NCBI GenBank assembly: GCA_946546815.1
Contig: CAMNOL010000003.1
Span: forward strand, 1 to 51,427
Length of the DNA stretch: 51,427 bases
Direction: 5' to 3'
Origin: an uncultured Oscillospiraceae bacterium
GTDB taxonomy: Bacteria > Bacillota > Clostridia > Oscillospirales > Oscillospiraceae
The position numbers and the translations under genes are program-made. Shown piece by piece: positions 1 to 51,427 of this stretch (within the stretch, counting starts at the first letter, position 1; each line of letters opens with the position of its first letter). The notes below the pieces were generated by a model. The model did no database searches. It saw nothing but the letters and a program-made list of their open reading frames with translations, and was not told the origin of the DNA.

Positions 1-56
1 TTACGAGATTTGTAAATCGAGGCTTGTTCAGTTTTGAGGGTGCAGTTGAAACAGAT
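1..56. other. Spacer at window start, no gene
   Basis: These bases hold no gene. The stretch near 26-40 resembles spacer sequence found in Firmicutes rRNA operons, so an rRNA gene may end just upstream of the window; that is inference from resemblance only. Confidence 0.3.
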
Positions 57-129
57 GCGCCATTAGCTCAGTTGGTAGAGCAACTGACTCTTAATCAGTG
101 GGCCCTGGGTTCGAGTCCCCGATGGCGCA
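57..129 (+). tRNA. tRNA-Lys (anticodon CTT)
   Basis: A full cloverleaf is visible: acceptor arms GCGCCAT and ATGGCGC, a D arm with GCTC/GAGC, an anticodon stem ACTGA/TCAGT with loop CTCTTAA, and a T loop TTCGAGT. The anticodon CTT reads AAG lysine codons. The 3' CCA is not encoded. The T stem (CTGGG against CCCCG) has a U-C mismatch at its second pair, which is unusual for a functional tRNA. It lies 5 bases upstream of tRNA-Glu, so the two are probably cotranscribed. Confidence 0.93.
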
Positions 130-134
130 TATTT

Positions 135-209
135 GGCCCGTTGGTCAAGTGGTTAAGACAGAGGCCTCTCACGCCTTTAACATCGGTTCGAATCCGGTAC
201 GGGTCACCA
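135..209 (+). tRNA. tRNA-Glu (anticodon CTC)
   Basis: Acceptor arms GGCCCGT and ACGGGTC pair with one G-U. The anticodon stem GAGGC/GCCTT encloses the loop CTCTCAC, giving anticodon CTC for GAG glutamate codons. The T loop is TTCGAAT. Unlike the neighbouring tRNA-Lys, the 3' CCA (207-209) is encoded. Confidence 0.94.
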
Positions 210-227
210 CAAAACTTTGGAAAACGG

Positions 228-256
228 TTGACAAACCGGGACCGGAGTGCTACAAT
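228..256 (+). promoter_or_regulatory. Sigma-A promoter of the 5S rRNA gene
   Basis: TTGACA (228-233) and TACAAT (251-256) are separated by 17 bases and lie about 18 bases upstream of the 5S rRNA. This suggests the 5S gene is transcribed from its own promoter rather than only by readthrough. Confidence 0.8.
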
Positions 257-274
257 GAGTAGCGTTGAAAAACA

Positions 275-391
<117 letters not shown>

Positions 392-392
392 C

Positions 393-423
393 AAAGCTCA
401 TCACGAAAGTGATGAGCTTTTTT
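393..423 (+). terminator. Intrinsic terminator after 5S rRNA
   Basis: A 12-bp stem AAAGCTCATCAC (393-404) and GTGATGAGCTTT (409-420) with a GAAA tetraloop is followed by T residues. Confidence 0.93.
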
Positions 424-481
424 CTGACTTATGATACCATAAAACGCCAGAAACAGCGTGACAAACAGAGGAATTCTTTTG

Positions 482-1156
482 ATGACTGCTTTATTTTTCC
501 AGATTTTGCTGACCGTTTTCATTGCGGAAATGGGGGACAAGACTCAGCTGATGATGATCGCCATGACGGCTCGCTACAAAGTGCGGGATATCGTCATCGG
601 TGCCGGCGCTGCCATTCTGGTATTGAACGCTCTGGCGGTGGGAGCCGGGGCATTTGTCAGCAGTATTATTGCCCCTTGGCTGATCAAATTGGCGGCGGCG
701 CTGGCTTTTTTCTATTTCGCCTGGTCAACGCTGCGGGGAGAGGATGAGGAAGAGGAAACCGAAGGAAAACGGGAAAATAAGTCCCCGATCTTTGCGGTAT
801 TTGGCAGCTTTTTTCTGGCTGAGCTGGGGGACAAGACCCAGCTGACTGCAATCACCTTTGCGGCCAATGCGGGGCTTTCCAACGCTCTGCTGGTGTGGGC
901 AGCGTGCTCCATCGGATTGTTTGCAGCGGATGTCATCGGAATGCTGCTGGGTTATCTGCTGAAAAGCAATGCCCCGGAGGGGATTCTGAATACGGCGGCA
1001 TTCCTTATTTTTGCTGTGTTTGGCGTACTCACGCTGCGAGAAGGGCTGTCCCTTCTGCTGACCAGCGCTGCCGCGGTCTGGCTGCTTACAGCTGCCGCCG
1101 CCGTGCTGTTTGCAGCGGCGTGTGTGTCTGTGATGCGTAAAGAAAAAACGGAATAA
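482..1156 (+). CDS. TMEM165/GDT1 (UPF0016) family cation transporter
   Basis: Predicted integral membrane protein of 224 aa. The two family signature motifs E-x-G-D-K-T are present (EMGDKTQ at residues 16-22 and ELGDKTQ at 114-120), each at the start of one of two homologous three-helix halves, with an acidic hydrophilic loop (about 86-101) between them. Characterised family members move Mn2+ or Ca2+ against protons; bacterial ones are mostly manganese exporters, so manganese export is the likely but unproven role. ATG 482 is preferred over the upstream in-frame GTG 458 because AGAGGA sits 9 bases before it. It stands alone, between the 5S rRNA terminator and its own terminator. Confidence 0.88.
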   Translation: MTALFFQILLTVFIAEMGDKTQLMMIAMTARYKVRDIVIGAGAAILVLNALAVGAGAFVSSIIAPWLIKLAAALAFFYFAWSTLRGEDEEEETEGKRENKSPIFAVFGSFFLAELGDKTQLTAITFAANAGLSNALLVWAACSIGLFAADVIGMLLGYLLKSNAPEGILNTAAFLIFAVFGVLTLREGLSLLLTSAAAVWLLTAAAAVLFAAACVSVMRKEKTE

Positions 1157-1175
1157 ATTCTTGCCCCAAACAGAG

Positions 1176-1207
1176 AAAAGCCGCCGGAAGAGACCCGGCG
1201 GCTTTTC
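1176..1207 (+). terminator. Intrinsic terminator
   Basis: AAAAGCCGCCGG (1176-1187) pairs with CCGGCGGCTTTT (1195-1206) around a 7-nt loop, directly downstream of the transporter gene. The stem is A/T flanked, so it could work in both directions. Confidence 0.85.
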
Positions 1208-1387
1208 GGTTTGAAAGAAAAAGAGAAAAGAAAGGAGAAAAGATATATTGCTCTGCACAACTGTAAGATAACATAGATTTTGAAAGAAAAAATCAACAAA
1301 TTGAAACGAAAATATCAATAATCTATGAACAGAGGACAGCAGGGCGCTTGGCGCTGATTTATTAGCGGCAGGCAGTGGGGAAAAGAC

Positions 1388-1416
1388 TTGCATATTCCGC
1401 CGAAATCGACTATGAT
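1388..1416 (+). promoter_or_regulatory. Sigma-A promoter of the HAD phosphatase gene
   Basis: TTGCAT (1388-1393), 17-base spacer, TATGAT (1411-1416), about 45 bases upstream of the ribosome binding site. The preceding 1208-1387 is A-rich and holds no gene. Confidence 0.65.
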
Positions 1417-1468
1417 TAACACAGCGAATCAGAAGGAATGAAATCTGATTGTCGGGAGGAGCATGAGA

Positions 1469-2299
1469 ATGAAGATTCTTTTTCTGGATATTGACGGAAC
1501 TCTGTGTGAACCGGGTGAAAAGGTCTCAGATATCACCATTGATGCGCTGCACCGCGCACAGAAAAACGGACATAAAATTTTTATTTCTACCGGACGCAAC
1601 GTGCCCAGCATCCAGCCCTTTGTGCTCAGCATCGGGTTTGACGGCATCATTGCCAGCGCCGGCGGCCACATCATTGCCGACGGAGAGGTGCTGGAGGATA
1701 AGAAAATGCCCCAGGAGCTGCTGGATCACGCGCTGAAAACCTTCCAGAAATACGATGTCAGCTATATGCTGGAGACAGACCAGGGCACCTATGCGGACGT
1801 GCAGAAGCATCTGGGCAAATGGCAGAAAAATCTGTCCACTGCCAACAGTGAGATGCGCCGCATGATGGTACAGCTGCTGGAAGGTCTGGGCATGATGCCG
1901 CTGTCTGATTTTAAGGATCAGCCGGTTTATAAGATTTGCTTCATTGGTGACCAGGAGGAGTCCGTGGTGGCGGCCATCAACGAGCTGGGCGACCGGTTTG
2001 AGACCGTTCTGCAGGATAACATGGTGCCGGATCAGCCCCGCATCAACGGCGAGACCATGCAGAAAGGCGTGGACAAAGGCATTGCAGTCCGCCAGATCTG
2101 CGAGCATTATGGCGTGGGACTGGAGGACGCCATTGCCTTTGGCGATTCCGGCAACGACCTGCCCATGCTGGACGTGGCGGGCACCGCTGTGGCCATGGGC
2201 AACGCAGCGGACAGCGTGAAGAAACACGCCGACGTGGTGTGCGAGAGCTGCTCTGACAACGGCATAGCCCATGAGCTGGAGCGCATGGGCCTGATCTGA
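1469..2299 (+). CDS. Cof-type HAD family phosphatase
   Basis: Cytoplasmic hydrolase of the haloacid dehalogenase superfamily, class IIB (Cof type), 276 aa. Motif I is DIDGT with nucleophile Asp7 and acid/base Asp9; motif IV is GDSGND with Mg2+-binding Asp226 and Asp230; a cap domain lies between. Relatives dephosphorylate sugar phosphates or pyridoxal/flavin phosphates; the substrate cannot be read from sequence. ATG 1469 is chosen over ATG 1463 because GGGAGGA ends 8 bases before it and only 2 bases before the earlier ATG. Monocistronic, with its own promoter and terminator. Confidence 0.9.
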   Translation: MKILFLDIDGTLCEPGEKVSDITIDALHRAQKNGHKIFISTGRNVPSIQPFVLSIGFDGIIASAGGHIIADGEVLEDKKMPQELLDHALKTFQKYDVSYMLETDQGTYADVQKHLGKWQKNLSTANSEMRRMMVQLLEGLGMMPLSDFKDQPVYKICFIGDQEESVVAAINELGDRFETVLQDNMVPDQPRINGETMQKGVDKGIAVRQICEHYGVGLEDAIAFGDSGNDLPMLDVAGTAVAMGNAADSVKKHADVVCESCSDNGIAHELERMGLI

Positions 2300-2337
2300 G
2301 GGATGGAAAGAATCCTTATATTTCTCACGATTGCGAG

Positions 2338-2372
2338 GCTCTGTGCGGTGTACGGCTGCACAGAGCTTTTTT
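2338..2372 (+). terminator. Intrinsic terminator
   Basis: GCTCTGTGC (2338-2346) and GCACAGAGC (2358-2366) form a 9-bp stem followed by six T residues. Confidence 0.9.
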
Positions 2373-2443
2373 GTGAAAAAATTGTCAAAACGAGCCGCCA
2401 AACAGAAAACTGGGGGCTATTTTTGAAAAAACTGTGAAAATGA

Positions 2444-2472
2444 TTGATATTCCATCTGGGGAATGATATAAT
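2444..2472 (+). promoter_or_regulatory. Sigma-A promoter of the bcd-etfB/etfA operon
   Basis: TTGATA (2444-2449), 17-base spacer and a perfect TATAAT (2467-2472), 36 bases before the start codon. Confidence 0.85.
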
Positions 2473-2508
2473 GACGCTGACTCTATATGAAAAGGAGAGC
2501 GCGGATTC

Positions 2509-4566
2509 ATGATTTTTGATGCAGATACCAGAGAAATTCTCGAGCTGGTTCGGGACTTTGTGGATAAGGAAATCATCCCCAACGTGGGGGATATTGAAAA
2601 AAACAACAACGAAGGTCTGGAGGAGCTGCTGGATAAGGCCATTGGCATGGGCCTGAACGCCCTGTGCGTGCCTGCGGAGTTCGGCGGCCCCGGGCTGACC
2701 AACGTGCAGACCTTCGCCATCGCTGAGGAGGTGGCCCGGGGCGACATCGGTGTGGGCACGACCCTCATCGGCAACTGCCTGGCCTCCTATCCGGTGCTGC
2801 TTTCCGGCACGCACGAGCAGCAGGCATACTGGTTCAAGACCATGCTGGAGAAGAAGTGGGCGGCTTTTTGCCTGACGGAGCCGGACGCCGGTTCTGACGC
2901 AGGCGGCGTCCGCACCACCGCTGTAGAGGATGGCGATGACTACATCATCAACGGCACCAAGTGCTTCATCTCCAACGGCCCCATTGCGGGCATCTATACC
3001 GTGCTGGCCTCCACCCGTCCCAAGGCCGGCGTGCTGGGTCTGACCGCCTTTATGGTGGAACGGGACCGGCCCGGCGTCAGCATCGGCAAGGAAGAAGACA
3101 AGATGGGCATGCGGCTGAGCTGCACCTCTGAGGTCATCTTTGACAACGTACGGGTGCCCAAGTCTCATATGCTGGGCAAGAAGAACCGGGGCTTCAAGAT
3201 CATTCTGGAGACCCTGGACCACAGCCGCGCCGGCGTCGGCGCCTTCGGTGTGGGCATCGCCCAGCGGGCCTGTGAAATCGCTACGGTTTACGCCAAGCAG
3301 CGCAAGCAGTTCGGCGCTCCCGTGGCCAACCTGCAGGCGGTGGAGCAGATGCTGGCGGATATGGAGATCCGCACCCAGACCGGCCGTCAGATGTACCTCC
3401 ACGCCGCCGAGCTGATGGACGCAGAGCTGCCCTTCACCCTGGAGGCCTCCATTGCCAAGACCGCCGGCACCGATGCGGGCATGGCCAACGTGGTGGACGG
3501 ATTGCAGGTCATGGGCGGTTACGGCTACATGAAGGACTACCCCATGGAGAAGATTTTCCGCGACGCGAAGATTCTCCAGATCTACGAGGGCACCAACCAG
3601 GTGCAGCGGGGCGTGATCGCCGGCCAGATGAAGAAAAAGTACACCGACAACGGCACGAAGAAGGCCGCACCCGCCGCAAACCCTAAGAAGGCGGAGGCCC
3701 CCAAGGCCCCCGCTGCCAAGCCTGCCGAGGCCCCCAAAAAGGTGCTGTCCGGCAAGGCGCTGAACATTCTGGTCTGCGTCAAGCAGGTGCCCGACACCAA
3801 CCAGATCAAGATTGACCCCATCAAACACACCCTGATCCGGGAAGGCGTGCCCGCCATCGTCAACACCTTTGACACCTACGCCCTGGAGACCGCCCTGCGG
3901 CTGAAGGACCAGACCGGCGGCAAGGTGACGGTGCTGTCCATGGGTCTGCCCGCCGCCAAGAACGCACTGCGGGAGTGCCTGGCTGCCGGTGCCGACGAGG
4001 CCTATCTGATCACCGACCGGGTGTTCGGCGGTTCCGACACCCTGGCCACCTCCAAGATCATCTCCACCGCCATCAAGGTGCTGGAGAAGAAGAACGACCG
4101 GGCCTTTGACTGCATCCTGTGCGGCAAGCAGGCCATTGACGGAGATACCGGACAGGTGGGACCGGAGATTTCCCAGCACCTGGACCGGGCGCTGATCTCC
4201 TACGCCGTGGAGGCAGAGCTGCAGCAGGACGGCGAGACCGTGAAATGCAAGCGGGAGAGCGACGAGGGCTATGACTTCTACGCCGCAAAGCTGCCCTGCG
4301 TGATTACCATGAACAAAACCCCTTACGACCTGCGCTATCCCAGCTTCCAGACCCAGCGCGCTGCCAAGAACGCGGTGATCCAGGAGCTGACCTCCGCTGA
4401 AGTTGTGGTGGCGCCCGAGGAGCGCGGCCTGGCAGGCTCTCCCACCAAGGTCCAGAAGACCTACACCCCGGTGCGGGAGAAAAACGGAAGAAAGATCGAG
4501 GGCGTGGAAGGCCCTGAGGCCGCAAAGAAGCTGGTGGATCTGATGTCCGCTGCAAAGCTGCTTTGA
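2509..4566 (+). CDS. Acyl-CoA dehydrogenase fused to ETF beta subunit
   Basis: A single 685-aa reading frame joins two flavoproteins usually made separately. Residues 1 to about 375 are a short-chain acyl-CoA dehydrogenase (Bcd-like): FAD-binding region CLTEPDAGSD, and IYEGTNQVQR with the likely catalytic base Glu360. Residues about 375-416 are a linker rich in Ala, Pro and Lys. Residues about 417-685 are an EtfB-type domain starting ILVCVKQVPDTNQIK. In the family Bcd reduces or oxidises acyl-CoA such as crotonyl-CoA/butyryl-CoA, and EtfAB carries the electrons, in clostridia often with bifurcation. The fusion would tether EtfB to the dehydrogenase. etfA follows 175 bases downstream. AAAGGAG lies 12 bases before the ATG. 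The frame is continuous, with no sign of a sequencing frameshift at the joint. Confidence 0.93.
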   Translation: MIFDADTREILELVRDFVDKEIIPNVGDIEKNNNEGLEELLDKAIGMGLNALCVPAEFGGPGLTNVQTFAIAEEVARGDIGVGTTLIGNCLASYPVLLSGTHEQQAYWFKTMLEKKWAAFCLTEPDAGSDAGGVRTTAVEDGDDYIINGTKCFISNGPIAGIYTVLASTRPKAGVLGLTAFMVERDRPGVSIGKEEDKMGMRLSCTSEVIFDNVRVPKSHMLGKKNRGFKIILETLDHSRAGVGAFGVGIAQRACEIATVYAKQRKQFGAPVANLQAVEQMLADMEIRTQTGRQMYLHAAELMDAELPFTLEASIAKTAGTDAGMANVVDGLQVMGGYGYMKDYPMEKIFRDAKILQIYEGTNQVQRGVIAGQMKKKYTDNGTKKAAPAANPKKAEAPKAPAAKPAEAPKKVLSGKALNILVCVKQVPDTNQIKIDPIKHTLIREGVPAIVNTFDTYALETALRLKDQTGGKVTVLSMGLPAAKNALRECLAAGADEAYLITDRVFGGSDTLATSKIISTAIKVLEKKNDRAFDCILCGKQAIDGDTGQVGPEISQHLDRALISYAVEAELQQDGETVKCKRESDEGYDFYAAKLPCVITMNKTPYDLRYPSFQTQRAAKNAVIQELTSAEVVVAPEERGLAGSPTKVQKTYTPVREKNGRKIEGVEGPEAAKKLVDLMSAAKLL

Positions 4567-4727
4567 GAGCCTGCCTAACATCTCATCGCACACGACTTGA
4601 CGGCGGATTGTTCCGCCACTCTGCGTTGCTTTCCCTTGAAATCCGTCAGGATTCCTGCGGGAAAGCGCCTTGATTGGCGAAAAATCCCCTCGCCAATCCG
4701 TACACGCCGAGATATTATACAGGCTCT
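4566..4727. repeat. Palindromic MITE-like element between bcd-etfB and etfA
   Basis: The ends are imperfect terminal inverted repeats: 4566-4584 matches the reverse complement of 4709-4727 at 16 of 19 bases (AGAGCCTG and ATCTC are shared). Inside are further hairpins: GGCGGA/TCCGCC (4602-4607 and 4612-4617), CTTTCCC/GGGAAAG (4629-4635 and 4659-4665) and GATTGGCGA/TCGCCAATC (4672-4680 and 4690-4698). TGA occurs just outside both ends (4564-4566 and 4727-4729), which could be a 3-bp target duplication. It fills the whole gap between the stop codon of the fusion gene and the ribosome binding site of etfA. Whether it is dispersed in the genome cannot be seen here. Confidence 0.6.
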
Positions 4728-4741
4728 GAGGAGGGCACAAA

Positions 4742-5737
4742 ATGTCGAAGAATCTTTGGGTATTCATTGAGACCGACGAGGGCAAGGCCAAAAACGTCGG
4801 GTATGAGCTGCTGAACCCCGGCCGCGCCATGGCGGACAAGCTGGGCGAGGAACTGGTTGCCGTTGTCCTGGGTGATAACGTGGCGGACGTGGCCAAAGAT
4901 GCCATCGCCTACGGCGCAGACAAGGTGATTCTGGTGGAAGGCCAGGAGTACAAAACCTACAACACCGATGCGGCCACCTATGCCATGGTGGAGCTGATTG
5001 GCAAGTACGAGCCCTCCATTGTGCTGTACGGCGCCACCAATAACGGCCGGGACCTGGGCCCCCGGGTGGCGTGCACCGTCAAAACCGGCCTGACCGCCGA
5101 CTGCACCGGACTGGACATTGACCAGGAGACCCGGCTGCTGATGTCCACCCGGCCCACCTTCGGCGGCAACCTGATGGCCACCATCGCCTGCCCGGACCAC
5201 CGGCCCCAGATGTCCACCGTCCGTCCCGGCGTGTTCAAGAAGCGCGCCTACGACGAGAGCCGCACCGGCGAGGTCATCCGGGAGGACCTCCACATCGACC
5301 CGGCGAAGATCCGTGTCCACCTGGTGGAGCGGGTGAAGGAAGTGGCCGAGGCGGTGAATCTGGAAGAGGCGGATATCATCGTCTCCGGCGGCCGCGGCCT
5401 GAAGTCGGCGGAGAACTTCAAGCTGGTGCAGGAACTGGCTGAGGTGCTGGGCGGCGTTGTAGGCGCTTCCCGGGCCGCTGTGGACGCAGACTGGATTCCC
5501 CACGCCCATCAGGTGGGTCAGACCGGCAAGACTGTTGCACCGAAAATCTACATTGCAGTGGGCATTTCCGGCGCCATCCAGCATCTGGCGGGCATGAGCG
5601 GCTCTGACACCATCGTCGCCATCAATAAGGACCCCTCCGCCCCCATCTTTGGCGTGGCCGACTACGGCATCGTAGGCGACCTGTTTGAGGTGGTTCCCGC
5701 TCTGATCAAAGAAATCAGAGCAAAAAAGGGCGAGTAA
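4742..5737 (+). CDS. etfA: Electron transfer flavoprotein alpha subunit
   Basis: 331 aa, full length for EtfA. The C-terminal half (about 210-331) has the FAD-binding signatures [33 protein letters not shown] and [10 protein letters not shown], and the end matches the usual EtfA C-terminus. It should pair with the EtfB domain fused to the acyl-CoA dehydrogenase directly upstream, forming the flavoprotein that passes electrons between acyl-CoA and NADH, ferredoxin or quinone partners. GAGGAGGG sits just before ATG 4742. Cotranscription with the upstream gene is likely because no terminator with a T tract was seen between them, although the structured repeat may affect relative expression. Confidence 0.96.
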
Positions 5738-5762
5738 GCAATCTTTTTACAGATTTTTAAGG

Positions 5763-5804
5763 ACCTGCTGTGGAAAAATTTTCGCAGCAGGTTCTTGTCT
5801 TTTT
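5763..5804 (+). terminator. Likely intrinsic terminator after etfA
   Basis: ACCTGCTG (5763-5770) pairs with CAGCAGGT (5785-5792) around a 14-nt loop, followed by a T-rich but interrupted tract. Confidence 0.6.
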
Positions 5805-5946
5805 GAAGACTGCATCCGGGGCCGGATCGTAAACCTGGGGTACGCTATCATCGGAGGCGCCGTTGCCTCGTCCGGCAGCGTCTGTACGGGCACGGGCAAT
5901 ACAGATCCGGAAGGAGAGCAATTGAAAAAGTTTTTTTGAAAACAGA

Positions 5947-5975
5947 TTGCAATATTTATCAGGAAATGGTACAAT
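5947..5975 (+). promoter_or_regulatory. Sigma-A promoter of the AIM24-like gene
   Basis: TTGCAA (5947-5952), 17-base spacer, TACAAT (5970-5975), about 50 bases before the start codon. Confidence 0.75.
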
Positions 5976-6026
5976 AAACGCAAATAAGGGCGATTCCAAT
6001 CGCCTGAGAAACAGAGGTGCTTGAGT

Positions 6027-6704
6027 ATGCGTTACGAGATCAAAGGCGGTTCCATGCCCATTGTGGAGGTTCACCTCCAGTCTGGTGAGTCCATCAAGTG
6101 TGAGGGCGGCGGAATGCTCTGGATGAGCGAAAACATGAAAATGGAGACCAAAGGCGGCGGCCTGGGCAAGATGTTCGGCCGGGCCTTTGCAGGCGAATCC
6201 ATGTTCCAGAACGTTTACACTGCCAAGGGCGGCGAGGGCATGATCACCTTCGGCAACTGCTTCCCCGGCAGCATCATGGCGGTGGAAATCGGGCCGGGCA
6301 AGGAACTGATTTGCCAGAAGACGGCCTATCTGGCCTCTACTCCCGGCGTGGAGCTTTCCGTGGCCTTCCAGCGGAAGGTGGGCACGGCGCTGTTTGGCGG
6401 CGAGGGCTTCATCATGCAGCGGATTTCCGGCAACGGACTGGTCTTTTTGGAGATTGACGGCACTGCCATTGAGTATGAGCTGGCCGCCGGTGAAAAGATG
6501 GTCATCGACACCGGTCATCTGGCGCTGATGGACAACACCTGCAAGTTGGATGTGGAAACCGTGAAGGGCGGAGCGAAGAACATGCTCTTCGGCGGCGAAG
6601 GCCTCTTCAACACCGTGGTCACCGGACCGGGCAAAATCACCCTTCAGACCATGCCCAAGACCGCACTGGCAGCGTCGCTGGGCAGTATGGTTTCAAGCAA
6701 TTAA
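6027..6704 (+). CDS. AIM24 / TIGR00266 family protein
   Basis: 225-aa protein of the AIM24-like family (formerly DUF124), recognised by its glycine-rich beta-helical pattern, e.g. ECEGGGMLWMS-like and NMLFGGEGLFNTVVTGPGK-like segments. Bacterial members are widespread, mostly cytoplasmic and without an assigned reaction; the yeast relative is a mitochondrial inner-membrane organiser. No signal peptide or membrane helix is evident. ATG 6027 is preferred over the upstream TTG 6021 because AGAGGTG lies 7 bases before it. It has its own promoter and terminator. Confidence 0.88.
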   Translation: MRYEIKGGSMPIVEVHLQSGESIKCEGGGMLWMSENMKMETKGGGLGKMFGRAFAGESMFQNVYTAKGGEGMITFGNCFPGSIMAVEIGPGKELICQKTAYLASTPGVELSVAFQRKVGTALFGGEGFIMQRISGNGLVFLEIDGTAIEYELAAGEKMVIDTGHLALMDNTCKLDVETVKGGAKNMLFGGEGLFNTVVTGPGKITLQTMPKTALAASLGSMVSSN

Positions 6705-6722
6705 CCAATTCAGACCAAAAAC

Positions 6723-6765
6723 GGGCCTGCTGCAGAAGGGAGACGGACTGCAGCAGGCCCTCTTT
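6723..6765 (+). terminator. Intrinsic terminator
   Basis: A perfect 13-bp stem, GGGCCTGCTGCAG (6723-6735) with CTGCAGCAGGCCC (6748-6760), followed by TCTTT. Confidence 0.8.
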
Positions 6766-6897
6766 GTGTGCCACAGATTGAAGCACAGTCCATATTTGTC
6801 GCAACACAATCAATACTGCTTGTTATACGATGAAACGAGGGGTGTGAGAATGCCGCAGCAGGGAAGGGTGCGCTGTACCTGCATCAATCTGACAGCT

Positions 6898-6929
6898 GAA
6901 AAAACTGGGGCGGATGGAAAATCCGCCCC
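6898..6929 (-). terminator. Intrinsic terminator of the TraX-like gene
   Basis: On the minus strand GGGGCGGAT and ATCCGCCCC form a 9-bp stem with a 5-nt loop followed by AGTTTTTTC, just beyond the minus-strand gene ending at 6966. The 6766-6897 stretch holds nothing convincing apart from a weak short ORF. Confidence 0.88.
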
Positions 6930-6965
6930 TGAACCAGTTATAAAAGTGATTTGTTGATTTCCGTA

Positions 6966-7730
6966 TCAGCCCACCAGCTGCCCCAGAATCAAAAACTGTG
7001 CGCCGTTTGCCACAAAATTGATGGCGGCGATAATGCCCAGGTGCAGCGGGTAGTACAGGTAGAAGAACCATTGACCCACTTTCCCTCCCGGGGTGGGGCC
7101 GCGCTCTCCGTTGTAGAGAAAAATGGGCAGCAGGGCGATGACGCCGGGCAGCTCCACAGTGCCGAAAAAACAGTACAGTGTGGCTGGTACAGTGAGCAGC
7201 AGCAGAACCGGCTTGTCCCGCAGCAGGTAAAACAAGACGATCAGCAGTACCCCTCCTGCGTGGTAGTCGGTTGAGAAAAAATCCGCCAGGGCCATTCCCC
7301 CTAAAGTGATGCCCACCGTCAGCAGCCAGAACAGCACCGGATGGGAAACCGAGGTTTCCTGGGGCTTTAGCCGGCTCCGGCAGCGGTCAATCAGGCACAC
7401 CGCCAGCAGGCCGATAGCCAGGGTCAGCATGACGTTGGATTCCCGGCAGGGCCAGTACCTTTCAAAGGCCAGATCAAAGGGAATATCCGACAGGAAAAAT
7501 ACAAACAGCAGACGTCCCAGGTAATTCCGGGTGCTGTGGGTGTGAAAATAGCCTTCTACCAGCAAAAAGCAGTAGATGGGAAATGCAATGCGCCCGATGG
7601 AACGCATGGGCATATAGAATTGAGTTCGGATCAGTACAGCTGCGACGTGGTCGATGGTCATAGTGACCAGCGCGATGAGCTTTAGGGAAAAACCGTTGCA
7701 CAGGCGAAGGGAGGCGGTTTTCTGCGGCAT
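6966..7730 (-). CDS. TraX family membrane protein
   Basis: 254-aa polytopic membrane protein, about seven or eight hydrophobic segments. The N-terminal signature KLIALVTMTIDHVAAVL with the MTIDH core is typical of the TraX family, named after the F-plasmid protein that N-acetylates pilin; chromosomal Firmicutes homologues are common and unlinked to conjugation, with no established substrate. The name should therefore not be read as evidence of conjugation: no other transfer gene is nearby. No good Shine-Dalgarno sequence is visible before ATG 7730, so the exact start is uncertain. Confidence 0.82.
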   Translation of the reverse strand: MPQKTASLRLCNGFSLKLIALVTMTIDHVAAVLIRTQFYMPMRSIGRIAFPIYCFLLVEGYFHTHSTRNYLGRLLFVFFLSDIPFDLAFERYWPCRESNVMLTLAIGLLAVCLIDRCRSRLKPQETSVSHPVLFWLLTVGITLGGMALADFFSTDYHAGGVLLIVLFYLLRDKPVLLLLTVPATLYCFFGTVELPGVIALLPIFLYNGERGPTPGGKVGQWFFYLYYPLHLGIIAAINFVANGAQFLILGQLVG

Positions 7731-7790
7731 GGTTGTTCACACTTTCTTCACGATTTGAAAAACAGATTAGTAAAACTGCAAAAATTTCTA

Positions 7791-7819
7791 TTGCTTTTTG
7801 CGGGAGGATTGGGTATAAT
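7791..7819 (+). promoter_or_regulatory. Sigma-A promoter of the Nudix leader and gene
   Basis: TTGCTT (7791-7796), 17-base spacer, perfect TATAAT (7814-7819). It lies about 230 bases upstream of the start codon, which implies a long 5' leader. Confidence 0.82.
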
Positions 7820-7825
7820 AGAACA

Positions 7826-8050
7826 AGTTAAATGCAAACCGAATAAAAGGGGAGTCTGGTTTTGCATCCAGCGAGGAAGCACGGACAAAGCGCTGCCTGC
7901 TGCAGCTCAAATACCTTACTGTTTCACGCCATCTGCGACAGCAGGGGGTGTGTATTTGTATACCGCAGCCGAGATGGTGAGGCGTTATGCAGCGCACCCA
8001 TCCCCCGTGCCCCTTGACTATACCACAAATCAATGGGAAAGGAAACGACT
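7826..8050 (+). promoter_or_regulatory. Long structured 5' leader of the Nudix gene
   Basis: About 225 nt lie between the predicted transcription start and the Nudix ATG. Visible helices: ATGCAAACC (7832-7840) with GGTTTTGCAT (7858-7867); CAGCG (7869-7873) with CGCTG (7891-7895); GCCATCT (about 7928-7934) with AGATGGT (about 7972-7978); and G-rich GGGGGTG near 7943 opposite CACCC/CCCCC at 7996-8005. No known riboswitch consensus was recognised. A 107-aa ORF overlapping this stretch has no ribosome binding site and is not believed. Confidence 0.5.
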
Positions 8051-8671
8051 ATGGAACTGCGCGATAAGAACGGCCTGACAGAGGCCGAATTCCTGGCTGC
8101 ATATAAGCCTGGTGACTGGCCTCATCCCTCTGTGACAGCTGATGTGCTGGTGTTTGCCAAGCAGAAGGATGAGCTGAAGCTGCTGCTGATTCGTCGGGGC
8201 GGACACCCTTTCCTGGGCAAGTGGGCGCTGCCCGGCGGTTTCACTGAGCCCGGTGAGACGGTGGAGCGCACTGCAGAACGGGAACTGAAAGAGGAAACAA
8301 ACCTGTCCGGGCTGCCGCTGGTACCGGTGGGCTTTTTCACCGACCCGGGGCGGGACCCCCGCTGCTGGAGCATGACCCGGGCCTTTATGGTGCTGGTGGA
8401 TGATGAGCTGCCCCAGGCAAAGCCCGGTGACGACGCTCAGGCCGCTGCATGGTTTACAGTTTCCACCCGCCGTGCAGGAGAGGGCTTTAAGGTGATCCTG
8501 AAAAACGGAGAAGAGACCATCTGCGCTCACATGAAAGTAAAGGAAATGAAGACCGCCGCCGGATACGTACGGGACATTCAGCTGCTGCAGCAAAATGGCC
8601 TGGCCTTTGACCACGGCAAGATTATTGTCACCGCGCTGCTGAAACTGAACGAGACGGTGCCGGTGCTGTAA
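8051..8671 (+). CDS. Nudix hydrolase
   Basis: 206-aa cytoplasmic Nudix hydrolase. The Nudix box GFTEPGE..(7)..RELKEETNL is present and matches G-x5-E-x7-R-E-U-x-E-E-x-G-U except that the last Gly is Asn; the metal-binding glutamates are intact. The architecture (N-terminal Nudix, C-terminal region of about 75 aa) resembles the ADP-ribose pyrophosphatase/NrtR-related subgroup, but no winged-helix domain is obvious, so a specific substrate is not claimed. ATG 8051 is chosen because GAAAGGA sits 7 bases upstream; the in-frame ATG 8033 lacks a site. Expression probably depends on the structured leader. Confidence 0.9.
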   Translation: MELRDKNGLTEAEFLAAYKPGDWPHPSVTADVLVFAKQKDELKLLLIRRGGHPFLGKWALPGGFTEPGETVERTAERELKEETNLSGLPLVPVGFFTDPGRDPRCWSMTRAFMVLVDDELPQAKPGDDAQAAAWFTVSTRRAGEGFKVILKNGEETICAHMKVKEMKTAAGYVRDIQLLQQNGLAFDHGKIIVTALLKLNETVPVL

Positions 8672-8684
8672 ACCGCTTGCAGGG

Positions 8685-8724
8685 AAAAGCCGCAGGGGGG
8701 TTCCAAAACTCCCTGCGGCTTTTC
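8685..8724 (+). terminator. Intrinsic terminator
   Basis: AAAAGCCGCAGGG (8685-8697) and CCCTGCGGCTTTT (8711-8723) form a 13-bp stem; it may act on both strands because a minus-strand gene ends at 8883. Confidence 0.85.
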
Positions 8725-8882
8725 GTTGAATTTGACTGAAAAAGCTCCGATTCTACAGCAGGGGAGTGAAACGGATCCCATCAGTCGGGCAATCTATTTC
8801 GCTGCCTGAAAGGGCGCAGAATGGAAGCAGGCGGAGTGTCAGAAGCGACTTATCTTGCAATAAGAGTGATGCGGGGGCATAT

Positions 8883-9107
8883 TCACTGGGAAACAAATTC
8901 TTCCAGAGAGCGAATGGCGTCTTCCAGGCTGTCCATGGCGTCCTCCAGCCCGTCGCAAAGCTCTTCGATGGACTTGCGCTCGGGGCTGCGTTTGGGCAGA
9001 GCGGCGCTGCGTTCCGCCTCCTGTCCGCGAAGGTCCTCCATCCATTCGGCCAGGGAGGTCAGCTGGGAAAGCATCATGTTCAGTTGGGCTTTTTTCTCCG
9101 TATTCAT
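8883..9107 (-). CDS. Small acidic helical protein of unknown function
   Basis: 74-aa protein with no family I recognise. It is strongly charged and predicted to be alpha-helical with two coiled-coil-like stretches (about 5-30 and 45-74, the latter with repeated LEDA/LEE acidic heptads). No signal peptide or membrane segment. GGAG lies about 11 bases before ATG 9107. A possible promoter (TTGAAA and TATTGT on the minus strand, 9261-9289, 17-base spacer) lies about 150 bases upstream. Plus-strand frames across it lack binding sites and appear to be shadows. Confidence 0.65.
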   Translation of the reverse strand: MNTEKKAQLNMMLSQLTSLAEWMEDLRGQEAERSAALPKRSPERKSIEELCDGLEDAMDSLEDAIRSLEEFVSQ

Positions 9108-9547
9108 AGGTAAAATGCTCCTTTATCAAGCTTGAGGAACTCATAATAGATCGTTCCCTGGAGGCGATACACGGCAGTGTGGCAGATGCAGAGGGGGCTA
9201 TTCAGAAACGGAACCGGCGGCAGAAATCCCCTGCAGCCCCTGTTCTCTGATGACACTATAACAATACTCCCATGAACAGAAGATTTCAAGAAGGAAAAAC
9301 CAGGGAAACGGAGGAAGAATCCGGCCCCGTTTGAGTCTTCGGGACAGAAACAGGGTCCGGACGATGCCAGACAAATGTGATATCGAAAAGACGGAGAAAT
9401 CCCCTGCAGTTCAGACCGGCGCCCGCCGGGTCAGCGTATTTTTATCAACAAAACAGTGAAAAGATTCAAACGCTCCGGACTGGTGAGAACGTTCAAAAAT
9501 CCCCTGTGGAATTTGTAAATTTTCTCAAAAAAGTTTGTCTAAGGCCG
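9108..9547. other. Intergenic region without a convincing gene
   Basis: About 440 bases between the small minus-strand gene and the mreB promoter. Apart from the weak minus-strand promoter candidate at 9261-9289 and a short GC-rich hairpin (CCGGCG/CGCCGG near 9418-9431) nothing was found. The ORFs here lack ribosome binding sites. Confidence 0.6.
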
Positions 9548-9576
9548 TTGAAAATTCCATGAGGAGCGGCTATAAT
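9548..9576 (+). promoter_or_regulatory. Sigma-A promoter of mreB
   Basis: TTGAAA (9548-9553), 17-base spacer, perfect TATAAT (9571-9576). The leader to ATG 9699 is about 115 nt and can fold ATGGG/CCCAT (near 9593-9612). Confidence 0.87.
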
Positions 9577-9698
9577 AATGAACAGGCATTGCATGGGTGA
9601 AGTCTGCCCATTTTGCGATGCAGGTATAGGGATTGAAACAAACCCTGTGTAAGGATAAACAGATAAACAAGTAAGCTTATTTCAGGAGTGTGGATAGA

Positions 9699-10727
9699 AT
9701 GAGCGTTGCAAAGGATATTGGTATCGATCTGGGTACTGCTTCTATTCTGGTTTACGTCAAGGGCAAGGGCGTTGTGCTCCAGGAGCCCTCTGTTGTGGCC
9801 ATTGATAAAAACACCGGCAAGCTGCTGAAGGTTGGTACAGAAGCTCAGAATATGCTGGGCCGTACCCCCGGCAACATTGTCGCCATGCGTCCTCTGCGCG
9901 AGGGCGTGATCTCCGACTACGATATGACGGAGCGTATGCTGAAGGAGTTCATCCGCAAGGTGGCTCCCGTGCATTTCTTTAAGCCCCGCCTGGTCATCTG
10001 CGTGCCCTCCGGCATCACCGAGGTTGAGGAGCGTGCGGTCATTGACGCCGGCATCCAGGCCGGTGCCCGCAAGGTCTACCTGATTGAGGAGCCTGTCGCT
10101 GCCGCCATCGGCGCCGGTATCGACATCGCCAAGCCTGACGGCCACATGGTGGTGGACATCGGCGGCGGCACCACAGATGTGGCTGTCATCTCCCTGTCCG
10201 GCGTGGTTGAGTCCTGCTCCATCAAGGTGGCGGGCGACCAGTTCAACGATGCGGTGGTCAAGTACATTCGCCGCAAGCACAACGTCCTCATCGGTGAGCG
10301 CACCGCTGAGGAGCTGAAGATTTCCATCGGCTGCGTGTTCCCCCGTGAGGAAGAGCAGACTGTGGAGATCAAGGGCCGCGATCTGATGACCGGCCTGCCC
10401 CGCACCTTCTCTGTCAGTTCTTCCGAGATGATTGAGGCCTTTGAGGAACCCACCCAGCGGATTCTGGAAGCTGTTCACAGCGTGCTGGAGCGCACGCCCC
10501 CCGAGCTGGTGGCGGACATCTCCACCAACGGTATCGTGATGACCGGCGGCGGCTCTCTGGTCTGGGGCTTTGACAAGCTGATCGAGTCTCACACCGGCAT
10601 TGAGACCCGTGTGGCGGACGACGCCATTTCCTGCGTTGCCTACGGCACCGGCAAGAGCCTGGACGATCTGGCTTCCATGCAGGACGGCACCATGAACCTG
10701 TCCCGCCGGAAGCAGATGAACAGCTGA
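9699..10727 (+). CDS. mreB: Rod-shape determining protein MreB/Mbl
   Basis: 342-aa actin-like ATPase that forms membrane-associated filaments guiding lateral cell-wall synthesis. Nucleotide-binding motifs: IGIDLGTASILVYVKGKG near residues 7-24 (phosphate 1), DIGGGTTDVAVI about 160 (phosphate 2) and MTGGGSLVWGFD about 285 (adenosine motif). Full length. It stands alone with its own promoter and terminator rather than in mreBCD, suggesting an Mbl/MreBH-like paralogue, though the sequence does not settle which. ATG 9699 (AGGAG 10 bases upstream) is preferred to GTG 9690, which is too close to that site. Confidence 0.95.
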   Translation: MSVAKDIGIDLGTASILVYVKGKGVVLQEPSVVAIDKNTGKLLKVGTEAQNMLGRTPGNIVAMRPLREGVISDYDMTERMLKEFIRKVAPVHFFKPRLVICVPSGITEVEERAVIDAGIQAGARKVYLIEEPVAAAIGAGIDIAKPDGHMVVDIGGGTTDVAVISLSGVVESCSIKVAGDQFNDAVVKYIRRKHNVLIGERTAEELKISIGCVFPREEEQTVEIKGRDLMTGLPRTFSVSSSEMIEAFEEPTQRILEAVHSVLERTPPELVADISTNGIVMTGGGSLVWGFDKLIESHTGIETRVADDAISCVAYGTGKSLDDLASMQDGTMNLSRRKQMNS

Positions 10728-10748
10728 GTACTGAGTTCACACAAAAGG

Positions 10749-10774
10749 ACCCCGCCGCAGATGCGGCGGGGTTT
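10749..10774 (+). terminator. Intrinsic terminator after mreB
   Basis: ACCCCGCCGCA and TGCGGCGGGGT form an 11-bp stem with a 2-nt spacer (a larger loop in practice), followed by TTTCTGTGT. Confidence 0.75.
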
Positions 10775-10897
10775 CTGTGTCTCATTGGAAATCAAACCGG
10801 AGTTTTGTATCATCGGGGGTATTCCCGCCGTCTTTTCATCGTTTCACGATGCCAATGCTTCCAATAGAAAATTCACAAAGCGTTTACGTTTCCCTGA

Positions 10898-10926
10898 TTG
10901 CTTTTCTTTCTTCTATGAGGTATGAT
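10898..10926 (+). promoter_or_regulatory. Sigma-A promoter
   Basis: TTGCTT (10898-10903), 17-base spacer, TATGAT (10921-10926), about 44 bases before the next start codon. Confidence 0.75.
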
Positions 10927-10969
10927 AAAGCATAAAGCACAATACGATCTATAAAGGTGGATTTTTCAT

Positions 10970-11386
10970 ATGATTCGTAATTTTCTTAGCCGGATGATGT
11001 ATGGCCGTTACGGTGCGGACCAGCTGAACCTGTTCCTGCTGGGGGCGTGGCTGGTGCTGTACCTGGTGTCCATGGTGCTGTCCCTGGCCCATATTACACT
11101 GGCGGCACAGATTCTGAACATTGTCGCCTATGGGGTCATTATCTGGTCGCTGTTTCGTATGCTCAGCCGCAACTATGACCGGCGGCGCAGGGAGAACGCG
11201 TGGTTCATGGAAAAAGTCGGACCCCTGACCCACGGCCTGCGCCAGCGCAGAGCCCAGCGGAGGGACAAGGAGCACCGGTATTTTCGCTGCCCCAGCTGCG
11301 GGGCGGTGCTGCGGGTGCCCAGAGTGAAAGGGAAGATCAACATCACCTGCCGGAGCTGCGGCACAGTGTTTCAGAAAAAAATGTAG
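10970..11386 (+). CDS. Small membrane protein with C-terminal zinc ribbon
   Basis: 138 aa. Two hydrophobic segments (about 21-40 and 43-62) are followed by a strongly basic stretch (about 68-103) and a C-terminal zinc-ribbon CPSC-x16-18-CRSC at about 107-130. The layout suggests a membrane-anchored protein with a cytoplasmic metal-binding domain that may contact nucleic acid or protein. I know no characterised homologue, and the function is not assigned. AAAGGTGG precedes ATG 10970. Monocistronic, with its own promoter and a strong terminator. Confidence 0.82.
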   Translation: MIRNFLSRMMYGRYGADQLNLFLLGAWLVLYLVSMVLSLAHITLAAQILNIVAYGVIIWSLFRMLSRNYDRRRRENAWFMEKVGPLTHGLRQRRAQRRDKEHRYFRCPSCGAVLRVPRVKGKINITCRSCGTVFQKKM

Positions 11387-11408
11387 CATTACACCCTGAA
11401 AAAGACAG

Positions 11409-11440
11409 GAAGCTGTTTCTCGCGAAACAGCTTCTTTTTT
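11409..11440 (+). terminator. Intrinsic terminator
   Basis: Perfect 11-bp stem GAAGCTGTTTC/GAAACAGCTTC with a TCGC loop and six T residues. Confidence 0.95.
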
Positions 11441-11477
11441 CGCCTCCGGCGCTGTGCACACCGGAGGCGGAGTTCGT

Positions 11478-11687
11478 TTATCGTCTGTCCTCTTTATTCT
11501 CTAAATCCAGGGCATTCTGCTCTTCCTTCAGGTTTTCCAATGCAATACGAACCGCCTCGATGACAAAAGCGGAGAAGGTGCAGTTGGTTCCGGTGATGTT
11601 TTCCTCGACCTGCTGGATGATATCAATCGGAAAACGAATGCTCTTAGATTCTGTAGGTGGAATATTTGGAATTTTGAATTTCCTCAT
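11478..11687 (-). CDS. Ribbon-helix-helix-like DNA-binding protein
   Basis: 69-aa protein. After an N-terminal arm, SIRFPIDIIQQVEENI has the beta-strand plus helix pattern of Arc/MetJ-type ribbon-helix-helix proteins, and TFSAFVIEAVRIALENL fits the second helix. Such proteins bind operators as dimers, often autoregulating; toxin-antitoxin antitoxins belong here, but no toxin gene is adjacent. A run of G with GTG (minus strand) lies just before ATG 11687. The gene and its upstream region are more AT-rich than the neighbours, compatible with recent acquisition. Confidence 0.72.
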   Translation of the reverse strand: MRKFKIPNIPPTESKSIRFPIDIIQQVEENITGTNCTFSAFVIEAVRIALENLKEEQNALDLENKEDRR

Positions 11688-11973
11688 AATATTTCACCCC
11701 CCTTCGATACTATTATGGTATGACAGAATTCGATGTTCATATGCATCACAATTGCATGCAACAAGGACTTTTTTGTAATACAATAATGTTAAGATTACAA
11801 TGCAATACAAATTGAAAGACAAACAAAATGGGCACATACAGGGAAATTCCGGAAACAAGCAAGAGAAAAACGGAGCCTGTTGGAGAATCAGATCGTAACA
11901 ATTATCTGTGATTTGCGGACACGCTGTATCAAGTCCGTCAGCAGCAGAGATTGGGCTGCCGGGGCAGGGGCTG
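11688..11973. other. AT-rich intergenic region with operator-like repeats
   Basis: Between the RHH gene and the EamA gene. It contains the near-palindrome TTGTA-A-TACAA (11773-11783) and related half sites (TACAATGCAATACAA around 11796-11810). These could be operators for the RHH protein, which reads away from them; this is inference. No gene or clear promoter could be fixed. Confidence 0.4.
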
Positions 11974-12891
11974 CTACGATTTTATAGTAACTTGATTTTG
12001 AAAGAAAGCTTCAACCGGAAGCTGAGACAGCATCACTGCGGAGAACATCAGCGCGCAGCCGAACAGCTCCCGCCCGGTGGGGATCTGGCGGAGAATCACC
12101 AGCCCTCCCAGCAGGGAAAAGACGGATTCCAGGCTCATCAGCACCGTTGCCACCACAGGGTCCGCGTGCTGCTGGCCGATGATCTGCAGGGTGTAGCCGC
12201 CGGCACAGCTCATCATGCCCGCATAAGCGATGGGCAGTGCGGCCGTCTGAAGGCCCTGCCAGGTGGGCTGCTCCAGCAGCACCATGAGCACACAGGACAA
12301 CAGTCCGGCCACCCAGAACTGGATGCAGCTCAGCTTGACGCCGTCCAATCCGGGGGCGAAGTGGTCGATGACGAGGATGTGGAAGGCAAAGCCCAGCGCA
12401 CACAGCACGGTGATGGCGTCCCCGGGATTTGGGTCAAAGCCGCCGCTGATGCTGAGGAAGTACAATCCCACTGCCGCCAACGCGACGCACAGCCAGTGCT
12501 TCACCACCGGAGTTTTCCCCAGAAAAACGGAAAGAATCGGCACGATCACGATATACATAGAGGTAATAAAACCGGATTTTGCCACTGTGGTGTACAGAAT
12601 GCCCACCTGCTGGAGGTTGGCCGCCACAAACAGCACCAGCCCGCAGCAGAGTCCGCCGACCCAAAGGCGTTTTCGCCGCCCGGGCGTGCTGCTTTGGGGG
12701 ACTCCCCGGGCTTTCCTGACCCGGTCAGCGCCCAGACTGAGCAGCGTCAGCACCATAGCGCCCAGAATGCAGCGGGTGCCCTGAAAGGTGAACGGGCCCA
12801 CCGCCTCCATGCCGATGCTCTGAGCCACAAAGCTCATCCCCCAGATCAGCGCCGCCGCCAGCAGCGCAAGGCTGCCGCTCATACGCTTCAC
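11974..12891 (-). CDS. EamA/DMT family transporter
   Basis: 305-aa membrane protein with ten predicted helices in two homologous halves (about 8-150 and 155-295), typical of the drug/metabolite transporter (EamA) family. The beginning LLAAALIWGMSFVAQSIGM carries the family WG-x-x-F motif. Members export amino acids, metabolites or toxic compounds; the substrate is unknown. The start is GTG 12891, overlapping the nudC stop (GTGA), with GGAGG 6 bases upstream, so it is translationally coupled to nudC. Another possible start is ATG 12882. Confidence 0.87.
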   Translation of the reverse strand: MKRMSGSLALLAAALIWGMSFVAQSIGMEAVGPFTFQGTRCILGAMVLTLLSLGADRVRKARGVPQSSTPGRRKRLWVGGLCCGLVLFVAANLQQVGILYTTVAKSGFITSMYIVIVPILSVFLGKTPVVKHWLCVALAAVGLYFLSISGGFDPNPGDAITVLCALGFAFHILVIDHFAPGLDGVKLSCIQFWVAGLLSCVLMVLLEQPTWQGLQTAALPIAYAGMMSCAGGYTLQIIGQQHADPVVATVLMSLESVFSLLGGLVILRQIPTGRELFGCALMFSAVMLSQLPVEAFFQNQVTIKS

Positions 12892-13739
12892 AGAGCGCCT
12901 CCCTCTGCAAAACGGTGGATCATGGCGCTGGTGATGGACAGGTCATCGTCGGGAACCGGAACCTGGTTCCGGTGAAACCAGCGTCCGTCGGACAGCTCGT
13001 CCTCGTCCACATGGACCTGGTCTCCGCCGGACCGGTCCAGCTCGGCAGAGTAACCCAGGGTCAGGTTGCCGTCGATGCCCCAGGGCTGGGAGCCGAAGTA
13101 GCGGATGTTCTTCACCCTGAGGCCCACTTCCTCCAAAACCTCCCGCTGCACCGCCTGCTCGGCGGTCTCACCGATTTCGATAAAGCCGGCAATCAGCACA
13201 TAGTGGGTGACGCTGTGGCCGGAGCGGGGGCTGTACCTGGTCATCAGAAGCCGGTCTCCGTCGGTGACTGCTACAATGATGGCCGGATTCAGCCGTGGAT
13301 AAACCGGAGTTCCGCAGCGGGGACAGACCATTTTCCGTTCGTCGGTGCCGGGTACCATTTCACAGCCGCACCGCCCGCAGAACCGGTTGGCCCGGTACCA
13401 GCTGTTCAGGTGGTTGGCGGTGAACCCGGAGAGTGCCTTTCTCATGGGACGCTGTCGGCGCAGGTCCCGGGCAGAATGATAGAAAAATCCTTCCAATGAG
13501 ACTTTTTCGTCGGTCCATGCCAGAAAATAGTGCTGATCGTCAATGGCGAACAGGTAACGGAACTCCGGAATCGTCAGGTGCATGACCTGATGATAGCGGG
13601 GCAGGTGCCCCTCCGCGTCCGTCAGTACGTCGCGTCCGTGGAAGAAATAAATTTTGTCCGATGGGGTGGGAGAACAATGGGCCCACTCATTGTGAAAAAT
13701 ATGGGATCCGATGTGCTGAATCAAGGTGTCACGCTCCAT
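12888..13739 (-). CDS. nudC: NAD+ diphosphatase (NADH pyrophosphatase)
   Basis: 283-aa Nudix enzyme that cleaves NAD(H) to NMN(H) and AMP and in some bacteria removes NAD caps from RNA. It has the zinc ribbon Cys121/124/139/142 (CGRC and CPRC) and a perfect Nudix box at 185-207 (GFIEIGE..REVLEEVGL). The NudC specificity motif begins SQPW (217-220), but the following residues are GIDGN rather than the usual PFPxS, a variation whose effect is unknown. No Shine-Dalgarno sequence is visible in the AT-rich short leader before ATG 13739. It forms a two-gene unit with the downstream transporter. Confidence 0.92.
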   Translation of the reverse strand: MERDTLIQHIGSHIFHNEWAHCSPTPSDKIYFFHGRDVLTDAEGHLPRYHQVMHLTIPEFRYLFAIDDQHYFLAWTDEKVSLEGFFYHSARDLRRQRPMRKALSGFTANHLNSWYRANRFCGRCGCEMVPGTDERKMVCPRCGTPVYPRLNPAIIVAVTDGDRLLMTRYSPRSGHSVTHYVLIAGFIEIGETAEQAVQREVLEEVGLRVKNIRYFGSQPWGIDGNLTLGYSAELDRSGGDQVHVDEDELSDGRWFHRNQVPVPDDDLSITSAMIHRFAEGGAL

Positions 13740-13758
13740 GTATTATTATTAATATATT

Positions 13759-13788
13759 ATTTTATCACAGGTGGTATTTTGATAGCAA
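13759..13788 (-). promoter_or_regulatory. Promoter of nudC (minus strand)
   Basis: On the minus strand TTGCTA (13783-13788), 18-base spacer, TAAAAT (13759-13764). The implied leader is only about 15-20 nt and AU-rich. Confidence 0.6.
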
Positions 13789-13839
13789 GGTATATTGGAT
13801 AAAAATTATGTAAAAAAGTTATTTAGTTCATGGAAATGA

Positions 13840-13868
13840 TTGCATTTTTTTACGAAATGTGAGATAAT
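13840..13868 (+). promoter_or_regulatory. Sigma-A promoter of rnz-ahcY
   Basis: TTGCAT (13840-13845), 17-base spacer, GATAAT (13863-13868). It is divergent from the nudC promoter. Confidence 0.75.
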
Positions 13869-13902
13869 CTTAGAACGTTCAATTTCAGGGAGGTGAAAAG
13901 CC

Positions 13903-14814
13903 GTGATGGAGGTATGCCTGCTGGGCTGCGGCGGGATGATGCCCCTGCCGGATCGGTGGCTGACTGCGCTGCTGGTGCGCTGCAACGGCAGCAGCCTGCT
14001 GATCGACTGCGGGGAGGGAACTCAGATCGCCATCAAGGAGCAGAAGCTGGGGTTTAAGGACATTGACACCATCTGCTTCACCCATTACCACGCCGATCAC
14101 ATCAGCGGACTGCCCGGCCTGCTGCTGACCATCGGCAACAGCGGGCGGACAGAGCCCCTGCTTCTGGTGGGCCCCAGGGGTCTGGAGCGGACGGTGCGGG
14201 CGTTCCTCACCATTGCCCCGGAGCTGCCCTTCCCGCTGGAATTCGAGGAGCAGGAAGAGGGCATCCGGCGCCTGAGCCGCAAAGGATATGCCATCACCTC
14301 CTTCCCCCTGGCCCACAGCATGGCCTGCCGTGGCTACACCGTGGAGCTGCCCCGGGCGGGACGCTTCGACCGGAGCCGTGCGGAGGCGGCGGGGATTCCT
14401 GTGACGTTGTGGGGGCGCCTGCAAAAGGGAGAGACCGTGATCTTCAACGGACAGGCTTTTCGACCGGAGCAGGTGCTTGGTGCGCCCAGAAGGGGCCTGA
14501 AGGTCACCTACTGCACGGACACCCGCCCCCTGATGACCATGGCGGAGCAGGCAAAAGACGCGGACCTGTTCATCTGCGAGGGAATGTACGGAGAGCCGGA
14601 AAAGACAGAGAAGGCCGCTGAAAAAAAGCATATGACCTTTCAGGAGGCGGCGATGCTGGCCTGCCGGGCGCAGCCCAGACGGCTGTGGCTGACGCACTTC
14701 AGCCCTGCGCTGACAGAGCCGGAGCGGTACCTGCCGCTGGCGCAGGAAGTCTTTCCCCAGGCCGAGCTGGGAGAGGACGGAAAGCGGATCACATTGAAAT
14801 TTGAGGGAAAATAA
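13903..14814 (+). CDS. rnz: Ribonuclease Z
   Basis: 303-aa metallo-beta-lactamase-fold endonuclease that matures the 3' ends of tRNA precursors, fitting this organism because tRNA-Lys at 57-129 lacks an encoded CCA. The zinc ligands are visible: THYHADH with His61, His63, Asp65 and His66, then His138, Asp206 and His265. The N-terminus CGGMMPLPDRWLTALLVR is characteristic of the ElaC group. GGGAGGTG lies 7 bases before GTG 13903 and 10 before ATG 13906; either may be the start. ahcY follows after 15 bases. Confidence 0.94.
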   Translation: MMEVCLLGCGGMMPLPDRWLTALLVRCNGSSLLIDCGEGTQIAIKEQKLGFKDIDTICFTHYHADHISGLPGLLLTIGNSGRTEPLLLVGPRGLERTVRAFLTIAPELPFPLEFEEQEEGIRRLSRKGYAITSFPLAHSMACRGYTVELPRAGRFDRSRAEAAGIPVTLWGRLQKGETVIFNGQAFRPEQVLGAPRRGLKVTYCTDTRPLMTMAEQAKDADLFICEGMYGEPEKTEKAAEKKHMTFQEAAMLACRAQPRRLWLTHFSPALTEPERYLPLAQEVFPQAELGEDGKRITLKFEGK

Positions 14815-14829
14815 AGAGGAGTTCTGTTT

Positions 14830-16074
14830 ATGAGTATTGTCAAGGATATGTCGCTGGCCGAATCCGGCCTGCGGAAGATCGAGTGGGTGCGCTCCTTTAT
14901 GCCGGCGCTGTCCTCCATAGAGGAGCGGTTTGAGCGGGAAAAGCCCTTCAAGGGCCTGCGGGTGGCCGTTTCCGTCCACCTGGAAGCGAAAACCGCCAAT
15001 CTGGGCCTGGTACTGGCCAAGGGCGGCGCGGAAGTCCACCTGACGGGGTGCAATCCTCTGTCCACCCAGGACGACGTGGCGGCGGCTGTGGCCTCTCTGG
15101 GGGTGGACACCTACGGCATCCACGGCGTGACCCCGGAGGAGTATGAGGAGCTGCTGGTGAGAACCCTGGAGTGCCACCCTCATCTGATCGTGGACGACGG
15201 CGGAGACCTCATCAACCTGCTGGGCGGCAAGCGGGCCGATCTGGCGGACTGCCTGTTCGGAGGCTGCGAGGAGACCACCACCGGCATCCACCGCCTGAAG
15301 GCCCGGGAGCGGGAGGGGATTCTCCCCTGCGCCATGATGGCGGTGAACGACGCCAAGGCCAAGCACTACTATGACAACAAATACGGCACCGGACAGTCCG
15401 TCTGGACCGCCATTATGGACACCACCAACCTGATCGTGGCGGGCAAAACCGTTGTGGTGGCCGGCTACGGCTGGTGCGGCAAGGGCGTGGCCATGCGGGC
15501 CAAAGGCATGGGCGCGGATGTGGTGGTCACGGAAATCGATCCCTTCAAGGCGCTGGACGCCACCATGAACGGGTTCCGGGTGATGCCCATGGACGAGGCG
15601 GCAAAAATCGGGGATATTTTTGTCACCGTCACCGGCTGCAAGGACGTTATCACCCCCAGGCATTTTGCGGTGATGAAGGATCAGGCGGTGCTGACCAACG
15701 CCGGCCACTTTGACTGTGAGGTGGATGTGGCCGCGCTGAAGAAGCTGGCGGTGCAGGAGACCCTGCGCCGGGATAATATCATGGGCTATACCCTGCCTGA
15801 CGGACGGACGCTGAACGTGGTGGGCGAAGGCCGTCTGGTGAACCTGGCTGCAGGCAACGGCCATCCGGCAGAGATCATGGATATGAGCTTTGCGGTGCAG
15901 GCGCTGAGCCTGGAGTGGCTGCTGAAGCACCGGGAGGAGCTGGAGAAGAAGCTCTATGTGGTGCCCGATGAGATCGACGATGAGATCGGCCGGGTCAAGC
16001 TGGCCGCCATGGGCCTGAAAATCGACACGCTGACGGAGGAGCAGAAGGAGTATCTGTCCGGCTGGAAGGCATAA
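14830..16074 (+). CDS. ahcY: Adenosylhomocysteinase
   Basis: 414-aa NAD-dependent enzyme that splits S-adenosylhomocysteine into adenosine and homocysteine, clearing the product of methyltransferases such as RsmI, TrmN6 and MiaB encoded nearby. Rossmann motif VVVAGYGWCGKGVAMRAKGM is near residues 205-230; substrate-binding segments HLEAKTANL and DDGGDL and the C-terminal NLAAGNGHPAEIMDMSF are conserved. It lacks the internal insertion of eukaryotic and proteobacterial enzymes, like archaeal and thermophile types. AGAGGAG precedes ATG 14830; operon with rnz. Confidence 0.95.
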   Translation: MSIVKDMSLAESGLRKIEWVRSFMPALSSIEERFEREKPFKGLRVAVSVHLEAKTANLGLVLAKGGAEVHLTGCNPLSTQDDVAAAVASLGVDTYGIHGVTPEEYEELLVRTLECHPHLIVDDGGDLINLLGGKRADLADCLFGGCEETTTGIHRLKAREREGILPCAMMAVNDAKAKHYYDNKYGTGQSVWTAIMDTTNLIVAGKTVVVAGYGWCGKGVAMRAKGMGADVVVTEIDPFKALDATMNGFRVMPMDEAAKIGDIFVTVTGCKDVITPRHFAVMKDQAVLTNAGHFDCEVDVAALKKLAVQETLRRDNIMGYTLPDGRTLNVVGEGRLVNLAAGNGHPAEIMDMSFAVQALSLEWLLKHREELEKKLYVVPDEIDDEIGRVKLAAMGLKIDTLTEEQKEYLSGWKA

Positions 16075-16101
16075 AAACGGAGCCCATTGAATAACTGTAC
16101 G

Positions 16102-16147
16102 AAAAGCCGTCCATACTAGAACAAAAACTCTGGTAAGGACGGTTTTT
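16102..16147 (+). promoter_or_regulatory. Terminator-like hairpin abutting the next start codon
   Basis: AAAAGCCGTCC (16102-16112) pairs with GGACGGTTTTT (16137-16147), 11 bp with one G-U, around a 24-nt loop. The right arm contains the AAGGA ribosome binding site and the T tract ends 3 bases before ATG 16151. It could end ahcY transcription, attenuate the next gene, or mask its binding site. Confidence 0.6.
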
Positions 16148-16150
16148 CAT

Positions 16151-18469
16151 ATGAAAGCGATCATTTTGGCCGGGGGCAGCGGAACACGGCTGCGCCCGCT
16201 GACCGCAGAGGTGCCAAAGCCCATGGTGACGCTGATGGGCAGGCCCCTGCTGGAGCACATTTTCCTGCTGTTGTGGCGCAGCGGCATCACCGAAGCTGCG
16301 GTTACGCTCCATTACCTGCCGGAGGTGGTGGAGCATTATTTTGGGGACGGCAGCGAATGGGGAATGCGCCTGTCCTACTTTCAGGAGCGGGAGCCGCTGG
16401 GCACCGCCGGAGCGGTGAAAGCCTGTGAAGACTTTCTGGGAGAGGACGAGGATGTGCTGGTGCTCAGCGGAGACGCCCTGTGCGATTTTGACTTGAGGGA
16501 GGCCATCCGGTTCCACCGTCAGCGCCGGTGCGCCGCCACGCTGCTGCTCTGCCGCAGCGAGCAGCCCCTGGAATACGGCCTTGTGCGGACGGAGCCGGAC
16601 GGAACCATCACAGAATTTGTGGAAAAGCCGGGCTGGGGACAGGTGTTCACTGATCAGGTCAACACCGGAATTTATCTGCTGTCCCGGCGGGCGCTGGCAC
16701 AGATTCCCGAAAATACCGTCTACGATTTCGGCCGGGATCTGTTTCCCCGGCTGTTAGAGCGCGGAGAGACCCTCTGCGGCTTTCTGCCCCAGGGCTACTG
16801 GAAGGACATCGGGGACTGCGGGGCGTATCTGCAGGCGGTTCAGGACGCGCTGGAGGAGAAGGTCCGGCTGGACATGGGCATGCCCCAGGAGACGCCGGGC
16901 ATTTGGTGCGCCTCCCCGGTGCCGGAGACGGCAAAGCTCCTTCCGCCCTGTTATATTGAAAAAAATGTCTCCATCGGGGCGCACTCGGTCATCGGCCCGT
17001 TCACCGTGCTGGAACGGGGCAGCCGGGTAGGAGCCCGGTCTGTGGTGCGCAATGCGGTGCTGATGGGCGCAGCACTGGAGGACGGGGTAGAGGCAACCGG
17101 AGCCATTCTCTGCCCGGAGGCCTCTGCCGGGAGCGGTTCGGTGCTGAATCCTGGGACGGTGCTGGGGTCACGCTCTGCGGCGGGGGAACACGCCATCTTG
17201 CGCCAGGGGGTCAGGCTCTGGCCGGATGTGAAAACGGCCCCCGGCCAGCGGGTCAGCACTACGATCACCGCCGGACGGCCGGGACAGATGGTCTTTGAGG
17301 ACGGTATCCTGCTGGGGTCTGTGGGACAGGAGATCAGCCCGGAGCTGATGGTGTCCATTGGCAGCCTGTTGGGAGAGGAGAAAACCGTGGGGCTGGGGTT
17401 CTATGGCGGGGTGGCCGCCCGTGCCCTGACCATGGCGGCGGCAGCGGGGATTGCCTCTGCCGGCGGAACCGCGCTGATGCACGACGGAACCACCGCGGCG
17501 GCGGCAGCGTGGGTGGCAGGAGAACGAAAAATCCCCCTTTCGCTGTTTCTCTGTCAGCAGGACAACCGAATCATTTTGCACTTTTTTGACAAAAACGGCC
17601 TGCCACTGACCCGAATCGAGCAGAGAAAGCTGGAATCGGCGCTGCTGCAGGGGGTGTTCCACCGCTCCCCTGCCGAGCAGGTGGGACAGCAGCGGGAGCT
17701 GTCAGGTGTGGACGGCTCCTACCTCCGGGAAGCGGTCCGGCGCTCCGGAACAGGACCGGTCCGTCCGCTCTCTGTCCTTGTGCCCAGGCAGGGCCGGGCC
17801 AATGTGCTGCTGAGAGAGGCGCTGTACGAGCTGGGGATGAAGGTGCGTTCCGGGGAAGGACCGCTGTGCTTTTCCATTGCAGAAAACGGCACCGAACTCA
17901 CTGCCCGAGACGAAGTGGGGAAGCTGGTGTCAGCCGAGCAGATGCAGCTGCTGACTGGGTACCTGCTGCTGGAACAGGGAGAACGGCAGCTGGTGCTGGC
18001 CGATTCCGCGCCGGCGGCGGCAGAAACCCTTGCCGGAGCATACGGAGCGGTGATTCTCCGCATGGGCAGGGACAGAAAACAGGTCAGCGCGCTGGCCCAT
18101 GAGCAGCGGTGCCTGTGGGACGGCGTATTTGCCGCCTGCCTGATTCTCCGGCGGATGGCCCAATCGGGAGAACGCCTGTCCCGGCTGCTGGAGAAGCTGC
18201 CGCCCTGCGTGCTGCACAGAGAAGAGCTGAACCTGCACACCGGGCGCAGCAGTTTGATGCAGAAGCTCACCGCCCGCTACCCCGAGGCGGAGAGCACGGC
18301 AGAGGGACTGCGGATTCCGGTGGCGGGGGGAAGCGTGTTTGTGGCGCCCAGAAGCCGGCTTTCCGCACTGAAAATTTCCGCAGAGGCTGCCAGTGCAGAG
18401 GCGGCGGAGGAGCTGTGCGGCCTGCTGACGGAGCAGGTGAAGCGCCTGGACAGCCCATCGGCGCCGTGA
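16151..18469 (+). CDS. Sugar-1-P nucleotidyltransferase with degenerate phosphomutase domain
   Basis: 772 aa in three parts. Residues 1 to about 235 are an NTP-transferase with the pyrophosphorylase signature LAGGSGTRLRPLT and downstream VPKPM; about 255-370 are left-handed beta-helix hexapeptide repeats; about 375-772 align with a phosphomannomutase/phosphoglucomutase. This architecture is known from mannose-1-phosphate guanylyltransferase-like fusions. In the mutase part the catalytic serine loop (normally TASHN) reads LFLCQQDN near 463-470, the metal loop (D-x-D-x-D) is replaced around 575, and the C-terminal phosphate loop reads APRSRLS, so it should be inactive. The nucleotidyltransferase probably makes an NDP-sugar for the envelope; the sugar is uncertain. 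The start codon follows a hairpin. Confidence 0.87.
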   Translation: MKAIILAGGSGTRLRPLTAEVPKPMVTLMGRPLLEHIFLLLWRSGITEAAVTLHYLPEVVEHYFGDGSEWGMRLSYFQEREPLGTAGAVKACEDFLGEDEDVLVLSGDALCDFDLREAIRFHRQRRCAATLLLCRSEQPLEYGLVRTEPDGTITEFVEKPGWGQVFTDQVNTGIYLLSRRALAQIPENTVYDFGRDLFPRLLERGETLCGFLPQGYWKDIGDCGAYLQAVQDALEEKVRLDMGMPQETPGIWCASPVPETAKLLPPCYIEKNVSIGAHSVIGPFTVLERGSRVGARSVVRNAVLMGAALEDGVEATGAILCPEASAGSGSVLNPGTVLGSRSAAGEHAILRQGVRLWPDVKTAPGQRVSTTITAGRPGQMVFEDGILLGSVGQEISPELMVSIGSLLGEEKTVGLGFYGGVAARALTMAAAAGIASAGGTALMHDGTTAAAAAWVAGERKIPLSLFLCQQDNRIILHFFDKNGLPLTRIEQRKLESALLQGVFHRSPAEQVGQQRELSGVDGSYLREAVRRSGTGPVRPLSVLVPRQGRANVLLREALYELGMKVRSGEGPLCFSIAENGTELTARDEVGKLVSAEQMQLLTGYLLLEQGERQLVLADSAPAAAETLAGAYGAVILRMGRDRKQVSALAHEQRCLWDGVFAACLILRRMAQSGERLSRLLEKLPPCVLHREELNLHTGRSSLMQKLTARYPEAESTAEGLRIPVAGGSVFVAPRSRLSALKISAEAASAEAAEELCGLLTEQVKRLDSPSAP

Positions 18470-18912
18470 TGACATTTGCCTTTTGTATGAGGTCGGAACT
18501 CTGTTGTGGAGGGACCTTCTCCATGACAGAGCGCCGGCGCTCCGGAAGCTGGGGGGACAGAAGCAGCCTGAGGCCGAAAAGGTGCTGTACAATTGGTACT
18601 TTTGCCCAAACACCTGGAATCAGGCGACAATTTGTTACAAAAAAAGACAAACAAGTAAAAATTGCCAATCGAAGGTATACTTTTGAGAAAAGCCGTGATA
18701 TACTGTATACAGGAAAGTTTGGGGCGGAGCGGATTCGCAGGAACGGAATTGAAAAAATATGAAAACGGACTCGCATTCTGACCCACGGACCGGCAGGAGG
18801 AAGAGCAGACAGACGTGACGGGGCCTGTCTGCCGGCCTCATTCTGTGGACTGTGGCGGAAGGATTACTGAGCATACATGACAAAACGGAGCGAAAGGAGC
18901 ATCATTGTTTAT
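18470..18912 (+). other. Intergenic region and leader of the RNase J gene
   Basis: About 440 bases. It contains a perfect 14-bp palindrome GAGCGCCGGCGCTC (18529-18542), a promoter candidate (TTGAGA 18683-18688, 17-base spacer, TATACA 18706-18711) and in the resulting leader a hairpin GCAGACAG (18805-18812) with CTGTCTGC (18825-18832). RNase J leaders may serve autoregulation, but nothing here proves that. The ORFs covering this stretch lack supporting features. Confidence 0.5.
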
Positions 18913-20571
18913 ATGGCAGAAAAACTGAAAATTATTTCTTTGGGCGGACTGGACGAGATCGGCAAGAACCTGACGGTCTACGAGTACGGCAATGACATCA
19001 TCATTGTGGATGTGGGAATGGGATTCCCGGACAATGATATGTACGGAATTGACGTGGTCATTCCGGATGTCAGCTATCTGATTCGCAACCAGGCAAAGAT
19101 CCGGGCGATTTTCCTGACCCATGGCCATGAGGACCACATCGGTTCCCTGCCCTACGTGCTGCGGGATATCACCGCACCCATTTACTGCACCCGCATGACC
19201 GCCGGGCTGGTGGAGTTGAAGCTGGAGGAGCACGGACTGCGGTCCACCACGGACATTTACACCTGCAAGGCGGGGGACGTGATCCGGGCGGGCTGCTTCT
19301 CTGTGGAGTTTATCCACGTGAACCACTCCATTTCCGACGCGGTGGCCTTTGCCATCAAGTGTCCCCTGGGCACGGTGGTACACACCGGCGACTGGAAAAT
19401 CGACCCCACCCCCATTTCCGGCGGCATGATTGACCTGGCCCGGTTTGGGGAGCTGGGCAACGAGGGCGTGCTGGCCATGCTGTGCGACTCCACCAACGTG
19501 GAGAACCCGGGCTACACCAAGAGCGAGCAGAAGGTGGGCGACACCTTCGATTCCCTGTTCAAGGGCTGTGACGAGCGCATCATCATCACCACCTTCTCTT
19601 CCAACATTGACCGCATCCAGCAGATCATCAACGTGGCCGCCCGCTACGGGCGCAAGGTGGCGGTCTCCGGACGGAGCATGGAGAACGCCCTGAAGGTTTC
19701 CCGGGAGCTGGGGTATATGCAGGTCCCGGAGGGCGTGGTGGTAGACCTGAACCAGATCCGCTCCCTGCCCAGGAACCAGGTGTGTATCATCACCACCGGC
19801 AGCCAGGGCGAGACCATGTCCGCCATGCGGCGCATTGCCTTTTCCACCCACCGGCAGATTGAGATTCAGCCCGGTGACCGCATCATCATGTCTGCCAGCG
19901 CCATCCCGGGCAACGAGAGCGCCATCAGCGCGGTGGTCAACGAGCTGTACCGCAAGGGCGCAGAGGTGGTCAACGAGCGGAAGCTGGATCTGCACGTGTC
20001 CGGACACGCCTGCCAGCAGGAGCTGTGCATCATGCACGCACTGGTGAGACCCAAGTTCTTTATTCCCGTTCACGGTGAGCAGCGGATGATGAAGCTCCAC
20101 GCCCGGCTGGCGGAGCGCATGGGAATGAACCCCCACAACATCATCATCGGCGAAATCGGCAAGGTCATTGAGCTGACAAAGGATTCCATCCGCATCGCCG
20201 GCACAGTGCCCAGCGGCAAGGTGCTGGTGGACGGCTACGGCGTCGGCGACGTGGGAAGCGTTGTGCTCCGGGACCGGAAGCATCTGGCTGAGGACGGTGT
20301 GATCATCGTGGTCATGACCATGTCCAAAGACGACGAGGAGCTGCTGTCCGGACCGGATATCGTCACCCGTGGCTTTGTGTATGTGAAGGAGTCGGAGGAG
20401 CTGCTCCAGGACCTCCAGTCCCTGGCCACCCAGGTGGTCTACGAGTGCGAAAACCGCCGCACCACCGACTGGACCTCCATTAAGAGCGCGGTGAAGGGAG
20501 AGCTGGCCAGTTATCTCTACAAAAAGACCAAGCGCAGCCCCATGATCCTGCCCATCATCATGGAAGTGTAA
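18913..20571 (+). CDS. rnj: Ribonuclease J
   Basis: 552-aa metallo-beta-lactamase/beta-CASP RNase acting in mRNA decay and rRNA maturation, with 5'-3' exo and endo activity in characterised members. The zinc motif HGHEDHIGSLPYV is near residue 68-80; HTGDWKID, the beta-CASP segment SGRSMENAL and the late HVSGHA motif are all present. Full length for the family. ATG 18913 begins the conserved MAEKLKIISLGGLDEIG region; AAAGGAG is 13 bases upstream, rather far. An in-frame ATG at 18877 would add 12 residues. Confidence 0.95.
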   Translation: MAEKLKIISLGGLDEIGKNLTVYEYGNDIIIVDVGMGFPDNDMYGIDVVIPDVSYLIRNQAKIRAIFLTHGHEDHIGSLPYVLRDITAPIYCTRMTAGLVELKLEEHGLRSTTDIYTCKAGDVIRAGCFSVEFIHVNHSISDAVAFAIKCPLGTVVHTGDWKIDPTPISGGMIDLARFGELGNEGVLAMLCDSTNVENPGYTKSEQKVGDTFDSLFKGCDERIIITTFSSNIDRIQQIINVAARYGRKVAVSGRSMENALKVSRELGYMQVPEGVVVDLNQIRSLPRNQVCIITTGSQGETMSAMRRIAFSTHRQIEIQPGDRIIMSASAIPGNESAISAVVNELYRKGAEVVNERKLDLHVSGHACQQELCIMHALVRPKFFIPVHGEQRMMKLHARLAERMGMNPHNIIIGEIGKVIELTKDSIRIAGTVPSGKVLVDGYGVGDVGSVVLRDRKHLAEDGVIIVVMTMSKDDEELLSGPDIVTRGFVYVKESEELLQDLQSLATQVVYECENRRTTDWTSIKSAVKGELASYLYKKTKRSPMILPIIMEV

Positions 20572-20584
20572 TATCATAGGCAGC

Positions 20585-20622
20585 GAGGCTGTCGTCCCCA
20601 GGGACGGCGGCCTCTTTTTTTT
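20585..20622 (+). terminator. Intrinsic terminator after RNase J
   Basis: GAGGCTGTCGTCCC (20585-20598) pairs along its full length, with G-U wobbles, with GGGACGGCGGCCTC (20601-20614), followed by eight T residues. Confidence 0.93.
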
Positions 20623-20652
20623 GGCAAGACCCGGTTCATTGGGCTGAATCTG

Positions 20653-20661
20653 TGCTATAAT
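20653..20661 (+). promoter_or_regulatory. Extended -10 promoter
   Basis: TGCTATAAT (TG-n-TATAAT) at 20653-20661 without a good -35 element. It would drive the 34-codon ORF at 20719 and the CDF gene. Confidence 0.6.
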
Positions 20662-20718
20662 GGGATATGTTTCTGCTAAAAGCAAAAACAGGATTATGCC
20701 GGAAAGGAGCTGCATAGA

Positions 20719-20823
20719 ATGTTCCCACGGCGGAATGGAAGCGCCCGTAAGAGGAGAAGGCACGAAACCAACACCGCCGGGGCGCTGTCCGAGGCGCTGA
20801 AACCGCTCTTCTGGCGGGAGTGA
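20719..20823 (+). CDS. Candidate 34-aa basic small protein
   Basis: Short ORF not matching a family I know. GGAAAGGAG sits 9 bases before ATG 20719 and a promoter lies about 60 bases upstream. The N-terminal half is very basic (RRNGSARKRRRHE), the C-terminal half forms a plausible amphipathic helix ending FWRE. It ends 103 bases before the CDF transporter gene and could be a leader peptide or an independent small protein. Existence rests on the ribosome binding site and position only. Confidence 0.4.
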   Translation: MFPRRNGSARKRRRHETNTAGALSEALKPLFWRE

Positions 20824-20926
20824 GCAAAATCGGGGGCAATCCTGATGTGCCGCCGGTATTTGACAACATCTGGCGGATCAGCCAGTGCTATTGAATAAAA
20901 TTATTTTGCATACGAGGTGAATACCT

Positions 20927-22033
20927 ATGAACAGAGAACAGGTTATTGTGCGCACCAGCATCATCGGCATCCTTGCCAATGTGCTTCTGGCGGCATTTAA
21001 GGCGGCGGTGGGGGTGCTCAGCGGCTCCATTGCCATCGTTTTGGACGCGGTGAACAACCTGAGCGATGCCCTTTCGTCCATCATTACCATTATCGGCACC
21101 CGTTTGGCCGGCAAAAAGCCTGACAAAAAGCACCCCTACGGCCACGGACGCATTGAAATTATCACCGCAGTGGTGATTTCTGTCATCGTGCTTTACGCCG
21201 GCGTGACTTCCTTCGGAGAGTCGGTGAAGAAGATCATTCACCCGGTGACCCCGGACTATTCCGTGCCGGCGCTGGTCATCATTGCTGTGGCGGTGGTGGT
21301 GAAAATCCTGCTGGGACAATATGTCAAGGCCACCGGCGAAAAGGTGAAGTCAGACTCTCTCATTGCTTCCGGCGAGGACGCCCGGCTGGATGCAGTCATC
21401 TCCGCCTCCACGCTGGTTGCGGCCATCATCTATTTGCTGTCCCACCTGAGCCTTGAGGCCTGGCTGGGCGCGGTGATCTCTATTATCATCATCAAATCCG
21501 GCGTGGAGATGCTCCGGGGCTCCGTCTCCCAGATCGTGGGCGAGCGGATGGACAGCGAACTCACCAAAGCCATTCAGCAGACCATACTCACCTTCCCGGA
21601 TGTGTCCGGGGCTTACGATCTGATTCTGCACGATTACGGCCCCAATACGGTCATCGGTTCGGTGCACATTGAGGTGCCGGAGACTATGGGGGTCACAGAG
21701 CTGGCCCGGCTGGAGCGGCAGATCACGGAAAAGGTGATGAAGGAGCACCGGGTGGTGCTGGCGGGCATCAGCGTCTATGTAAAAACCGGATTGAACAGCC
21801 GGTCCAGCCTGGTGATGCGCAGAGTTCGGAAAATCGTCATGGAACATGAAAATGTCATCCAAATGCACGGATTTTTCCTGGACGAGGAGCTGAAGGAGAT
21901 GCACTTTGACATCATTATCGACTTTGACCAGAAAAACCGGATCGAAGAGTACCGACAGATCTGCTCCGAGGTGCAGCAGGCCTTCCCGGAGTACCGGGTG
22001 ACCATTACATTGGATGCAGATGTCTCTGACTGA
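20927..22033 (+). CDS. Cation diffusion facilitator transporter
   Basis: 368-aa divalent-metal/proton antiporter. Six transmembrane helices (to about residue 205) are followed by a cytoplasmic domain extended to two ferredoxin-like units (about 205-285 and 290-368). The transport-site residues are NxxxD in helix 2 (DAVNNLSD) and DxxxD in helix 5 (EDARLD), lacking the histidines typical of zinc exporters, so manganese or iron is more likely than zinc; that is inference from family knowledge. GAGGTG precedes ATG 20927. Together with the GDT1-like transporter at 482 the window would carry two candidate Mn2+ exporters. Confidence 0.9.
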   Translation: MNREQVIVRTSIIGILANVLLAAFKAAVGVLSGSIAIVLDAVNNLSDALSSIITIIGTRLAGKKPDKKHPYGHGRIEIITAVVISVIVLYAGVTSFGESVKKIIHPVTPDYSVPALVIIAVAVVVKILLGQYVKATGEKVKSDSLIASGEDARLDAVISASTLVAAIIYLLSHLSLEAWLGAVISIIIIKSGVEMLRGSVSQIVGERMDSELTKAIQQTILTFPDVSGAYDLILHDYGPNTVIGSVHIEVPETMGVTELARLERQITEKVMKEHRVVLAGISVYVKTGLNSRSSLVMRRVRKIVMEHENVIQMHGFFLDEELKEMHFDIIIDFDQKNRIEEYRQICSEVQQAFPEYRVTITLDADVSD

Positions 22034-22048
22034 CAACCACTGACAAAA

Positions 22049-22079
22049 AAGGAAGCACTGATCTGATCGGTGCTTCCTT
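22049..22079. terminator. Bidirectional terminator between convergent genes
   Basis: AAGGAAGCAC (22049-22058) pairs with GTGCTTCCTT (22070-22079), flanked by A residues on the left, between the plus-strand CDF gene and minus-strand rsmI. Confidence 0.8.
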
Positions 22080-22091
22080 GGCCTTTTCTGT

Positions 22092-22934
22092 TCAGTTTGA
22101 CGCTTCCTGCACCGCCAGACGGTACAGTTCTTTTTTCTGAAAGCCGGTGTCTGCAGCCACCTCTTTGGCGGCGTCCTTCATAGGCCGGCCCGCTGCGTAC
22201 AGTCTGCGAACCCGTTCCACCGCCTCTTCCAGCGTCAGAACGGGAGTTTCCTCCTGACGGGTTTCGCCCTCTACCACCAGCACAAACTCCCCTTTTGGGG
22301 GGGTCTCCCGGTAGTGGCCCAGCGCGTCCGCAAGAGTGGTCCGACGAATCTCCTCGTGAAGCTTGGTCAGTTCCCGGCACAGGGAAATGCGCCGCTCCCC
22401 ACCGAACAGCTCCGCCAGGTCCCCCAGGGTGCTCACCAGCTTGTGAGGCGCTTCATAGAAGATCATGGTTCGGCGCTCCTGCTTCAGGGAATCCAGATGC
22501 TCCCGGCGGTTTTTCTTATTCATGGGCAGGAAGCCCTCAAAGGTGAACCGGCCGGTGGGCAGGCCGGAAACGGCCAGTGCGGTCACCAGCGCACAGGGAC
22601 CGGGAATACCCACCACCGTCACATCGTGCTCCGCACACAGCGCCACCAGGTCTTCCCCGGGGTCACTGATGGCGGGGGTTCCGGCGTCGGTGATGAGGGC
22701 ACAGCTCTCTCCGGAGAGCAGACGCTGCAGAACCTGAGGACCGGCGGTTTCCGTGTTGTGCCGGTAGTAGCTGACCATGGGCTTTTTCAGTCCCAGGTGG
22801 TTCAGAATTTTGACAGAGACCCGGGTGTCCTCCGCAGCGATAAAATCCACCGCTGACAGCGTTTCGATGATGCGGGTGGACAGGTCTCCCAGGTTGCCGA
22901 TGGGGGTGGGAACAAGGTATAAAATGCCAGCCAT
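22092..22934 (-). CDS. rsmI: 16S rRNA (cytidine1402-2'-O)-methyltransferase
   Basis: 280-aa SAM-dependent enzyme that methylates the ribose of C1402 in the decoding centre of 16S rRNA. Signatures of the tetrapyrrole-methylase fold are clear: LVPTPIGNLGDLS at residues 7-19, AEDTR at 34-38 and DAGTPAISDPG about 83-93. Full length, including the small C-terminal domain. It lies 48 bases downstream of trmN6 on the same strand, an arrangement also seen in Bacillus (yabB, yazA, yabC), although the GIY-YIG gene yazA is not between them here. Confidence 0.96.
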   Translation of the reverse strand: MAGILYLVPTPIGNLGDLSTRIIETLSAVDFIAAEDTRVSVKILNHLGLKKPMVSYYRHNTETAGPQVLQRLLSGESCALITDAGTPAISDPGEDLVALCAEHDVTVVGIPGPCALVTALAVSGLPTGRFTFEGFLPMNKKNRREHLDSLKQERRTMIFYEAPHKLVSTLGDLAELFGGERRISLCRELTKLHEEIRRTTLADALGHYRETPPKGEFVLVVEGETRQEETPVLTLEEAVERVRRLYAAGRPMKDAAKEVAADTGFQKKELYRLAVQEASN

Positions 22935-22982
22935 AGGGACTCCTTTTCGGTGAGAATGAAATTTGCACAGGATAGTGACGAC

Positions 22983-23654
22983 TTATTCAGGGAACCGGGG
23001 CGGAGGATCCAGCAGCAGCACCGGCTCCACGTTCAGACCGGGGCGGCCTTGCCGAATGGCCTCCAGCAGCACCAGCTTCGGGGGCTTATCCAGACGGGAC
23101 TGCACCAGCTGCATCCGTTTTGGCTCCAGAGCGTTGGCGCGCAGCGCAGTCATCAGGTCCGCCAGCCGTTCCGCCCGGAACACCAAGGCAAATCGTCCGC
23201 CGGTTTTCAGACGGGGCGCAGCGGCCCGGCACAGCTCCTCCAGCGTGCAGGTGAGCTCGCTGCGGGCGTCTGCCCGACGGCGGGAGGCAGCGGGACCGAT
23301 CCCCGCGGGGAAGTAGGGGGGATTGGAGACGATCAGGTCGTAGTGTCCCTGAGAAAACCAGGCCTTTTCCCGGAGGTCGGCCCATAATACGGTGCCGTTC
23401 AGCCCGTTTTCCTGAAGATTCCGCCGGGCCAGCTCCGCAGAGGCGGCGTTCTGTTCGATGCCGTCCAGCGTCAGGTCCCCAGCCCGGGCGGCCAGCAGCA
23501 CCTGCAGCACGCCGACGCCGCAGCCAAGATCCAGCACATGATCGCCCCTGTGCAGCCCGGCGAAGCGGGATAACAACAGGGAATCCGTGCCCAGCATGGG
23601 CAGCGCCGTGTCCTGGCGGAGGGTAAGAGTTCCGATCCGTTCCACCTGTTCCAT
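22983..23654 (-). CDS. TrmN6-type tRNA adenine-N6 methyltransferase (YabB/YfiC)
   Basis: 223-aa Rossmann-fold methyltransferase. SAM motif DLGCGVG and the N6-adenine catalytic motif NPPYF are present. Family members such as YfiC methylate A37 of tRNA1-Val; YabB homologues in Firmicutes are annotated likewise. ATG 23654 is preferred over GTG 23675 because GGGAG lies 6 bases before it. Probable operon with rsmI. Confidence 0.88.
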   Translation of the reverse strand: MEQVERIGTLTLRQDTALPMLGTDSLLLSRFAGLHRGDHVLDLGCGVGVLQVLLAARAGDLTLDGIEQNAASAELARRNLQENGLNGTVLWADLREKAWFSQGHYDLIVSNPPYFPAGIGPAASRRRADARSELTCTLEELCRAAAPRLKTGGRFALVFRAERLADLMTALRANALEPKRMQLVQSRLDKPPKLVLLEAIRQGRPGLNVEPVLLLDPPPRFPE

Positions 23655-23714
23655 AGATTGCTCCCGTTCAATCACATCTGTGCCGCATCATTATGACACA
23701 GTTTTTCCGAAAAT

Positions 23715-24320
23715 TCAATTCAGCCCCAGAATTTCCCGCAGCGCCGGGTAATCCTCCCGGAACACATACCCCTGCATCCCCTGGGCTCGGGCGCTGTCCA
23801 CGTTGTCCTCCCGGTCGTCAATGAAAAAGCACTCCGCTGGGCACAGGTGATAGCGCTCCAGCAGCCGCTGGTAAATCTCCGGCTCCGGCTTGAGCAGCAG
23901 CTCCTGGCAGGAGACCACTGCGCCGTCAAAGTAATCCAGCGGAGAAAAGTTGTTAAAATAGGTGAAAAACAGGTCAGAAGCATTGGAAAGAATGTAAATG
24001 CGGTAGCCGGCCTGTTTGCAGTCCCGGACAAATTCTTTTGCGCCGGGCAGAGGCTCCATGCAGAAATCCCAGTGGAAGCAGCAGTTTTTCAGGGCGCTTC
24101 GGTGGGCCTCCGGTACTCTGTCCCGGATCAGGCCGTAGCGGTCCCCGTCTTTGATGAGCCCCCGGTCCGCCATCAGCCATTCCGGCGCCTGGAACAGCTC
24201 CCGAAGAATGAGCTCCTTTTCCTCTTGGGAGGAGCAGAAGCGGTCCACCACCTTCTGGGGCTGGAAATCCAGCAGAACGTTTCCCATGTCGAACACGATA
24301 TTTTTGATCGTTGCTTTCAT
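23715..24320 (-). CDS. HAD family phosphatase (YihX-like)
   Basis: 201-aa HAD hydrolase. Motif I is VFDMGNVLLDF, with nucleophile Asp11; as in the YihX group the second Asp is replaced by Gly. Motif II is LSNAS, Lys of motif III lies in LLLKPEPEIY, and motif IV is FIDDREDN. YihX dephosphorylates glucose-1-phosphate, but the substrate here is not proven. ATG 24320 is chosen because GAGG ends 7 bases upstream; the longer upstream frame runs into the divergent RNA locus. It ends 60 bases before the trmN6 start region. Confidence 0.88.
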   Translation of the reverse strand: MKATIKNIVFDMGNVLLDFQPQKVVDRFCSSQEEKELILRELFQAPEWLMADRGLIKDGDRYGLIRDRVPEAHRSALKNCCFHWDFCMEPLPGAKEFVRDCKQAGYRIYILSNASDLFFTYFNNFSPLDYFDGAVVSCQELLLKPEPEIYQRLLERYHLCPAECFFIDDREDNVDSARAQGMQGYVFREDYPALREILGLN

Positions 24321-24372
24321 ATTCATACCTCGGCGGGAACACCGTTCCCTTCTGTTTGTTGCGTTCAAAAAA

Positions 24373-24401
24373 ATTATACCCACAGGATGGAGAAAAGACA
24401 A
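24373..24401 (-). promoter_or_regulatory. Promoter of the YihX-like gene (minus strand)
   Basis: On the minus strand TTGTCT (24396-24401), 17-base spacer, perfect TATAAT (24373-24378). It is divergent from the RNA promoter 80 bases away. Confidence 0.8.
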
Positions 24402-24480
24402 GGGGAAAGGCGCAGATTCCGCAACCTTTTGGCAGATGCGATTCAAGTCGAAAGTTTTTTGAAAAATATTAAAAAAGTGC

Positions 24481-24509
24481 TTGACATTTCTGCCGTCCGG
24501 TGGTAATAT
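24481..24509 (+). promoter_or_regulatory. Strong promoter of the orphan RNA unit
   Basis: Perfect TTGACA (24481-24486), 17-base spacer and TAATAT (24504-24509); an overlapping TATAAT (24507-24512) also exists. Transcription should begin near 24516-24520. Confidence 0.88.
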
Positions 24510-24625
24510 AATGTCAACATAAGAAAAGGAAACATCCTTTTCAAGAATCTTAAGAACAGGAGGACACGCCAAAGAACAAGTGAAAACGGCAGCTGTACCG
24601 TGTAAGCAGCAGACAGTTTCCACCT

Positions 24626-24712
24626 CATCCACTTGAAAGGGTGATGCGTTATGATTGGTAACAGGGCAACAATCAAGTAACGCAGGAGGTACAGTCCCAT
24701 GTACAGGTAAAT
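24626..24712 (+). repeat. RNA module, copy 1 (87 nt)
   Basis: Begins with hairpin CATCC (24626-24630)/GGGTG (24639-24643) with an 8-nt loop ending GAAA. A second hairpin follows, with TGCGTT (24645-24650)/AACGCA (24679-24684) and GATTG (24653-24657)/CAATC (24670-24674), then AGGAGGT and GTAC/GTAC (24689-24692 and 24701-24704). Two mini-ORFs fit in it: 24651-24680 (MIGNRATIK) and 24699-24710 (MYR), each preceded by a purine-rich site. Confidence 0.75.
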
Positions 24713-24736
24713 TTTGAAACGTTCCTTCCGCCATTC

Positions 24737-24823
24737 CATCCAGATGAAAGGATGATGCGCCATGATTGGTAAACTTCAAACCGACAAATGACGCAGGAGG
24801 TACGGTCCCATGTACAGGTAAAT
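24737..24823 (+). repeat. RNA module, copy 2 (87 nt)
   Basis: Aligns with copy 1 without gaps, about 70 of 87 bases identical by hand count, starts 111 nt apart. The first hairpin is CATCC (24737-24741)/GGATG (24750-24754), where a U-G pair of copy 1 becomes U-A. TGCG (24756-24759)/CGCA (24792-24795), TTGG/CCGA and GTAC/GTAC (24800-24803, 24812-24815) are kept. Mini-ORFs occur at the same offsets: 24762-24791 (MIGKLQTDK, TGA stop instead of TAA) and 24810-24821 (MYR). Confidence 0.75.
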
Positions 24824-25016
24824 CTTTTTGAACCATCTCAGCTTTCCGATGTACCCAGGAGGCGAGGCTTTATGAAACTCGTACTTTTGATTATTTGAAC
24901 ACCGGGAGAAAGGAATGAGTCCAAAGGACAACGAAAGCCAGCCATCAGTGACGGCTCAGAAAAATAGTCCTGACAACGCAAGAAAGAGGTAACGACCCAT
25001 GGACATGGAAAATCTG

Positions 25017-25057
25017 AAGTGACCCGACGAGAGGTTGAATCGTCGGGTCACTTTTTT
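25017..25057 (+). terminator. Strong intrinsic terminator of the orphan RNA
   Basis: Perfect 14-bp stem AAGTGACCCGACGA (25017-25030) and TCGTCGGGTCACTT (25040-25053), ending in a run of T. Confidence 0.96.
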
Positions 25058-25066
25058 GCGCTTTTA

Positions 25067-25075
25067 TGGTATAAT
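25067..25075 (+). promoter_or_regulatory. Extended -10 promoter of the GIY-YIG gene
   Basis: TGGTATAAT (TG-n-TATAAT) at 25067-25075, just beyond the RNA terminator; no clear -35 element. Confidence 0.65.
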
Positions 25076-25156
25076 TAAAAAAACAGCTGAGTTTCTCCCC
25101 ATGACAGCGGGGGAACAGAAACGGCGGAACTAACGGAAGGAACAGGACGGAATACC

Positions 25157-25426
25157 ATGGAACAACACGGTTGGTGGGTCTATATTCTTCGGTGCGGGGA
25201 CGGTACCCTGTACACGGGCATGGCGGCGGACGTGGAGAAACGGGAACAGGTTCACAATTCCGGCAAGGGCGCCAGATACACCCGCAGCCGCCTGCCGGTG
25301 CAGGTGGTCTACCGGGAACCCTGCGCCAGCCGGGGCGATGCCCTGCGCCGGGAGGCGGCCATCAAGCGCCTGACCCGTCAGGGAAAGCTGGAGCTTGTGG
25401 AAAGTCTGTCAAACAGTAACAAATAG
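25157..25426 (+). CDS. GIY-YIG domain protein (UPF0213, YazA-like)
   Basis: 89-aa single-domain GIY-YIG nuclease-fold protein. VYILRCGDGTLYTGMA is the GIY-YIG core variant, followed by the conserved HNSGKGARYTRSRLPV and an REAAIKRLTRQGK region. Bacillus YazA is encoded between the trmN6-like gene yabB and rsmI; here it lies about 1.5 kb from trmN6 on the opposite strand, separated by the YihX-like gene and the orphan RNA. Function of the family is not established; DNA or RNA strand cleavage is presumed. Weak AAGGAA-type binding site before ATG 25157. Confidence 0.92.
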   Translation: MEQHGWWVYILRCGDGTLYTGMAADVEKREQVHNSGKGARYTRSRLPVQVVYREPCASRGDALRREAAIKRLTRQGKLELVESLSNSNK

Positions 25427-25479
25427 CGGAGAAAATGCGACAAATAACAGCAGTTTGGATACAATCTGCCGGCTGGCCA

Positions 25480-25508
25480 TTGCGCGAGAGGAAACTTCGT
25501 GGTACAAT
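25480..25508 (+). promoter_or_regulatory. Sigma-A promoter of the DUF1002 gene
   Basis: TTGCGC (25480-25485), 17-base spacer, TACAAT (25503-25508). Confidence 0.75.
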
Positions 25509-25571
25509 AGCGTTCCGGTTGGGGGCACCCTCCCGAAGAAACACGGAACGACCACAGAAAGGAGTTCTGAC

Positions 25572-26456
25572 ATGAAAAAGATCATTGCAATGGTGCTTGC
25601 GCTGCTGACAGCTCTGTCCGCCTCCGGCATTGCCTTTGCCGACGGCGCCGGAACCGACAGGGGATACCTGGTGCTGGGAGAGGACCTGAACAAAGAGGAG
25701 AAGCAGACGGTGCTGGAGTTCCTGAAGGTGGAGCATGAGGATGACTACAAGGTCAGCTACACCACCAACCAGCAGGAGCACGACGCCTTTGACAGCTACC
25801 TCAGCCCCAGCGTGGTGGGCTCCCGGGCGCTGTCCTCCATCCTGCTGGTACCCCAGAAGAAGGGGGCAGGCATCTCCGTTTCCTCCTACAATATCACCTA
25901 CTGTACGGTGGAAATGTATCAGAATGCGCTGATTTCCGCCGGGGTGAAGGACGTATCCATTTCCATCGCCGCGCCCTATCCCGTCTCCGGCACCTGCGCG
26001 CTGGTCAGCGCCATGAACGCCTATTCCACCATGTCCGGCAAGAAGATCGACAAAGATTCCGCAGACGCTGCGGTGGATGAGATCGTCACCACCGGCAGCA
26101 TCGGAGACGCCATCGGCAGCAACGACACCGCTGCAGAGCTGATCGCACTGCTGAAGCAGAAGATGCTGGAGGAGAATATGGACGAGAGCCAGCTCTCTCC
26201 CGCCATTGACCAGGCATGTAAGGAGCTGGGCGTTTCGATTACAGATGAGTTGAAGCAGGAGATCATCGACCTGCTGATGAAGATCAAAAATACGGACATT
26301 GATGTGGACGCGCTGGCAAAGCAGGCGTCCGGGCTGTACGACAAGGTCAGCGGCACCATGAAAAAGCTGGACATCACACCGGAAAAAGCCATGGGCTTTT
26401 TTGAGCGTCTGATCCAGTGGGTGCTGAATCTGCTGAACGGGCTGAAAAAATCGTAA
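25572..26456 (+). CDS. Secreted DUF1002 family protein
   Basis: 294 aa with a clear signal peptide (MKKIIAMVLALLTALSASGI... cleavage likely after residue 23, AFA/DG). The mature part matches DUF1002 proteins of Firmicutes: the segment IAAPYPVSGTCALVSAMNAY (about residues 134-153) is characteristic, with an alpha-helical C-terminal half. No enzymatic motif or anchor was seen, so it is probably released or loosely wall-bound. Function unknown. AAAGGAG precedes ATG 25572, and an upstream extension of the frame is not supported. Confidence 0.88.
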   Translation: MKKIIAMVLALLTALSASGIAFADGAGTDRGYLVLGEDLNKEEKQTVLEFLKVEHEDDYKVSYTTNQQEHDAFDSYLSPSVVGSRALSSILLVPQKKGAGISVSSYNITYCTVEMYQNALISAGVKDVSISIAAPYPVSGTCALVSAMNAYSTMSGKKIDKDSADAAVDEIVTTGSIGDAIGSNDTAAELIALLKQKMLEENMDESQLSPAIDQACKELGVSITDELKQEIIDLLMKIKNTDIDVDALAKQASGLYDKVSGTMKKLDITPEKAMGFFERLIQWVLNLLNGLKKS

Positions 26457-26490
26457 TTGTTGGATTGGCAGAACGAAAATACAGAAAATA

Positions 26491-26519
26491 GGCGGGGGAG
26501 CAGCACTCCTCCGCCTTTT
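26491..26519. terminator. Terminator between convergent genes
   Basis: GGCGGGGGAG (26491-26500) pairs with CTCCTCCGCC (26506-26515), one G-U, 5-nt loop, followed by TTTTC. Confidence 0.85.
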
Positions 26520-26526
26520 CACGTTT

Positions 26527-26790
26527 CTAACGCACCAGCCAGTTCAGCAGCAGGAGCAGTCCCAGTCCCGGGGCGCCCAGCAGGCCGATGACCGCCATGT
26601 TGAACACATTCACCCCCAAATGCAGACCCAGCAGCTCCCCCAGCGGGGCCAGAGCTGCCAGTATGCCGCCGCCCACCACGGCACGAAGGGTGAAACGGAG
26701 CAGTTGGCCCAGAACCCTTCGGAGCAGCACCGCCGCCAGCAGCACACCGAAGAAGCCCAGTCCCCACAGCAGCGCCTGCTGATCGGTCAT
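26527..26790 (-). CDS. bofA: BofA family protein (pro-sigma-K processing inhibitor)
   Basis: 87-aa membrane protein with two or three hydrophobic helices. The C-terminal signature GVNVFNMAVIGLLGAPGLGLL is typical of BofA. In Bacillus, BofA sits in the outer forespore membrane and inhibits the protease SpoIVFB that activates sigma-K, so this gene marks an endospore-forming lineage; it does not prove sporulation. The start overlaps the upstream stop (ATGA), so it is translationally coupled to the DUF2508 gene, as in the Bacillus recR-yaaL-bofA order, but recR is not here. Confidence 0.9.
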   Translation of the reverse strand: MTDQQALLWGLGFFGVLLAAVLLRRVLGQLLRFTLRAVVGGGILAALAPLGELLGLHLGVNVFNMAVIGLLGAPGLGLLLLLNWLVR

Positions 26791-27056
26791 TCCGCTTTCA
26801 GCGCATGGGCGCGCTGCAGGGCGTCCAGTTGTTTGATCTTCCGCAGCAGGTAACTGTGGCGGGCCTGATGGGCTTTGATTTCAAACAGGGCGGCTTCGAT
26901 CAGGTCGGGGTCGTCGGTGGAGTTGAACTGCAGATAGGTGCGCCTGAGCTTGTAGCGGGTGTCCTGCAGCTCCTCCACCAGCTCAGCCCATGCCCGCTCC
27001 TCTTCCGTTTCCTGTAAATCCTTCGGCTTGCACAGCCGGAGCAATGCCTGTACCAT
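26787..27056 (-). CDS. DUF2508 (YaaL-like) protein
   Basis: 89-aa charged, helical protein of the YaaL/DUF2508 family, recognised by ELQDTRYKLRRTYLQFN and DPDLIEAALFEIKAHQARHSYLLRKIK-like segments and by its place directly upstream of bofA. Function unknown. ATG 27056 is chosen because GAAAGGGG sits about 8 bases upstream; the 25-residue upstream extension of the frame has no binding site. Confidence 0.87.
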   Translation of the reverse strand: MVQALLRLCKPKDLQETEEERAWAELVEELQDTRYKLRRTYLQFNSTDDPDLIEAALFEIKAHQARHSYLLRKIKQLDALQRAHALKAE

Positions 27057-27416
27057 TCTGATTTCCCCTTTCTCCTTCGGATAGCGGCGCTGTTCCATGT
27101 AATCCGGTGTCACTTTTCTGTTCTGCTGCATTCTATGAATCAGCTTGCCCCAATATGTCCCGTTTTACTCAGAAATTTCCAAGGATATTTGGAGAATTCT
27201 CTGTCCATACTGAGAGCAGACAGCAGGGCGGCGGCGCGTTTTCAACCGGTTTGCGCCGCGCCGAAGGCGGACAGCTTTTGCGGCGGCGCAGGGGCAGGTT
27301 CTCATTCGGCCTCTGCGCCGGCTGTCGTTTTGAATAGGGGAGTCCGCCAGGCGGCAGGCTCTGAGGGCGGCGCTCCGGGCGTGGGGCGCCGCCGGTGCCG
27401 TTTGCAGAAGTTTTCA
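27057..27416. other. Intergenic region with GC-rich nested palindromes
   Basis: 360 bases between divergent genes. Three GC-rich hairpins: GCGGCGC (27231-27237)/GCGCCGC (27253-27259); a nested one with GGCGGAC (27266-27272)/GTCCGCC (27342-27348), GACAGC (27270-27275)/GCTGTC (27321-27326) and CGGCGCAG (27284-27291)/CTGCGCCG (27313-27320); and GGCGGCGC (27366-27373)/GCGCCGCC (27386-27393). No T tract marks them as terminators. A 137-aa ORF through the region lacks a binding site. It may be a dispersed palindromic repeat. Confidence 0.55.
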
Positions 27417-27445
27417 TTGCCACAACGGGGCAAAGGTGCTATACT
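27417..27445 (+). promoter_or_regulatory. Sigma-A promoter of miaB
   Basis: TTGCCA (27417-27422), 17-base spacer ending TGC, TATACT (27440-27445). Confidence 0.75.
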
Positions 27446-27513
27446 TATCTTTGATTATCATGGAAGAATAGCCGGTTTCTGTGGAAGAACACCGGATTTT
27501 GGAGGATTGCCAT

Positions 27514-28929
27514 TTGAAACGCAACGAAATTATCATTCCCCAGACTGAGATCGACCGCCAGATGTCCATCTGCGACGCGCTCCGGGAGCGCTCCGAAGCG
27601 CTGCCCCGGCAGCCCCTTGCTATGGTGGATACTTACGGATGCCAGCAGAACGAGGCGGACAGCGAACAGATTCGCGGTATGCTGCGCCGGGCGGGCTATT
27701 CCTTCACCGAGGAGGAGTCGGAGGCGGATGTCATCGTCATCAACACCTGCGCTGTCCGGGAGCACGCGGAGATGCGGGTGCTGGGCAACGTGGGTGCTCT
27801 GACCCACACCAAAAAGAAAAAGCCCGATCAGGTGATCTGCCTGTGCGGCTGCGCCATGCAGGAGCCTCACATGGCGGAGAAGATCAAAAAATCCTTCCGC
27901 CATGTGGATATGGTCTTTGGCCCCCACGCCCTCTACCGGTTCCCGGAGCTGCTGCAGCAGGTGCTGGTTCAGAAGCAGCGGGTCTTTGAGACCCCCGACG
28001 TGGCGGGCTACATCGCCGAGGGACTGCCCATCGCCCGAAAGGGCAGCCTGAAGGCCTGGGTGTCCATCATGTACGGCTGCAACAATTTCTGTACTTACTG
28101 CATCGTGCCCTATGTCCGGGGCCGGGAGCGCAGCCGGGACCCGGAGCTGATCCTCAGCGAGGTGCGCCAGCTGGTGGCAGAGGGCTATAAGGACATCACC
28201 CTGCTGGGTCAGAACGTCAACTCCTACGGCAAGGACCTGGGACTGGATATGGATTTTGCGGATCTGCTGGAGCAGGTCAACGCCATTCCCGGGGAGTTCA
28301 TGTTGCACTTTATGAGCAGCCACCCCAAGGACGCCTCTCAGAAGCTGTTTGAGACCATGGCCCGGTGTGAAAAGGTGGCGCCTCAGCTCCATCTGCCCTT
28401 CCAGTCCGGTTCCAGCCGGGTGCTGAAGGCCATGAACCGGCACTACGACCGGGAGATGTACCTGGACGAGATCCGCCGCCTGCGGGAGCTGATTCCCCAC
28501 ATTGTGCTGACCTCCGATGTGATCGTGGGCTTCCCCGGGGAGACCCAGGAGGAGTTTGAGGAGACGCTGAGCCTCATTGAAGAGGTGCGCTTTGACGCGC
28601 TGTTCACTTTCATTTACTCCCCCCGGGAGGGCACTCCTGCGGCGAAAATGCCCGATCCCATGTCCAAGGAGCAGAAGAGCAAAAACTTCCAGAAGCTGCT
28701 GGACGTGCAGAACCGGATTTCTGCGGAGAAGCACGCCGCCTATGTGGGCAAGACCGTCCGGGTGCTGGTGGACGGGCGGAACACCCAGGATAAGAACCAC
28801 AACCTGACCAGCCGCACCGACGGCGGCCGCCTGGTGCACATCAACGGGGACGAGAGTCTCATCGGCACCTGGCAGCAGGCAAAGATTTTGCGTTCCTCCA
28901 CCTGGGCGCTGTTCGGAGAACTGGTCTGA
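27514..28929 (+). CDS. miaB: tRNA-2-methylthio-N6-dimethylallyladenosine synthase
   Basis: 471-aa radical-SAM methylthiotransferase that thiomethylates i6A37 in tRNAs reading UNN codons. The N-terminal UPF0004 domain has its three cluster cysteines (DTYGCQQNEAD, INTCAVREHAE, CLCGCAMQEP); the radical-SAM domain has the CxxxCxxC motif CNNFCTYC; a C-terminal TRAM domain ends the protein. The start is TTG 27514, with GGAGG 8 bases upstream; the GTG 27481 start would add 11 residues but has no site. Confidence 0.95.
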   Translation: MKRNEIIIPQTEIDRQMSICDALRERSEALPRQPLAMVDTYGCQQNEADSEQIRGMLRRAGYSFTEEESEADVIVINTCAVREHAEMRVLGNVGALTHTKKKKPDQVICLCGCAMQEPHMAEKIKKSFRHVDMVFGPHALYRFPELLQQVLVQKQRVFETPDVAGYIAEGLPIARKGSLKAWVSIMYGCNNFCTYCIVPYVRGRERSRDPELILSEVRQLVAEGYKDITLLGQNVNSYGKDLGLDMDFADLLEQVNAIPGEFMLHFMSSHPKDASQKLFETMARCEKVAPQLHLPFQSGSSRVLKAMNRHYDREMYLDEIRRLRELIPHIVLTSDVIVGFPGETQEEFEETLSLIEEVRFDALFTFIYSPREGTPAAKMPDPMSKEQKSKNFQKLLDVQNRISAEKHAAYVGKTVRVLVDGRNTQDKNHNLTSRTDGGRLVHINGDESLIGTWQQAKILRSSTWALFGELV

Positions 28930-28970
28930 GGGGAATTTGCTAATAATCTGTGAAATTTGGAGGGATGGAT

Positions 28971-29453
28971 ATGAACCGATTCCCACTGACAAAATTTCAA
29001 AAGCTGATGGAGCTGCTGACCTGGCTGCTGGCGGCGGCCACCTTTATCGGGACGATTTTCCGCTGGCGGACGCTGCCGGAGGTCATGGCCATCCACTATG
29101 ACGAGTACGGCGTGGCCAACGACTGGGGCGGACGCTGGACGGTGTTCATTCTGCCGGTGCTGCTGGTGGTGTGCTGCGGCATTGTCAGCTTTTGCGAGCG
29201 GCTGGAGCTGCGGCAGATGAATCTGCCCTTCCGGGCCAACATGGAGCGGGAGTGGTATGTGCTCCGGGCCATCCGGGACGCCCTGTGCGTGCTGAATCTG
29301 GAGATTGCGCTGCTGTTTGCTGTGCTGCAGGTGTTTACGCTGACTGCACTGAATCAGCCCGTCTGGTTCCTCTGGTGTATGCTGGGGATTTCGGCCACGA
29401 CCCTGGTGTTTGGCGTCTGGCGCGCGTGGAACTGCAACCAGGGCACACTGTGA
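28971..29453 (+). CDS. DUF1648 domain membrane protein
   Basis: 160 aa. Helices at about 10-32, 53-76, 103-128 and 134-153. After the first helix, LPEVMAIHYDEYGVANDWGG is the DUF1648 signature (P-x-H-[FY]-x-x-x-G-x-x-[DN]-x-W-G). Related SdpI-type proteins act as immunity or sensor proteins, but no such role can be inferred here. ATG 28971 has GGAGGG 6 bases upstream and is preferred to earlier in-frame ATGs. Likely cotranscribed with miaB, 41 bases upstream. Confidence 0.8.
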   Translation: MNRFPLTKFQKLMELLTWLLAAATFIGTIFRWRTLPEVMAIHYDEYGVANDWGGRWTVFILPVLLVVCCGIVSFCERLELRQMNLPFRANMEREWYVLRAIRDALCVLNLEIALLFAVLQVFTLTALNQPVWFLWCMLGISATTLVFGVWRAWNCNQGTL

Positions 29454-29536
29454 TGATTTCTGTGAAGAGGGAAAAATGGAACCGCTGCGGCTCCGTTTTC
29501 CCCTCTCATTTACCATAGAGATAGAAGGAGACATAC

Positions 29537-32146
29537 ATGGCAGAAGCGTTGACGCCCATGCGCAGACAATACCTTGAAATGAAGAAAAAGCACCCGGACT
29601 GTCTGCTGTTTTTCCGTCTGGGTGATTTTTATGAGATGTTCGACGAGGATGCGAGGATCGCGTCCAAAGAGCTGGACCTGACGCTGACCACCCGGGACCG
29701 GAAAAAGAAGGATGAGGACAAGGTGCCCATGTGCGGTGTGCCCTATCACTCCTATCAGGCGTATCTGGCCCGGCTGGTGGCCAAGGGGTACAAGGTGGCC
29801 ATCTGCGAACAGATGGAGGATCCGGCAACTGCCCAGGGGCTGGTGGAGCGGGATGTGGTGCGCATCGTCACCCCCGGAACGGTGGTGGAGGCATCCATGC
29901 TGGACGAGGCACGGAGCAATTACATCGCCGCCGTCTGCCTGACCGCCAACCGGGGCGGCGTGTGCTTCTGTGACATTTCCACCGGCGAGCTGGAGTGCAC
30001 CGCATTTTCCGGAGAGGAGACCGTTCAGCATATCATCAACGAATTCGGGCGCTTTACCCCCACGGAAGCGCTGCTGTCCGAAGGGGCCATGGAGTCCGAG
30101 ACGCTGGTGACGGCGCTGCAGCAGCGCATCGGCTGCCGACTGGAGCGGGGAAGCGCCGCCCGTTTTGACGAGGAGTTCTCCAAAATCGCGGTGGAGGAAC
30201 AGTTTGAGAACCCCAGCGTGATCCCCGCCGGACAGGTGGAGGCCATTCGGGCGGTGGGGGGGCTACTGTCCTATCTCCACGAGACCCAGAAAAACGACCT
30301 GAACCATGTGCGGATTCTGAACTACTACTCCACCGGACGGTTCATGGAGCTGGACCTCACCGCACGGCGGAACCTGGAGCTGACGGAGACCATCCGGGGC
30401 AAGGAGAAGAAGGGCAGTCTGCTTTGGGTGCTGGACAAGACCCGCACCTCCATGGGCAGCCGCCTGCTGCGCTCCTGGCTGGAAAAGCCCCTGCTGAACC
30501 CGGTGGACATTGAAAAACGCCTGCTGGCGGTGAACGACCTGGTCAGCGACCTGATGGTCCGGGAGGAGAGTATGCTCTGCCTGCGGGAGATTACGGATCT
30601 GGAGCGGCTCATCGGACGGATTGTGTACGGAACCTGCAACGCCCGGGACCTTGCGGCGCTGGCTGCCGGACTGAAAAAGGTGCCGCAGCTGCGGGAGCTG
30701 CTGTCCGGGTGCAAGGCGCCGCTGCTGACGGAGCTGTGCCAGCGGCTGGACGGCCTGACGGAGCTGACCGATCTCATTGACCGGGCCATTGCGGATGAGC
30801 CGCCGCTGACCCTCCGGGAGGGAGGGCTCATCCGGACGGGGTACAGCGAGGAGGTGGACTACCTCCGCAATGTCATGGAGCACGGCAAGGACATGGTGGC
30901 CTCCATTGAGAGCAAAACCAAAGAGGACTGCGGCATCAAAAACCTGCGGGTGAAGTACAACAAGGTGTTCGGATATTACTTCGAGGTGTCCCGGGGACAG
31001 GCCAATCTGGTGCCCGCTGACTGGGTGCGGAAGCAGACCACCGTAAACTCCGAGCGGTTTATCAACCAGGAGCTGAAGGACCTGGAGCACACGATCCTCT
31101 CCGCCCAGGATAAAATTACCGGCATCGAATATCAGCTGTTCAACGAGATCCGCCAGAGCGTGGCCGAGCAGGTGGAACAGGTTCAGCGCACCGCTTCGGC
31201 AGTGGCAGAGGTGGATGTGCTTTGCTCCCTGGCGGCGGTGGCATCGGAGAACAACTACTGTATGCCCCAGGTGGACGACTCCAACATCATCCAGATTGCC
31301 GAGGGACGGCATCCGGTGGTGGAAAAGGTGCTGAAAAAGTCCCTCTTTGTGCCAAATGACACCTTTATGAACTGCGGAGAGGACACCCTGGCCATTATCA
31401 CCGGGCCCAATATGGCGGGCAAGTCCACCTATATGCGTCAGGTGGCGCTGATCTGCCTGATGGCTCAGATCGGCAGCTTTGTCCCGGCGAAGCAGGCGAG
31501 AATCGGCGTGCTGGACCGGATTTTTACCCGCATCGGCGCCTCGGACGATTTGTCCGCCGGGCAGTCCACCTTTATGGTGGAAATGGACGAGGTGGCGGAG
31601 ATCCTGAAAAACGCCACCTCCCGGAGCCTGCTGATTCTGGACGAGATCGGCCGGGGGACTTCCACCTACGACGGCATGAGCATTGCCCGGGCGGTGCTGG
31701 AGTACTGCGCAGACCGGAAGCGGCTGGGGGCCAAGACCTTGTTTGCCACCCACTACCATGAGCTGAGCTCACTGGAGGGGCAGATCGACGGGGTGAAAAA
31801 TTACAACATCGCCGCAAAAAAGCGGGCAGACGACATTATTTTCCTGCGGAAAATCGTCCGGGGCGGCGCAGACCAGAGCTACGGCATTGAGGTGGCCAAG
31901 CTGGCGGGGGTGCCCACCCGGGTCATCACCCGTGCCCGGACCATTCTGGCGGAGCTGGAGGGCGGCGAGGAGACCGGAGCCTCCGTCATTGCGCCCCAGG
32001 CCCAGGACCGGCCCATGGAGGAGCAGTGCAGCTTCGGGGACATCCGGGTATTTGAGGTGGCCGAAGAGCTGAGAGGGGTGGACATCAACACCCTGACCCC
32101 CATTGAAGCCATGAATCTGATCTATCAATGGAAGCAGAAGCTATGA
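29537..32146 (+). CDS. mutS: DNA mismatch repair protein MutS
   Basis: 869-aa mismatch-recognition ATPase, full length MutS1. The mismatch wedge FYE (Phe31, Glu33) lies in the N-terminal domain, and the ATPase has Walker A GPNMAGKST at 623-631, Walker B LLILDEIGRG and the signature DLSAGQSTF. It loads MutL at mismatches and directs strand excision. GAAGGAG precedes ATG 29537. A hairpin upstream (AGAGGG 29466-29471 with CCCTCT 29501-29506) has no T tract. Its stop overlaps the next gene, and mutL follows it, so mutS-ORF-mutL appear to be one operon. Confidence 0.97.
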   Translation: MAEALTPMRRQYLEMKKKHPDCLLFFRLGDFYEMFDEDARIASKELDLTLTTRDRKKKDEDKVPMCGVPYHSYQAYLARLVAKGYKVAICEQMEDPATAQGLVERDVVRIVTPGTVVEASMLDEARSNYIAAVCLTANRGGVCFCDISTGELECTAFSGEETVQHIINEFGRFTPTEALLSEGAMESETLVTALQQRIGCRLERGSAARFDEEFSKIAVEEQFENPSVIPAGQVEAIRAVGGLLSYLHETQKNDLNHVRILNYYSTGRFMELDLTARRNLELTETIRGKEKKGSLLWVLDKTRTSMGSRLLRSWLEKPLLNPVDIEKRLLAVNDLVSDLMVREESMLCLREITDLERLIGRIVYGTCNARDLAALAAGLKKVPQLRELLSGCKAPLLTELCQRLDGLTELTDLIDRAIADEPPLTLREGGLIRTGYSEEVDYLRNVMEHGKDMVASIESKTKEDCGIKNLRVKYNKVFGYYFEVSRGQANLVPADWVRKQTTVNSERFINQELKDLEHTILSAQDKITGIEYQLFNEIRQSVAEQVEQVQRTASAVAEVDVLCSLAAVASENNYCMPQVDDSNIIQIAEGRHPVVEKVLKKSLFVPNDTFMNCGEDTLAIITGPNMAGKSTYMRQVALICLMAQIGSFVPAKQARIGVLDRIFTRIGASDDLSAGQSTFMVEMDEVAEILKNATSRSLLILDEIGRGTSTYDGMSIARAVLEYCADRKRLGAKTLFATHYHELSSLEGQIDGVKNYNIAAKKRADDIIFLRKIVRGGADQSYGIEVAKLAGVPTRVITRARTILAELEGGEETGASVIAPQAQDRPMEEQCSFGDIRVFEVAEELRGVDINTLTPIEAMNLIYQWKQKL

Positions 32147-32685
32147 GCAAGAAGCATAAAAAGAGAAGCAAACTGCTGTTCCCAACCTATGACGCACACC
32201 TGTTTTCCGCCGGTTATACGCCGGAGTACAGGGGAAAATCCCGCTGTGTATTCCTGCTCAATGAGATCTGGAACGAGGAAGAGCAGAAAAACTACAGCGC
32301 CCATCTGGAATTTCGCAAGGTGGCGGCCATGGAGGCGGTGCTGAATGTGGCAGAGGACGGCATCGGCGCCGACGTGGGGGGCTTGTACGAGATTTTCGGG
32401 AAAAAGCAGAAAATCGCCCTGCTGGAGCGAATTTTTCAGCGCAAGAAGGAACTTTGGCTGCTGCCGGGGGACTATGACTACGACGAGGACGATTCCAACG
32501 ACAGCCTGAACTACCGGGAGGATCTGGAACGCTTCCAGCGGAAGAAGAACCTGAAAAAGTACCACCTGTACCTGCTGGAAAAGCAGGGCGGCGGATTTCT
32601 GATTCTGGCGAAAAAGTACAAGATACGGCAGATTACTGAGACAGAAGCGGAAGAAACAGAGGAAGGGGAACCGCTTCCCCAATAG
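32143..32685 (+). CDS. Unknown protein encoded between mutS and mutL
   Basis: 180 aa, not recognised. The N-terminus is very basic (MSKKHKKRSK), a middle acidic run (DYDYDEDDSND, about 110-120) is followed by basic EDLERFQRKKNLKKYH, and the end is acidic. No signal peptide, membrane helix or catalytic motif is evident; it is probably soluble. ATG 32143 overlaps the mutS stop (ATGA), and mutL begins 15 bases after its end, so it is translated from the mismatch-repair operon. The position suggests, but does not show, a role with MutS/MutL. Confidence 0.75.
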   Translation: MSKKHKKRSKLLFPTYDAHLFSAGYTPEYRGKSRCVFLLNEIWNEEEQKNYSAHLEFRKVAAMEAVLNVAEDGIGADVGGLYEIFGKKQKIALLERIFQRKKELWLLPGDYDYDEDDSNDSLNYREDLERFQRKKNLKKYHLYLLEKQGGGFLILAKKYKIRQITETEAEETEEGEPLPQ

Positions 32686-32700
32686 AAAGAGGTTGGTTTC

Positions 32701-34845
32701 ATGCCCAAGATACAATGTCTTGACCCTCATGTGGCGGACCTGATCGCCGCAGGAGAGGTGGTGGAGCGCCCGGCCAGCGTGGTCAAGGAGCTGGTGGAAA
32801 ACGCCATTGATGCGGGAGCCACCAGCGTCACCGTGGAAATCCGGCGGGGCGGCATGAGCTATATCCGGGTGACAGACAACGGCTCCGGCATCGCGCCGGA
32901 GGATGCAGAGACCGCCTTTCTCCGCCATGCCACCAGCAAAATTCACAATCAGTACGATTTGGAGGCCATCGGGACGCTGGGGTTCCGGGGGGAGGCGCTG
33001 GCGGCGATTTCCGCCGTGTCCAAGGTGGAGCTGACCACCCGGCGGGAGCAGGACGAGCTGGGCACGGCGCTGCTGCTGGACGGCGGCGTGGTCCGCACCC
33101 GGCAGGAGACCGGGTGCCCGGTGGGTACCACCATGATCGTGCGGGAGCTGTTCTACAACACCCCGGCGAGGTTGAAATTCATGAAGCGGGACGTGACAGA
33201 GGGCGCGGCGGTGTTTGCAGCGGTGCAGCACATCGCCATGAGCCATCCCGAAGTGGCCTTTCGATTTTTCCGGGAGGAGCGGCAGGACCTGCTGACCCCG
33301 GGAGACGGAAAGCTGCAGTCTGCGGTGTATGCGGTGCTGGGGCGGCAGATGGCGCTGGGGTTCCTGCCCTGCAAGGGCTCCGGAGAAAACGGCCTGAGGG
33401 TGGAGGGCTTTGTGTCCCGCCCGGCCTGTTGCCGGGGAACCCGGGGCTATCAGCACTTTTTTGTCAACGGACGCTACGTCAAGAGCAAGACCATGATGGC
33501 GGCGCTGGAAGAGGGCTATAAAAACACCAAGATGGTGGGCAGATTCCCCGCCTGCGTGCTGCATATCAGCACAAAACTGAATCTTGTGGATGTGAATGTC
33601 CACCCCGCCAAGACAGAGGTGAAATTCACCGACGAAAAAGCGCTGTTCCAGCTGATTCATCAGGCAGTGCGGGGGGCGCTGAGTGGGGAAACCGGACATC
33701 CTCAGGTGGAGCTGAAAGAACCGGCCAGACCGGTTGACAGTGTGGGAGCAGGCCTGAAAAAGGACAACTATTTCCAGACCATGACGGCGGAGGAGTTCCG
33801 GAAAAACGGCCCGGCGAAAAGCGGAACCCGGCTGCCCCTTCACGACAGCGGCGCAGCGGCGTATCCCCCGCCCCGGCCGACGGTGGTGCCGCCGGTTCAT
33901 GTGGTGCCCAAACCCTTTGCCCCGGTCCGGGCGTCGGAGGAGTTTCGGGACGTTGACCTGCCGGTGCTGATGGAGCGGCCTGCCCGTACCGCCGCGTTTG
34001 CCAAAGCCATGGAGCAGCGGCGGAAGGAAGAGGACACGCCCCTGATGCGTGAAAAGCGGGAGAAGCTGCAAAAAGAACCCGCCGCTCCTGAGAAACAAAA
34101 GGCCGGAATCACTCCGGCTGTGACGGAAGAAAAAGATCCGGTTCCGGCGCAGAAGGCCCCAATCCGTTCGGCGCAGCCGGAGGAAGAGCGGGCCGCGGAG
34201 AAAGCATCTGCCCCGGTCTTGCAGGAACCGGAGCAGCAGAGCATTCTGCAGGACAATGCGGAACCCGTCGCCCCGCAGACCCCGGCGTGGCGGATGGCAG
34301 GGGAGGTGCTGGACACCTACATCATTGTGGAGCAGGGAGACCGGGTGCTGTTCATCGACAAGCACGCCGCTCACGAGCGCATGAACTTCGACAGGCTGAA
34401 GGCCCGGGATTATCAGCCCATGCGTCAGCTTCTTCTGACCCCCATCGTGGTGACGCCGCCTCCGGAGGAGGGTGCTGCGCTGCTGGCACAGCTGCCGCTG
34501 CTGGAGCAGTTCGGATTTGAAGTGGAGGATTTCGGCAAGGGCGCGCTGATTGTTCGGCAGGTGCCGGATTACCTCAGCACCGGGCAGGTGGAATCCACCC
34601 TGGCGGAGCTGGCACAGAGGTTCCTGACCACCGGCACCGCGGACCCCTCTGCGGCCCGGGACGAGGTGCTGCACACCATGGCCTGCAAGTCCGCCATCAA
34701 GGGCGGCTGGAAGTCTGACCCGGAGGAGCTGCGGGCGGTGGCAGAGGCAGTGATGAGCGGACAGGTGAAATACTGCCCCCATGGACGGCCTGTGGCCATC
34801 GAAATGACAAGAAAACAGCTGGAAAAGCAGTTTAAACGAACCTGA
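32701..34845 (+). CDS. mutL: DNA mismatch repair protein MutL (endonuclease type)
   Basis: 714 aa. The N-terminal GHKL ATPase has ENAIDAGA, DNGSGI, HATSKI and GFRGEAL. Residues about 340-530 form a long charged Pro/Glu/Lys-rich linker. The C-terminal domain carries the metal-binding endonuclease motif DKHAAHER (553-560; the final Glu of DQHA-x2-E-x4-E is Asp564 here), MACKSAIKGG and CPHGRP near the C-terminus, so it should nick DNA, as expected where no MutH exists. AGAGGTTGG lies before ATG 32701. Confidence 0.96.
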   Translation: MPKIQCLDPHVADLIAAGEVVERPASVVKELVENAIDAGATSVTVEIRRGGMSYIRVTDNGSGIAPEDAETAFLRHATSKIHNQYDLEAIGTLGFRGEALAAISAVSKVELTTRREQDELGTALLLDGGVVRTRQETGCPVGTTMIVRELFYNTPARLKFMKRDVTEGAAVFAAVQHIAMSHPEVAFRFFREERQDLLTPGDGKLQSAVYAVLGRQMALGFLPCKGSGENGLRVEGFVSRPACCRGTRGYQHFFVNGRYVKSKTMMAALEEGYKNTKMVGRFPACVLHISTKLNLVDVNVHPAKTEVKFTDEKALFQLIHQAVRGALSGETGHPQVELKEPARPVDSVGAGLKKDNYFQTMTAEEFRKNGPAKSGTRLPLHDSGAAAYPPPRPTVVPPVHVVPKPFAPVRASEEFRDVDLPVLMERPARTAAFAKAMEQRRKEEDTPLMREKREKLQKEPAAPEKQKAGITPAVTEEKDPVPAQKAPIRSAQPEEERAAEKASAPVLQEPEQQSILQDNAEPVAPQTPAWRMAGEVLDTYIIVEQGDRVLFIDKHAAHERMNFDRLKARDYQPMRQLLLTPIVVTPPPEEGAALLAQLPLLEQFGFEVEDFGKGALIVRQVPDYLSTGQVESTLAELAQRFLTTGTADPSAARDEVLHTMACKSAIKGGWKSDPEELRAVAEAVMSGQVKYCPHGRPVAIEMTRKQLEKQFKRT

Positions 34846-34847
34846 TG

Positions 34848-34880
34848 AAAAAAGAGCGTTCCCGAACTGGGAACGCTCTT
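34848..34880 (-). terminator. Terminator of the P-loop gene, also facing mutL
   Basis: AAGAGCGTTCCC (34852-34863) pairs with GGGAACGCTCTT (34869-34880). On the minus strand it is followed by a T run, ending the gene at 34908; mutL converges on it. Confidence 0.9.
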
Positions 34881-34907
34881 CATGTTTGGGATAGCGGGGG
34901 CGAAGCC

Positions 34908-35318
34908 TCAGCAGTACTTGCGGATGCCCTCGGTGTCCAGCTCCGGACGGGCGGAGATGGTGACGGTGAACTTCAGGTTGTTCTTGGTGCCGAAGATGTC
35001 CAGCCAGTTCAGGAAACGCTCGATCTCAACGGGATCAAAGTTGTCGACGATCTTGCACAGGTTGTCCACGAAAATGTGGGTGATGTCGTAGTTGCCTGCG
35101 TACATACCGGACAGGAAGCCCTTAAAAACGGGGATGGAATTCAGCTCATAATCACTGGCGGCGACCAGACGGATATCGTGATGGACATTGTAGGTCAGCT
35201 CGGGCTTTCTCTCAATGCAAACCACGTTGCCGTGCTCAGTGTTCACAGCGTCGTTGACCAGATCGATCAGCTGCTTGGTTTTGCCGGCGCCGGCGCCCTC
35301 CATGATGACTCTTACCAT
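34908..35318 (-). CDS. Small P-loop protein of unknown function
   Basis: 136 aa. A Walker A motif EGAGAGKTKQ (residues 7-16) and a Walker B-like HIFVDNL (about 80-86) are visible, but the protein is far shorter than a normal RecA/AAA ATPase. It resembles no family I can name with confidence; homologues in Clostridia are sometimes annotated as ATPases. AAGGAGTG precedes ATG 35318 and its own promoter lies upstream. Such short P-loop proteins may act as ATP-binding regulators, which is speculation. Confidence 0.82.
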   Translation of the reverse strand: MVRVIMEGAGAGKTKQLIDLVNDAVNTEHGNVVCIERKPELTYNVHHDIRLVAASDYELNSIPVFKGFLSGMYAGNYDITHIFVDNLCKIVDNFDPVEIERFLNWLDIFGTKNNLKFTVTISARPELDTEGIRKYC

Positions 35319-35382
35319 AGGAAATCACTCCTTGTTGTAGTGTACCCTTTTCTCCAGGGGAAAAGGGGGTTTGGATGTCTAT

Positions 35383-35411
35383 ACTTTACCATAACACAGT
35401 GTTTTTTTCAA
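35383..35411 (-). promoter_or_regulatory. Promoter of the P-loop gene (minus strand)
   Basis: Minus strand TTGAAA (35406-35411), 17-base spacer, TAAAGT (35383-35388). Confidence 0.8.
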
Positions 35412-35451
35412 CAGATTCTTGTATGAATTTTCTGTAAAAGCGGCACAGCCC

Positions 35452-36279
35452 TCAGTCAAAGCCAAAGGCCAGCCAGCCGTTGGCCCACGAAGCCGGGCGG
35501 AAAGGGGTCAGCCATTTGACCACGCCGAAGGGTTGGCCGGTCTCACCGGGAAGCACCGGCAGCCGGACACGAGCGGTTTCTCCCCCCAGAAGCCCCAGCA
35601 GCGCGGACGCTGCCGCCTCCGGGTCGTCGGTGAGCAGTTCCCGGATCAGCAGCTCGTTCTCGTCCCGCTCCGCTGCGGCGACGCCGCCTCCCAGGTCATA
35701 GAATCCGCCTCCGGCATTCCGGCACAGACTTTTCTGATACTCCAGCACCGGCAGGGGATAGCGGATGTGGTTCAGGCCCTTCAGCCACTTTTCCCGCTGC
35801 CGCTTGTAAAACTCTGCCGTGCAGGGGCGGGGGAAACAGCGGCCGGGCTGCCCCGGAAAAAAGGGCTGCTCCCGACAGAAAACGGTGGATTCATAGCCCA
35901 GAGATTCGTAAAATTGAAACAGGCTCTGCTCCCCGGGCACCATGAGCGCGGCGGCGCAGCCTGCCCGGGCGGCCTGATCTTCCCCACAGGAGAGCAGCCG
36001 GCGGCCATATCCCCGCCCTTGCAGCGCCGGGTCCGTGCAGAAGGCGTAAATGTAGCAGGCAGGCATACAGGCACCGTTGGAGGTACAGACCGCAAAGGGA
36101 AAGGTCAGCAGCATGGAGGCAACTGTGCCCTCTGCTTCCAGCACCAGCGCCCGCTCCGGACGGTAAAAGGTGCGAAAATAGTGGTCAATGTAGCCGTCCT
36201 CATCGCCAAAACAGCGCTTCCACAGCGCTTTCAGCCGGGGGACCTCCCCGGCGGTGGAGGGACGGCACACGGTGTTCAC
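35452..36279 (-). CDS. GNAT family N-acetyltransferase
   Basis: 275 aa. The N-terminal half is a GNAT fold: acetyl-CoA loop DPALQGRGYGRRLL (about 82-95, Q/R-x-x-G-x-G) and FYESLGYE (about 121-128). The C-terminal half extends beyond a simple GNAT as in Eis-like or two-domain acetyltransferases. The acceptor is unknown. The start is GTG 36279, overlapping the stop of the DUF2156 gene (GTGA), so the two proteins are probably made together. Confidence 0.85.
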   Translation of the reverse strand: MNTVCRPSTAGEVPRLKALWKRCFGDEDGYIDHYFRTFYRPERALVLEAEGTVASMLLTFPFAVCTSNGACMPACYIYAFCTDPALQGRGYGRRLLSCGEDQAARAGCAAALMVPGEQSLFQFYESLGYESTVFCREQPFFPGQPGRCFPRPCTAEFYKRQREKWLKGLNHIRYPLPVLEYQKSLCRNAGGGFYDLGGGVAAAERDENELLIRELLTDDPEAAASALLGLLGGETARVRLPVLPGETGQPFGVVKWLTPFRPASWANGWLAFGFD

Positions 36280-37193
36280 AGAACTGCCCCGTCCTTCAGG
36301 GAGGCCAGATATTTGTTCACCATCAGGTCCGGGTGGTAGGACAGCTTTGCCTTGCGCAGATTCGGCTCGCCCATGTCGTCCTCCCGGTTCAGGTAGACAA
36401 TTTCCGGGTAATGCTTCTGTACCCAGCGGGCAAATTCCCGATTGATCATAGCATAGGCCCCCTGTACTTCGCCGTAGGCCTTTTCAAAAATCACATCGTA
36501 AGTGTCCCCACTGATGGGCTGGCCCATGGTGAATGCCAGGGGCTTGTCCTCTCCGTAGAGGATCAGTCCTTCCAGACCCAGCTCCCGGTAGTGCTTTGCG
36601 GCCTTGTGCAGCGCAGCTTCCCCGGCGCGCTCCTCCCAGTCGTCCAGGCCGGCGGCGGTTTCCTCTTTTTCCCAGTCCTGCGCCACGATCAGGCACTGAG
36701 ACAGGTTTTCTTCGGTGATTTCCTCCACGCGCCAGTCCGGGAAATTGTCCTCAAACCGGTGGATATGGTTCCGCTTGGCGTGGAGCTTTTTTCCGGACAG
36801 GGTGGCCAGCTTCTCTGCGGTGTAGCAGTAATCTGCGCCGTCTTCGAAGTTTTGAAAGGTGAACATCCCGGGAAACAGGTCCTCAATTTGCTGACACTGC
36901 TCCTCAGTCATGCCCCACAGCCGGAAGGGGACGCCGCGCTGCTGTGCGTCATGGTACAGGGCAAGGATCATGTCCCGGCGGCTGCCGGAGCCGGCGCCCC
37001 AGCTGTAGCTGCCCCCGTCGTAGTCGGTGCGGACCACCAGAAAGCCCTCTACAACAGCGGCAGACTGCAGATAGGGGTCGGCCCAGGTGTAAAGGTTGGT
37101 AAAGGTGTACTCACAGCTGCGAAAACCGGAGCCTCTCAGGTAAGGCTCCATCCAGGAGCGGTCTTCCAGCTGCGGACGTTTGAATTCGATCAT
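36276..37193 (-). CDS. DUF2156 (LPG synthase C-terminal-like) protein
   Basis: 305 aa without membrane helices. The sequence shows two GNAT-like halves as in DUF2156 proteins, with conserved segments YTFTNLYTW near residue 29-37, AKRNHIHRFE about 137-146 and YPEIVYLNREDDMGEPNLR about 267-285. In MprF and LPG synthase this domain transfers aminoacyl groups from tRNA to lipids; stand-alone soluble members are uncharacterised. ATG 37193 is chosen because a GAGG site lies close upstream, and the longer frame starting at 37415 runs through the promoter. The GNAT gene follows, overlapping. Confidence 0.87.
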   Translation of the reverse strand: MIEFKRPQLEDRSWMEPYLRGSGFRSCEYTFTNLYTWADPYLQSAAVVEGFLVVRTDYDGGSYSWGAGSGSRRDMILALYHDAQQRGVPFRLWGMTEEQCQQIEDLFPGMFTFQNFEDGADYCYTAEKLATLSGKKLHAKRNHIHRFEDNFPDWRVEEITEENLSQCLIVAQDWEKEETAAGLDDWEERAGEAALHKAAKHYRELGLEGLILYGEDKPLAFTMGQPISGDTYDVIFEKAYGEVQGAYAMINREFARWVQKHYPEIVYLNREDDMGEPNLRKAKLSYHPDLMVNKYLASLKDGAVL

Positions 37194-37260
37194 AAAAACC
37201 TCGTCTGTCTGTTTGATTTGAATTCCGTCAGAGGGAACCCCTTTTTGGAAATTCTTTTGC

Positions 37261-37290
37261 AGTATACCACATCCCCCGCGGAAAAAGCAA
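37261..37290 (-). promoter_or_regulatory. Promoter of the DUF2156-GNAT operon (minus strand)
   Basis: Minus strand TTGCTT (37285-37290), 18-base spacer, TATACT (37261-37266). Confidence 0.72.
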
Positions 37291-37505
37291 CTGTTTTGGG
37301 CTGAAGCTGCCCCCTTTGCCGGCAAAACGTAAAAAAGATGCGTTAACCTTTGAGAAGAGCAGCTCCCCCACGGAAAACAGCGGGGCAAGAGCGCTGGCAA
37401 AAACAACGAAAACAAAAAAGAAATTCAAGTCAAAACTGTAAAAACGACAAAATCTAAAAATTTAAGGAAAAATCTGCAAAAAAAGGTGGCAAAGAAAAGT
37501 TTATT

Positions 37506-37514
37506 TGTTATAAT
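37506..37514 (+). promoter_or_regulatory. Extended -10 promoter of the prs leader
   Basis: TGTTATAAT (TG-n-TATAAT) at 37506-37514; no consensus -35. It lies about 340 bases upstream of the prs start codon. Confidence 0.65.
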
Positions 37515-37520
37515 ATAGCC

Positions 37521-37856
37521 GTAATGAACTTTCCGCGCCATGGAGATTCCATGAACGGAGATCAGATACCGACATTTTACCGAAAGGCCGGGTGGAAAAG
37601 AGATGAGGATTTCCTGTGTGAGAATGCAAATACAGGGAATTGCCTTCTTATACCCTGCTGTCAACCGTTCAGCAAGAAAACAGACTGTTTTCCGTAACAG
37701 CACCAGCGTTCAGCGCGGGGTGTTGCTTTGATGCTGGACGGTTTTTTGTCGCCCAATGCGGGACGCTGCTCTGCCAGAAGGAGCCCAACAGGTTGGTTCG
37801 TTACAAATAGCCCAGACAAATTTTGATGTGATAACTGAGAGGACTGCTTTTAGATT
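37521..37856 (+). promoter_or_regulatory. Attenuator-like leader of prs
   Basis: Helices seen: CATGGA (37539-37544)/TCCATG (37548-37553); TTCCTGT/ACAGGGAA near 37611-37639; GAAAACA (37676-37682)/TGTTTTC (37686-37692). Two overlapping, exclusive hairpins follow: CAGCACC (37698-37704)/GGTGTTG (37719-37725) and CCAGC (37703-37707)/GCTGG (37733-37737), the second just before a run of six T (37742-37747). A 42-codon ORF ends inside this region. The layout suggests transcription attenuation of PRPP synthetase; no known riboswitch consensus was recognised. Confidence 0.5.
37603..37731 (+). CDS. Candidate 42-aa leader peptide upstream of prs
   Basis: ATG 37603 is preceded by GGAAAAG (7 bases), and the stop TGA 37729-37731 lies inside the terminator-like hairpin region. 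The peptide is basic with no recognised family and no strong run of a single regulatory amino acid. It may be a leader peptide whose translation influences the hairpins, or a chance ORF. Confidence 0.3.
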   Translation: MRISCVRMQIQGIAFLYPAVNRSARKQTVFRNSTSVQRGVLL

Positions 37857-38831
37857 ATGAAAGATATTAAGATTTTCAGCGGCAATTCCAACCCCGCACT
37901 TGCCCGGGCAATCTGTGCCAAACTGGGTGTACCGCTGGGCAATTCCGAGTGCGGAACCTTCTCAGACGGTGAGAATTTCGCTTCCTTCTATGAAACTGTC
38001 CGAGGCAGCGATGTGTACATCATCCAGTCCACCTGTGCTACCGGCAAGAAGGGGGAGGCCGGTTTCCACAGCGTCAACGACTACCTGATGGAAATGCTGA
38101 TCATGATCGACGCTCTCAAACGTGCCTCTGCCGGACGGATTACCGCTGTAATCCCCTATTTCGGCTACGCCCGTCAGGACCGCAAGACCAAGCCCCGCGA
38201 TCCCATTTCCGCCAAGCTGGTCTCCGACCTGATTACCAAGGCCGGCGCAGACCACATCATTACGATGGACATCCACTGCCTGCAGATCCAGGGATTCTTT
38301 GATATCCCCATGGACAACCTGACTGGCGGCAACCTGTTTGTGGATTATTTCAAGAGAAAGTATGCAACCCGCATGGAGCAGACCATGGTGGTCTCCCCTG
38401 ACGTGGGTTCCGTTGCCCGGGCCCGGAACTTCGCTCAGAAGTTGGGGATGCCCATGGCCATCGTGGACAAGCGCCGCCAGAAGGCCAACTCCTCTGAAGT
38501 CATGAACATCATCGGCGACGTGAAGGACAAGCACGTGATCCTGCTGGACGACCTGGTGGACACCGCCGGTTCTCTGTGCGGCGCGGCCAAAGCGCTGGTC
38601 AACATCGGCGGCGCGGCAAGCGTCTCCGCCTGCGCCAGCCACGGCGTTCTGTCCGGTCCCGCCCTGGAGCGCATCGACAACTCCCCCATTGAGGAGATGG
38701 TGCTGCTGAACACCATTCCTGCCCCCGCCAACGTGAGCAAGAAGATCAGCTACATCTCCGTGGCGGACACCTTTGCCGAGGCCATTTCCCGCTGCTACAA
38801 CGATACTTCCATCAACAACATCTACCGCTGA
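37857..38831 (+). CDS. prs: Ribose-phosphate pyrophosphokinase
   Basis: 324-aa PRPP synthetase that transfers pyrophosphate from ATP to ribose-5-phosphate, supplying nucleotide, His, Trp and NAD synthesis. ATP site region GYARQDRKTKPRDPIS is near 103-118, the divalent-metal segment TMDIHCLQIQGFFDIPMDNL about 138-157 and the PRPP loop DDLVDTAGS at 231-239. Class I enzyme, full length. It follows an unusually long leader. A GAGAGGA site lies about 13 bases before ATG 37857. Confidence 0.96.
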   Translation: MKDIKIFSGNSNPALARAICAKLGVPLGNSECGTFSDGENFASFYETVRGSDVYIIQSTCATGKKGEAGFHSVNDYLMEMLIMIDALKRASAGRITAVIPYFGYARQDRKTKPRDPISAKLVSDLITKAGADHIITMDIHCLQIQGFFDIPMDNLTGGNLFVDYFKRKYATRMEQTMVVSPDVGSVARARNFAQKLGMPMAIVDKRRQKANSSEVMNIIGDVKDKHVILLDDLVDTAGSLCGAAKALVNIGGAASVSACASHGVLSGPALERIDNSPIEEMVLLNTIPAPANVSKKISYISVADTFAEAISRCYNDTSINNIYR

Positions 38832-38899
38832 GCAGAATCAGCCGGGGAGGTTCTCCGGCATTCCAAAGGCATGATTTTTTCAATTTATCATATCCTGCT

Positions 38900-38926
38900 A
38901 AGGGTCATCGTGCTGCGATGACCCTT
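38900..38926 (+). terminator. Hairpin between prs and pth
   Basis: AAGGGTCATCG (38900-38910) pairs perfectly with CGATGACCCTT (38916-38926) over a 5-nt loop but lacks a T tract, so it may only partly terminate or protect the prs mRNA 3' end. Confidence 0.5.
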
Positions 38927-38973
38927 ATAGGCGTTCTCAGAGAAACGCCCAGGCAGACAAAGGAGACAATTCT

Positions 38974-39570
38974 ATGTTTTTTCTTCGCAAGCCCACAGGA
39001 CCGGTTGAGTGGCTGGTGGTTTTTCTGGGCAATCCCGGCGACAAATACGACAACACCCGTCACAACGCCGGCTTCCGGGCGGCAGAGGCCTTTGAGAAAA
39101 AGACCGGCGAGCGCATCAGGCGCATCAAATTCAAGGCGCTGGTGGCAGATGTAGAGTGCGGCGGCAAGCGCGTGCTGGCCATGAAGCCCCAGACCTTTAT
39201 GAACCTGTCCGGCGAGGCAGTGGAGGAGGCCGCCAGCTTCTACAAGATTCCGCCGGAGCGGGTGCTGGTGGTCTGTGACGACATCTCTCTGGCGCCCGGT
39301 GTGCTGCGCCTGCGGAAAAAGGGCAGCGCTGGCGGCCACAACGGCCTGAAATCCATTATTTATATGCTGAACAGCGACCAGTTTCCCCGCATCAAGATGG
39401 GAGTGGGCAAAAAGCCACATCCGGACTACGATCTGGCGGCCTGGGTGCTGGGCCATTTCTCCCCGGAGGATGCCAGACTCATGGACGATGCCGCCCAGCG
39501 GGCCGCCGATGCGGTGGAGATGATCCTGAAGGACGGATTTGAAAAGGCCCAGAATCAGTACAGCAAATAA
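38974..39570 (+). CDS. pth: Peptidyl-tRNA hydrolase
   Basis: 198-aa esterase that recycles peptidyl-tRNAs dropped by the ribosome. Conserved residues: Asn20 in FLGNPGDKY, catalytic His30 in NTRHNAGF, Asn77 in KPQTFMNLSG and Asp103 in VVCDDISL, then KGSAGGHNGLKSI. The N-terminal 11 residues precede the usual family start, common in Clostridia. mfd starts 64 bases later in the same direction. Confidence 0.96.
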   Translation: MFFLRKPTGPVEWLVVFLGNPGDKYDNTRHNAGFRAAEAFEKKTGERIRRIKFKALVADVECGGKRVLAMKPQTFMNLSGEAVEEAASFYKIPPERVLVVCDDISLAPGVLRLRKKGSAGGHNGLKSIIYMLNSDQFPRIKMGVGKKPHPDYDLAAWVLGHFSPEDARLMDDAAQRAADAVEMILKDGFEKAQNQYSK

Positions 39571-39634
39571 CCCCTTCCGGCGAGAGGCGATGCCCCGGTG
39601 CGCCGGATGTGTGTTCTGACAGTGAGGACAGAAT

Positions 39635-42600
39635 ATGAAACATCTGACAACAATTGCACAAAAGCAGCCGGAATTTCAGGAGATTCTCTCTCAGCTGGAG
39701 ACCGGACGCAGCCCCATCGCTGTTTCCGGCCTTTCTACCGTCCACCGGGCGCAGATGGCCGCCGCCCTCCGTGCCGCAACGGAACGGCCTCTGGTCATGG
39801 TCTGCGCCGATGAGCAGGAGGGAAAGCGTCTGCAGGGGGACCTGTCAGCCTTTACCGGAGAAACGGTGCCGCTGCTGGCCGGGCGGGAATTTGTCTTTCA
39901 CAACGCCACCGCCTCCCGCCAGTGGGAACACCAGCGGCTGAAGCTGCTTCACGGCCTGCAGACCGGGGAGATTTCGGTGCTGGTGGCCACGGTAGAGGGG
40001 CTGTTTCAGCGGACCATGCCGCCGAAGCTGCTGGAGCAGAGCGTCATCACCCTGAAGATCGGTGAGAGCTACCAGATGGAGGAGCTGACCCGTCAGCTGA
40101 CGGTGAGCGGCTACACCCGCTGCGCCCAGGTAGAGGGACCGGGCCAGTTTGCCCAGCGGGGCGGCGTGTTAGACGTGTTTTCCCCGGCGGCGGATGCCCC
40201 GGTCCGGGCGGAGTTCTGGGGTGAAGAGGTGGACACCATCGGAAAATTCGACCCGGACACCCAGCGCCGCACAGAGAATGTGGAACAGGCGATTCTGCTG
40301 CCGGCGGCGGAAACGGTGCTCCAGCTGGCCCCTGATGGGCTGCTGGGTCTGGTGGAGGCCATAGAGCGGCGAAAAATTCAGGTGGAAAAGGCGGCAAAAA
40401 GCCGCAAAAAACGGGATGTCGATTACCAGACGCTGCTGAACACACTGGAACAGGACAGCCGCGCCATTGCGGAGCGGGTGGCGTTCCCGGCGGCGGACCG
40501 GTATCTCGACCTGATCTATCCGGAGTTTGCCTGCGGCTGCGACTATCTGCCCTATGACGCACTGGTGTGCTGGGGAGAGTCCAACCGCTGCGTAGATGCG
40601 GCCAGCCACTATCTCTGGCGGGTGAACGAGGACATCACAGCGCTGTCCGGAAACGGCATCCTGTGGGGAGAAAACGTCAGATTCTGCGCTGAAATGGATC
40701 AGATGGGAGGGTATCTGGCCCGGGAGTATCCCAACGTGTATCTGGACTCCTTCCAGACCTCCATCCACCCGGCAGATCCCCGGGTGCTGGTGGCGGTGAA
40801 CTGCAAGCAGCTGCCCAGCTTCGGCAGCAGTCTGGAGACGGCGGAATCCGACCTGAAGCACTATCAGAACATCGGCTCCGCCGTGGTGGTGCTGTTCCAG
40901 ACCCAGGGCCGGGCCAAGGCCTTTTCCGATCTGCTGGAGGAGGCGGGGGTGTCCGTTCGTCTGGATCTGGAGCTGAACCGGCTTCCGGAGCCGGGACAGG
41001 CCGTGCTGAGCGTGGGCAGCATTTCCTCCGGCTTTGAGTACCCGGGCTTTGCCCTGATCTCCGAAGGGGGAGGCATGGGGGCCAGGCGGGGCAGAAAACG
41101 CGCCGCTCCGGCGAAGAAAAAGGCCACCAACCGGCAGAAGCTCCTGTCCTTTACCGACCTGGAGCCGGGAGATCTGGTGGTTCACGAAACCTACGGCATC
41201 GCCCGGTATGTGGAAATGACCTCCATGAAGGTGGACGGCGAGGTGCAGGACTATGTCAAGCTGGCCTATGCCGGCGGCGATCACCTGTATGTGCCGGCGA
41301 CCCGGCTGGATATGGTCAGCAAATACATCGGCGGCGGCGAGGATGTGGACGGGCACCAGAAGGTGAAGCTGTCCCGGCTGGGAGGCTCCGACTGGGGCCG
41401 CGCCAAGTCCAGAGCCCGGAAAGCCACCCAGGAGCTGGCGAAGGGACTGATTCAGCTCTATGCGGAGCGTCAGCGCCGGCCGGGCTACGCCTTTCACCCC
41501 GATGACCCCTGGCAGATCGAGTTTGAGAACAGCTTTGAATACCAGGAAACCGATGACCAGATCCGCTGTGTGGCGGAGGTCAAGGCGGATATGGAGCGGC
41601 CCGTTCCCATGGACCGTCTGCTCTGCGGCGACGTGGGGTACGGCAAGACCGAGGTGGCGCTGCGGGCGGTGATGAAATGCGTGCTGGAGGGCAAGCAGGC
41701 GGCGATTCTGGTGCCCACCACGGTGCTGGCCAGCCAGCACTACCAGACGGCGGTGCGCCGGTTTGAGGGATATCCCATCCGTATTGCGGTGATCAGCCGC
41801 TATCAGACGGGCAAAAAGGCCAAGGCCATTCTGGACGACACCAGAACCGGCATGATCGACGTACTCATCGGCACCCATCGGCTGCTGGCAAAAGGCATCG
41901 AGTTCAAGGATCTGGGGCTGCTGGTGGTGGACGAGGAGCAGCGCTTTGGCGTGAGCCAGAAGGAAAAGCTCAAGGAGCGGTTCAAGCAGGTGGACGTGCT
42001 GACGCTGTCCGCCACCCCCATTCCCCGGACGCTGAACATGGCCATGTCCGGCCTGCGGGATATGTCCACGCTGGAGGAGCCGCCTCAGGACCGCCAGCCG
42101 GTGCAGACTTATGTGCTGGAGCACGACTGGTCCATTGTAGTGGACGCCATCCGGCGGGAAATCGGCCGGGGCGGACAGGTCTACTACCTCCACAACCGGG
42201 TGGAGGACATTGAACGAACCGCCATTCTGCTCCGGGAGATGCTGGACGATGAGGATGTGCGCCTGGCTGTGGCCCACGGCAAAATGACCCAGGAACAGAT
42301 TTCCGACGTCATGGCACAGATGGTGGAGGGGGAGGTCCAGGTGCTGGTGTGCACTACTATCATTGAGACCGGAATCGACATTCCCAACGTGAACACCCTC
42401 ATCATTGAGGACGCCGACCGCATGGGATTGGCCCAGCTCCATCAGATTCGCGGCCGGGTGGGCCGCTCCAGCCGGCGGGCCTTTGCCTACCTGACCTATC
42501 AGCGGGGCAAAATCCTCAGCGATGTGGCCGCCAAGCGGCTGTCTGCGGTGCGGGAGTTTGCGGAGTTTGGCGCGGGCTACAAAATCGCCATGCGGGATTT

Positions 42601-43171
42601 GGAGATTCGCGGAGCAGGCAACCTGCTGGGCGCCCAGCAGTCCGGAAACCTGATGAGCGTGGGGTACGACCTGTACCTGAAGCTGCTGGAGGAAGCGGTG
42701 CTGGAGGAGCGGGGCGAAAAGCCGCTGCGGATCGAAGAGGTGAGCGCGGATCTGTCCGTTTCCGCCAGTATTCCCCCCTGGTTTGTGCCCTCTGCGGAGC
42801 AGAGAATGGATCTGTACCGCCGCATTGCCCGGGTCCGCACCCCCCAGGACGGGGAGGATATCATCGACGAGCTGGTGGACCGGTTCGGAGATGTGCCCAG
42901 AGAGACCGGAAATCTGGTGCAGATTGCGCTGCTGAGAAGTGCGGCGGCGGGGTGTGATATGACAGAGATCCGTCAGAAGGGGCTGCAGATCACCTTCTTC
43001 CTCCGGGAATTCCTGCCCAGGAAGTTTGCAAGGCTGGCGGCGCTGCCCGAGCTGAAGGATCGGATCATGGCGGCCAACATCGACAGACCCAATGTGGTAC
43101 TGAAGCTCAAAGCGGGAGAACCTCCGCTGAAGTGGGCAAAAAAACTGGTGGAACTCTACGCCGAGTGCTGA
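39635..43171 (+). CDS. mfd: Transcription-repair coupling factor
   Basis: 1178-aa SF2 translocase that removes RNA polymerase stalled at lesions and recruits UvrA. Layout: UvrB-like N-terminal domains (to about 350), CarD-like RNA polymerase interaction domain (about 500-570, LEPGDLVVHETYGIARY), RecG-like helicase with Walker A GDVGYGKTE (665-673), DEEQ box and motif VI QIRGRVGRSSRRA, and the C-terminal D7 domain. pth-mfd order is common in Firmicutes. GTGAGGA precedes ATG 39635. Confidence 0.97.
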   Translation: MKHLTTIAQKQPEFQEILSQLETGRSPIAVSGLSTVHRAQMAAALRAATERPLVMVCADEQEGKRLQGDLSAFTGETVPLLAGREFVFHNATASRQWEHQRLKLLHGLQTGEISVLVATVEGLFQRTMPPKLLEQSVITLKIGESYQMEELTRQLTVSGYTRCAQVEGPGQFAQRGGVLDVFSPAADAPVRAEFWGEEVDTIGKFDPDTQRRTENVEQAILLPAAETVLQLAPDGLLGLVEAIERRKIQVEKAAKSRKKRDVDYQTLLNTLEQDSRAIAERVAFPAADRYLDLIYPEFACGCDYLPYDALVCWGESNRCVDAASHYLWRVNEDITALSGNGILWGENVRFCAEMDQMGGYLAREYPNVYLDSFQTSIHPADPRVLVAVNCKQLPSFGSSLETAESDLKHYQNIGSAVVVLFQTQGRAKAFSDLLEEAGVSVRLDLELNRLPEPGQAVLSVGSISSGFEYPGFALISEGGGMGARRGRKRAAPAKKKATNRQKLLSFTDLEPGDLVVHETYGIARYVEMTSMKVDGEVQDYVKLAYAGGDHLYVPATRLDMVSKYIGGGEDVDGHQKVKLSRLGGSDWGRAKSRARKATQELAKGLIQLYAERQRRPGYAFHPDDPWQIEFENSFEYQETDDQIRCVAEVKADMERPVPMDRLLCGDVGYGKTEVALRAVMKCVLEGKQAAILVPTTVLASQHYQTAVRRFEGYPIRIAVISRYQTGKKAKAILDDTRTGMIDVLIGTHRLLAKGIEFKDLGLLVVDEEQRFGVSQKEKLKERFKQVDVLTLSATPIPRTLNMAMSGLRDMSTLEEPPQDRQPVQTYVLEHDWSIVVDAIRREIGRGGQVYYLHNRVEDIERTAILLREMLDDEDVRLAVAHGKMTQEQISDVMAQMVEGEVQVLVCTTIIETGIDIPNVNTLIIEDADRMGLAQLHQIRGRVGRSSRRAFAYLTYQRGKILSDVAAKRLSAVREFAEFGAGYKIAMRDLEIRGAGNLLGAQQSGNLMSVGYDLYLKLLEEAVLEERGEKPLRIEEVSADLSVSASIPPWFVPSAEQRMDLYRRIARVRTPQDGEDIIDELVDRFGDVPRETGNLVQIALLRSAAAGCDMTEIRQKGLQITFFLREFLPRKFARLAALPELKDRIMAANIDRPNVVLKLKAGEPPLKWAKKLVELYAEC

Positions 43172-43190
43172 AAAATACCTGAAAAGAGAA

Positions 43191-43220
43191 AACGGCTGGC
43201 CCAAAACCGGGCTGGCCGTT
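43191..43220 (+). terminator. Likely terminator after mfd
   Basis: AACGGCTGGCCC (43191-43202) pairs fully, with two G-U, with GGGCTGGCCGTT (43209-43220); the T tract that follows is poor. Confidence 0.65.
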
Positions 43221-43356
43221 GCTTATTTGCCAAAGTAGTGGTAAAATGAGGCAAAAGAGACAGCCCATGCCTCCGGCATGGGCGCCCAGTGAAAAGTGCG
43301 CACAGGGAGTCGGCATGGCGGCCGGCTGCTGAAGGCACAGCGAAAGAGGGGATTCT

Positions 43357-44349
43357 ATGACCAGGGAAACCATATTGGCACTGCTGCGGCAGAATCCGGA
43401 GGGCTACACCTCCGGCGAGGCCATGAGCAGAGAGCTGGGAATATCACGGGCAGCGGTGTCCAAAGCGGTCAGCGGACTGCGGCAGGAGGGCTACGAGATT
43501 GAGGCAGTTACCAACCGCGGCTATCGGCTGATTTCCGGACCGGACCGGCTGAGCCGGGGGGAAATTCTGCCCTGGGTCCATGTGGAGCACGTGGGCCGGA
43601 TACTGGAGTGCTTTCCGGTCATTGATTCCACCAACAACTACCTGAAGCGGGAGGCGCAGCACCTCAGCGACGGCACAGTGGTGGTGGCCAATGAGCAGAC
43701 CGGAGGCCGGGGCCGTTTGGGGCGCACCTTCCAGTCGCCGCCGGACACGGGAATCTATCTCAGCGCACTGCTGCGCCCGGATCTGCCCCCGGTCAAAGCG
43801 CTGAACCTGACTGCCTTTGTGGCGGTGGCCATCTGCGAGGGCATTGAAACTGCCACCGGGCTGAGCCCCCAGATCAAGTGGACCAACGACATTGTGCTGA
43901 ACCGAAAAAAGGTCTGCGGAATCCTTACGGAGATGTCCATCGAAGGGGAGAGCGGAGCGCTGCAGCACATCATCACCGGCATCGGCATCAATGTGAACCA
44001 GAAGGAAGGGGACTTTCCGGAGGACATCCGGGAGATTGCCGGCTCCCTGGCCATGGCGGCGGGAAAACCGGTGTCCCGGGGCCGTCTGACGGCGGAGATC
44101 ATCAATGCACTGGATGAGATGTATGCTGCCTGGCTGTCCGGCGGCGGAGACTATCTGGAACGCTACCGGGAGCGCTGCCTGACGGTGGGACAGCCTGTGA
44201 AGCTGCTGCGGGCCAACGGAAGTGTGGAGCCCGCCCAGGCACTGGCGATAGACGACAACTTCGGACTGGTGGTCCGGCACCCGGACGGCCGCATGGAGAC
44301 CATCACCTCCGGTGAGGTCAGCGTCCGGGGACTGTGGGGCTATGTGTAA
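43357..44349 (+). CDS. birA: Bifunctional biotin ligase/repressor BirA
   Basis: 330 aa. Residues 1-60 form a winged helix-turn-helix (EAMSRELGISRAAVSKAVSGL). The ligase domain has the biotinyl-AMP motif GRGRLGR at 117-123, KWTNDIVLN and a C-terminal SH3-like domain. It biotinylates carboxylase/decarboxylase carrier proteins and represses biotin genes when bound to biotinyl-AMP. GAAAGAGGGG precedes ATG 43357. The next ORF starts 3 bases after the stop. Confidence 0.96.
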   Translation: MTRETILALLRQNPEGYTSGEAMSRELGISRAAVSKAVSGLRQEGYEIEAVTNRGYRLISGPDRLSRGEILPWVHVEHVGRILECFPVIDSTNNYLKREAQHLSDGTVVVANEQTGGRGRLGRTFQSPPDTGIYLSALLRPDLPPVKALNLTAFVAVAICEGIETATGLSPQIKWTNDIVLNRKKVCGILTEMSIEGESGALQHIITGIGINVNQKEGDFPEDIREIAGSLAMAAGKPVSRGRLTAEIINALDEMYAAWLSGGGDYLERYRERCLTVGQPVKLLRANGSVEPAQALAIDDNFGLVVRHPDGRMETITSGEVSVRGLWGYV

Positions 44350-44352
44350 AAC

Positions 44353-44727
44353 ATGACGAGAACTCGGAGACTCAGACTGCTGGCAGCGGTCATCGCATTT
44401 GCCGTCGTGATAGGAACCATTGGGGCGTTTTTCAACAGCTTTGGGAGCATGAAACACTTGCCCGCCGGAGCGTACCTGGCCTCTTATCCGTCACCGTCAG
44501 GCAGGGAACAGGTCAACCTCTATCTGTGCGGCGGAAACGCCACCACGGACTTTTCCATTCGGGGCGAGCTGGAAACCATGGAGGATGACAGCATCAGGAA
44601 CATTTACTGGTGCTATCACGAGGAGAGCGCCGATGTGGTGTGGGAGAGCGATGGAGTGGTGTCCATCAACGGACACCGGATGGATCTGTCAGCCAACGAG
44701 CACTACGACTGGAGAAAAGAATCCTGA
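44353..44727 (+). CDS. Small membrane-anchored protein, DUF5412-like
   Basis: 124 aa. An N-terminal hydrophobic segment (about 8-30, after basic MTRTRRLR) is an uncleaved anchor or signal. The extracytoplasmic part ends with IYWCYHEESADVVWESDGVV and SINGHRMDL, a pattern I associate with DUF5412 proteins; the family call is tentative. Function unknown. ATG 44353 is 3 bases after birA, implying translational coupling. Confidence 0.75.
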   Translation: MTRTRRLRLLAAVIAFAVVIGTIGAFFNSFGSMKHLPAGAYLASYPSPSGREQVNLYLCGGNATTDFSIRGELETMEDDSIRNIYWCYHEESADVVWESDGVVSINGHRMDLSANEHYDWRKES

Positions 44728-44736
44728 GAAGAAGAT

Positions 44737-44768
44737 CAGCGGCGGACCGTTCTGGCCCGCCGCTGTTT
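44737..44768 (+). terminator. Intrinsic terminator after the birA operon
   Basis: CAGCGGCGG (44737-44745) and CCGCCGCTG (44757-44765) form a 9-bp stem followed by TTTG. Confidence 0.75.
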
Positions 44769-44777
44769 GTCCGGGAA

Positions 44778-44816
44778 AACCTGCCACTTGCGCAGGAGGG
44801 CAGGTTCCGTTATAAT
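44778..44816 (+). promoter_or_regulatory. Promoter of the subtilase gene with overlapping inverted repeat
   Basis: TTGCGC (44788-44793), 17-base spacer, TATAAT (44811-44816). AACCTGCC (44778-44785) and GGCAGGTT (44799-44806) flank the -35 box, so a repressor or activator could bind there; it could also be a residual terminator arm. Confidence 0.7.
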
Positions 44817-44893
44817 AAGTTTAAATTTGTGAAAAAACCACATGATTCCCATGCCAATTGTTCCGTTTTCGAAGATTTTTTTGAGGTGTTTTT

Positions 44894-47800
44894 ATGGGTA
44901 GACTTCCGCAAAAACTGATTTCCCTGCTGCTGGCCCTCGCTCTGACGGCGGCGCTTCTGCCTGACTCTGTGCTGGCAGAGCAGATGGCCCCTGACGGGAG
45001 CGCAGCCATGACAGAGGACACCTCCTGGACAGAGGAAACCGTTTCCGCGGAAGGGGAATCTTCTGATACTGATCCACAGCCGGAGGAGCCTGTGGCGGAA
45101 GAACAGCTGACTTCGGAAGACACTGCCGCTGCCGAACCGGAGGACAGCTCCGCTCCGGATGAGACAGAGCCGGAGGACGCCGAAGAACTGGAGACGCTGG
45201 GGGAACAGCCCGATGCCCCGGATGCCTCCGAAGAGCCTGACGAAGAGGAGGAACCGGCTGCTGCTCAGCGGGAGACCGTGGACTCTGCCGCCGAGGTGGC
45301 CAGCCTTATCGGGGAGCACTGGGACGAGGGGTATTTCCAGCAGGCGGTGGTGGACCCGAAAAAAAACCGGGTCACGGTGGATGGAAACCGCTCCACAGTT
45401 TCCGATGTGTTCGGACAGGAGGCAGAGGAGGCGGACATCCTGGACTCTGCCGGAACCGCCGAGGCGTATTTTGAAGACACCTGCTACGAGACCGAGGTGC
45501 AGAAGGACGGTACCGTGGAAGTCACCGCCCCCTGGCAGACCCGCCGCATTGTGGTCAGTGCCAAGGAGCTTCCGGAAGATTATGGGGCGGAGACCATTCT
45601 CGAATACCGGGAATACCACCAGTTTGTGCTGCAATTTGCCACGGAAGAGGCGACACAGACGGCTTACGACCAGCTTTCCGGGGACTACGACTGCTATGTG
45701 GACCAGGTGTTCACCGCAGAAGATTCCCTGCTGGAAGAAGGGGGCACCACCTCAGAGAAAACCGGAAGCTGGGGCGCGGCGTACATGGGTATGGAGGGGC
45801 TGAAGCAGCACTCCCCCTTCAACAGCTCCTCCACCGCTTCCGTGGCCATCATTGACACCGGCTGCGACGTGGAAAACGACTATTTTGCCGGACGGTCCAT
45901 CAGCGCAGCCAGCCGGAACCTTCAGGACGGCAGCAGTGATATCAGTGACGTGACGGGGCACGGCACCCATGTGGCGGGGATTGTCTCCGGCTGCACGCCG
46001 GACAACGTGTCGCTGATGATTCTGCGGGTCTTTGACCAGAGCGGACACGCCACCCTGCTCACGGTAGATGTGGCGCTGAAGTACGCGCTGGAGCAGCAGG
46101 CCGACGTCGTCAACATCAGCCTTGGACAAAGCACTGCCTCCGGAGCGTCCAACAACCACACGCTGGATGACGCGCTGGCAGCGGCGAAGGAGGAAGGCGT
46201 TCCGGTGGTCTGTGCCGCAGGCAACGCGTCCAGGGACGTGTCAGCCACCTACCCTGCCAGCAGCGCCGACACCATTGCGGTGTCTGCTGTCAACCGCAAC
46301 GGGGTCTTTGCAGCCACCTTTTCGGAGGAGCCGGATGAGAGCGTGCTGGGGAGCGGGCGACTGGGCTCCAGCTATGGAGAAGGAATCGACTTCTGCGCCC
46401 CGGGCGTGAACATTGTCAGCGCGTGGCCCGGCGGCACCAACACCCAGTCCGGCACCTCCATGGCCTCTCCCCACGTCGCCGCCGCGTTTGCGTGGCTGCG
46501 GCTCAGCGATCCCACAGCCTCCGTGGAGCAGCTGTACGAGAGCCTGAAGGGGCTGTGCAAGGACCTGGGAGAACCGGGAAAGGACCACTATTACGGCTGG
46601 GGGTGCCCGGATCTGAGCGGTCTGGCGGAAAACAGCTGCAGCCATCAGTGGACCGCTCAGGTGACGGAGCCCACCTGTACCGCCAAGGGCTACACGGAGT
46701 ACACCTGCCAACGGTGCGGAAAGCACTACCTCCGGTCCTACACTGCCATGATCCCCCACCAGCTGGAGGAGCAGGGAGACGGCACCGCAGTGTGCGCCAG
46801 CTGTGGACAGAAGGCACAGGTCGTCTTTGACGGCGGCCTGCGCTGGAGCTACGACGGCGCTTCCCAGACGCTGACCGTCACCGGCAGCGGCGCGCTGAAA
46901 ACCGCCCCCTGGGAGGGCCTGTACGCTCCGGAGCGGATAAAAGGTCTGGTACTGGAAGGCGTCACCGGCATTGGGGACGAACTGTTCTCTGAATACCCGG
47001 TTTTGAAAACGGCGGAGCTGGGAGACAGCTTGGAATCTCTGGGAAAGAATGTCTTTTACGGCTGTACAGCGCTGCAAAAGGTGGACCTGCCCGCCAGCCT
47101 GACTGACATCGGAGCGGGAGCGCTGTGCGGCTGCACTGCGCTGGAAAGCTTCACTCTGGACGGGAAAAACACCGCCTTTGTCGTCAGCAGCAACGGTTTT
47201 TTGTACAACACCGGGCGCACAGAGCTGATCGCCTGCGCGGCTGGATACACCAACCAGGGCAATGATTACCGCTACACCGTGCCCGCTTCGGTGAAGCGGA
47301 TTCGCCAACGGGCTTTTGACGGCTGCATCCATGTGGCCACCCTCATCCTGCCCACCGGGCTGCAGGAAATCGGCGGTGAGGCATTTGCCCGCTGCGCCAG
47401 CCTGAAAACGGTCTATGTGAAGTGTGACCAGCCGGAACTGGGCGAAAATCTGTTCACCGGCGACACCACCGTGCTGTATGTCTCCCAGGGACTGAAGGGC
47501 TGGGACAGCGCCCTTGCCCCTGCCCTGGGGGGAACCCTCACCTGGAAAAGCTACGTGGGCAATCTGGAAGACTGGATCATGACACTCAGCGCTACGGAGT
47601 GGTCCTACACCGGAAATCCCCGGCGGCCGGGCATCATCCTGACCAACGGAGACACCGTTGTCCGGAATTACTCGGTGAAAGACGCAGCGGGGAATGTGAC
47701 CAGTCCTGCCAATTACGCAGATTATTTCACCTTCAGCTACACCAACAACACAGAGCCGGGACGGAACACCGCCACCGCCGCCGTTATCGGCACGAAGATT

Positions 47801-48931
47801 TATTACGGCACCCAGACATTAAACTTCTCGATATGGCTGGACACGCCGGAGATGACCTCTCTGACCACCGGCGCCAACACCGTCACGGTGCGCTGGCAGT
47901 GGGTGGACCATGCGGCGAAGTACCGGGTACTGCGCAGAACCGGTAACGGGGACTGGGAACAGCTGGGCGACACGGCCAAAACCTCCTTTACAGACAAGAA
48001 GCCCGTCTCCGGCGAGAAGAATACCTATACGGTCTGCTGCATCGGAGCGGACGGCGGACCAACCAGCCGCATCAGCGCTGATGGTCTGGGCGTGGCGTTT
48101 GTGAAGGCGCCGGAGCTCAGCGGCGTGCAGGAGGTCAGCGGCGGCATCCGGGTCAGCTGGGGTGCGGTGCAGGGCGCGGCACAGTACCGGGTGTTCCGCA
48201 GAACCGGCTCCGGCGGCTGGAAAAAGGTGGGCGACACGGCTAAAACCTTCTATACGGACAGAAAACCGGTTTCCGGCGAGAAAAATTTCTATACCGTCCG
48301 CTGTATGGATGAGGACGGGGATTACATCAGCAAGTACGACACCACCGGCATGAGCCTGGACTATGTGGCGCCGCCGGTGCTCAGCGGTGCTGCCTGTGTC
48401 AGCGGCGGCATCCGGGTCACCTGGAAGACGGTACCGGGGGCGTCCAAGTACCGGGTGCTGTGCAAAACCGGTTCCGGCGGTTGGAAACGGGTGGGAGACA
48501 CCAAGTCCGCTTCCTTGATCGCCAAAACCAGCGACGGCAGAAGCGTTCTGCGCCCGGGCACCAAATACACCTTCACAGTGATGTGCCTGTCTGCAGACGG
48601 GAAAAGCAGCATCAGCCGATTCGACACCGTTGGGCGGAGTACGGTATATGTCCCGGCTCCCTCGCTGACCGCGGCGAAGAACCTGAAAGGACGAAAACTG
48701 AGGGTCAGATGGAAAAAGGCTGCCGGTGCCACCGGGTACCAGGTGCAGTACGCCCGGAACCGGAGGATGAGAAAGGGGAGAATCGCCCGGACTTCTGCGG
48801 GGGAAAAGGTGCTCTCCCGTCTGAAAAAGAAGAAAAAATACTATGTCAGGGTGAGAGCATTCAAAAAGGTTGCCGGGAAGACGTATTACTCCGGCTGGAG
48901 CAGTGTCAGGCGCGTTGCGATTAAAAAGTGA
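44894..48931 (+). CDS. Large secreted subtilisin-like (S8) protease
   Basis: 1345-aa multidomain surface or secreted protease. Signal peptide 1-28 (cleavage after VLA). Residues 29 to about 125 are very acidic Glu/Asp/Pro-rich, followed by a propeptide-like region. The S8 catalytic domain has Asp321 (IIDTGCD), His356 (GHGTHVAG) and Ser522 (SGTSMASPH). Then come a Cys-rich segment (about 580-650, TCTAKGY and CQRCGKHY), leucine-rich LRR_5 repeats (about 680-870), an Ig-like YTG domain (about 890-980) and four Fn3-like modules (about 983-1345), the last rich in Lys/Arg. No LPXTG motif; the basic end may hold it at the wall. Function probably extracellular proteolysis. Confidence 0.93.
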   Translation: MGRLPQKLISLLLALALTAALLPDSVLAEQMAPDGSAAMTEDTSWTEETVSAEGESSDTDPQPEEPVAEEQLTSEDTAAAEPEDSSAPDETEPEDAEELETLGEQPDAPDASEEPDEEEEPAAAQRETVDSAAEVASLIGEHWDEGYFQQAVVDPKKNRVTVDGNRSTVSDVFGQEAEEADILDSAGTAEAYFEDTCYETEVQKDGTVEVTAPWQTRRIVVSAKELPEDYGAETILEYREYHQFVLQFATEEATQTAYDQLSGDYDCYVDQVFTAEDSLLEEGGTTSEKTGSWGAAYMGMEGLKQHSPFNSSSTASVAIIDTGCDVENDYFAGRSISAASRNLQDGSSDISDVTGHGTHVAGIVSGCTPDNVSLMILRVFDQSGHATLLTVDVALKYALEQQADVVNISLGQSTASGASNNHTLDDALAAAKEEGVPVVCAAGNASRDVSATYPASSADTIAVSAVNRNGVFAATFSEEPDESVLGSGRLGSSYGEGIDFCAPGVNIVSAWPGGTNTQSGTSMASPHVAAAFAWLRLSDPTASVEQLYESLKGLCKDLGEPGKDHYYGWGCPDLSGLAENSCSHQWTAQVTEPTCTAKGYTEYTCQRCGKHYLRSYTAMIPHQLEEQGDGTAVCASCGQKAQVVFDGGLRWSYDGASQTLTVTGSGALKTAPWEGLYAPERIKGLVLEGVTGIGDELFSEYPVLKTAELGDSLESLGKNVFYGCTALQKVDLPASLTDIGAGALCGCTALESFTLDGKNTAFVVSSNGFLYNTGRTELIACAAGYTNQGNDYRYTVPASVKRIRQRAFDGCIHVATLILPTGLQEIGGEAFARCASLKTVYVKCDQPELGENLFTGDTTVLYVSQGLKGWDSALAPALGGTLTWKSYVGNLEDWIMTLSATEWSYTGNPRRPGIILTNGDTVVRNYSVKDAAGNVTSPANYADYFTFSYTNNTEPGRNTATAAVIGTKIYYGTQTLNFSIWLDTPEMTSLTTGANTVTVRWQWVDHAAKYRVLRRTGNGDWEQLGDTAKTSFTDKKPVSGEKNTYTVCCIGADGGPTSRISADGLGVAFVKAPELSGVQEVSGGIRVSWGAVQGAAQYRVFRRTGSGGWKKVGDTAKTFYTDRKPVSGEKNFYTVRCMDEDGDYISKYDTTGMSLDYVAPPVLSGAACVSGGIRVTWKTVPGASKYRVLCKTGSGGWKRVGDTKSASLIAKTSDGRSVLRPGTKYTFTVMCLSADGKSSISRFDTVGRSTVYVPAPSLTAAKNLKGRKLRVRWKKAAGATGYQVQYARNRRMRKGRIARTSAGEKVLSRLKKKKKYYVRVRAFKKVAGKTYYSGWSSVRRVAIKK

Positions 48932-48954
48932 GGAAAACAGACGAAAAATAACTA

Positions 48955-48983
48955 TTGAAAAAGTAAATTATATATGTTACAAT
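48955..48983 (+). promoter_or_regulatory. Sigma-A promoter of ppk
   Basis: TTGAAA (48955-48960), 17-base spacer, TACAAT (48978-48983). The leader carries a hairpin GTTCCGGG (49009-49016)/CCCGGAAC (49028-49035). Confidence 0.85.
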
Positions 48984-49069
48984 CATAGCGGCAGAGAACA
49001 CACCCGATGTTCCGGGTGGGAAAAAACCCCGGAACAGCGGAGGATTGATCACAGAAGGGAGGATGCTCC

Positions 49070-51205
49070 ATGACGAACCGTGAACTGATTCCGATCCCTC
49101 CCGTGGACGAACCGGTGACCCACCGGTTTCCTGCATCCTGCTACGCCAACCGGGAGCTGAGCTGGCTCCAGTTCAACCGCCGGGTGCTGGAGGAGGCCAC
49201 GGACAAAAACAACCCCCTGTGCGAGCGGATGTCCTTTGCCGCCATTTTCCAGAGCAACCTGGACGAGTTTTTCATGGTGCGGGTGGGCGGCCTGTGGGAC
49301 CGGGTGGACAGTCCTCGCCGGGAGAACAAGACGGGCATGACCGCCCGGGAGCAGCTGGATGCGGTGCTGCGGCAGGTACGGGGGGATCTGGAAAACAAGG
49401 ATCGGATTTACCAGGGCCTGATGGGGCAGCTGGAGGCGTTCGGCACCCGCCTGGTGACCTATGAGCAGGCTTCGGAGCAGCAGAAGCAGTTTCTGGAGCA
49501 GTATTATTTCAGTGAGGTGGAGCCGCTGCTGGCACCCCAGGTGGTCTCTCCCAAGCAGCCCTTTCCTTTTTTGAACGGCAAGGACATCTATGCAGTGGTC
49601 ACCATGCAGACCCGCCGGGGCGGAAAACGTTTGGGCATCATCCCCTGCACCAGCCGGGTGCTGCGCAGACTGGTGCCCCTGCCCGGAGAGGGCTACGTGC
49701 TGATGGAGGATCTGATCCTTCACTTTGTGCCCCGGGTCTTTGCCCGCTATCACATTGTCAGCCGCTCCCTGGTGCGGCTGCTGCGCAATGCAGATCTGTC
49801 CGTGGACGATGCCATGTCGGAAGCCGGGGAGCCGGAGGATTACCGGGCGCTGATGGAGGAAATGCTCCGCACCCGGTCCAAGCTCAGCCCGGTCCGCATG
49901 GACTATCAGGGCGATCTGGAGCCCCAGGTGGTGTCGGAACTGTGCCGGAAGCTGAAGCTGCCGGAGGAGCAGGTGTTTTCCTCCGCTGCGCCGCTGGAGC
50001 TGTCCTTTTTATTCCAGCTGCAGCAGGAGCTGCAGGACCGGCAGGAACTGTTTTTCCCACGGCGCGTACCTCAGCCCTCTCCGTGGGTGGACCTTCACCG
50101 GCCCATGATAGATCAGATCCGGCAGCGGGACCTGCTGCTGTCCTATCCCTATGAGAGCATGGAGCCATTTCTCCGGCTGCTGCGGGAGGCGGGCCGGGAT
50201 CCGGCGGTTTCCTCCATTCAGATAACGCTGTACCGGGTGGCGAAGAACAGCCAGGTGGTGGACGCGCTGTGCCAGGCGGCGGTGAACGGCAAGGATGTGC
50301 TGGTGCTGGTGGAGCTGCGGGCCAGATTTGACGAGGAAAACAACATCGGCTGGTCCCGGGTGCTGGAGCACGCAGGCTGTCGGGTGATTTACGGCATTGA
50401 AAACATCAAAATTCACTCCAAGCTGTGCCTGATTACCCGGATGGACGGGCCGGAACCCTCCTACATCACCCAGGTGGGCACCGGAAACTACAATGAAAAG
50501 ACCGCCCGCCAGTACACGGACCTGTCGCTGATCACTGCGGACCGGGGGCTGGGCGAGGAAGCCCTCCGGGTGTTCCAGCATTTGGCCGCCGGGGAGCTGG
50601 TGGAGCAGACGGAGCTGCTGATGGTGGCGCCCCACTGCCTGCGCAACCGTTTGTGCGACCTGATGGACGGGGAGATTGCAAAGGCCAGGAATGGACAGGA
50701 CGCCTACATCGGCGTAAAGTGCAATTCACTGACGGACCGGGTGCTCATCGACAAGCTGATGGAGGCATCTCAGGCCGGCGTCCGGATCGAAATGGTGGTT
50801 CGGGGCATTTGCTGCATGGTCAGCGGCGTGAGGGGCTACACGGAGAACATCAAAATCGTCAGCATTGTGGGGCGTTATCTGGAACACGCCCGAATCTACC
50901 TCTTCGGCAGGGGAGAGGAGCAGAAAATCTACATCTCTTCGGCGGATTTTATGAGCCGCAACACCACCCGTCGGGTGGAGGTGGCAGCGCCGATTCTCGA
51001 CCCGGAAATTCGCCGGCGGATCCGGGAGATGTTCCGGGTGATGATGCACGACAACGTCAAAGGACGAGTGCAGCAGAACGACGGAACCTATCTCAAGCGC
51101 ACGCCGGGGCTGACGGCACCGCTGAACGCCCAGGAGCATTTTCTGGAGGAGGCCAAGCGGCAGACGGAGCGGGTCCGGGCCGGTGTGTTCAGACAAAACA
51201 GCTGA
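49070..51205 (+). CDS. ppk: Polyphosphate kinase 1
   Basis: 711-aa PPK1, reversible synthesis of polyphosphate from ATP at the membrane periphery. The N-terminal domain starts YANRELSWLQFNRRVLEEA. The autophosphorylated histidine is His449 in NIKIHSKLCL, and His606 in LEHARIYLFG corresponds to the second essential histidine. ITLYRVAKNS and VGTGNYNEKTA complete the tunnel. Full length. GGGAGG precedes ATG 49070; no ppx is adjacent. Confidence 0.97.
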   Translation: MTNRELIPIPPVDEPVTHRFPASCYANRELSWLQFNRRVLEEATDKNNPLCERMSFAAIFQSNLDEFFMVRVGGLWDRVDSPRRENKTGMTAREQLDAVLRQVRGDLENKDRIYQGLMGQLEAFGTRLVTYEQASEQQKQFLEQYYFSEVEPLLAPQVVSPKQPFPFLNGKDIYAVVTMQTRRGGKRLGIIPCTSRVLRRLVPLPGEGYVLMEDLILHFVPRVFARYHIVSRSLVRLLRNADLSVDDAMSEAGEPEDYRALMEEMLRTRSKLSPVRMDYQGDLEPQVVSELCRKLKLPEEQVFSSAAPLELSFLFQLQQELQDRQELFFPRRVPQPSPWVDLHRPMIDQIRQRDLLLSYPYESMEPFLRLLREAGRDPAVSSIQITLYRVAKNSQVVDALCQAAVNGKDVLVLVELRARFDEENNIGWSRVLEHAGCRVIYGIENIKIHSKLCLITRMDGPEPSYITQVGTGNYNEKTARQYTDLSLITADRGLGEEALRVFQHLAAGELVEQTELLMVAPHCLRNRLCDLMDGEIAKARNGQDAYIGVKCNSLTDRVLIDKLMEASQAGVRIEMVVRGICCMVSGVRGYTENIKIVSIVGRYLEHARIYLFGRGEEQKIYISSADFMSRNTTRRVEVAAPILDPEIRRRIREMFRVMMHDNVKGRVQQNDGTYLKRTPGLTAPLNAQEHFLEEAKRQTERVRAGVFRQNS

Positions 51206-51216
51206 GAAAAGGACGG

Positions 51217-51251
51217 AGTGCGCTGTTCCGAGGGACAGCGCACTTGGTTTT
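51217..51251 (+). terminator. Intrinsic terminator after ppk
   Basis: GTGCGCTGTTCC (51218-51229) pairs with GGGACAGCGCAC (51232-51243), followed by TTGGTTTT. Confidence 0.85.
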
Positions 51252-51301
51252 ACAGAGAGACCGGAATCTGGAACAGCGGGGAAAAGAGGGTGTCCGGCTG
51301 A

Positions 51302-51330
51302 TTGAGAAAGCTCGGTTTCTGTGCTATGAT
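51302..51330 (+). promoter_or_regulatory. Promoter reading off the window edge
   Basis: TTGAGA (51302-51307), 17-base spacer, TATGAT (51325-51330). Transcription would begin almost at the repeats that follow. Confidence 0.7.
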
Positions 51331-51340
51331 TAAAATGATG

Positions 51341-51427
51341 ACTCCGGCAACTAAGAAACCACTGATTATTACTCCGGCAAGTAAATAATCGTAGCCCATT
51401 TGAAAAACGTGAACTTGCCGGAGTAAT
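51341..51427. repeat. Direct and inverted ACTCCGGCAA repeats at the window end
   Basis: ACTCCGGCAA occurs at 51341-51350 and 51371-51380, 30 bases apart. ATTACTCCGGCAAG (51368-51381) and CTTGCCGGAGTAAT (51414-51427) are perfect 14-base inverted copies separated by 32 bases. This could be a structured 5' leader, an operator cluster or the end of a mobile element; the sequence stops before it can be decided. Confidence 0.7.

Follow-up and report, generated by a model that had tools for sequence, protein, structure and literature searches.

Known peptide-coding and ribosome-binding RNAs

Dual-function and peptide-coding small RNAs such as VcdRP, SR1-SR1P and SgrS-SgrT are stand-alone short transcripts with their own promoter and terminator and a small open reading frame (ORF). 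The peptides SR1P and SgrT are longer than 6–10 residues. ROOL, GOLLD, OLE, HEARO and raiA are RNAs several hundred nucleotides in length that are also transcribed independently, and the bar minigenes are sites of phage lambda whose over-expression leads to depletion of tRNA. The peptide of VcdRP has 29 residues. Short RNAs that encode peptides and whose function is unknown are an established kind (PMC6429828). The bar minigenes are named among the reference titles of another paper (PMC8012679). In the cry3A leader of Bacillus thuringiensis, a Shine-Dalgarno sequence close to the 5′ end (STAB-SD) could hold the 30S subunit and act as a block to RNase J1 (PMC4113751).

The RNA family described here was found in a window of 51,427 nucleotides, the whole stretch of DNA that was analyzed, from an uncultured bacterium of the Oscillospiraceae (contig CAMNOL010000003.1). 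Like the dual-function small RNAs, it has its own promoter and terminator, as predicted from the sequence, and a conserved small ORF under purifying selection (weak for the nine-residue ORFs of the genus). It differs from them in its peptides of 6–10 residues, a separate minigene of 2–4 codons, a stop codon inside the terminator stem and arrays of ORFs. As in STAB-SD, a Shine-Dalgarno sequence lies close to the predicted 5′ end; however, that of cry3A shields a long mRNA without initiating translation, whereas that of the family precedes a minigene in most order- and class-level loci and the coding part is tiny. The bar minigenes share with the family very short ORFs with Shine-Dalgarno sequences, but the minigenes of the family are found repeatedly in cellular genomes, and their codons vary. 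Compared with ROOL, GOLLD, OLE, HEARO and raiA, the family is without a gathering-score match and is defined by micro-ORFs rather than by an ornate fold.

Organization of the unit

A first-pass annotation of the window had proposed a promoter with a 17-nt spacer and a terminator with a 14-bp stem and a T run. Both were confirmed (Table 1), and the stretch between them looks, by sequence prediction, like the independent transcription unit that had been assumed. The promoter matches 10 of 12 consensus positions and an AT-rich stretch (24455–24476) lies just 5′ of it; the 901-bp region contains three promoter-like sites, compared with 0.9 expected from shuffles. The terminator was read directly, as the scanner used permits loops of up to 8 nt and the structure is therefore absent from its list. 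The neighbours are the ones named earlier, a divergent HAD gene and a downstream GIY-YIG gene.

Table 1. Features of the unit and of the genes around it (positions in the window)
Feature	Position	Strand	Details and basis
HAD hydrolase gene	23715-24326	-	Divergent from the unit
Sigma-70-type promoter, TTGACA-17-TAATAT	24481-24509	+	TTGACA 24481-24486, TAATAT 24504-24509; promoter scan
Shine-Dalgarno mini-hairpin site	24562-24583	+	GG...CC-A, then AAG-AAC-AAG-TGA; by-eye comparison
Hairpin element common to paralogues	24586-24612	+	AGCUG-NNCCG-...-CAGC type; by-eye comparison, no statistics
Module 1, extended hairpin around micro-ORF	24626-24715	+	MIGNRATIK and stop, 24651-24680; repeat and ORF scan, alignment A1
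Module 1, 3′ part	24684-24689; 24699-24710	+	AGGAGG, then mini-ORF MYR and stop; ORF scan, A1
Module 2 with micro-ORF	24737-24826	+	MIGKLQTDK and stop, 24762-24791; repeat and ORF scan, A1
Module 2, 3′ part	24795-24800; 24810-24821	+	AGGAGG, then mini-ORF MYR and stop; ORF scan, A1
AGGAGG and micro-ORF	24857-24898	+	MKLVLLII and stop, 24872-24898; ORF scan, by-eye equivalents in L006, L007 and L011
Terminal micro-ORF	24999-25022	+	MDMENLK; TGA 25020-25022 within terminator 5′ arm; ORF scan, genus equivalents
Intrinsic terminator, 14-bp stem and T run	25017-25057	+	Arms 25017-25030 and 25040-25053, 9-nt loop GAGGTTGAA, T run 25052-25057; read from sequence
GIY-YIG gene	25157-25426	+	Downstream of the unit
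DUF1002 gene	25572-26456		Next after the GIY-YIG gene

The two modules had been given a length of 87 nt, which is nearly right: two copies are present, forming one direct-repeat family, with a length of 90 nt, 80% identity and a spacing of 111 nt, and a looser third part lies 3′ of them. The statement that no normal protein is encoded misses the micro-ORFs with Shine-Dalgarno sequences. Six of these are predicted in the window copy, which in this respect is an array variant. Other ORFs in the unit are MRYDW and MRHDW, which overlap the module ORFs, two TTG-started frames of 20–21 codons, and MSPKDNESQPSVTAQKNSPDNARKR (24915–24992), the last being left uncounted because its ATG is replaced by CTG in L011 (genomes, contigs and loci are numbered with G, C and L). 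The mini-hairpin site near the 5′ end is the apparent counterpart of the 5′ minigene found at order and class level, with AAG replacing the AUG.

Occurrence of the family

Three models were used in the searches, R1 for the module, R2 for the terminal part and R3, a broader one from 31 sequences including order-level ones. All three were built from ORF-bearing sequences, so that the finding of ORFs is favoured. Five units were found with R2 in the genome of the window, on contigs C3 (the window), C13, C39, C30 and C19, the other three rows of this search being opposite-strand matches; by DNA similarity, relatives were found on C13 and C39. Another genome of the genus has a copy that is 81% identical to that of the window over 602 nt, with a GIY-YIG gene just downstream (G027:C37). 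DNA-level matches at E ≤ 0.001 were found in 22 of the 32 genus genomes, the own genome included, and five of these match only in the promoter region (G001, G008, G013, G022 and G031). R2 matched in 31 of the 32 at E ≤ 0.1 and in all 26 genomes that are at least 90% complete; with stricter filters and E ≤ 0.001 the count was 29, with G001, G007 and G030 giving no match.

At higher ranks, the counts for R2 and R3 were taken at E ≤ 0.001 with the own genome included. In the order, R2 matched 29 of 295 genomes (18 of 148 genera) and R3 matched 46 (28 genera). R3 further matched 18 of 341 genomes in the class Clostridia (13 of 203 genera) and three of 309 in the phylum, two of which are weak matches outside the class, and R1 gave two weak matches beyond the genus (G440 and G535). 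The distribution through Clostridia is patchy. The unit had been called an orphan, a term that does not hold for a family with five units in one genome and a range from the genus to the class. In Vescimonas fastidiosa MM35, a unit with an R3 score of 78.6 bits lies between a TetR-type gene and spoVAC, at a site with no annotated feature; its ORF is MMLDIKSEG with the stop UAG and its minigene is MT. Across the family, units are about 0.2 to 1.4 kb long with both ends kept.

Comparison with known RNA classes and mobile elements

On scanning the window with Rfam 15 at the gathering score, only 5S rRNA and two tRNAs were found, near the left end and far from the unit. Twenty loci of the genus gave no hits and 20 loci of the order gave nine (seven tRNAs, Gut-1 in L163 and 6S in L164), none over a unit; L164, one of these 40 related loci, was judged a false positive of the family search. 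Hence, the unit is not a tmRNA, RNase P RNA, 6S, SRP RNA, ROOL, OLE, GOLLD, HEARO or raiA RNA as modelled in Rfam, in line with the earlier impression that known classes are absent. A permissive scan of the window unit gave noise only, and one of L188 gave eight weak hits, all over the terminal cassette and far below the cut-offs. In the literature search, which covered open full texts with few subscription journals and without bioRxiv, no description of such RNAs was present among the matches listed, and four peptide strings of the family did not occur in the open full-text literature searched. The first-pass interpretation thus stands as far as it concerns an independent unit, the lack of an Rfam class and an RNA or peptide system; the orphan status does not, and what had been seen as organization consists largely of tiny ORFs and their Shine-Dalgarno mini-hairpins.

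A patchy spread with several copies per genome, some of them near each other (G518 and G320), is also what a mobile or selfish repeat, such as a MITE-like element or a phage RNA, could produce in place of a cellular gene. This reading is considered very improbable. Two degenerate patterns had no exact match in IMG/VR, where divergent copies would escape them, and blastn of the class-level unit L188 against 50,697 phage records gave no match. Moreover, copies in different genomes share neighbours and the sequences show coding and pairing constraints, as described below. Plasmid searches matched the 861-kb replicon of Vescimonas fastidiosa, and a match to a Clostridiaceae plasmid was weak (E = 0.1) and probably due to chance.

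The terminal micro-ORF and the terminator stem

The terminal cassette of the genus was studied in 85 units, obtained from 107 model matches over 85 loci: for each unit a single coding-strand match was kept, and 22 opposite-strand (palindrome) matches were dropped; the units G005:C51 and G003:C49 are left out. A terminal ORF of 6–10 codons with a Shine-Dalgarno-like sequence and a stop at the terminator arm is present in all 85, a count that leans towards ORFs because the model was built from such sequences. The stop lies fully within the 5′ arm in 84 cases and partly so in L012, in which the stem is damaged. ATG is the start codon in 78 cases, TTG in six and GTG in one, and the stop is TGA in 77 and TAA in eight. 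At order and class level, a script found the terminal ORF in 46 of 48 loci (stops TGA 28, TAA 15, TAG 3), this set leaving out L164 as a false positive, L180 and L183 as members of the genus, and L199–L201; the two misses are L158, where the stop is lost, and L191, where the ORF is present by eye. The cassette there has the form AGAAAGAGAGG..AUG(AUG)UUAGAUAUCAAG.., with the consensus peptide MLDIKSEQK and the stop in the terminator. For the whole family, the consensus of the terminal micropeptide is M-x-L-D-[IFT]-K-x-E-x-K, with 6–10 residues; MIGNRATIK, MIGKLQTDK and MDMENLK of the window are without the LDxK core. The peptides are mostly hydrophilic in look, MKLVLLII of the window being an exception. 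Type I toxin-antitoxin systems, for comparison, combine a hydrophobic toxin ORF with an antisense RNA that overlaps it; the opposite-strand transcript noticed near units of the family is a divergent one, described below.

In alignment A5, 98.1% of the pairings in the terminator stem are standard, and 15 of its 17 pairs show two-sided changes. The number of double-changed cells was 107, against 26.2 in shuffles, none of 500 of which was as high, and slid versions of the stem gave at most 23. The second base of the stop codon is paired as GC in 22 cases, AU in seven and GU in two, and the third as AU in 29, GC in one and UA in one, the last being L158 with its lost stop. UGA, UAA and UAG thus interchange while the compensated pairing of the stem is kept. 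In paralogues of the genus the loop motif AGGTTGAA is seen again on different stems, and it was considered as the functional core of the family; this was rejected, as other paralogues carry other loops. Its constancy among the selected loci is no proof because the motif was the search key, and among 250 family genomes only two, which belong to the genus, have the exact loop pattern.

Coding constraint was expressed as pN/pS across the distinct ORFs of each set, with shuffled columns as the control; relatedness is uncorrected here as in the pairing tests. For class-level ORFs, the ratio was 0.41 for nine residues (20 sequences; other frames 1.79 and 1.24; 0 of 500 shuffles as low) and 0.40 for ten (17 sequences; 1.08 and 1.36; 1 of 500). 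In the genus, it was 0.55 for the ten-residue terminal ORFs (22 sequences; 1.22 and 1.49; 1 of 400), with 0.47 in their M.LD subset (18 sequences; 6 of 400), and the signal was weak for those of nine residues (0.82; 20 sequences; 1.30 and 0.90; 19 of 400). The ORF of the internal modules gave 0.34 (17 sequences; 2.23 and 1.42; 0 of 400). The micropeptide therefore appears, from these substitution patterns, to be under selection as an amino-acid sequence.

Seryl-tRNA synthetase was found in 11 of 12 genomes searched (L204–L214), and in eight of these 11 it starts with MLDIK, like the class-level MLDIKSEQK. Nucleotide mimicry of its gene was considered and is not supported, since the Shine-Dalgarno context, and often the codons, differ by eye from those of the RNA in the same genome.

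The modules

Alignment A1 of 29 modules describes an extended hairpin in which GGAU pairs with GUCC and UGYGUUA with UAACRCA. Two-sided changes were found in three pairs (3 of 500 shuffles as high) and ten cells were double-changed (0 of 500), while further pair types, one of five measures, were no better than shuffles (95 of 500). The ORF of the module has 9–10 codons, with AUG in the 5′ arm and UAA or UGA in the 3′ arm. It encodes MKLDFKSAIK-like peptides in many relatives, where the window has MIGNRATIK and MIGKLQTDK, and its stop is directly followed by AGGAGG and a mini-ORF (MYR, MYS, MYN or MNSLA).

Promoter, 5′ minigene and interior

A TTGAC..TA...T promoter pattern lies upstream of the unit in all 30 related genus loci examined. 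In one contig of the genus (L039 1164–1339, minus strand; G027:C45), the same AT-rich TTGACA promoter type precedes tRNA-Leu and tRNA-Met. The sharing of this promoter type with tRNA genes suggests stable-RNA-type expression of the family in the genus.

At order and class level, the unit starts with a promoter, followed in most cases by a 5′ Shine-Dalgarno mini-hairpin and a minigene of 2–4 codons, then by a variable interior and the terminal micro-ORF. The mini-hairpin, of GGGUGAUACC or GGUACAGUCC type, lies about 30–35 nt 3′ of the –10 hexamer, so that a Shine-Dalgarno sequence is located near the 5′ end of the transcript, its position being taken relative to the predicted –10. The minigene consists of AUG, one to three further codons and a stop (MYR, MYK, MRK, MRN, MKI, MEE, MAN, MF). 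It was picked by pattern in 39 of 46 loci, with two picks misplaced (L155 and L172); of the seven loci without a pick, L157 and L168 have one by eye. Four codons or fewer were found in 34 of 37 minigenes, compared with 34.5% of 255 background ATG ORFs from the same regions. What is kept in the minigene is where it lies and how short it is, not its peptide.

GGA-rich hairpins resemble the sites of the translation repressor CsrA, and the repeated AGGA/GGA sites in small hairpins of the family would fit a sponge of the CsrB/CsrC type. A match to PF02599 was found in none of the 32 genus genomes, against three of 14 control genomes. With csrA absent from the genus, a CsrA sponge was rejected there, and for the family it is exceedingly improbable.

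Some units are long, at about 0.8–1.4 kb from promoter to terminal cassette (L015, L020, L022, L023 and L024, also L090, L091, L094 and L096). By eye, the start and end of the interior are complementary in L015 and L020 (GATGGCCCCC/GGGGGCCATC and ATAGTCCCC/GGGGACTAT), as if they closed a large structured RNA. At order level, L162, L163, L171, L174–L176 and others share an element like TTTGTAYAAAATTNCATATTG, which overlaps the –35 region and extends upstream of it; its sharing suggests a common operator. A strict pattern of this element was found in 12 of 39 loci.

Up to about 330 nt upstream of order- and class-level units, a divergent sigma-70-type promoter was observed on the opposite strand (e.g., L171, L163, L167 and L198), followed by GUUGGG within about 12 nt and, in many loci by eye, by an intrinsic terminator, so that a tiny divergent transcript is predicted. 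By a strict pattern, it was present in 18 of 46 loci. In one of 20 loci scanned, a match to Gut-1 RNA (RF01706) lies just downstream of the divergent promoter (L163 1052–1126, minus strand), for which reason the divergent transcript of that locus may be, or contain, Gut-1 RNA.

Genomic context

A stop codon within the terminator arm has a geometry that would allow a ribosome to disturb termination. The micro-ORF could, therefore, be the leader peptide of an attenuator, in which a ribosome at the terminal stop covers the terminator and causes read-through into the downstream gene, in the window the GIY-YIG gene, which also follows the copy at G027:C37. Among 47 order- and class-level loci, however, the next downstream ORF (at least 70 codons, called mechanically) is co-directional in only 22, on which ground the attenuator was rejected. 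Neighbour clusters present in at least three loci comprise one of four loci, with mixed strands, and two of three loci, which are near relatives by sequence; no widely recurring gene family follows the unit, and in G018 and G020 the unit and its neighbour are convergent. An attenuator is accordingly very improbable. Within the genus, six other long orthologues adjoin a DUF1002-like gene, and the units of C13 and G027:C103 both lie upstream of an acyl-ACP thioesterase gene. The mixed orientation and the few recurring neighbours indicate a stand-alone unit, with a degree of local synteny within the genus. A unit of a different subclass (L095 1217–1456; G004:C10) lies beside a GIY-YIG gene that is 56% identical to that of the window, in convergent orientation.

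Proposed function and significance

It is rather probable that the stretch constitutes a gene of its own, whose short and probably well expressed RNA would be a micropeptide mRNA stabilized by ribosome docking. In the proposed scheme, a housekeeping-type promoter would produce the RNA, and a 30S subunit or ribosome would then dock at the 5′ Shine-Dalgarno mini-hairpin and shield the 5′ end from RNase J, by analogy with STAB-SD. Ribosomes would translate a micropeptide of 6–10 residues from the 3′ micro-ORF and stop inside the basal part of the terminator hairpin. Array variants, to which the window copy belongs, would multiply the micropeptide ORF by means of their modules, each copy lying just before a mini-ORF. 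This scheme draws on the recurring promoter, the kept start, frame and stop of the ORF, pN/pS values below 1, the compensated stops, the short and variable minigenes and the absence of a fixed neighbour. A length of 6–10 residues leaves no room for a signal sequence, and an intracellular partner is therefore the first guess for the peptide.

The main rival is a ribosome-docking or decoy RNA, for which the binding or translation of short sites would matter, whether by capturing ribosomes, by protecting a cargo RNA or by causing drop-off at minigenes; the peptide would then be a by-product. It would account for minigenes whose peptides vary (MYR, MRK, MEE, MKI, MAN, MF) while their shortness is kept, for the 5′ Shine-Dalgarno site of the window, which is kept without an AUG, and for units in which the ends persist over a range of 0.2 to 1.4 kb. 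L191, a nearly minimal unit, consists of little beyond three MFR minigenes and the terminal MTLDIKNEQK. However, the micropeptide has a pN/pS of 0.34–0.55 in four of the five main sets (the fifth, genus nine-residue ORFs, being at 0.82), and the LDxK core, which pure docking would not need, recurs class-wide. A docking or decoy RNA is thus considered fairly unlikely, and the micropeptide mRNA stabilized by docking is preferred.

More tentatively, and with considerable doubt, the family may represent a new RNA architecture of Clostridia. This would be a cellular RNA flanked by two micro-ORFs at which ribosomes dock, one of 2–4 codons at the 5′ end and one of 6–10 codons that ends inside the terminator, with exchangeable interiors ranging from three minigenes to more than 1 kb and with self-multiplying ORF arrays; its micropeptide would be among the shortest genetically encoded products.

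Gene finders and RNA-family pipelines alike can easily overlook a gene with a possible product of nine residues, kept in many genera of one class. If translated, such a gene would lie near the lower size limit of genes; the microcin C gene, with seven residues, is shorter still. The exchange of UGA, UAA and UAG with restored pairing of the terminator is an unusually clear sign that translation and transcription termination share the same bases. If the micropeptides are made, it becomes testable whether they function as products or the RNA is kept alive by their translation.
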